DNA from: a virus
Direction: 5' to 3' (one strand)
IMG/VR virus record: IMGVR_UViG_3300043540_000121
Location: 1 to 28,794 of that record
Length of the DNA stretch: 28,794 nt
Shown here piece after piece: positions 1 to 28,794 of this stretch. Within the stretch, counting starts at the first letter, position 1. Each line of letters starts with the position of its first letter. Made by a program: the position numbers and the translations under genes. The notes under the pieces are model-generated. The model made no database searches and was not told where the DNA came from. It saw only the letters and a list, made by a program, of their open reading frames with translations.

Positions 1-219
1 ACAACCAGCGGTTCGGCGCGGGTCGAAATACCTGGAGGTATAAAACTCAACACACTTAATTCCCCTGGACTTTTGGTGAACAACAGCTTTGGGGTAGTGT
101 CCTCCGTCTCCACAGTAGCAACTGCTACGACGCCCACCAACTTCTCCGCTGCAAAATACATCACGATCAACTTTGCGGGCACGAACTATTACATTCCCGC
201 TAACACAGCTACATGGTGA
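1..219 (+). CDS. Tail fibre, C-terminal end (partial)
   Basis: Frame 1 is open from the first base to a TGA at 217-219, giving the last 72 residues of a protein whose start lies outside the window. The residues are rich in Ser, Thr, Ala and Asn. They end in a beta-rich stretch (AKYITINFAGTNYYIP) that resembles the C-terminal tips of phage tail fibre or tail needle proteins. The next gene encodes a signal-peptide protein and starts 7 bases after this stop. The fibre assignment rests on composition, the terminal motif and the neighbouring glycine-rich and lysis genes. No catalytic motif is visible. Confidence 0.6.
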   Translation, partial: TTSGSARVEIPGGIKLNTLNSPGLLVNNSFGVVSSVSTVATATTPTNFSAAKYITINFAGTNYYIPANTATW

Positions 220-226
220 TCTTAAC

Positions 227-676
227 ATGAAATATCTGATCTTTACCCTCGCACTCATCTCGACGCCCGCTCTCGCGGCGGACAATCTTTCCCTTTCGCT
301 GTCCGCCAATGAGGAGCAAGTGCTGGTAACAGCACTGCATCTGTTCGACGGGCGTCAGGTCGTCGTGCATGACGAGTTGGGTCACGACAAAGTCGTCTCG
401 GAACCCTACGACCTTGACAATCGGCTGCGTCGAACCATCGCCCACGACATCGTTGTGTTGAATGGATCACTGGATGAATTCCGGGCGGCCGCTAAGGGCA
501 TTCCCGCACAGAAGATAAACGACCTCGCCGATACGAAGGCCAAGATCGAACTCCTATCGCTCGATGTAGCTTATCTGAAGCTTGACGTAAATCCATACCC
601 GCCGAGCATGTTGGCGGCGCTCGCCCCTATCTGCCCGGCGTGTTTGGGTGGTGATTTTCCCGGCAAACCAAAATGA
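227..676 (+). CDS. Small secreted protein with C-terminal CPAC motif, unknown function
   Basis: This 149-residue protein starts at ATG 227, with a GGTGA ribosome-binding element 6 bases upstream. An upstream in-frame start at 173 would bury the signal peptide and is rejected. Residues 1-18 form a clear Sec signal peptide ending in ALA, just before ADN. The mature part is mixed polar and helical, with a coiled-coil-like stretch (residues about 95-120). Near the C-terminus is CPAC, the protein's only two cysteines, followed by a GDFPGKPK tail. I do not recognise the family. Its stop overlaps the ATG of a vestigial lysin start (ATGA at 673-676), suggesting that a lysin once followed directly. 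It probably acts in the periplasm or cell envelope. Confidence 0.7.
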   Translation: MKYLIFTLALISTPALAADNLSLSLSANEEQVLVTALHLFDGRQVVVHDELGHDKVVSEPYDLDNRLRRTIAHDIVVLNGSLDEFRAAAKGIPAQKINDLADTKAKIELLSLDVAYLKLDVNPYPPSMLAALAPICPACLGGDFPGKPK

Positions 677-717
677 CCTACGCCGGATTTGACCGCGCCG
701 ATATGCCGCCCTCTTAG
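673..717 (+). pseudogene. Remnant of an endolysin N-terminus
   Basis: An ATG overlapping the previous stop opens a 14-codon reading frame, MTYAGFDRADMPPS, ending in TAG. The intact DUF1906 lysin at 3925 begins MIYAGFDRADCPPLD, so 10 of the first 11 residues agree except at position 2, and PP follows at the same place. DNA similarity is also high, with differences mostly at third positions. This is best read as the cut-off 5' end of a lysin homologue left by recombination, not as a functional peptide. A 5-bp hairpin (706-710 with 717-721) spans its stop. Confidence 0.75.
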
Positions 718-783
718 GCGGTGGATAGATTGCTGTTGCCCATGTCAACGCGTTCCCGTGGAGTTGACGCAATGAGGAACTTA

Positions 784-1152
784 ATGAAACATAACCGGCT
801 TTTCGTCGTCGCTATCGCAATTGCGCTGCTGGGCGTTCCTGCAGCTGAGGGACAGGTGATTCCTGGTAGCAAGCTGGGACTTCCCTATATCTCCGCAGGC
901 GCGGGTCAAATGGCGCTAGCTGTCGGGACCAACACGACGCTGACGGTTCCGCCTGGCGCGACGCTTGCGGAAATCTGTGTCGAAACCGCCAACATCAGAT
1001 ACCGCGATGACGGAACAGCGGCGACGGCTTCGCTTGGTATTCCTGTCAGTGCTGGAACTTGCTTCGCCTATTCCGGGCCACTCGCGTCTATGTCCTTCAC
1101 GGCGCAGAGCGGTTCGCCGACGATTGATGTTTCCTACTATAAGGCGAACTGA
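784..1152 (+). CDS. Small secreted beta protein related to phage decoration/attachment domains
   Basis: The product is 122 residues. I chose ATG 784 because GAGGA lies 5 bases upstream; ATG 772 is the alternative. The N-terminus is a signal peptide (hydrophobic core FVVAIAIALLGVP, likely cut after AEG). The mature domain contains RYRDDGTAATASLGIPVSAG and FTAQSGSPTIDVSYYK. The arrangement VRWRDDGT...G..L..G......L....I.....A.L.V.YY is one I know from small phage virion-surface proteins, which normally lack a leader. Two cysteines are present. The leader is the odd part: it suggests export to the periplasm rather than cytoplasmic virion assembly. The next gene starts after a one-base gap. Confidence 0.7.
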   Translation: MKHNRLFVVAIAIALLGVPAAEGQVIPGSKLGLPYISAGAGQMALAVGTNTTLTVPPGATLAEICVETANIRYRDDGTAATASLGIPVSAGTCFAYSGPLASMSFTAQSGSPTIDVSYYKAN

Positions 1153-1153
1153 G

Positions 1154-2155
1154 ATGGATTGGCGCACAGCTTTTCTCGCAGGCGCCCTCGCGCTTGGGCT
1201 TTTGGGTCCGGCTCAATCGCAGACCGCGCCGCCGATTGGGCCGACGGGCGGCGGCGGCCCTTATACCAAGATCATAACCTTCACCGCCTCCGGCACGTAC
1301 ACGCCGACGCCGGGGATGGTGAAAGTGGATGCATATCTGATTGGCGGCGGCGGCGGCGGCGGCGGCGGGGCGCTGACGGCAAGCGGAACTGCTTGCAGCG
1401 GCGGGGGCGGCGGCGGCGGCGCGGCTCTGTCGTTTGGGAGTTTCCCCACCTCTGTCGTTGGATCGTCTCAAGTCGTCACGATTGGCGCGGGCGGAACTGC
1501 TGGTGCGGCCGCGACAGCCAGTTCGAGCGCCGGCGCCACGGGAGGTTTGGGCGGCAACACGACATTTGGTTCGTTGTTGACGGGGTTCGGCAGCGGCGGT
1601 GGCGTGGGCGGACAGATCAACGCCGCTAGCACCGGCGGCGGCGGCGGCTCAATCAACTCAGTCGTCGGAGGTTACAACTCGGTCCCCGGCTCCACCGGAG
1701 CCTCCGGCGGCTTTGGGAAGGTCGGGACGCCTAGCGGGGCCAGCGGAGCCGGTGGCGCTAATGGAGGCGCCGGCTTCGTCGGCGGCTTCGCGCTTGGCTG
1801 GGGTGCTGCTGGCGGTGGCTCCGGGGGCGGCATAGACGCATCCGGGAATGTCTATGCAGGTGGTAGTGGCGGCGTGATGATCACGTATACTGGCAATAGC
1901 TCAGGCCCTGCGGGAGGCGCTGCGGGGCAACCCGGCGGCGCTGGCGCATCCTTGGTCGTCAAAGGCCTGCCGCCTCTTACATTGTCGCAGGGCGGCGGCG
2001 GCGGCGGCGCTTCGCTTATCGCGGCCGGCGCCGGTGGCGCCGGCGGTCAACCCGGTTCTGGCGGCGGCGGCGGCGGCTGCGCTCAGAACGGTGGCGCGGC
2101 TGGCGCGGGCGGTGCAGGCGGCAACGGCTACGCGGTCCTTGTGGAGCACTTCTGA
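1154..2155 (+). CDS. Secreted glycine-rich repeat protein A (adhesin/fibre-tip type)
   Basis: The product is 333 residues. ATG 1154 lies one base after the previous stop and begins a plausible signal peptide (MDWRTAFLAGALALGLLGPAQSQ). An upstream in-frame start at 965 lies inside the preceding gene and is rejected. After the leader comes a short beta segment (KIITFTASGTYTPTPGMVKV), typical of the glycine-rich domain at phage fibre tips. A long region dominated by poly-Gly tracts separated by variable Ser/Ala/Thr loops follows, ending in NGYAVLVEHF. Cysteines occur only in SGTACSG and GGCAQNG. The family is known from fibre tips and T-even gp38-like adhesins, where loops between Gly tracts set receptor choice. 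The leader is unusual for a fibre. It is a paralogue of the gene at 2256. Confidence 0.75.
   Translation: MDWRTAFLAGALALGLLGPAQSQTAPPIGPTGGGGPYTKIITFTASGTYTPTPGMVKVDAYLIGGGGGGGGGALTASGTACSGGGGGGGAALSFGSFPTSVVGSSQVVTIGAGGTAGAAATASSSAGATGGLGGNTTFGSLLTGFGSGGGVGGQINAASTGGGGGSINSVVGGYNSVPGSTGASGGFGKVGTPSGASGAGGANGGAGFVGGFALGWGAAGGGSGGGIDASGNVYAGGSGGVMITYTGNSSGPAGGAAGQPGGAGASLVVKGLPPLTLSQGGGGGGASLIAAGAGGAGGQPGSGGGGGGCAQNGGAAGAGGAGGNGYAVLVEHF
1227..1314 (+). repeat. Direct repeat, copy 1 (5' arm of glycine-rich genes)
   Basis: These 88 bases are identical to 2341-2428. They encode the shared segment from PPIGPTGGGG to YTPTPG in the two glycine-rich paralogues. Near-identity continues for about 40 bases with a few substitutions, until the Gly tracts diverge. 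Such an arm would allow homologous exchange or deletion between the two genes. Confidence 0.9.
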
Positions 2156-2256
2156 TGTGGCACAAGTCCTGGACGGTCCCTGATTACGTGCCCACCGGCG
2201 ACGTTCATGCGATCTCGTCGGGCGTCTCGACGCCCATGACGTTAGGGGTAAACTGA
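2155..2256 (+). CDS. 33-residue coupled micro-ORF, unknown function
   Basis: The start codon shares one base with the stop of the glycine-rich gene before it (TGATG at 2153-2157), and its own stop shares one base with the next start (TGATG at 2254-2258). The product is MWHKSWTVPDYVPTGDVHAI followed by 13 more residues ending LGVN. It has no signal peptide or membrane segment and no family I recognise. Exact coupling on both sides is the main support for real translation. It could be a small fibre-associated factor, or simply a re-initiation relay between the two glycine-rich genes. Confidence 0.5.
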   Translation: MWHKSWTVPDYVPTGDVHAISSGVSTPMTLGVN

Positions 2257-3290
2257 TGCTTCCATCGCGCCGCTTCATTCTTGCGGCAACGGCTTCGCTG
2301 CTGGCGCTGGGCGTCATCGCCCGCGCTGATTATAGCGGGCCGCCGCCGATTGGGCCGACGGGCGGCGGCGGCCCTTATACCAAGATCATAACCTTCACCG
2401 CCTCCGGCACGTACACGCCGACGCCGGGAATGGTGAAGGTGGATGTGTATCTGATTGGCGGCGGCGGTGGTGGCGGCGGCGGGGCGTTGCAGGCCGCGAG
2501 CGCCGCGTGTTCGGGGGGTTCTGGTGGAGGCGGGGGCGGTTACGTAACCCTTAGTCTAACCGCAGTGCAGATCGGCGCGTCGAAAACCATCACCATCGGC
2601 GCTGGAGGCACGGGCGGCGCGGCTGCAACCACAAGCGGCACGGCCGGCGCCACCGGCGGCGCTGGCGGGACCACATCTCTCGGCATTGCAGGACTTCCAT
2701 TCGCAGGTGGCGGCGGTGGCGGCGCTGGCGGTCAACTCGCTTCGTCATCGGGCGGGGGCGGCGGCGGCGGCTCTGGCGGCGGTTCGGCGTCCGGGTCATC
2801 TACGAGCGGAGGGTACGGCGGCACGGGCGGCGGCGGCTTTGGAGGATATGGGGCAGCGGGAACTGCTGGCGCCAGCGGGACGGGCGGCGGCGGTGGTGGC
2901 GGCGGCGGCGCTACCGGATCCTCATTTGCTGGCGGCAACGCCTATCAAGGCGGCCCTGGCGGCGGCTCTGGCGGCGGCATCACGGCGGCGAATGTTCCAC
3001 AAGCCGGCTTGGCAGGCGGTGCGCCCAGCTTCTGGACTTACCAAAACGCATCCGGTGGCGCGGCGGGCTCGCCCGGAAGCGCCGGCCTAGCGGCCCTCGG
3101 TATTCCGTTTGTCATGAATGGGTCGGGCGGCGGCGGCGGCGGCGCTTCGCTGACTACCGCAGGCAATGGCGGCAACGGCGGCGTTTACGGCGGCGGCGGG
3201 GGCGGCGGCGGCTGCGCTCAGAACGGCGGCACAGCGGGCGCGGGCGGTGCAGGCGGCAACGGCTACGCGATCCTTGTGGAGCACTTCTGA
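2256..3290 (+). CDS. Secreted glycine-rich repeat protein B (adhesin/fibre-tip type)
   Basis: The 344-residue product begins with a signal-peptide-like sequence (positive MLPSRR, then FILAATASLLALGVIA, cut near ARA/DYS). It shares with the gene at 1154 the segment PPIGPTGGGG to GMVKVD, the two cysteine contexts (AACSGG and GGCAQNGG) and the end GNGYAILVEHF. The central Gly-tract and loop sequences differ in order and content. The product contains many runs of five or more Gly encoded by GGC repeats, so in-frame length change by slippage is plausible. The likely role is receptor binding or surface interaction. Whether it is attached to virions or exported is open because of the leader. Its stop overlaps the next start. 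Confidence 0.75.
   Translation: MLPSRRFILAATASLLALGVIARADYSGPPPIGPTGGGGPYTKIITFTASGTYTPTPGMVKVDVYLIGGGGGGGGGALQAASAACSGGSGGGGGGYVTLSLTAVQIGASKTITIGAGGTGGAAATTSGTAGATGGAGGTTSLGIAGLPFAGGGGGGAGGQLASSSGGGGGGGSGGGSASGSSTSGGYGGTGGGGFGGYGAAGTAGASGTGGGGGGGGGATGSSFAGGNAYQGGPGGGSGGGITAANVPQAGLAGGAPSFWTYQNASGGAAGSPGSAGLAALGIPFVMNGSGGGGGGASLTTAGNGGNGGVYGGGGGGGGCAQNGGTAGAGGAGGNGYAILVEHF
2341..2428 (+). repeat. Direct repeat, copy 2 (5' arm of glycine-rich genes)
   Basis: Identical to 1227-1314. A second conserved arm exists at the 3' ends of the two genes, around 2070-2157 and 3205-3292, with a handful of mismatches. The variable middles are therefore flanked by homology on both sides. Confidence 0.9.
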
Positions 3291-3700
3291 TGGCTACTGA
3301 ACGCTGCGCTCAAATCTTCAATGGCGTCGTTGAGAATATCATCGTCGCCGACCCCGCCACGTTCAAACCGAGCGATGGCTCGACCATCGTCGCCTCGCCC
3401 ACGGCCCAGATCGGCGACACTTACGCCAACGGCGTGTTCACCCATGTCGTCGCGCCCGTGGTCTATCAGACGACCGGCCTCAGCTTCCTGCAATTCATGG
3501 CGCTGTTCACGCCGACTGAGCAGGCGGCGATCGTCAATTCGACGGATACGCAGGTAAAGCTGTTCCTGACGATGGCGACTGGCGCGGGCGCTATCGACCT
3601 GACAAACCCGGAGGTCATGGCCGGCGTCAATTATCTGGCGTCGCTCAATTTGATCACTCCCGCGCGGGCCGCCGCCATTCTGTCGGGCGCGCCGGCATGA
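3290..3700 (+). CDS. Fibre-associated protein, possible fibre assembly/connector
   Basis: The product is 136 residues and its start overlaps the preceding stop (TGATG). The N-terminal half (CAQIFNGVVENIIVADPATF, then DGSTIVASP and IGDTYANGVF) is the 'records a value, then names it' beta pattern seen in small proteins downstream of phage tail fibres. The C-terminal half is helical (FLQFMALFTPTEQAAIVNST and NYLASLNLITPARAAAILSG) and resembles a small helical cap found in such proteins. No signal peptide is present, unlike its upstream neighbours. Position after the glycine-rich genes suggests a chaperone or accessory for fibre or adhesin assembly, but this is inference. Confidence 0.6.
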   Translation: MATERCAQIFNGVVENIIVADPATFKPSDGSTIVASPTAQIGDTYANGVFTHVVAPVVYQTTGLSFLQFMALFTPTEQAAIVNSTDTQVKLFLTMATGAGAIDLTNPEVMAGVNYLASLNLITPARAAAILSGAPA

Positions 3701-3909
3701 TCTCGCCTTGGGCCGTCTGGTTCGGCGTCGCCTTCGCGGCGTTCGCTTGCATCGAGGCTTACGCGATTGGCACGCATCGCATCCCGACGCTCTCGCGTAC
3801 GGTGTGGCGGTTACAGGCGCGATTCCCGATTGTCGGCTTTGTCATGGGCGTTCTTGTCGGCGGTCTGGCCGTGCATTTCCTCGGGCTGATCCCGGCCTGC
3901 AATCCGTAG
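3697..3909 (+). CDS. Two-helix small membrane protein, holin candidate
   Basis: The product is 70 residues. ATG 3697 overlaps the previous stop (ATGA). It has two hydrophobic segments, about residues 5-24 (WAVWFGVAFAAFACIEAYAI) and 44-65 (IVGFVMGVLVGGLAVHFLGL), joined by a basic loop (THRIPTLSRTVWRLQARF). Size, topology and the lysin 15 bases downstream fit a class II-type holin. A second candidate (4848) with the same topology lies after the lysin, so roles could be split between holin and antiholin. No specific family was recognised. Confidence 0.6.
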   Translation: MISPWAVWFGVAFAAFACIEAYAIGTHRIPTLSRTVWRLQARFPIVGFVMGVLVGGLAVHFLGLIPACNP

Positions 3910-3924
3910 CTAAGGGGTGACCGA

Positions 3925-4752
3925 ATGATCTACGCAGGATTTGATCGTGCTGACTGCCCGCCCCTCGATATGATGGCGCGGCTGCGGGCTGAGACGAACC
4001 TTGTGTTTTGCGGCTATTACCTTTCTGCGCCGTCGCAGTCTGGTGTGACGTGGCGGGGCCAGCGGGCGAAGTTGGTTGCGCAGGGCTGGGGGTTGTGCCC
4101 CTTATTCGTCGGCCAGCAAACCACGGAAGGCCCTGGCTCGCATAATCTGACCTCAACGCAAGGTGGGGCAGACGCAGTGCGAACGTGCGCGGAAATGCGA
4201 ACGGAAGGCTTCGCTCCGGGGTCGTGGGTTTATCTGGACGTTGAGAACGGGTTGCCGTTCGGCTATTCCCAGCGGGCCTACATCGCCGCGTGGATAGACG
4301 GAGTAGAAGCCGGAGGCTATCGCGCCGGCGTCTATTGTTCATTCGAGGCCGCGCCAATTGTGGCCTCGATGCGCCCCAAGGCTCGACTTTGGGTTTTCCA
4401 CGTCCCGCGCGTTACGCCGCATCGCTTGGATGGCACGCAATTTGCCGCGCCCGATCCGAGGCTGAGCGGGTTCGGCGGCGCGGCCATGTGGCAGAACACC
4501 GACTCCGCGCTTTTGACCGCGTTCGGCAACTTGCTGGTGGATTTGGATTCATCGCTGTTCGCCGACCCGAGCGCGCCAGAAGCGGCAGCGCAAGTGCCCG
4601 TAGCCACGACAACCCCCCCGGCCGACCCTGTGCGCGAGGCTGCGCTAGCGATGTGGGATGCGGTGACGGCGTTCCAGCGTGCGGCGGGACTTGTAGTGGA
4701 TGGCGATCCAGGGCCGATCACCTGCGCGGCTTACGAGAAGGCACTGAAATGA
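3925..4752 (+). CDS. Endolysin, DUF1906 glycoside-hydrolase-like with C-terminal peptidoglycan-binding segment
   Basis: The product is 275 residues, and AAGGGGTGA just upstream of ATG 3925 is a strong ribosome-binding site. The N-terminal 200 residues match the DUF1906 (Rv2525c-like, GH25-related) pattern: YAGFDRADCPP at residues 3-13, GYYLSAP, GLCPLFVGQQ, the acidic pair D105/E107 in YLDVENG, and a GYRAGVYCS strand. In this fold the acidic residues at the barrel mouth are the presumed catalytic site. After a Pro/Ala linker (about residues 220-235) comes a helical segment with FQRAAGLVVDGDPGPITCAA, which is a short PG_binding_1 motif. No signal peptide is present, so a holin is needed. Its N-terminus is duplicated as a relic at 673. 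Confidence 0.85.
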   Translation: MIYAGFDRADCPPLDMMARLRAETNLVFCGYYLSAPSQSGVTWRGQRAKLVAQGWGLCPLFVGQQTTEGPGSHNLTSTQGGADAVRTCAEMRTEGFAPGSWVYLDVENGLPFGYSQRAYIAAWIDGVEAGGYRAGVYCSFEAAPIVASMRPKARLWVFHVPRVTPHRLDGTQFAAPDPRLSGFGGAAMWQNTDSALLTAFGNLLVDLDSSLFADPSAPEAAAQVPVATTTPPADPVREAALAMWDAVTAFQRAAGLVVDGDPGPITCAAYEKALK

Positions 4753-4835
4753 GCGAGTTCCTGCGCATCGCTCTGAGGCTGGCCGGCACTTACATGGTTT
4801 GCTTTGTGGTAGCGTGGGCGGTGACGCCGAGGTAA
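4749..4835 (+). CDS. 28-residue single-span membrane peptide
   Basis: ATG 4749 overlaps the lysin stop (ATGA). The product has a basic amphipathic N-terminus (SEFLRIALRLAG), one membrane span (TYMVCFVVAWAV) and ends TPR. It lies between the lysin and a holin-like gene, and its stop is followed directly by the AGGAG site of the next gene. Small peptides in this position are common in lysis cassettes. Function is unknown; it could modulate the holin. Confidence 0.55.
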   Translation: MSEFLRIALRLAGTYMVCFVVAWAVTPR

Positions 4836-4847
4836 TAGGAGAACCGA

Positions 4848-5138
4848 ATGGACCCAGCACTGAAAAGCATACTCACCAGCCTCATCGTCGCGGTGTGCGG
4901 CGGTGGTCTTGCCGCCATTGGAATCACTACCACGCAAGGTCAAACCACTGTGGCGCAGGCCATCGTAGGTGTAGCGGCGCTGATCGTCGGCGCGGTGGTG
5001 ACTTGGTGGAAGAGCCGTCAGCACACGCCGCAGGCCGCCATCGACGCCATTAACAAGCCTAACAATGGTCTCAAGGTCGTAACGGCCGATGTCCCCGCAC
5101 CCACTGTCACCGTGCCCCTGAAAGGAGACACCAAATGA
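4848..5138 (+). CDS. Holin-like membrane protein
   Basis: The product is 96 residues with AGGAG 7 bases before the start. It has two membrane segments, about residues 9-27 (LTSLIVAVCGGGLAAIGIT) and 36-53 (VAQAIVGVAALIVGAVVTW), joined by a short polar turn. A basic stretch (WKSRQH) and a polar C-terminal tail of about 40 residues (including AAIDAINKPNNGLKVV) follow. The topology and the cassette position fit a phage holin. The tail with PNNGLKVV is a motif I associate with holin-like proteins of alphaproteobacterial phages, but I cannot verify this here. The stop overlaps the start of the lipoprotein gene. Confidence 0.7.
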   Translation: MDPALKSILTSLIVAVCGGGLAAIGITTTQGQTTVAQAIVGVAALIVGAVVTWWKSRQHTPQAAIDAINKPNNGLKVVTADVPAPTVTVPLKGDTK

Positions 5139-5548
5139 AACTTGCATTTCTTGCCCCGCTCGTGCTGACCGGGGGGCTTGCGCTCTCGGGTTGCAACACC
5201 ATCAGCAACTTATACACCATCGCGTCTGGCAGCGCGAGCCCCAGTCAGGTGTACGTCGCCGCGAACGCCTTTGATGCGGTGGAGGGCACAGCAACGCAAT
5301 ATCTGCGCTTGCCGTTGTGCCCGCAGAGTCAGCCGGTTTGTCGGACCAAGACGACAAGCCAGGTGGTCTACAACAACGTCAAGACGGCGCGAGCGGCGCG
5401 GAATGCCCTCGAAGCTTACATGACGGCGAACCCCGGCGCTCCGGTGCCGGTGTCAAACTACAACATCCTGGTCACGGCATTGCAGACTCTCAATGCCCTG
5501 GTCGCGGCCAACGCGCCGATCCCTGTCCCGACGAACACCGGAGGCTGA
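5135..5548 (+). CDS. Lipoprotein of the lysis cassette
   Basis: The product is 137 residues. The N-terminus is a lipoprotein leader with lipobox LSGC at residues 17-20, and Asn at +2 favours outer-membrane sorting. The mature part is Ala-rich and helical, with two further cysteines (LCPQSQPVC) that could form a disulfide loop, and a Pro-rich end (APIPVPTN). Being an outer-membrane lipoprotein next to holin and lysin genes, it could serve as an outer spanin subunit. It is longer than most o-spanins, and similar lipoproteins of unknown role occur in phages. ATGA overlap with the preceding holin-like gene. Confidence 0.7.
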   Translation: MKLAFLAPLVLTGGLALSGCNTISNLYTIASGSASPSQVYVAANAFDAVEGTATQYLRLPLCPQSQPVCRTKTTSQVVYNNVKTARAARNALEAYMTANPGAPVPVSNYNILVTALQTLNALVAANAPIPVPTNTGG

Positions 5549-5551
5549 GCC

Positions 5552-5839
5552 ATGTTGAACACGATTGCCACTATCTTTGTCCAGTTTCTGACCAACCTCG
5601 TCCCGCTGGCGACGAACAACCAGATGGTCGAGTCGATCATCTCAGCCATGACGAGCCTCATCCCAGCGCTGGTCGGAGAACTATCGGCGCTCATTACGCC
5701 GATTAAGAACATCATCGCGGCCCTGCAAGCGGGGTCAACCCCGCTCACGGCGGCCCAAGTGGCAGCGTTGCAGGCCCTCGACGCGCAATGCGACGCGGCA
5801 CTGGACGCGGCGGCGAAGGACGACAACCTGACGCTCTGA
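5552..5839 (+). CDS. Hydrophobic helical small protein, unknown function
   Basis: The product is 95 residues and starts 3 bases after the lipoprotein stop. It is almost wholly helical, with amphipathic or hydrophobic segments (NTIATIFVQFLTNLVPLA and IPALVGELSALITPIKNIIA) that are marginal as membrane spans. An Ala-rich C-terminus carries a single Cys. No family was recognised. Position inside the lysis cassette suggests a membrane-associated accessory. Confidence 0.6.
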   Translation: MLNTIATIFVQFLTNLVPLATNNQMVESIISAMTSLIPALVGELSALITPIKNIIAALQAGSTPLTAAQVAALQALDAQCDAALDAAAKDDNLTL

Positions 5840-5840
5840 G

Positions 5841-6344
5841 ATGCGATACCCACATTGGGGAGAGTTTTTTCGGTCTCTGGCGCTGTCCTATGCTCCCGAG
5901 GCCGACACTCGGACGACGACGCAAGCGACGATTGAAGGTTCGCAGAGAATGTCAACGGAACCGGACGCAGGAAGTTGGCTTAGTCTGGGCGGGGTAGCCG
6001 TCGCCTTTGCGTCTATGGTTTCGGGGTGGTTGCTGAGGGGATTGACGTCCCTCGTGGCCGGGGGTAAGTCAGCCGGGGAGATGATGGCCTGGCGCAATGG
6101 TGTAGACAAAGTGCTGGACAGCATCCCGATCCAACTGCAGGCCATAGAAGCTAAGTTTGATCTCAAACTGCAGGCGATGGAAGCCCACAACCGCGACATG
6201 GACCACTTCCTACGGGACGCCGCCCCGCGTACCGAAATGAACGAGGCGTTTCGTCAGATGCGGGAGGAAAACCGCGCGTCTTTTGCTGAAATAAAAGACC
6301 AACTTCGCGATATGAGATCCCTTGGCCATGACCGCCTTAAATAA
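5841..6344 (+). CDS. Membrane-anchored coiled-coil protein, inner-spanin-like topology
   Basis: From ATG 5841 the product is 167 residues. ATG 5949 (MSTEPDAGSW...) would give 131 residues and may be the true start, since the first 36 residues carry no recognisable feature and neither site has a strong Shine-Dalgarno. A membrane span lies at about residues 45-67 of the long form (LSLGGVAVAFASMVSGWLL). The remaining C-terminal part is a charged helical or coiled-coil region (QLQAIEAKFDLKLQAMEAHN and later REENRASFAEIKDQLRDM). One N-terminal span plus a long coiled coil is the layout of inner spanins, and a lipoprotein lies two genes upstream. Orientation across the membrane cannot be shown. Confidence 0.65.
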   Translation: MRYPHWGEFFRSLALSYAPEADTRTTTQATIEGSQRMSTEPDAGSWLSLGGVAVAFASMVSGWLLRGLTSLVAGGKSAGEMMAWRNGVDKVLDSIPIQLQAIEAKFDLKLQAMEAHNRDMDHFLRDAAPRTEMNEAFRQMREENRASFAEIKDQLRDMRSLGHDRLK

Positions 6345-6360
6345 ATCTGCCCGAGCCCTG

Positions 6361-6389
6361 TCAAACCCCTTTATTTGCTTTGGGTTTGA
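6361..6389. other. Stem-loop between lysis cassette and head genes
   Basis: TCAAACCC (6361-6368) pairs perfectly with GGGTTTGA (6382-6389) around a 13-base pyrimidine-rich loop. It sits in the 81-base gap after the last lysis gene. No U-tract follows, so a classical intrinsic terminator is unlikely. It may be an operator, an RNA processing site or a factor-assisted terminator. Confidence 0.45.
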
Positions 6390-6425
6390 AACTAAGCTAG
6401 CGGGTCAGTCAGTGGAGCTGATGTC

Positions 6426-6833
6426 ATGAAAAGACTGGTTCTTGCTGCTTTACTGGCTGGGCTGGTTGTTCCGGCTTGGGCCGGCAACCCTGTTTATTTG
6501 AACTCCAACCATGACGCCCCGGCGGTTATCGTCACGGGCACCGTGCCCGGAAGCAGTGCGCGAAACTTCCCCGGCTGCACAGTAGGCACTGTGTCGACTC
6601 AGTGCCTAGCGGCAGGTACGGTTGTCAATTTCGTCGGGATGCAGAACACGTCTTCCACGGCGCTGGTGGCTTGCGCGTGGGGCGCGGCAGCGGTGTTAAA
6701 CTCGTCCACTTCGATACAATTAACGCCCGGGGCGTATGCGTCGTGGGGTCCCAATACGGCGGGGGTTCCCAGCGGGGCGTTGAATTGTATTGCTTCGGTC
6801 GCGTCTTCCCCGCTTTACCTGGAGTGGAACTAA
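6426..6833 (+). CDS. Small secreted beta protein, four cysteines, unknown function
   Basis: The product is 135 residues. GGAGCTGATGTC upstream provides the ribosome-binding site. The N-terminus is a textbook Sec signal peptide (MKRLVLAALLAGLVVPAWAG, cut after AWA). The mature domain has about 115 residues, is beta-rich, and carries four cysteines (PGCT, TQCL, VACAWG, LNCIAS), enough for two disulfides in the periplasm. Its layout resembles the secreted protein at 784, with no long identity. It begins a new transcriptional block after the lysis cassette and its stop overlaps the next start (TAATG). Function is unknown; superinfection exclusion or surface masking is possible but unproven. Confidence 0.7.
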   Translation: MKRLVLAALLAGLVVPAWAGNPVYLNSNHDAPAVIVTGTVPGSSARNFPGCTVGTVSTQCLAAGTVVNFVGMQNTSSTALVACAWGAAAVLNSSTSIQLTPGAYASWGPNTAGVPSGALNCIASVASSPLYLEWN

Positions 6834-7075
6834 TGACTGATCGTGTAAAGGCCGCCTTGGACGCCGTGGCGAAGTTGGCTGAAGACGGCCGGAGGCTCGC
6901 GGAGCGGTGTGATGCGCTGGCGGGGCGAGCGGACGCTTCCGCTTTCAAGAAGCTAGAAGGTAAGTTGGCCAGGCGTAAGGGCGTCTATGACCCCGCTGGC
7001 CTCGCCGCAGCCATCGGCCGAAAGAAGTACGGTGAGAAGGGTATGGAGAAGAAGGCGGAGGCTGGGCGCAAGTGA
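6833..7075 (+). CDS. Small basic protein with IGRKKYG motif
   Basis: The product is 80 residues; ATG 6833 shares a base with the preceding stop. The N-terminal helix is amphipathic ([20 protein letters not shown]), then [16 protein letters not shown] leads to [20 protein letters not shown] and AEAGRK at the end. This C-terminal pattern (DPAxLAAxIGRKKYG) is one I know from small proteins or domains beside phage head morphogenesis genes. The reaction or role is not known. It is probably cotranslated with the NUDIX gene through a GTGA overlap. Confidence 0.7.
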
Positions 7076-7407
7076 TCCACGCCGCAGGTATACTCTTCCG
7101 CTCGCCCTCAGGGCGTGTTTTACTACTGCTCCGCAGCGCCGAGGGAGACGCGGGTGGAACTTGGGGCACGCCTGGCGGCAAGATCGAGGACGGCGAGACG
7201 CCAGAGCAGGCGGCGGTGCGCGAGACGCTAGAGGAGACCGGCTACCGCGCCGGTCATGCCGGAACGTTTCACATGCGCCGGGTAAAGGATGGTGTGGATT
7301 ACACCACCTTCCTGCGCAACATTGACGATGAGTTCGTCCCGAAGTTGAACAAGGAGCACACAGCGTTCATGTGGGTAAAACCCGAGGAGGCAATGGAACT
7401 GTCTTGA
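7072..7407 (+). CDS. NUDIX hydrolase
   Basis: The product is 111 residues with start codon GTG 7072 overlapping the previous stop (GTGA). The complete Nudix box GX5EX7REUXEEXGU spans G36 to Y58 (R50-E51, E54-E55 and G57 in place), the metal-binding and catalytic helix of nucleoside-diphosphate-linked hydrolases. Length is close to the minimal single-domain enzyme, and no extra specificity domain is present, so the substrate cannot be named. In phages such enzymes often lie near head genes or inside portal/protease proteins. The neighbouring IGRKKYG protein and protease support a head-module role or a nucleotide-pool role during infection. Confidence 0.85.
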
Positions 7408-8816
7408 ACCTCCATCCCGGCGTCATACCCGTTCTGCGCAAGCTGAACGCTAACGAGTTGGACATCGCGGACATGATCCGCGACGGTGATTTGACGTCGC
7501 CCCAGCGGTTTCACAACGTTTCTTTGTACAATATCCGAATCACTGGTGTGGGTGTCAGTTATCGCCCGACTTTAGACGAGTACGTTTACCGTAAACCCGA
7601 GAACTACTTGACCGAAGAGTTTTTGCGTCGTTGTAACGGTTTGTCTGTCATCATGCACCACCCCAAGGACTCGTTGCTGACCAGCGACGAATACGCCGAC
7701 CGGGTGGTGGGTTCAGTGTTCGTACCATACATTCGTGATGAGGAGGTGTGGGCTGTAGCTAAAATTTACGACGACGAGGCAATTCAACAACTGACTGATA
7801 ATCAGATGTCTACCTCCCCGGCGGTGTTGCTTTCCAAGAGCGAAAAGGTTAAGCTTAAGGACGGCAAGACCCTGCTGGTGGAGGGACAACCCACGCTGCT
7901 GGACCACATAGCATTGTGCCACAACGGCGTCTGGGACAAGGGCGGTGAGCCCACAGGCGTGGAAAGTGAAACCCTAACTAGGAAGGATAGCATCATGGCT
8001 GAAGACGCCGAGAAGGACCGCAAGGAAAAGGAAGAGAACGAGCGCAAGGATGCGGCGGCTCGGGCCGACGCTGAAAAGCGCGCCGATGAGCAGTTCGACA
8101 TGCTGCTCAAAGGCATTGACTCCGTGCGCGCGGCACTGGACGCTGCTAACTCCCGCATGGACGCGTTGGAGAAAGAGCGCAAGGACGCCGACAAAGATGA
8201 AGACGAGGACGACGAAGGGTCCGAGGAGAAAGACAAGGACAAGGACGACAAAAACGAGGACGACCGCGACAGCACGCAGGCCAAGCAGTTGGCCGCCGAC
8301 GCCAAGAAGCGGGCGGACTCGGCCGAGCGCCAGAACCGCGAACTCCAGGAACAACTGAAGGCCCTGCAGGCCAGCTTGTCCGGCCTGGAGAGCATGGTAC
8401 GGAAGCCGTTTAGCGACGAGCATCGGGGCGAACTCACGTCGGCTCAGGCCCGCGCTGACTCCGTCATGCAGCAGTTCGGGGAGGAAGCCCCCCGGTTTAT
8501 GGTGGGCGAGACGCCGCGCACTTACCGTCAGCGGCTGGCGGCCATGCTGCAGAAGTACAGCGACAAGTGGAAGGACATCCGCCTGGACGCCATTACCGAT
8601 GACTCCGCGTTCAAGGTAATAGAGGATCAGGTGTACGCTGACGCCGTGGCCTCGGCGCGTCGTCCGCGCGGAATGAAGCCAGGTACGTTGCGCGAAATCA
8701 CGCGCCGCTCGCCATCGGGTCACATCATTACCGAGTTCGCCGGAACTGACAGTTTCGTCACGCAGTTCCGTCGTCCGCTCCGCCGGGTCGGCCGGTTCAA
8801 CCTGGGCAGCCACTAA
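7404..8816 (+). CDS. DUF2213-type prohead protease fused to scaffold region
   Basis: The product is about 470 residues. I favour TTG 7404, which overlaps the NUDIX stop (TTGA) and follows GAGGAGG. GTG 7371 is the alternative. Residues about 15-190 match the DUF2213 head protease type: [47 protein letters not shown] and LLDHIALC supply candidate Ser and His residues of a herpesvirus-like protease fold. Residues about 198-360 are extremely charged and coiled-coil, with Asp/Glu/Lys runs, as in scaffolds. The C-terminal 110 residues are more ordered ([20 protein letters not shown]). A scaffold joined to its protease is known in phages. It lies directly before the decoration and capsid genes. Confidence 0.8.
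7995..8816 (+). CDS. Internal in-frame start: separate scaffold protein (nested gene)
   Basis: ATG 7995 lies in frame at codon 198 of the protease-scaffold gene and is preceded by AGGAAGGA at 7980-7987, with 7 bases spacing. This is one of the best ribosome-binding sites in the window. Translation from here gives 273 residues beginning [19 protein letters not shown], exactly at the boundary between protease and charged coiled-coil region. This matches the lambda C/Nu3 principle, in which a scaffold is made from an internal start so that it outnumbers the protease fusion. Use of this start is inferred from the sequence only. Confidence 0.55.
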   Translation: MAEDAEKDRKEKEENERKDAAARADAEKRADEQFDMLLKGIDSVRAALDAANSRMDALEKERKDADKDEDEDDEGSEEKDKDKDDKNEDDRDSTQAKQLAADAKKRADSAERQNRELQEQLKALQASLSGLESMVRKPFSDEHRGELTSAQARADSVMQQFGEEAPRFMVGETPRTYRQRLAAMLQKYSDKWKDIRLDAITDDSAFKVIEDQVYADAVASARRPRGMKPGTLREITRRSPSGHIITEFAGTDSFVTQFRRPLRRVGRFNLGSH

Positions 8817-8849
8817 CCGGCCCATGCCCCACAGAGAAGGACTACGTAA

Positions 8850-9758
8850 ATGACGGCCAGCATTCCGTTCAACTATATGCAGCAGACCGTGGCTGCAGGT
8901 ACGTTCAATATCCTGTCCACGGGTTATATCCAGGGCATGTTCCTCGACGACCCCACCATCCGTTACCAGTTGGCGGGCGGCGTGCTGGCGTCTACAGAAA
9001 CACTACCCATGTGGGGGGGCGTCGGCCTCAGTGAAACCTCCCTGCCTAATGGGGGGTCCAATCCCCCGGATGGCACTCAGGGTGGTCTCATCAGCCGCGC
9101 CACCGCCATCTCGGGGTCGGGCGCTGCTGGAGCACTCACGGGTTTCAGCGTGTTTAACCAAGCCTACGGCATGGTCATCACGCCGCAGTCGCCTGTGCCG
9201 CAAGCGGCTTCAGGCATGCAGGTGGAGTTCTTCCGCCTTGGGTCCAACGCCCGCATCGTGGTGGCGGCGTCCACGGCGCTCAGCGCCGTCAGCGGCAACC
9301 CGATCACCCAGCAGGTCAGCTGGGATTTCGTGAACCAACAGTTGATCCCGTACATCCCCGCTTACTCCCAGGCTACGGCGACGGCGGTGGCGTACAACTC
9401 TAGCACGGGCGTGTTGGCCCTGACGTTCGCCTCTGCACCTTTCGGAGCCTCCTACAACTCCCCCGGCGCGGTGGTGTCCATCTCGGGCACCGTGGGCACG
9501 GGTTCTGGCGTCTCCCAGCTAAACGGCACGTTCGCCGTGATCAGCACGGCGTCGTCGGGCACGGTGGTCAACCTTCAGGCCCCCACGGGCTTGACGGCTT
9601 CGGGCCTGTCGGGTTCGGTGCTGGCGGCAGGCGGTGGCGCTCTTCCGGTGAAGGTGTTGGAGTATCTGTCCAACAACTGCATGACCGTCGTGTACAACGC
9701 CGCCACCGGATACACCACATGGTATGTCAACGGCTCCGCAGCCGTCATCCAAATCTGA
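8850..9758 (+). CDS. Virion protein, probable capsid decoration protein with inserted beta domain
   Basis: The product is 302 residues; AGAAGGA lies upstream of ATG 8850. The N-terminal part (YMQQTVAAGTFNILSTGYIQ and GMFLDDPTIRYQLAGGVL) and its location directly before the major capsid gene fit a head structural or decoration protein. Residues about 173-264 form a separate Ser/Thr/Gly beta domain (STGVLALTF, PGAVVSISG, LNGTFAVIS) of the same kind as the FCCH-like domains in the sheath and baseplate proteins. After it the original domain resumes (LPVKVLEYLSNNCMTVVYN). A role as minor capsid protein is possible. No enzyme motif is visible. Confidence 0.65.
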   Translation: MTASIPFNYMQQTVAAGTFNILSTGYIQGMFLDDPTIRYQLAGGVLASTETLPMWGGVGLSETSLPNGGSNPPDGTQGGLISRATAISGSGAAGALTGFSVFNQAYGMVITPQSPVPQAASGMQVEFFRLGSNARIVVAASTALSAVSGNPITQQVSWDFVNQQLIPYIPAYSQATATAVAYNSSTGVLALTFASAPFGASYNSPGAVVSISGTVGTGSGVSQLNGTFAVISTASSGTVVNLQAPTGLTASGLSGSVLAAGGGALPVKVLEYLSNNCMTVVYNAATGYTTWYVNGSAAVIQI

Positions 9759-9764
9759 GGACTC

Positions 9765-9778
9765 AGGGCGCGCGCCCT
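9765..9778. other. 14-bp perfect palindrome upstream of the capsid gene
   Basis: AGGGCGCGCGCCCT is its own reverse complement and lies 20 bases before the major capsid start, just ahead of the ribosome-binding site (AAGGAGA at 9784-9790). As RNA it could form a 5-bp stem with a GCGC loop. Possible roles are mRNA processing, transcript stability or binding of a regulator. Confidence 0.5.
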
Positions 9779-9797
9779 ATAGACAAGGAGAAGTCAA

Positions 9798-10820
9798 ATG
9801 GGCATCGTCGCCCCCGCCTACGTCACTGTCAACCCCCATTTCATGGAGCCCGGCCTGTTGGTCGCGCAGAGCCAAGTGTCGGGGGCATTCGAGTTGCTTC
9901 CCGATGGCAAGCCCGAGGTCAGGTTGGAGGAGGACACGCTGGCTGTGTACATCCGCCGGCTGGATTTCCGGTCCAAGGCCGCTAGCGGTCAAGCCGCGTA
10001 CAACATGTTGCCGAACGTCAACTTGGCGTTTAGTTACATCAGCACGCCGACTTACCTGACACGTTGCCGCGCTGAATACGACCACCACGACACGGCGGCA
10101 GCCGGGCGCTGGAACGTCGGTATTCAGCAGGCTTACCGCCTGGGCATGCGGCAGGCTCATTTCAACATCATGCGGCAGGCGCTATTGTATGGAATCAACC
10201 CGGCTTTCGGCGAGGGGTTAGTGAACGCGGCCGGCGCAACCAGCGTCAATTTGCCCGCCGACAGCAACGGCAACACCACCATCGTCACCTACGACAACGG
10301 ACAGATCGCCCAGTACCTGCTGAGCCTGTTGTTCGCGATCAAGACCCGCACCAACCAGATCGGCGTCGGCAAGAATTTCACCATTCTGGCCCCGCAGCGC
10401 ATTCTCGGGCAATGGGAATACTCCGTAGTGCAACTGGTGCAGTACCAGCGGGCCGGCGCGGGCACGGAGACCTCGGCGGGCATGGTCAAGCTGATCGGCG
10501 AAGTTAACGAAGACGACATCAAGTGGGTGGCCGACGACACGCTGATCGGTAAGGGTAACGGTGGCACCGACCTCATCATCATCGTCATGCCGGATCTGGA
10601 AGTGATGGACGCGGCCAGCGAGATCAATACCAACGAGTTCGCCAAGACCACGCCGAACGTCAGGTTCAATACCGCGATGTACACCGACATGGTCGCGCCG
10701 CGCGAAATCACGACGCCGCTTCCTGGCGGCGCGGTGGACGTGCTCAGCGAACACCGCATCACCTCGGGTTGGGGTGTGCGGCCGGAAAGTCTGACGCTCC
10801 TCAGCGCGCAGTACCAATAA
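9798..10820 (+). CDS. Major capsid protein, DUF2184-like
   Basis: The product is 340 residues with an ideal AAGGAG site. It has the HK97-fold-type layout expected for DUF2184 capsid proteins: an N-arm (TVNPHFMEPGLLVAQS), a long strand and spine helix region around GIQQAYRLGMRQAHFNIMRQ, the LLYGINPAFGEGLVNAAGA segment, a P-domain-like helix (NGQIAQYLLSLLFAIKTRTN), and a C-terminal strand region with EHRITSGWGVRPESLTLLS. Position after protease/scaffold and decoration protein supports the call. There is no obvious cleavage site; with a protease present, N-terminal processing is possible. A strong hairpin follows the stop. This should be the most abundant virion protein with the tube and sheath. 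Confidence 0.85.
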   Translation: MGIVAPAYVTVNPHFMEPGLLVAQSQVSGAFELLPDGKPEVRLEEDTLAVYIRRLDFRSKAASGQAAYNMLPNVNLAFSYISTPTYLTRCRAEYDHHDTAAAGRWNVGIQQAYRLGMRQAHFNIMRQALLYGINPAFGEGLVNAAGATSVNLPADSNGNTTIVTYDNGQIAQYLLSLLFAIKTRTNQIGVGKNFTILAPQRILGQWEYSVVQLVQYQRAGAGTETSAGMVKLIGEVNEDDIKWVADDTLIGKGNGGTDLIIIVMPDLEVMDAASEINTNEFAKTTPNVRFNTAMYTDMVAPREITTPLPGGAVDVLSEHRITSGWGVRPESLTLLSAQYQ

Positions 10821-10829
10821 CGTCGGCCT

Positions 10830-10841
10830 CCCCGCAAGGGG
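10830..10841 (+). other. GNRA-loop hairpin after the capsid gene
   Basis: CCCC GCAA GGGG forms a 4-bp GC stem closed by a GCAA tetraloop (GNRA class), 10 bases after the capsid stop. It lies immediately ahead of the larger nested hairpin. Confidence 0.5.
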
Positions 10842-10846
10842 TGACC

Positions 10847-10902
10847 GCCGCCCCGGAGTTATTAAAACGGTAATGCTCACCCTACCGCCGCTCCGGGGCG
10901 GC
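10847..10902 (+). other. Nested GC-rich hairpin downstream of the major capsid gene
   Basis: GCCGCCCCGGAG (10847-10858) pairs perfectly with CTCCGGGGCGGC (10891-10902). Inside the 32-base loop, CGGTA (10868-10872) pairs with TACCG (10884-10888), giving a stacked two-part structure. There is no poly-U after it. I read it as an RNA structure that attenuates read-through or protects the 3' end of the capsid message, thus setting the ratio of capsid to downstream proteins. The rest of the 114-base gap holds only the GNRA hairpin and the ribosome-binding site of the next gene. Confidence 0.65.
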
Positions 10903-10934
10903 ACCATGGGTGGGCGCAAGAAGGGGTGAGACCC

Positions 10935-11480
10935 ATGCACATGTTTGTAGCCAACGCCAGCTTGCAGAAGTTCCAGTTCCACTACCGTTTGCCCGAGCAG
11001 ACCAAGCAGCGCACATTGGAGATTGAGCCCCTGAGTCAGACGGCTATCCCAGACGAGCTTCAGCCCGCCGACGTGGACTCCGTTCTGGCTCAGCACGAGC
11101 CATATGGTATGGTGTCCGTGGAGGCGGTCAAGGGTGGCGTTCGGTTGAAGAGCCGTTCGGTTCTGTTGTACAGCACGGAAGGCCCGGTGCCAGCCCCGCT
11201 GATCCGCACGCTGTATGACCTGAACCGGGGGTTACTGGACGAGTTTGGTCGTAACATTCGGCGCGAGGCGGCCATCGCGACCAACAACGTGTTGCAGAAC
11301 ACGTTGGACACGCAGCGTAGCATGGGCCTGGACGCCCAGGTAGCGGAGGTCGAAATGACCGTTCAGGAGGAGGAACCCAGCAACGGGTTCGGCGACAAGA
11401 AGCCCATCGGGGAGGGTTTTGTGGTGACGGAGCAAGGCGAAGACAACAAGCCCACCACCTCCAAGCGTAGGGGCCGCTGA
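10935..11480 (+). CDS. Head/neck protein of unknown function with acidic-basic C-terminus
   Basis: The product is 181 residues from ATG 10935, preceded by AAGGGG with 8 bases spacing; GTG 10926 and ATG 10941 are alternatives. The first half is beta-like (FVANASLQKFQFHYRLPEQ, RTLEIEPLSQTAI). A helical middle follows (RTLYDLNRGLLDEFGRNIRR). The tail is charged and disordered, ending TTSKRRGR. Location between major capsid and neck genes is typical for a head-completion factor. No named family was recognised. Confidence 0.65.
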   Translation: MHMFVANASLQKFQFHYRLPEQTKQRTLEIEPLSQTAIPDELQPADVDSVLAQHEPYGMVSVEAVKGGVRLKSRSVLLYSTEGPVPAPLIRTLYDLNRGLLDEFGRNIRREAAIATNNVLQNTLDTQRSMGLDAQVAEVEMTVQEEEPSNGFGDKKPIGEGFVVTEQGEDNKPTTSKRRGR

Positions 11481-11992
11481 TGGTTGACGACGCTCTGGGC
11501 GGCGGCGTAGGACCCTCCCTCGGGGGGTTTGTCCTGTTCGTCCAGGACGTCATGGCCCCCCCGGCCCCGTTTGACCCCACTACGTCAAACTATGTTCCAT
11601 ACGCTTACAACTATGCCGTACAGGCTGCCAACAACAACTTGCAGTTCGTTACGGGGCAGCCGGGGGCGTGGAACATTTATGCGTTGTCAGTTTACAACTT
11701 GGCGGCGGATTTCCTGATCCAAATCACGCAGGATCCCCCGGGGGCTCCTGTGGTGGCCATGTCGGAACCCCCCATGCCTTACTGGCAGTGGTTGAGGAAG
11801 CAGTACGGCATCAGTTCGGTCAGCCTGGGAATAGTACAATCGACCGGAGACAACGGCACCAGCACTAGTCTGCTGTTGCCTCAACAATTCGCCAGTTTCA
11901 CGCTGGCCAACATGATGCAGGCGAAGACGCCCTACGGTCGTCAGTACCTGGCGATGGCGGGGTCCTGGGGCTCGCTATGGGGCATGGATTAA
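11480..11992 (+). CDS. Neck/head-completion protein, unknown family
   Basis: The product is 170 residues; ATG 11480 shares one base with the previous stop. It contains aromatic- and Asn-rich segments (YVPYAYNYAVQAANNNLQFV, WNIYALSVYNLAADFLIQI) and a later WQWLRKQYG helix with a Gly-rich end (AMAGSWGSLWGMD). In this part of myovirus genomes, proteins of this size usually form the head-tail adaptor or neck ring. I cannot assign a family, so the call rests on position and size. Confidence 0.6.
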   Translation: MVDDALGGGVGPSLGGFVLFVQDVMAPPAPFDPTTSNYVPYAYNYAVQAANNNLQFVTGQPGAWNIYALSVYNLAADFLIQITQDPPGAPVVAMSEPPMPYWQWLRKQYGISSVSLGIVQSTGDNGTSTSLLLPQQFASFTLANMMQAKTPYGRQYLAMAGSWGSLWGMD

Positions 11993-12004
11993 AGGAGACG
12001 GGTC

Positions 12005-12343
12005 ATGGCGCTTAGCAAGTCACAGCAGGCCCACCAGAGGCTGGCGGGCATTAACCATGAATACGAGGCTAAACACCGCGCGGCCCACGCCGCTTTCAAC
12101 ATGGTGTTCAACCGTGTGATGAAGAAGCACGGTTTGGAATTAAGTACCAACGCGCAAGGCGTGGCCAACATGCTGGACGTCAATTCATTTCCGGCAGCGT
12201 TTCACCAAGATCCGGAACTGGTGGCGGCCCGTGCGGCGCACTTGACGCGCATCAACCAGATTCATTCCGGTAGGCACAACGCGGCTCGTAACGCAGGGTT
12301 CGGCGGGGTGCGGTTCGTGCGGACGGCGAAGGAAGTTCAGTGA
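12005..12343 (+). CDS. Small basic helical protein, unknown function
   Basis: The product is 112 residues with AGGAGACGGGTC before ATG 12005. It is His/Ala/Arg-rich and helical (SQQAHQRLAGINHEYEAKHR, AAFNMVFNRVMKKHGLEL), with a C-terminal GFGGVRFVRTAKEVQ. There is no known domain. It overlaps the next gene by GTGA, implying coordinated synthesis with a connector protein. Confidence 0.6.
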   Translation: MALSKSQQAHQRLAGINHEYEAKHRAAHAAFNMVFNRVMKKHGLELSTNAQGVANMLDVNSFPAAFHQDPELVAARAAHLTRINQIHSGRHNAARNAGFGGVRFVRTAKEVQ

Positions 12344-12756
12344 CCAAGCTCCATATGGGTGTGATCGACATGCCGTACAGCAACGGTAAATCCACCACGG
12401 GTGACGTGGCGGAGATACTGGAGGCTAAGTATGGTATTATCAATTACTTCTTCGAGCAGAACCGGATAAAGATCATGTCCGAGCTGGAGGGAGGCGTAGC
12501 CGGGGCATTTGAAAACTACCTGGTTGGGGGTGTGGTGAGTACTGACCCCTTCTTGGCGGGTACGGCGGAGATTGAGAAAATGTTCCACGAGTTTCTTACT
12601 ACCAAGCAAATGGATCACAAAGTTCCAGGTGTTCCCACACGGGCATCGCTCCAGGGCGTGAGCAGCCGTTTCAAAAGCCGACGCGGGCCGCCGCGACCGT
12701 CTTTCGTGGACACCGGCTTGTACGAGAACTCCTTCAAAGCGTGGGTGTCGTTGTGA
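12340..12756 (+). CDS. Putative tail completion/head-tail connector protein (HK97 gp10-like)
   Basis: The product is 138 residues from GTG 12340, overlapping the preceding stop. The central helical part (TAEIEKMFHEFLTTKQMDHK) leads to a basic stretch (SSRFKSRRGPPRPS) and the C-terminal motif FVDTGLYENSFKAWVSL. The ending pattern 'P..VDTG.L..S..A.V' is typical of tail completion proteins of the HK97 gp10 or Mu gpG kind, which sit at the head-tail junction. The N-terminal half differs, so the family call is tentative. Confidence 0.6.
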   Translation: MTKLHMGVIDMPYSNGKSTTGDVAEILEAKYGIINYFFEQNRIKIMSELEGGVAGAFENYLVGGVVSTDPFLAGTAEIEKMFHEFLTTKQMDHKVPGVPTRASLQGVSSRFKSRRGPPRPSFVDTGLYENSFKAWVSL

Positions 12757-13067
12757 GGTCCTCCACACCACAGGCGGCTATGGCCGCTCCCGACCAACAC
12801 GCGCTAGTCGCGGGCCAGGGCTACGTGTACGCGGGTACCCTACGTACGCCTAGCACGGGCGTGACCGGGCTATGCACGCCGCCGAATGGCACGGCGGACG
12901 GTACGGTACATCTTATCGCCCCACCCCAAGGCGGCCCGGCACAAGCGTTCACGTGGAACGCGACCCTAAAATTGTGGATGACGACCTCGGCGCTCAGCAA
13001 GCGCCTCGGGTTCCCCCCGGACTACCTGTCCCGTCATGGGTGGTCCTACGTTAAGCCGGCGACATAA
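12753..13067 (+). CDS. Small neck-region protein, unknown function
   Basis: I chose GTG 12753 because it gives the 4-base GTGA overlap seen repeatedly here; GTG 12741 is possible. The product is 104 residues with an Ala/Pro-rich N-terminus, a beta-like middle (YVYAGTLRTPSTGVTGLCTP, GTVHLIAPPQ) and a C-terminus FTWNATLKLWMTTSALSKRL then GFPPDYLSRHGWSYVKP. The WxY ending looks like a folded small virion protein. No family was recognised. Confidence 0.55.
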   Translation: MRSSTPQAAMAAPDQHALVAGQGYVYAGTLRTPSTGVTGLCTPPNGTADGTVHLIAPPQGGPAQAFTWNATLKLWMTTSALSKRLGFPPDYLSRHGWSYVKPAT

Positions 13068-13070
13068 CAC

Positions 13071-14156
13071 ATGGTTAGCCTGACCGAAAGCGCCAACGCC
13101 TCGTCCCTGCTAGGGGGAACCCTAGACGCGGGGCTGAACGCGCTATCGGCCAATGATTCGGTCACGTTCACCCGCTATGTACGGCTAGTGCTTCCCTTGG
13201 ACGGTTTCGTGTTCTGGGTGCGCGCCGGCTTGCTAACCCCCTCGGCGTTATTCAATGCTTCTGTGTACAACACGCAGACGTTGGGCGCGGCGCAAGGTGC
13301 GGCCGGTTCCCCGGATCAAGTTACTGTTATGGGGTCCGTGCACGTCTCCAACCAGCACAACCAGGTGGAGAGCGAAAGCGAAGGCGTGGCAACCGTGTTG
13401 TTCACGGCTCAAGACCCAATCCAGCAGTTCACCACCATCGGCCCTAACGAATTATGGTTAGGCGTATACAATAACGACGGCGAGGGTCTGGACCCGCCGG
13501 TGACGTTCGCCTTCTCGGCGCGCGGCCCGTATTACAAGCAGGCCAACTTGTACCACTACACGGGCACAGCGGTGCTGCCCGCGTTTCAGGCCAACATGAT
13601 CAGCGAAGTGGGGCAGATCAACAACGCCCCGCTTTACATCAGCAACAGCCTGCCCGCGTGGTTAGCACTAAGCAATTACGACCCGCCTTACGATAACGGC
13701 ATCAATTGCCACCTGCCGCTGTATCCCAGCTTCTTAGTGCCCGACAACTTGCAACCCCCTTACGGGGTGGTGCATATCGAGCCGAATGGCACGCAGGGCC
13801 ACCAGGCGGCCCCGTTGTTCGACCGCACGCTAGGTCAGACGGCGCTGAGCCAGGACCGGGTGCGGGTGACGTTGTATGGGTTAACCAACGACGCCGCGTT
13901 GATGTTTCTAGACGCTGTGCTCCAGTACAGTTATGACTACGAGACCATCGGCATGGCCAATATGCCCGTGGTGCGCGACGAAAAGCGCATTCAGCCCGAG
14001 ATGGGTGTGGTAGCCCTGAAAAAGACCATAGAGTTCGAAGTATGGTACAACCAGGCGAGTATGCGTAACGTAGCCCGCCAACAGATACAGAGTTGGATCA
14101 ATAACTACCTACCCCAGCCGTTGACAGCGGAGGGGTTCGGTCCCCCCGCACCCTAA
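13071..14156 (+). CDS. Tail/neck structural protein, unknown family
   Basis: The product is 361 residues, starting 3 bases after the previous stop. The N-terminal half is a beta-sandwich-like region (VTFTRYVRLVLPLDGFVFWV; VMGSVHVSNQHNQVESESEG; ELWLGVYNND). The second half contains DRVRVTLYGLTNDAALMFLD, YSYDYETIGMANMPVVRDEK and a helical end (NQASMRNVARQQIQSWINNY). The C-terminal part resembles tail terminator proteins, which cap the tube, and the gene lies just before the fibre-like and sheath genes. Proteins of this layout occur in Bcep781-like phages without known function. Confidence 0.6.
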   Translation: MVSLTESANASSLLGGTLDAGLNALSANDSVTFTRYVRLVLPLDGFVFWVRAGLLTPSALFNASVYNTQTLGAAQGAAGSPDQVTVMGSVHVSNQHNQVESESEGVATVLFTAQDPIQQFTTIGPNELWLGVYNNDGEGLDPPVTFAFSARGPYYKQANLYHYTGTAVLPAFQANMISEVGQINNAPLYISNSLPAWLALSNYDPPYDNGINCHLPLYPSFLVPDNLQPPYGVVHIEPNGTQGHQAAPLFDRTLGQTALSQDRVRVTLYGLTNDAALMFLDAVLQYSYDYETIGMANMPVVRDEKRIQPEMGVVALKKTIEFEVWYNQASMRNVARQQIQSWINNYLPQPLTAEGFGPPAP

Positions 14157-14168
14157 AGGAGAACGCAA

Positions 14169-14561
14169 GTGCCCCAGAACAACATTTTTGCCCCGTTCGT
14201 CAACACCTCTAAGAAACAAGTTCCGGCTCAACTTGACGCTGCGGGCCTTCTGAAGACCACCGCCGGTGGCTCGTCCAGCGCGCTGAACGTCACGGCGGCC
14301 ACAGTGGTTAAGGCCACCCCCGGCCGGTTGGCCAAGATCATTATCATCGCGCCGGGGTCCACCTCGGGCGCGTTCACGATTAATGACAGCGCGACCACAG
14401 CTGGTGCCTCGGCGGCCAACGAAATTTTCACACTGGCGTACAACGCCACGGCGAACGTCGCTGGCGCGATCTTCAATCTGGACTGGCCGTGCGCCAACGG
14501 CATCACGGTGTCGGCGGTTCCGGGGGGTGGCTCGCCGGTGCTCGCGCTGAGCTTCACCTAA
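14169..14561 (+). CDS. Small virion-surface beta protein (decoration/head-fibre type)
   Basis: The product is 130 residues from GTG 14169 with AAAGGAGA upstream. After a short N-arm (NNIFAPFVNTSKKQVP) it is a single beta domain with alternating hydrophobics: LKTTAGGSSSALNVTAATVV, GRLAKIIIIAPGSTSGAFTI, ANVAGAIFNLDWPCANGITV and GSPVLALSFT. This pattern is one I know from small phage decoration or structural proteins. It has no leader, unlike the similar-sized beta proteins at 784 and 6426. It sits between the neck genes and the sheath. Confidence 0.65.
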   Translation: MPQNNIFAPFVNTSKKQVPAQLDAAGLLKTTAGGSSSALNVTAATVVKATPGRLAKIIIIAPGSTSGAFTINDSATTAGASAANEIFTLAYNATANVAGAIFNLDWPCANGITVSAVPGGGSPVLALSFT

Positions 14562-14601
14562 CCCTACCCGATAACCCGTCGCCGTAGGAGGGCAGGGAAC
14601 C

Positions 14602-16266
14602 ATGGCTAACAACATCGTCCTCGTAAATGTGAGCTTACAGGTAGCTCCGACTCCGGCGACGCTTCAGCAGACCGGCGCTCTAGTTTCCTACGGCGGCACC
14701 ATCATTTCGCCCGGAACCTACCAGTTGCTGACGCAACTCAGCGACCTGACGCCGTACATCACCCCGCCCGAGACTGTGACTTCGGCGGTGTGGAGCAGTG
14801 GTGTGGTGACGGTGACCACGACCGTTCCCCACAACCTGCCGAACGGCCAAGTGATTTGGCTGAACCTCGCGGGCTTCACCCCGTCCGGGTACAATGGTTC
14901 CTACGAGTGTACCGTGACCGGGGCCAACACGTTCACCTACGCCCTGGCCAACAGTCCGGGCAGCGTCACGGTGGAGGGCACTTGGCAGCCGATGAGCGCC
15001 ACCACGGTGGTACAAATGGCTACCACGTTCTTCGGCATGGGTTGGTCGCGGGCGGTCTATGTTCTGGAGATGGGCGTTAGTGACGAAAACCATGCCATCG
15101 CCAACTTTAGCACCTACCTGACCAACAACCCCAACAGCAACTATACGCCCGGCGCGAGCGGCTACTTCTACTCTTACCTGCTCCCCCGGACGTGGGACGC
15201 CAATGCCAACCTTCTCACGCTCTTGCAGAACTACGAGAGCCCGACCGCGCGAACTTACTTTTTCATCACCACGACGCTGGCTACTTACGGCGTTTACACT
15301 GCGTTGGAGAAGTGCGCAGTCACGATGATCGAGTCCCCGCTTTGGGGGACTTGGGCGACGAACCAACTGACGGCGGCCACGTGGACCTCGGGCGTGGTGA
15401 CGGCGACCACCACCACCGCTCACGGCGTCGTGCCGGGGGACTGGTTCCAAATCGCAGGCTGCGTGCCCGTGGCGTATAACGGCTGGCACCAGGCAACGGC
15501 CGGCACTACGGCGAGCACGTTGACGTGGTTGAATTCCGCGAACCCCGGGACCATCACCTCCGAAGGCTACCTGGTCGCCAGCTATTATTCCAATCCCGGG
15601 GTGTCCAGCAACGAGTTTTCGCTGGCGGCGGCGTTCTACGCTAGTCTCAATTATTCCCCTAGCACCACCAACCGGGTGGCTCCGTTCGCCTTCCAGTTCC
15701 TGTACGGGGTGACGCCGTTCCCGACCCGTTATAACAACTCGTTGCTCGCCACGCTCAAGGCGGCGGGGGTCAATTACGTGGGTACTGGGGCGGAGGGCGG
15801 CATCAGTAACGCTGTGCTCTATTGGGGCACGACGATGGATCTTAACTCGTTCAATTACTGGTACAGCATTGACTGGGTGCAGATCAACCTGGACATGGAC
15901 ACGGCGAACGCGGTCATCAATGGCTCCAACAATCCCGTCAACCCACTTTACTACAACCAGCCGGGCATCGACTCCCTGCAGGCGGTGGCGGTGGGTACTA
16001 TGAACCGGGGTATCACCTACGGGCTGGTGTCGGGTAATGTCATCGCCACGACGCTGGACGGCCCCGTGTTGGATACGAACCTTAGCGCCGGCCTGTACGC
16101 CGACCAGACGGTAGTCAACGCCGTGCCTTTCATCACCTACTCGCTGGAGAATCCTAGCGACTACAAGATCGGCCGTTATGCCGGACTGAGTGTCGTATAC
16201 ATGCCCCAGCAAGGTTTCACTCAGATCGTGTACAACGTCGTCGCCACCCAGCTGATCGCCCAGTGA
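14602..16266 (+). CDS. Tail sheath protein (DUF3383-like) with two inserted FCCH-like domains
   Basis: The product is 554 residues with GGAGGG upstream. The conserved core (VNVSLQVAPTPATLQQTGAL then GTYQLLTQLSDLTPYI; later WYSIDWVQINLDMDTANAVI and a VPFITYSLENPSDYKIGRYA segment) is that of contractile sheath proteins of the DUF3383 family. Two related beta insertions are visible: residues about 59-132 (VWSSGVVTVTTTVPHNLPNG) and about 256-327 (TWTSGVVTATTTTAHGVVPG), each with a (G)YNG turn. They resemble the E1-FCCH-like domain and probably decorate the outer sheath surface. The tail tube follows directly, as expected. Confidence 0.85.
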   Translation: MANNIVLVNVSLQVAPTPATLQQTGALVSYGGTIISPGTYQLLTQLSDLTPYITPPETVTSAVWSSGVVTVTTTVPHNLPNGQVIWLNLAGFTPSGYNGSYECTVTGANTFTYALANSPGSVTVEGTWQPMSATTVVQMATTFFGMGWSRAVYVLEMGVSDENHAIANFSTYLTNNPNSNYTPGASGYFYSYLLPRTWDANANLLTLLQNYESPTARTYFFITTTLATYGVYTALEKCAVTMIESPLWGTWATNQLTAATWTSGVVTATTTTAHGVVPGDWFQIAGCVPVAYNGWHQATAGTTASTLTWLNSANPGTITSEGYLVASYYSNPGVSSNEFSLAAAFYASLNYSPSTTNRVAPFAFQFLYGVTPFPTRYNNSLLATLKAAGVNYVGTGAEGGISNAVLYWGTTMDLNSFNYWYSIDWVQINLDMDTANAVINGSNNPVNPLYYNQPGIDSLQAVAVGTMNRGITYGLVSGNVIATTLDGPVLDTNLSAGLYADQTVVNAVPFITYSLENPSDYKIGRYAGLSVVYMPQQGFTQIVYNVVATQLIAQ

Positions 16267-16277
16267 GGAACTGAACC

Positions 16278-16718
16278 ATGGCAAACCCTATCGTTCCGCA
16301 GGGGACGTTAAACCGTCTCCGAGGTTCCGTCACCGTCGCCGGGAACCCGGGGCTGAACGTCACCGCGTCCTATTTGGGTAAAGACGGCATCTCCATGAGT
16401 TTCGACGGCGCGGCCAACACGGCTATCGACACCATGGTGGGTATTGTACAATCCCCGGAACCGTATCAGCGCGTCACGCTGGCCATCCATCTGCTCAAGA
16501 CCCAGGCCCTGGCGGAGTTGTGGAAACAGCAGATTGAATCCAACGTGCTGATCGGCGACGTTGTAATCAAAACCGACGCCTCGACGCTCAACCCCTACCA
16601 GTTGAGCAACTGCGCCGTAGTGAACGTCAACCCGTTGAAATTCGACGGAACGGACGCCGGATGGGTCGTGATGGTCGTCGGCATCTACTACATCAACAGT
16701 CAACTGTGGTCCATCTGA
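16278..16718 (+). CDS. Tail tube protein
   Basis: The product is 146 residues and starts 11 bases after the sheath stop. Beta-strand pattern LRGSVTVAGNPGLNVTASYL then ISMSFDGAANTAIDTMVGIV, a helix (KTQALAELWKQQIESNVLIG) and a final strand pair (AGWVVMVVGIYYINSQLW) match the compact tube fold of contractile tails. Size and position after the sheath are standard. It should form the hexameric inner tube. Confidence 0.8.
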   Translation: MANPIVPQGTLNRLRGSVTVAGNPGLNVTASYLGKDGISMSFDGAANTAIDTMVGIVQSPEPYQRVTLAIHLLKTQALAELWKQQIESNVLIGDVVIKTDASTLNPYQLSNCAVVNVNPLKFDGTDAGWVVMVVGIYYINSQLWSI

Positions 16719-16741
16719 CGATAACGACGGGGTGAGCACCC

Positions 16742-17323
16742 ATGGCAATCCGAATTAACCGTAGACTTTGTATGGTGGTGCCCGTAGAGCTAGCGGACGG
16801 CTCTACGGTTTACGTTCACAGCACGCCGATTGGGCGTGAAGTGTTCGAGACGTACTTCGAGAACTTCTCACGCACGTTCACACAGATTTACGCCGGAGGC
16901 CACGGGATTACCTCAGCCCCCCGGATAGCATACCTGCTGCTAAAGAAGGACGCCCAGGAGCACGGCAACTGGGAAGGCGAGCGGGGGGTGCGGCGCGGGT
17001 TGTTTGAAGAGATCGCTCGGCTGACCAGCGTGGTGGCCCCCGGAGCCGGGGGGTGGACGACGATGCCGTGGGACGAGGCTGTGAAGGCGGGGGTGCTGGA
17101 CGAGGACGACGTGAGCGAGGTGTGGAACGCTCTGGCTTATTTTACGCTAGCCTCAGCCATGCACAAGAAGGCAGAGCTGAGGCCAATGTTAGAGGCAGCG
17201 TTGAGTCTGTGGGGTGCGCGGCCCGAATCATTGAATTGTACGGAGTTCATCGCTTCCTTGCCGACATCGACTCCGACCGACAATTCTGGCGAGAAGGCGA
17301 CACTATCTTCCATACCGCAGTAG
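16742..17323 (+). CDS. Tail assembly chaperone (frame-0 product)
   Basis: The product is 193 residues with GGGGTGAG before the start. A beta N-terminus (MVVPVELADGSTVYVHSTPI) is followed by a helical body (GREVFETYFENFSRTFTQIY; MPWDEAVKAGVLDEDDVSEV; NALAYFTLASAMHKKAELRP) and a Ser/Thr/Pro-rich end (ASLPTSTPTDNSG). Location between tube and tape measure is diagnostic of the tail assembly chaperone pair. The -1 frame stays open through and beyond its stop to 17490, as expected for a programmed frameshift that makes a longer form. See the next entry. Confidence 0.75.
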   Translation: MAIRINRRLCMVVPVELADGSTVYVHSTPIGREVFETYFENFSRTFTQIYAGGHGITSAPRIAYLLLKKDAQEHGNWEGERGVRRGLFEEIARLTSVVAPGAGGWTTMPWDEAVKAGVLDEDDVSEVWNALAYFTLASAMHKKAELRPMLEAALSLWGARPESLNCTEFIASLPTSTPTDNSGEKATLSSIPQ

Positions 17324-17490
17324 ACTGGGCCGCCACGGTTGGTTTTCGGGATTTGCAGGAGCATTACAACGACAAGCTGATCGAGATGGGGCGCGAGCCC
17401 CTGCCGGTGTACACAACGCCCCTGGAGTTCCGGAACAGGTTCCTGATCCGGTTCCTAGAGGCTCAGAACAGGAGAAGCAACAATGGCTAA
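17221..17490 (+). CDS. Tail assembly chaperone, -1-frame continuation
   Basis: In the frame one base behind the chaperone gene, protein-like sequence is seen from about 17220 (LADIDSDRQFWREGDTIFHT) through the chaperone stop and on to TAA at 17488-17490 (WAATVGFRDLQEHYNDKLIE; TTPLEFRNRFLIRFLEAQNR). The overlap with frame 0 is about 100 bases. There is no convincing ribosome-binding site. The only in-frame non-ATG start in the overlap is TTG 17236. A -1 ribosomal frameshift is therefore the most likely expression route, as with lambda G/GT. I did not find a canonical XXXYYYZ heptamer, so the slip site and the exact start are unknown. The start given here is approximate. Confidence 0.6.
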   Translation, partial: ARIIELYGVHRFLADIDSDRQFWREGDTIFHTAVDWAATVGFRDLQEHYNDKLIEMGREPLPVYTTPLEFRNRFLIRFLEAQNRRSNNG

Positions 17491-17830
17491 GTTGGAAGAC
17501 TGCACCAAGGCGATGGACGCGCTAATGGACAGCGTGGGGAAGCTGAACGCGCGGATGGACGCGATGGGGGCGATGGGGGCGAAGAGGGCGGACGGCTACT
17601 CCCCGGCCGGGGGGTTCCATAACTACCTCGTGTCCAAAGGTTACACTCACAAAGGGACGGAGTCTCGTGAGAGGGTGAAGTTTCACTCCTATTTGCACCC
17701 GAAACATCCCGGCGTAACTGTTGCTGAACATGAGGGTGGGATGGCTCACTACTGGACCAGTAGGGGGAAAAGCGGCCACAACACTACTCAACTCCACACA
17801 CACCTGGGGCGTCCGAAAGACGCAGAGTAA
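17483..17830 (+). CDS. Small protein with coiled-coil N-terminus and His-rich C-terminal domain
   Basis: The product is 115 residues; AGGAGAAG lies just upstream of ATG 17483, which overlaps the chaperone continuation by 8 bases. Residues 1-33 form a heptad helix (MDALMDSVGKLNARMDAM). Residues about 38-108 form a compact domain rich in His, Tyr and Gly: FHNYLVSKGYTHKG, VKFHSYLHPKHPGVTV, MAHYWTSRGKSGHN, THLGRP. The middle faintly recalls the HicA fold (a 'KxGY...G..H..Y.HP' order), but no HicB partner is present. The place between chaperone and tape measures suggests a tail assembly role. I cannot name the family. Confidence 0.6.
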   Translation: MAKLEDCTKAMDALMDSVGKLNARMDAMGAMGAKRADGYSPAGGFHNYLVSKGYTHKGTESRERVKFHSYLHPKHPGVTVAEHEGGMAHYWTSRGKSGHNTTQLHTHLGRPKDAE

Positions 17831-17836
17831 CCTTTC

Positions 17837-19897
17837 GTGCCCCTCAAGCACAAAATAGACCCCATCGAGGCCGACGTAAAGAACATCACGGCGAGCCGTG
17901 ATGCGTTGTCTAATTTCATCGCCAAGGTGCGGTCTGACAAGACAGAGTGGGGCAAGTACGGTCAAGAGTTGAGCAAAGCGTACAAGCTCAACTTCCAGAT
18001 CAGCCAGTTGAGCCGAACCACTGCCGACCGTATGGACAGTGTGGCGGGCAAGACGGAGCGCATGGGCGGGGTGCTGCGGGGCGTCACCAACGCCTTCGGC
18101 ACCCTAGCAAACCACACCAAGAGCATCGCCGAGCACCTGGGGCGCATTAGCGTTAGCCTATTGAGCTTCGCCACCCTAGCGGGCTTCGTCGGGGGTCTTG
18201 TCGGCGGCGGTAGCATGTTTGGTCTCACGGAGGCTAGCCAAGCCATCGCGGTGCGCCGGCGCATGCTGCTGGGCGTGGGCGGCAGTTACGGGGCATACAG
18301 CTCTTTCGGCCTGAACATGGGTCGATTCGTAGACACCCAGGCGCTGTTGGGCGGGGTGTTCGCGGGCACCTACGACGTGACCTCCCCGGCCTACCGGGGT
18401 CTCATGGTGGCGGGCGCGGCCCCCGGCCGAACGGACAGCCCGACCGATACGGCGGTAGACGTGCTGCGCCGCTTACCTCAGATCTTCGACGGCACGCCGA
18501 AGGAGTTGGTGGGACCGCGCGCCCAGTCCCTCGGGCTAACTGACCTGCTTAGTTTGCAAGACATACGCCGATACCTGGAGGCCAGCCCCGAGGAGCGTGA
18601 GAAGCAAATTAGCCAATACGGGGCGGACCGCAACAGCTTAGACCTGTCGCCGGCCGTGTTGGAGAAGTGGCAAAACTTCACCAACGCCGTCGACCGCGCG
18701 GGGTTGCGTATAGAAGCCGTGTTGGGCAACCGGCTGGCCAGCCTGTCGCCGCCGCTTCAAAAACTGTCAGAGCAGGCCACCCGCTTCGTGTCGGCGTTGA
18801 TCGGTTCCAAGACCTTTTCCGACGCAATTCAGAAAGTCACGGAGGGCGTTAACTGGCTCGCCGGGCAGTTCTCCAACGCCCAGTTCAAGCGTGATATGGC
18901 GGATTTCCTTCAGGGCATGGGACAGTTGCTGCCCTTGTTGCAGAACGCCGTCAGCGTGGCCAGTGGCATCATTCGCGGCGGGTGGTACGTGGGTAGGCTA
19001 TTCCTAGACCCGAAATATAACCCGCCGTCATTCGGTAGCTTTTTGAACGACGTGTTGCCGCCAGTAGACCCGGAAGGCGGCGTCTCGCGCACCAAAGGGC
19101 CACCCACCACTTTTGACCGCAATTCCATCCGTTACGGTCACCACCGGCGAGTCAGGAGCGAGCAGCCCGGTTACACAGGCACAGGAACACACGACCCGTC
19201 GTTGACCCCTGACCCCTACTCACACTTCACACCCCCGGCCGCTTGGAGTCACGCTCCTATCCCCGTCCGTCCGGCCCCGCATCTTCCCCCGGCCGACCCC
19301 CACTCAATTAGGTACGGCCACCACCCCAGGGACGCTTACCAGGGCCTCCGCATACTTCCGGGTCATGGGGCGACAGCCGGGGGACCAGTTCAGCCGGGGT
19401 TATTGGACGTGGCGCGCGAACTACAGAGCAGCGACCCTTCGGTGGGGTTCACGGCGCTTAATGACCGTTACCACGTGCTGGGTGGGGGTAGTGGGCCTTA
19501 CGGAGCACACGGCCAAGGGCTGGCGTTCGACGCCACGATGGAGAACATAGAGGCCGACAAACAGATACTCAGGCAGAGGATGGAACGGGAAGGTTTCGTC
19601 GAGGGCGCGTGGGGCTCAGGCCAAGGAGATTTCTCTATAGAGCCGGGGGCGGGTGGTGGTACAGGCCCGCATTTGCATTTCCAGTGGAACAGCGCCGAAG
19701 CAGCGCAGCGTTATCACGCCTACGTAGAGCAGCACAAGAAACACAACGCGCCGCGCAGCGTAGCGCGGCCCCCCCAGCAGCAGACCAGCATGCTGGACAA
19801 CCTACACCACGCGGCGCGGCAACCCAAGGTGGTGGTGGTGGAGAATAACAGCAACACGATGGCCCACGTGAGCACCGACCGCATGGCGTGGGCCTAG
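17837..19897 (+). CDS. Tape-measure-like tail protein 1 with C-terminal M15-like peptidase domain
   Basis: The product is 686 residues from GTG 17837. An N-terminal helical region (about 1-105) precedes a hydrophobic Gly-rich segment (LSFATLAGFVGGLVGGGSMF). A conserved body shared with the next gene follows (GVGGSYGAYSSFGLNMGRF; YDVTSPAYRGLM; LLSLQDIRRYLEA; AVDRAGLRIEAVLGNRLASL). A Pro/His-rich linker around 430-500 holds two copies of SIRYGHH. Residues about 520-640 carry HGQGLAFD (H558, D565; HxxGxAxD) and GPHLHFQW (H612, H614), the zinc-ligand pattern of M15-type peptidoglycan peptidases. It probably works at the tail tip to open the cell wall. Confidence 0.75.
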   Translation: MPLKHKIDPIEADVKNITASRDALSNFIAKVRSDKTEWGKYGQELSKAYKLNFQISQLSRTTADRMDSVAGKTERMGGVLRGVTNAFGTLANHTKSIAEHLGRISVSLLSFATLAGFVGGLVGGGSMFGLTEASQAIAVRRRMLLGVGGSYGAYSSFGLNMGRFVDTQALLGGVFAGTYDVTSPAYRGLMVAGAAPGRTDSPTDTAVDVLRRLPQIFDGTPKELVGPRAQSLGLTDLLSLQDIRRYLEASPEEREKQISQYGADRNSLDLSPAVLEKWQNFTNAVDRAGLRIEAVLGNRLASLSPPLQKLSEQATRFVSALIGSKTFSDAIQKVTEGVNWLAGQFSNAQFKRDMADFLQGMGQLLPLLQNAVSVASGIIRGGWYVGRLFLDPKYNPPSFGSFLNDVLPPVDPEGGVSRTKGPPTTFDRNSIRYGHHRRVRSEQPGYTGTGTHDPSLTPDPYSHFTPPAAWSHAPIPVRPAPHLPPADPHSIRYGHHPRDAYQGLRILPGHGATAGGPVQPGLLDVARELQSSDPSVGFTALNDRYHVLGGGSGPYGAHGQGLAFDATMENIEADKQILRQRMEREGFVEGAWGSGQGDFSIEPGAGGGTGPHLHFQWNSAEAAQRYHAYVEQHKKHNAPRSVARPPQQQTSMLDNLHHAARQPKVVVVENNSNTMAHVSTDRMAWA

Positions 19898-19900
19898 CCC

Positions 19901-21763
19901 ATGTCCCTCCGCACCATACTAGAGGTCGAGATCGACGACAGCCGCTTCCGGAAGTTCCGGGAGCTGTTTGACTCTTACCAGAAGACGCTTGAGAAGGTGC
20001 CAGGGGCGTGGAAAGAGGTTAACAAGCAGACCCAGGCCAACAAGACGCTGGTGGACCAGTTGATCGCGGCTGCAGCGGCCCAGGGCAACACGGGCGAGCA
20101 GAAGGCCGCGACGGCGCGCAAGATTGAATCCAGCCTACGCGGCTCGTCCAAGCTGTGGGAAGTCACGGCCGGCTCCGTTGACTTGGTGGGCAAGCACATC
20201 AGCAACATCACCTCCAAGCTGGCCAAATGGACCACGTTGACCACGGCGTTCACCGGCCTGCTCGGCGGGGGAAGCTTGTGGGGCATCGACAAGTTGGCGG
20301 AGGTCATCGCCAACAACAGACGAACTGCGATGGGCCTGGGCTCCAGTTACGGCTCCATGAACTCTTTCAACTTGAACTACTCGCGACTCATTAACACTGG
20401 CTCCTTTCTCAACAACATCTCCAACGCGCGCTTCGACATCACCTCCCCGGCTTACCGGGCGCTCATCTCCCTGGGTATCAACCCTAACAAGATACGGAAC
20501 AGCGATACATCAGACTTGGCCCAGGAGACGGTGACGCGCATTCATCAGTTGTTTGCTGGGACTAAGCCCGGCATGGTGGGGGCGAAGGCCCAGGCTTATG
20601 GCGTAGACCAGTTGATGTCCCTTCAGGAGATAGTGGCCATCTCAAAGGCGAACCCCGAGGAATTGAAGCGCATCGCGGGGAAGTACAAGCAAGACTCCAA
20701 GACAATGGGCGTGGGTGACGCGGCCCAACGTAAGTGGCAAGATTTGGTGACAGCGCTCGACCGCGCCGGCCGGCGCATCCAGGCCGTGTTTATGGACAAA
20801 CTGGCCGCCTTGGAGCCAGCGCTGGAGAAGTTGTCTTCGGCCGTGGTGGACGCCGTCGCGGCGTTCGCCAACAGCGGCGTGTTGGAGCAGTGGATCACAG
20901 CGATAAGCGGAGGGTTGGGGCGGCTGGCCGACTTCATCGACAGCCCTGAGTTCCAGAAGGACGTTCGGTCTTTCGGGGCGTGGCTGGCCGAGGCGGTTAA
21001 GACCATCTGGCGCTTCGTGGCGGCCTTCGGCGGCAAGGTTGGGGACGCGGTGGGCACCACCTTAGACGGGGCCGTTGACCCGTCATACAAGAAAGACGCT
21101 TACGTTCCGCTCGCCCCAGACTACGGCGCGGCGGCGCGCGGCCCGTCTAGCTCGCCTCACTCGCCGAAGGCGGACTGGAACGACACGTCCAATCCCCCGG
21201 CCGGGGGGTCTTCCTCTCCTCCTTTGGGTTCTACGGCCAGCACCAAGGCGTTGTGGTTGATGGGGCAGCTTCAGAAAGATTACAACCTCACGCCAGAACA
21301 GGCGGCCGGCGCTGTTGGTTGGATGATGGGCGAAACGGCTGGAACCATGCGGCCCGATATCGTGCGACCGGGGGGCGAAGATACTGGCTGGGCGCAGTGG
21401 GTTGGGTCTCGTCGCCAGGAACTATTGGCGCGGGGGCCGTTGACCGATGCGAGCAACTATGCTCAGATCAAGCATGAATTGGACACCAATTATTCGGGCG
21501 TGCTGGAACACTTACGGCAGGCAAAAACAGTGGACGAGGCCCTATACGATTGGGGTGAATATTACGAGGGAGCAGGCGGCACTCCCGGGGGTATGGAGTA
21601 CAATTACCAAATTCACCGTCCCTTTGGACACAGGGTGCTAGAGGACTACTATAAATCTGCGGGCAAAGTCCCACGCGTAGTGGTTCGGCCTAACACGGGG
21701 GCCAACCCTCATACGGCCGGCTACCTGGCCAATCAGTATTCTGTGCCGCAGGGGAGCAACTAA
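19901..21763 (+). CDS. Tape-measure-like tail protein 2 with C-terminal tail lysozyme domain
   Basis: The product is 620 residues and begins 3 bases after the first tape-measure gene. A helical N-terminus (about 1-100) leads to the same body as its neighbour: TTAFTGLLGGGSLWGIDKLA, GLGSSYGSMNSFNLNYSRLI, FDITSPAYRALISLG, LMSLQEIVAI and ALDRAGRRIQAVFMDKLAAL. After a Ser/Pro linker (about 400-445), residues 450-585 match the phage tail lysozyme type (Phage_lysozyme2): DYNLTPEQAAGAVGWMMGET with likely catalytic E478, GGEDTGWAQWVGSRRQELLA, then alternating helices ending YNYQIHRPFGHRVLED. The wall enzyme thus differs from that of the paralogue. Either protein, or both, could be the length ruler. 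Confidence 0.8.
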   Translation: MSLRTILEVEIDDSRFRKFRELFDSYQKTLEKVPGAWKEVNKQTQANKTLVDQLIAAAAAQGNTGEQKAATARKIESSLRGSSKLWEVTAGSVDLVGKHISNITSKLAKWTTLTTAFTGLLGGGSLWGIDKLAEVIANNRRTAMGLGSSYGSMNSFNLNYSRLINTGSFLNNISNARFDITSPAYRALISLGINPNKIRNSDTSDLAQETVTRIHQLFAGTKPGMVGAKAQAYGVDQLMSLQEIVAISKANPEELKRIAGKYKQDSKTMGVGDAAQRKWQDLVTALDRAGRRIQAVFMDKLAALEPALEKLSSAVVDAVAAFANSGVLEQWITAISGGLGRLADFIDSPEFQKDVRSFGAWLAEAVKTIWRFVAAFGGKVGDAVGTTLDGAVDPSYKKDAYVPLAPDYGAAARGPSSSPHSPKADWNDTSNPPAGGSSSPPLGSTASTKALWLMGQLQKDYNLTPEQAAGAVGWMMGETAGTMRPDIVRPGGEDTGWAQWVGSRRQELLARGPLTDASNYAQIKHELDTNYSGVLEHLRQAKTVDEALYDWGEYYEGAGGTPGGMEYNYQIHRPFGHRVLEDYYKSAGKVPRVVVRPNTGANPHTAGYLANQYSVPQGSN

Positions 21764-21766
21764 CCC

Positions 21767-22489
21767 ATGGGTATCAGCGGCGGCGCGGCGGCTTTCAAGC
21801 TCCAGTTTCAACTGTCCCCCATCGTCATGACGGGCGGCATTGCGTCGGGAATCATCGGCGGCGTGTTGCCCTTGATCCAACTGGTCAGCGGCCTCGCCGG
21901 AACCAGCCTGGTGGGGGAGAGTTCGTTCGGCGACTCTCTGGACGACGCGTTCGCCTTCTTCCAGCCCCTCCCTGGGGGCACGTTGATTGATCAGCAGATT
22001 GGCATGTACCCGTTCGCCAACCAGAAGGTGGCGGCCAACGCGGTCATTCAACAACCACTTAGCATCTCGATGCTGATGATCTGCCCCGCCGGCCGAGGCG
22101 GAGGCTACGCCAGCAAGTTCGGTCTGATGCAGGCGATGCAGGCTAGTTTCAAGGCTCACAACGTAGGGGGCGGTTTGTATGATATCATGACACCCAGTTA
22201 CGTGTACACGAACTGCGTCATGACGAATATGACCGATGTGTCATCTAGCATGACCAAGCAGGTGCAGAACGCTTACAAGTTAGACTTTCTTCAACCTCTT
22301 GTGACGCTGGCCGACGCGGCGGGCGCACAGAGCGCGCTGATGAACAGCATCACCAACGGCACCCCGACGAACGGGGCGTTGAGCGGGCAGGCCGGTGTAG
22401 CTGGCGTCACGACGGGTGCGACAGCGCCGTCCTTCCTGGGCAACAACTCGGGACAGGGCGCGTCTAGCGTCGGGGGTGGAGCGCCATGA
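21767..22489 (+). CDS. Tail/baseplate adaptor protein
   Basis: The product is 240 residues. It opens with a beta-rich stretch (FKLQFQLSPIVMTGGIASGI then GGVLPLIQLVSGLAG), followed by YPFANQKVAANAVIQQPLSI, SMLMICPAGRGGGYASKF, VGGGLYDIMTPSYVYTNCVM, a TNMTDVSSSMTKQVQNAY segment and FLQPLVTLADA. Proteins of this layout follow the tape measure in many Bcep781- and AP22-like phages and are annotated as tail or baseplate proteins. The C-terminal 60 residues are Gly/Thr/Ser-rich and probably flexible. The likely role is joining tube and hub, by position only. Confidence 0.65.
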   Translation: MGISGGAAAFKLQFQLSPIVMTGGIASGIIGGVLPLIQLVSGLAGTSLVGESSFGDSLDDAFAFFQPLPGGTLIDQQIGMYPFANQKVAANAVIQQPLSISMLMICPAGRGGGYASKFGLMQAMQASFKAHNVGGGLYDIMTPSYVYTNCVMTNMTDVSSSMTKQVQNAYKLDFLQPLVTLADAAGAQSALMNSITNGTPTNGALSGQAGVAGVTTGATAPSFLGNNSGQGASSVGGGAP

Positions 22490-22974
22490 CCTCCTACTAC
22501 CCCCTCGTCCCGTCCACAGTCACCGCGCCCAGCTTCGCGCCTACGTTTGACGGCTCGCAGTACATTTGCACGGTCACGTGGAACCTGTTTGGCCAGCGGT
22601 ATTACGTCAACTGTTATGACGGATCAGGCGACCGCATTTTCACTGTGCCGGTCATTCCTTCGGCCGACGCGCTAGCGCTGGCGTCCCTGGTATGGGACGC
22701 GGCTAGCCTCCGCGTTTTCGCCACCACCAAACAGCCCCACGGTCTCGCCGTAGGCACCCTAGTCCAACTGACCCTAGCGGGGACCTCCCCGGACGGTTAT
22801 AACGGGGCCTACGCCTGCTCCATAACGTCTCCTACGGGGTTCTTCTATCCAATGAGCACTGATCCGGGGCAGATCGTCACGCTGGGTTCCGTGAGCTACC
22901 TGATCAGCATGACGGCAGGTTACTTCAACTCTACGCTGGTGTTTCGGGACGGGCAGTTCGAGGTATCACCGTGA
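22486..22974 (+). CDS. Baseplate plug-like protein with inserted FCCH-like domain
   Basis: The product is 162 residues, ATGA-coupled to the previous gene. The split core YICTVTWNLFGQRYYVNCYD (residues about 26-45) and the ending YFNSTLVFRDGQFEVSP belong to the small baseplate plug proteins that close the tail tube. Between them, residues about 66-139 hold an extra beta domain (VFATTKQPHGLAVGTLVQLT; DGYNGAYACSIT) of the same type as those in the sheath. Core identity is good by its two hallmark ends. Confidence 0.7.
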   Translation: MTSYYPLVPSTVTAPSFAPTFDGSQYICTVTWNLFGQRYYVNCYDGSGDRIFTVPVIPSADALALASLVWDAASLRVFATTKQPHGLAVGTLVQLTLAGTSPDGYNGAYACSITSPTGFFYPMSTDPGQIVTLGSVSYLISMTAGYFNSTLVFRDGQFEVSP

Positions 22975-23903
22975 GCCGCTGGTATAAAATACAAGCTGCC
23001 GGTTTGACGTTCGACGCCACGGGCGATCCGAACGCCCTTAACGTTGAATTTGACATCCCCGTAGCACCTTTGCACGTGCCCTCGGGCAAGGCTTTCGTAC
23101 GGGTGTGGGGCATTGACCTCCAGACCCTGTTGAACGCTAATAGTTACAACAACCAGCCTATCACTGTGTACGGGGGTATGCAACAGGGTTTGCCGCTCGC
23201 CAACCCTAGTGAGCAGGGCGAGTTGGTACAGGGCAACATTTTCCCGGCGCTGGGCAATTGGGTTGGCACCGACATGACCCTGGACTTCTACATCGGCCCC
23301 CCGCTCGGGGCCAACAACCCAGGGCAGGACGTCAACATCGTTCACAACTGGCCGGCCAACACCCCGCTGTCGGGTCCGCTGAAGCAGACGTTGCAAACGG
23401 CGTTTCCGAAGCTTAATGTTGTGATGAACATCAGCCCCAACCTGAAACTTCCGCACGACGACCGGGGGATGTACCAGACGCTGGGTCAGTATGCAAATTA
23501 CTTGTTCAAGATTAGTTGGGGCATCATGGGCAGCCAGAAAGGTTATTCCGGGCTGAAGATCACCATGAACCGTGGAAACCTGGTGGTGAGTGACGGCACC
23601 CAGTCATCCAGTGGCCCGCAGATCGCGTTCCAAGACCTTATCGGTCAACCAATTTGGACGGGGCCGCAAAGCATCCAATTCAAGACCGTGATGCGAGGGG
23701 ACATACAGGTCAACGACAAGGTGACGTTGCCGCAGACACCGGCCACGTTGACCCCAGCGGCAGGTACGGCGGCAGGTAGTTCGGCGTCTAACCTTATCTC
23801 AGGGCAGTTTACGGTCACAAGCATTCGTCATACCGGAAATTTCCGTCAGCCCGATTGGCCCAGTTGGGCCACCACGTTTGACGCATTAAAGGCTACCTCC
23901 TAA
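22971..23903 (+). CDS. Baseplate hub protein (gpD/gp27-like)
   Basis: The product is 310 residues from GTG 22971, overlapping the plug stop (GTGA). The N-terminal beta domain (LNVEFDIPVAPLHVPSGKAF; RVWGIDLQTLLNANSYNNQP; ITVYGGMQQGLPLANPSEQG) and the middle (LVQGNIFPALGNWVGTDMTL) are typical of the hub proteins that hold the spike. The C-terminal half (GLKITMNRGNLVVSDGT; GQFTVTSIRHTGNFRQPDW) includes the characteristic VTSIRHTGNFR strand. It sits between plug and spike, consistent with a trimeric hub. Confidence 0.75.
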   Translation: MSRWYKIQAAGLTFDATGDPNALNVEFDIPVAPLHVPSGKAFVRVWGIDLQTLLNANSYNNQPITVYGGMQQGLPLANPSEQGELVQGNIFPALGNWVGTDMTLDFYIGPPLGANNPGQDVNIVHNWPANTPLSGPLKQTLQTAFPKLNVVMNISPNLKLPHDDRGMYQTLGQYANYLFKISWGIMGSQKGYSGLKITMNRGNLVVSDGTQSSSGPQIAFQDLIGQPIWTGPQSIQFKTVMRGDIQVNDKVTLPQTPATLTPAAGTAAGSSASNLISGQFTVTSIRHTGNFRQPDWPSWATTFDALKATS

Positions 23904-24574
23904 TGGCTGACAACGCCCTTGTCACACCCCTCGTATTCAGCCTCCCCGGTATAGCCCAGTCGCGCGCCGAGAATCAGGCCCAAGTTGATCCGCAACCTAT
24001 CCCGGCCACCGTCACCAAGATCATGGGTGAAATGGTGGAAGTGCAGGTCACCACCCAAGGGCGGGGCACACCGTTTACTTTGCCGAAGTTCATTGTTCCT
24101 CAAGCGTTCTCCGAATGGATTCGTGAGCCGACGCAAGTGGGCGACAAAGGTTGGCTGATTCACGCCAACTATAACTTGGGCGGTCAAAGTGGACTGGGCG
24201 GCCCGTCCAACTACTACGGTCGGTCTAACCTGACGCCTATGGTGTTCCGCCACATCAGCCAGAAGCAATTCCCCAACAACACAAACCGCAACCTGAATCA
24301 GGTGTTCATCAATGGTCCCGAGGGGACGATGAACCAGACCACGGACGGAAAATACAGCATCAACGTGGACGGCAAGAACGGGCAGATCGTGTTGGGGGCC
24401 AACGGCTCGACGATCACGTTCACGAAGGACAGCGTGACCATCACGATAGGCGGCAACAGCCACGTGTTCACGTCTACGCAATACAAGAGCGCGGGTGACG
24501 TGTTGACTCAGCAGAACACGACGCTGGAGACTCACACCCACGCAGGCGGCCCGCCGCCGGATCCGGGGAGCTAA
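23903..24574 (+). CDS. Baseplate spike protein (gpV-like) with metal-binding tip
   Basis: The product is 223 residues; the start shares a base with the hub stop. An OB-fold-like N-terminal domain (PATVTKIMGEMVEVQVTTQG; GDKGWLIHANYNLGGQSGLG) is followed by a beta-helix stalk of short repeats (GKYSINVDGKNGQIVLGANG; STITFTKDSVTITIGGNSHV). The tip THTHAG has His at residues 211 and 213, the HxH iron-binding motif of gpV-type spikes. The last residues are PPPDPGS. It would pierce the outer membrane during contraction. Confidence 0.8.
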   Translation: MADNALVTPLVFSLPGIAQSRAENQAQVDPQPIPATVTKIMGEMVEVQVTTQGRGTPFTLPKFIVPQAFSEWIREPTQVGDKGWLIHANYNLGGQSGLGGPSNYYGRSNLTPMVFRHISQKQFPNNTNRNLNQVFINGPEGTMNQTTDGKYSINVDGKNGQIVLGANGSTITFTKDSVTITIGGNSHVFTSTQYKSAGDVLTQQNTTLETHTHAGGPPPDPGS

Positions 24575-24577
24575 ACG

Positions 24578-24889
24578 ATGGTTATTTTTATGAGAACCAG
24601 AACTTCTGGTAGTGCTTACTACGCCCACTGGTGCGAGGGGTGCGAACAAGTACACTTAGTGCCAGATTTTTACGGTAGTAAAATACACTGGGAGTTTAAC
24701 GGAAATTACGAAAAGCCAACCCTAAACCCCAGTGTACTCCAGGGGCCGGGAACGTCTACGATTTGTCACTATTTTATCCGGGATGGGAGCATTCAATATT
24801 GTGGGGATTGTTACCACGAACTAAATAACCAGACTAGACCACTTCTTCCAATACCGGAAGAAGAATTGAAGTGGTTGGTCCACTCATGA
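24578..24889 (+). CDS. DUF6527-like accessory protein (moron) in the baseplate operon
   Basis: The product is 103 residues from ATG 24578 (ATG 24590 possible), after GGGGAG. The motifs YAHWCEGCEQVHLVP, WEFNGNYEKPTLNPSVL, CHYFIRDGSIQYCGDC and YHELNNQTRPLLP match a small phage family with a CxxC/His pattern (DUF6527), probably zinc-binding. The stretch is clearly AT-richer than its neighbours: about 46% GC over 24601-24840 by hand count, against about 63% over 24001-24060. Codon use also differs. This suggests late acquisition between spike and gp25-like genes while keeping the ATGA coupling. Function is unknown. Confidence 0.7.
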   Translation: MVIFMRTRTSGSAYYAHWCEGCEQVHLVPDFYGSKIHWEFNGNYEKPTLNPSVLQGPGTSTICHYFIRDGSIQYCGDCYHELNNQTRPLLPIPEEELKWLVHS

Positions 24890-25251
24890 GAGTCTTCGGC
24901 CGCACCACGAACGAGTTGGGCGTACAAACTTGGACGGTCGTCGAGACCGACGCCAACGGGTACAATGATTTCGTCTATTTGACCGCGCTGGCGCAGGAAC
25001 TCAAATTGAACCTGGGGGAGAGTCCATTCTGGGCTAACCGGGGCATACCCGCCAAGCAGAGTGTGGTGCAGCAGGTGGCCCCCGACTATTACACTATGCT
25101 CATGCAACAACGTTATGCGCCTTATTTTATGAGCATCAGCATAGCGAAAGCCCCTTTGACGTACACCAAAGGGGGGTTATACTCCCCCGCTTATAACATC
25201 AGCGTCACCACGCACTACGGCGTGGTGTTCCAAACATCGGTGCCCATCTGA
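24886..25251 (+). CDS. Baseplate wedge protein (gp25-like)
   Basis: The product is 121 residues from ATG 24886 (ATGA overlap); an upstream GTG in frame is rejected. It begins RVFGRTTNELGVQTWTVVET. A helical core (FVYLTALAQELKLNLGESPF then WANRGIPAKQSVVQQVAPDY) and a beta end (YFMSISIAKAPLTYTKGG; NISVTTHYGVVFQ) follow. The NLGESPFWANRGIP motif is typical of gp25-like wedge proteins of this phage group, which contact sheath and baseplate. Confidence 0.75.
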   Translation: MRVFGRTTNELGVQTWTVVETDANGYNDFVYLTALAQELKLNLGESPFWANRGIPAKQSVVQQVAPDYYTMLMQQRYAPYFMSISIAKAPLTYTKGGLYSPAYNISVTTHYGVVFQTSVPI

Positions 25252-26678
25252 TGGCGACCTTTCCTATCATTATGGGTACTTCGGGGTATATCCCGCAAAC
25301 GCCAGCTTCTCTTCAACAACAGTTGTTGTCCAGCGTCGCGGCGACCAACCCCGGTTACACGGCGAACTTGCCGGGTACATTGATCGAGGACATTAGCTCT
25401 ACCGACGTGGCGGCGCTGCTCCAGTGTGACTCCAGCGTGGCGGAGATCATCAACTCCCTGACCCCCTACGGGGCCAATGAGTTCTTGCTCAATCAATTGG
25501 GGAACCTCTACGGGGTGTTGCCCCAGGTGGCCACCAACACCTCCGTAAACGTCGTGTTCACCGGCCCCCCCGGGTTCGTCATCGCTACGGGTTTCGTGGT
25601 GGGGGACGGTAATTACCAGTACGTTGTGCAAGCTCCGGGTGGCATAATCGGGGCCGGAGGCAACAGCCTACCGCTGTATGCCGTAGCCAACACTACGGGC
25701 ACGTGGGCCGTGCCAGCGGGCAGCGTGACGGAGCTAGTGACCTCCGCTCCCGTCAACGTAACGCTTACGGTGAATAACCCTGAGGACGGCACCCCCTCGG
25801 CGGCCGGCGAGACGGTGGAAGCCTACCGGACCCGTGTGCTCCAGGCGGGTTACGCCCCCGGTCAGGGTATGCTGACGTATCTAAAAACGCTTTTGGGCAA
25901 CGTTCCGGGCGTCGCTTCACGACTTATATCCGTGCGGCAGGTTAGCACAAATCCCTATTACTGGGAGGTCATCTGTGGCGGGGGTGATCAGTACCAGGTA
26001 GCATTTGCCATCTTCTCGGCAGGATTGCTTCTCACCAGTCTGACGGGTTCGGTGTTGAGTGTTTCGGGAATCACCAACGCGACCCAAGCCGTGGTGACTA
26101 CCACTCTTAATCATGGTTATACGACGGGGCAAGTGGCTCAGATCACCGGCGCGACCGGCATGACGGCGATAAACAACATCAATTTCACGGTCACGGTGCT
26201 GACTCCAACTACGTTTAGCATCAACGTGGACACCACAACCTTCGGAGCTTACACGGGGGGCGGCTCGTTGACCCCCAACCTACGCAACGTTACGGTTCCC
26301 GTCTACGATTACCCGGACACCTACCAGGTGACGTACGTCAACCCTCCGTTACAACAGGTGGCCATCACGGCGAAATGGAACACCATAGCCACCAACTATA
26401 TTTCGCCTGTCGCTGTGGCGCAGTTGGCCCAGCCAGCAATCGTGGACTACATCAACGGAATCGTAGTTGGTCAACCCATTAACTTGATGGAATTAAACAC
26501 AGTGTTCCAGACGGCAGTGGCCAGCTTGTTACCCGCCCAGCTGTTAACGCGCCTCGTGTTCACGGTCAGCATCAACGGGAACGGGGCTAGCCCGCTAAGC
26601 GGCACATATGAAATACCGGGGGACCCCGAGAGCTACTTTTACACCACCATCGCATCCGTGACGGTGACCCAGGGATGA
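25251..26678 (+). CDS. Baseplate J-like wedge protein with inserted FCCH-like domain
   Basis: The product is 475 residues; the start shares a base with the gp25-like stop. It has the classic J-family course: an N-terminal helical part (NLPGTLIEDISSTDVAALLQ; NEFLLNQLGNLYGVLPQVA), a beta middle with VVFTGPPGFVIATGFVVGDG, and a helical region (SAAGETVEAYRTRVLQAGYA). Residues about 267-343 form an added beta domain (TLNHGYTTGQVAQITGATGM; TVLTPTTFSINVDTTTFGAY) of FCCH type. The C-terminal part resumes with YQVTYVNPPLQQVAITAKWN and PINLMELNTVFQTAVASLL. It is a wedge building block. Confidence 0.85.
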   Translation: MATFPIIMGTSGYIPQTPASLQQQLLSSVAATNPGYTANLPGTLIEDISSTDVAALLQCDSSVAEIINSLTPYGANEFLLNQLGNLYGVLPQVATNTSVNVVFTGPPGFVIATGFVVGDGNYQYVVQAPGGIIGAGGNSLPLYAVANTTGTWAVPAGSVTELVTSAPVNVTLTVNNPEDGTPSAAGETVEAYRTRVLQAGYAPGQGMLTYLKTLLGNVPGVASRLISVRQVSTNPYYWEVICGGGDQYQVAFAIFSAGLLLTSLTGSVLSVSGITNATQAVVTTTLNHGYTTGQVAQITGATGMTAINNINFTVTVLTPTTFSINVDTTTFGAYTGGGSLTPNLRNVTVPVYDYPDTYQVTYVNPPLQQVAITAKWNTIATNYISPVAVAQLAQPAIVDYINGIVVGQPINLMELNTVFQTAVASLLPAQLLTRLVFTVSINGNGASPLSGTYEIPGDPESYFYTTIASVTVTQG

Positions 26679-27739
26679 CCTCCACCGTCGTCAAACCCGG
26701 CCTAACCTCGCAAACCACGGCGGGCGGGGTAGGCGTACAAGTAATCCCTCCCGGAACCGGGGGTGGTGTGATCACCAACCCTGCGGTAGACCAGGGGTTG
26801 ACGTTCATAGAACCCCTGTTCGTCAGTCTGGTTTCGCCCAACCCGACCCTTTTCGAAAACAACGTCACCACCAGGGTTTGGCCGGGACAGAGTTTCAACG
26901 TTCCAGCTAACTTGTCTAGTGGTGTATACGTATCGACGCCCAGTCCTGGGCATTTGTTCACAGCTTATTATTTGGGACCAGGGTCCAACTACCCACCCAC
27001 TCCCGTGCCGGGCACGTTTCCCCCGGCCGCCCCCACCACTATGACGCAGGTGATACCTTCTTTCTTGTACCAGGAGTACAACGACGATGATGACCTGCAG
27101 GCTTTCGTGGCCAGCCAGAACCAACTAACTCAGACATTCATCAACACCATCAACGGGTTAAACCTACCCATCTACACCGGCGGCGTCGTCTCGGGCGCTT
27201 TGCTAGACTGGGTGGGGGCGGGACTTTACGGCATCCCCCGGCCGACGCTGTCATCCTACCAATACAGTCTAGTGGGTCCGTTCAACACTTACCAGTTCAA
27301 TACGGTGGAGCTCAACGGCAGTTATTTCAATTCCCCCGACGCCATACAGGTGGTGACGGACGACACCTACCGCCGAGTGCTCACTTGGGCACTGTTGAAG
27401 GGCGACGGTAAGGTGGTAAATATTCGTTGGCTAAAGCGGCGCATCATGCAGTTCCTCACCGGGACTAACGGGGTGCCAATCAACCCAGCAGTAACTTACC
27501 AGGTTAGCATCACCTTCGGCCCGAACAACGAGGCCGCGATCAAGTTTATTGACCAGCTAACCACAGCGGGGTTCGGGGCGATATTTAACGGTTTTGGGTT
27601 CAACACGGCTCAGTTCAATGAGTTGGAGTTAGTCATCACGCCTCTGGTTCCCCTGCCATATCGGGACATATTTCAGGAAGCCGTGCGGGCGGCTGTCCTG
27701 GAGCTTCCTTTCCAGTTCAACTGGAACGTTTACGTCTAA
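26675..27739 (+). CDS. Baseplate/tail protein I-like (fibre attachment)
   Basis: The product is 354 residues, ATGA-coupled to the J-like gene. A long Pro/Thr/Gly-rich N-terminal part (about 1-125) precedes the conserved region PSFLYQEYNDDDDLQAFVAS, QNQLTQTFINTINGLNLPIY, LLDWVGAGLYGIPRP, TYRRVLTWALLKGDGKVVNI and RWLKRRIMQFLTGTNGVPIN, which is the usual pattern of the last wedge protein that holds the fibres. The C-terminus is LPYRDIFQEAVRAAVLELPF. The fibre gene follows 11 bases later. Confidence 0.7.
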   Translation: MTSTVVKPGLTSQTTAGGVGVQVIPPGTGGGVITNPAVDQGLTFIEPLFVSLVSPNPTLFENNVTTRVWPGQSFNVPANLSSGVYVSTPSPGHLFTAYYLGPGSNYPPTPVPGTFPPAAPTTMTQVIPSFLYQEYNDDDDLQAFVASQNQLTQTFINTINGLNLPIYTGGVVSGALLDWVGAGLYGIPRPTLSSYQYSLVGPFNTYQFNTVELNGSYFNSPDAIQVVTDDTYRRVLTWALLKGDGKVVNIRWLKRRIMQFLTGTNGVPINPAVTYQVSITFGPNNEAAIKFIDQLTTAGFGAIFNGFGFNTAQFNELELVITPLVPLPYRDIFQEAVRAAVLELPFQFNWNVYV

Positions 27740-27750
27740 GGAGATTATGA

Positions 27751-28794
27751 ATGTCCACCCTGGTCTTCGCTAACAACGCGGCTAGCACCCTAGCCGGGGG
27801 TATCACGAACACGAGCCTTACCATTAACCTGGCGGCGGGCGGAGGGGCAGCGTTCCCCAACCCGATCGGTGACCAGTATTTTGTGGGTACGCTTATCGAC
27901 GCGGCCACCGGGCTGTTGCGCGAGATCGTGTGGTGCACGGCGAGGGCCGGCGACGTGCTTACTGTGGTGCGCGCCCAGGAAGGCACCACGGCGCTAAACT
28001 GGCAGCCCAACGACCTGTTTCAGCACCTTTGGACGGCCGGGCAGGCGGGGGCAATGCAGCAGCAGAGCGCCGCCCCCAGCTCCCTGATCTATTACGGGGC
28101 GGACACCAGCAGCATCGTCAACCAGATGGTGGCGACGGTTACGCCTACGATATCCGCCCTAACCACAGGGTCTATCTTCGAGATCACGCCGAAGTACGCC
28201 AACACCACCAGCAGCGTCAGTTTGTATTTGTCGGGCCTCGGACCTTATCAGGTATACCGCGCCGATGGCACGAGCCTTCAGCCGGGGGATATACAGGCCG
28301 CGCCGTACAAGGCGTTGATCGGTTGGGATGCCACGGCGTCCAAGTTCCTGCTGCTTAACCCGTGTCTGTGGGACAGCCTGGCGGAGAACATTTATGTGGG
28401 TGTTGATTCCGGTACGTCTACGGCTTACAATATTACGAATCCCATTCCTTCCGTAGTGACGCTAAGTGTGGGCACAGCAGTAAGTTTTCGAGCGGCCAAC
28501 GCGTCGGCGGGGGGAACCACCACACTTACGCTAGGCAGCTCGGGGGCCAAGAATTTTTATCGGGCGGACGGCACCAACCTTCATCAAAACGATATCCTTG
28601 CGAACGAAGTAGTTTTGGCTGTCTACGACGGCTCCGGGTATCAGCTTAGCGGTGTAGTGTCTACAAACAAACCTGCCCAAAACATAGTGGAATATTCTTC
28701 TCCAGGGACCTTCAATTGGACCGTACCGTCCGGCGTTTATTCGATAAAGGAACTCAACTGCTGGGGTGGTGGCGGAGGCGGGGGTGGCTCGTCT
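27751..28794 (+). CDS. Tail fibre protein (partial, runs off the window)
   Basis: The visible part is 348 codons, open to the last base. AAGGAG precedes ATG 27751. The N-terminal 110 residues (ITNTSLTINLAAGGGAAFPN; EIVWCTARAGDVLTVVRAQE; GTTALNWQPNDLFQHLWTAG) are the attachment domain common to many phage fibres. Two related repeats follow: one with YRADGTSLQPGDIQA near residue 169 and one with YRADGTNLHQNDILA near residue 270. The sequence then enters a glycine-rich domain (FNWTVPSGVYSIKELNCWGG) whose poly-Gly tract is cut by the window end. This is the same domain type as the secreted proteins at 1154 and 2256, but here on a fibre without a leader. Confidence 0.8.
   Translation, partial: MSTLVFANNAASTLAGGITNTSLTINLAAGGGAAFPNPIGDQYFVGTLIDAATGLLREIVWCTARAGDVLTVVRAQEGTTALNWQPNDLFQHLWTAGQAGAMQQQSAAPSSLIYYGADTSSIVNQMVATVTPTISALTTGSIFEITPKYANTTSSVSLYLSGLGPYQVYRADGTSLQPGDIQAAPYKALIGWDATASKFLLLNPCLWDSLAENIYVGVDSGTSTAYNITNPIPSVVTLSVGTAVSFRAANASAGGTTTLTLGSSGAKNFYRADGTNLHQNDILANEVVLAVYDGSGYQLSGVVSTNKPAQNIVEYSSPGTFNWTVPSGVYSIKELNCWGGGGGGGGSS

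Follow-up and report, generated by a model that had tools for sequence, protein, structure and literature searches.

Tape-measure proteins (TMPs) are treated as homo-oligomers, either trimers or hexamers. The window studied here, i.e. the whole stretch of DNA analysed, is a 28.8 kb virus record with a contractile-tail module recognised from ORFs and PHROGs profile matches, and it encodes two TMP paralogues in tandem (TMP1 and TMP2). Its described relatives with a single TMP include Pantoea phage PdC23 (Certevirus), the Klebsiella phages RothC, RothD and vB_Kpn_Chronis, the Yersinia vB_YenM phages, Shewanella phage vB_Sb_QDWS, and Escherichia Rac-SA53. These share the order of capsid, sheath, tube, chaperone, TMP, phrog_7750 protein and hub, the same TMP body family, and an enzyme or enzyme-like domain at the C-terminal; however, each of the records read has one TMP, with an SLT lytic transglycosylase or a domain unnamed in Pfam, and no peptidase signature. 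Another related system is gp13 of phage phi29, the wall enzyme of the tail knob (3csq), whose lysozyme domain matches the enzyme of TMP2. The gp13 protein also carries a LAS-type metallopeptidase, and both activities reach the wall together; whereas its two domains are located in one protein that is not a tape measure, those of the window are predicted on two TMP paralogues. The enzyme domain of TMP1 (residues ~504 to 640) is 34% identical to the end of gp230 from the Erwinia jumbo phage Joad, a ‘putative endolysin’ with all the zinc-site residues; but there the domain terminates a jumbo-phage protein of 2561 residues.

Wall-hydrolase domains on TMPs were also reported from mycobacteriophage TM4, T5 (pb2), phiIPLA35, and phiCbK (gp95) (PMC6116005, PMC3556154), but these were described as single TMPs; what is doubled in the account of phiCbK is the tape measure chaperone (PMC3556154). 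No phage with two paralogous TMPs was found in the open-access literature, where the phrase ‘two tape measure proteins’ refers to repeats in the TMPs of two different prophages, or to database homologues found by mass spectrometry. This agrees with the original prediction, which knew of no such system but left its novelty unproven; the novelty is not proven, because subscription journals are mostly outside that literature scope.

The module runs from the major head protein through the sheath, the tube, a chaperone with an overlapping -1 frame, an ORF of 115 aa, TMP1, TMP2 and the phrog_7750 protein to the hub (phrog_196) and a baseplate J-like protein (Table 1). The phrog_6566 gene is named tube because it is placed after the sheath gene (phrog_205). 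The Pfam and PHROGs profile searches gave no match for the 115-aa ORF. Both TMP genes lie exactly where they had been predicted.

Table 1. Positions of the head, tail and baseplate features in the window.
Feature	Position	Strand	Evidence
Major head protein	9798-10820		phrog_6671/264
Sheath	14602-16266		phrog_205
Tail tube protein	16278..16718	+	phrog_6566 (E 5e-57); aligns with the same-place gene of relatives
Tail assembly chaperone, G-like frame	16742..17323	+	phrog_11810 (E 6e-40); same-place homologues
T-like -1 frame overlapping the chaperone	17008..17490	+	phrog_14324 (E 1.5e-11); part from ~17134 conserved in relatives
Small extra gene (115 aa) between chaperone and TMP1	17483..17830	+	ORF
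TMP1, derived tape-measure paralogue (686 aa, GTG start)	17837..19897	+	Paralogy to TMP2; phrog_7694; termini outside the single-TMP range
TMP1 C-terminal predicted LAS metallopeptidase domain (H558, D565, E602, H612, H614)	19346..19756	+	Alignment with invariant HxxGxAxD/HxH; AF2 pLDDT 83.6; VIA-align LAS matches
TMP2, canonical tape-measure protein (620 aa)	19901..21763	+	phrog_7694; residues 1-390 match TMPs of PdC23, RothD and YenM phages; termini within the single-TMP range
TMP2 C-terminal tail lysozyme domain (E478), predicted	21218..21658	+	PF18013 (E 2e-12); phi29 gp13 lysozyme domain 3csq (Z 11.4)
Conserved protein directly after the TMP gene(s)	21767..22489	+	phrog_7750 (E 1e-58); alignment with relatives
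Baseplate hub	22971..23903	+	phrog_196 (E 1e-23)

TMP1 and TMP2 share 29% identity and 49% positives over 421 aa (residues 7-425 and 6-418, 10 gaps, blastp E 6e-47; tblastn E 3e-55), which bears out the proposal of tandem paralogues with a common body. The likeness is not a matter of low complexity, since both proteins match the phage family phrog_7694 (E 4e-20 for TMP1 and 2e-50 for TMP2). The likeness is longer than had been claimed and already begins at residue 6-7. Residues 1-390 of TMP2 align with proteins of Pantoea phage PdC23, the Klebsiella phages RothC, RothD and Chronis, and the Yersinia vB_YenM phages; TMP1 aligns with proteins of Shewanella phage QDWS and Klebsiella phages. The counterparts in PdC23 and RothD are annotated TMPs. 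The two genes also occupy the slot of the relatives' single TMP gene: the tube and the frameshifted chaperone precede them (the chaperone directly, save for the 115-aa ORF ahead of TMP1), and the hub follows. On the body homology and the same gene order in the single-TMP relatives, we therefore accept both as tape-measure proteins. AF2 modelled TMP2 with a mean pLDDT of 66; the well-predicted core, at residues ~130-310, is a compact helical domain, not an extended ruler, which counts against the ruler-and-carrier reading favoured below. No solved fold for the body was among the listed structure-search matches, which were dominated by the enzyme domain.

The two genes are separated by 3 nt within one compact run, and their GC content and codon usage are like those of the neighbouring genes. 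It had been suggested that the two TMPs might serve alternative particles, with one TMP type per tail and two particle kinds. Two complete genes do exist, and nothing more direct speaks for this use; whereas the compact run with 3-nt gaps shows neither a separate chaperone nor a promoter-bearing gap between TMP1 and TMP2, which leaves the suggestion without support and very unlikely.

The C-terminal enzymes of the two proteins are unrelated, as had been predicted, and the proposed residues H558, D565, H612 and H614 (TMP1) and E478 (TMP2) were confirmed in position. Residues 460-561 of TMP2 match PF18013 (Phage_lysozyme2) with 47.8 bits against a cut-off of 28.2, and the AF2 model of the C-terminal domain aligns with the phi29 gp13 lysozyme domain over 137 residues. 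TMP2 thus ends in a tail lysozyme of the phi29 gp13 type, a predicted glycan hydrolase.

The enzyme region of TMP1 has no Pfam or NCBIfam enzyme match, and PDB sequence searches with the domain gave nothing meaningful. Its homologues occur at 23 loci in the viral-contig scan, several of them in contigs >200 kb, and the HxxGxAxD and HxH motifs, which contain the four confirmed residues of TMP1, are invariant in 16/16 aligned homologues; E602 is a further candidate. The best 22 matches of the domain model in VIA-align are all LAS proteins, including hedgehog (Z 7.8), VldE (7.4), LysECD7 (5.3), ChiX (5.2) and the Zn DD-peptidase 1lbu (5.2), and the next match has Z 4.9; all these scores are modest (Z <8). 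Foldseek alone gave no significant match with the same model, and the domain is therefore called a probable zinc metallopeptidase of the LAS superfamily rather than a proven M15 enzyme. The ‘M15-like zinc peptidase’ first proposed for TMP1 accordingly holds for the zinc-site motif and the predicted LAS fold, with M15 membership only a possibility: some of the structural matches are M15 endolysins, and Pfam gave no match even at E 1.

The frequency of such doublets was surveyed with profiles of the tube, the TMP body and the phrog_7750 protein (the survey anchor) over ~250 fetched loci, and the counted set comprised the 164 distinct loci in which both tube and phrog_7750 protein were present. 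One TMP ORF was found in 160 of these and two in the other four. A single tape measure is present in 161/164 loci when L192, whose one gene is interrupted by a frame change, is included, in accordance with the expectation that tailed phages normally carry one. L170 was likewise rejected as a doublet; both it and L192 read as a single TMP broken by frame changes. The three doublets are the window and two further contigs revealed by the proposed search of related genomes, L020 (IMGVR_UViG_3300019890_000003) and L084 (IMGVR_UViG_3300036828_000509). The first copy of L020 carries PF18013, and the second (L020_b) carries PF05382 Amidase_5 / TIGR02594 (NlpC/P60-like). The first copy of L084 (L084_a, 940 aa) has a LAS-like motif and seems to carry a further domain; a 470-aa ORF lies between its two copies, the second of which has no recognisable enzyme, and L084 breaks the pattern of the other doublets.

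Only three doublets are available, each a singleton contig, and so none of them shows the pair persisting within a lineage, which speaks against the reading favoured below. Patterns from TMP1 and TMP2 revealed no near relative with the window's pair in the viral contigs searched, and a four-sequence profile search found only one-TMP loci, two of these ending at the contig end. The full TMP profile, run against ~780 bacterial genomes, matched little besides generic lytic transglycosylases, and the matches listed included no further doublet. An assembly artefact that fused two phages would agree with the nature of the record (a virus contig) and with the lack of a near relative sharing the pair; however, the join would have to fall in the 3-nt gap at a gene boundary, between genes of 29% protein identity and equal composition, and the same kind of doublet is seen in L020 and L084. 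We regard it as extremely improbable.

The C-terminal enzymes of the 166 TMPs were assigned with an iterated local profile, which gave 84 SLT domains and 13 tail lysozymes, with no protein carrying both. Most of the remaining TMPs have a common ‘NNPGNLR’ C-terminal domain, which was named by no profile used here and is read as enzyme-like. A LAS or NlpC/P60-like signature is present in 3/3 doublets (TMP1, L020_b and L084_a) versus 0/160 singles. The hypergeometric probability, which ignores kinship, is 1.4e-6; it becomes 1.6e-5 when the singles are first reduced to 70 at 65% identity. These nominal values overstate the strength of the association, because the loci are related and the patterns were devised with these proteins already in view. 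Peptidases of other classes could be missed in the singles, even though the C-termini without an assignment were listed and inspected. The sequence of one single, L024, shows an Amidase_2 domain.

The members of a pair also differ in their ends. Two profiles seeded from singles, one for the N-terminal motif and one for the C-terminal tail, were scored on all TMPs, with 70 representative singles as the reference. The C-terminal tail scores of the peptidase copies (TMP1, 2.6 bits; L020_b, -1.0; L084_a, 0.4) are below the lowest single (6.6), whereas those of their respective partners (10.0, 25.5 and 16.6) are within the range of the singles. The N-terminal motif is lost in TMP1 and L084_a but kept in L020_b. 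TMP1 is below all 70 singles at both ends, and TMP2 is within their range at both. Five of the six doublet copies have ordinary body scores, with TMP1 at the 41st percentile of the singles; L084_a is low (7th percentile). Judged by these profiles, TMP2 looks like a canonical tape measure, and TMP1 looks like a paralogue without the family N-terminal motif and most of the C-terminal tail.

These ends bear on how the two proteins might be arranged. The TMP of the diffocin has its C-termini fixed to the spike, and its N-termini extend as far as the collar (PMC11329794). We read a paralogue whose body is normal but whose ends are altered as a rider that accompanies a canonical ruler. A symmetrical mixed bundle, in which both proteins serve equally as rulers at a set ratio (e.g. 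in one trimer or hexamer), would fit the normal body scores of TMP1 and TMP2 and their body lengths of 343 and 345 residues (N-terminal motif to F..D motif). However, the whole family measures 345 +/- 13, and equal body length was therefore dropped as evidence for co-bundling; moreover, docking probably takes place at the termini, and of the two proteins TMP2 alone has normal ones. With a similar asymmetry in the other doublets, an equal mixed bundle is thus disfavoured and appears unlikely. We favour over it a canonical tape measure together with a derived, peptidase-carrying paralogue in one tube.

The diverged termini of TMP1 and the rarity of two-copy loci might also indicate a recent passenger, or a decaying relic with no role in the tail. 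Such a relic is quite unlikely: TMP1 is open over 686 codons with an intact zinc-ligand motif, its body score is ordinary and its codon usage is like that of the neighbours, and the same kind of arrangement is present in two other contigs.

In the tree of the TMP bodies, the two copies of L020 pair with each other (92/87), as do those of L084 (87/92), and the window pair falls in a four-member clade with L072 and L075 (98/88). The AU test did not reject a grouping of the three peptidase copies (p 0.065) or of the two lysozyme copies (p 0.27), and the window pair as sisters was acceptable (p 0.64). The tree suggests about three separate doublings; the AU tests are also compatible with shared origins.

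A T run of at least six between tube and TMP is present in 162/164 loci; it is located at the G-to-T frame overlap in 6/6 relatives read in detail, and the -1 frame is conserved in the seven loci read. The run is missing only in the window (GCT TAT TTT ACG) and L084 (GTA TAT TTT ACA), which are both doublets; the L020 doublet retains T8. The tape measure of lambda is bound by gpG and gpGT, whose ratio is important (PMC5009743); an altered gpG/gpGT-like ratio where two TMPs are encoded would thus be an attractive link, though an unproven one.

Taken as a whole, the window is explained slightly better than evenly by duplicated and specialised TMPs in the same tail tube, with TMP2 as the canonical ruler and TMP1 as the derived peptidase carrier. 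The tape-measure gene would have been duplicated, and the copies would then have specialised. TMP2, which keeps the N-terminal motif, the body and the C-terminal tail, would be the structural ruler carrying the tail lysozyme. TMP1, diverged at both ends and bearing the putative zinc LAS-type peptidase, might still bind the chaperone and enter the tube with TMP2 through its retained body. Tail contraction would then free both proteins at the wall of the cell, where the lysozyme may cut the glycan strands and the peptidase the peptides; such joint delivery in a shared bundle, as first proposed, still seems plausible. The computations themselves show the paralogy, the place in the operon, the predicted enzyme folds, the rarity of doublets, their link with a peptidase and the recurrent asymmetry; we infer that TMP1 and TMP2 are packaged in the same virion and in one bundle, with active enzymes that cut these bonds. 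A more general statement is tentative and falls somewhat short of an even chance, namely that some contractile phages fill the tube from two TMP paralogues, a ruler and an enzyme carrier, deliver glycan- and peptide-cutting enzymes in this way, and acquired the arrangement more than once.

The doublet of the window appears to be an uncommon means of equipping a phage tail with a second wall-cutting enzyme. It suggests that, in TMPs of the phrog_7694 type, a second wall-cutting activity was gained via gene duplication rather than domain fusion. If one of the two paralogues is indeed specialised as a carrier, as it appears to be, the tail lumen could hold a mixture, there would be a natural route to add cargo to contractile tails, and it would become directly testable what else can ride in the tube beside the ruler.

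A T-run slippery site was found in the tail chaperone of 162 of the 164 loci, which are the distinct loci with both the tube and the phrog_7750 protein. In the window (17135-17146) and in the relative locus L084 (about 3814-3825), TAT TTT replaces the T-run; this identical change is present in two of the three loci with two tape-measure proteins (TMPs), and the -1 frame of the chaperone remains conserved despite it. The extra 115-aa gene of the window had no match in Pfam or PHROGs.

Additional features near the TMP genes and in the window
Feature	Locus	Coordinates	Position
Extra 115-aa gene	window	17483-17830	between chaperone and TMP1
Baseplate J-like protein	window	25251-26678	
GIY-YIG nuclease-like ORF	L056	9118-9987	adjoins TMP gene
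GIY-YIG nuclease-like ORF	L060	6263-7078	adjoins TMP gene
ORF of about 410-470 aa	L023	8769-9989	after TMP
ORF of about 410-470 aa	L037	8697-9971	after TMP
ORF of about 410-470 aa	L060	8757-9977	after TMP
ORF of about 410-470 aa	L082	7987-9222	after TMP
ORF of about 410-470 aa	L084	6929-8338	between the two TMPs

The five ORFs of about 410-470 aa share a common start, with RYYRI.I.DP in most of them. The two GIY-YIG nuclease-like ORFs are related to each other (FYTYIHL...VFYVGKG, seen by eye), and are possibly homing endonucleases. The baseplate J-like protein contains a match to PF16190 (residues 279-341, E 8e-13), a domain named after the ubiquitin-activating enzyme E1.

About one third of the TMPs, including the single TMPs of L003, L005 and L030, end in a common C-terminal 'NNPGNLR ... 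WAP..ENDT.AYI' domain with no recognised Pfam match; this domain is perhaps an undescribed wall-enzyme family.
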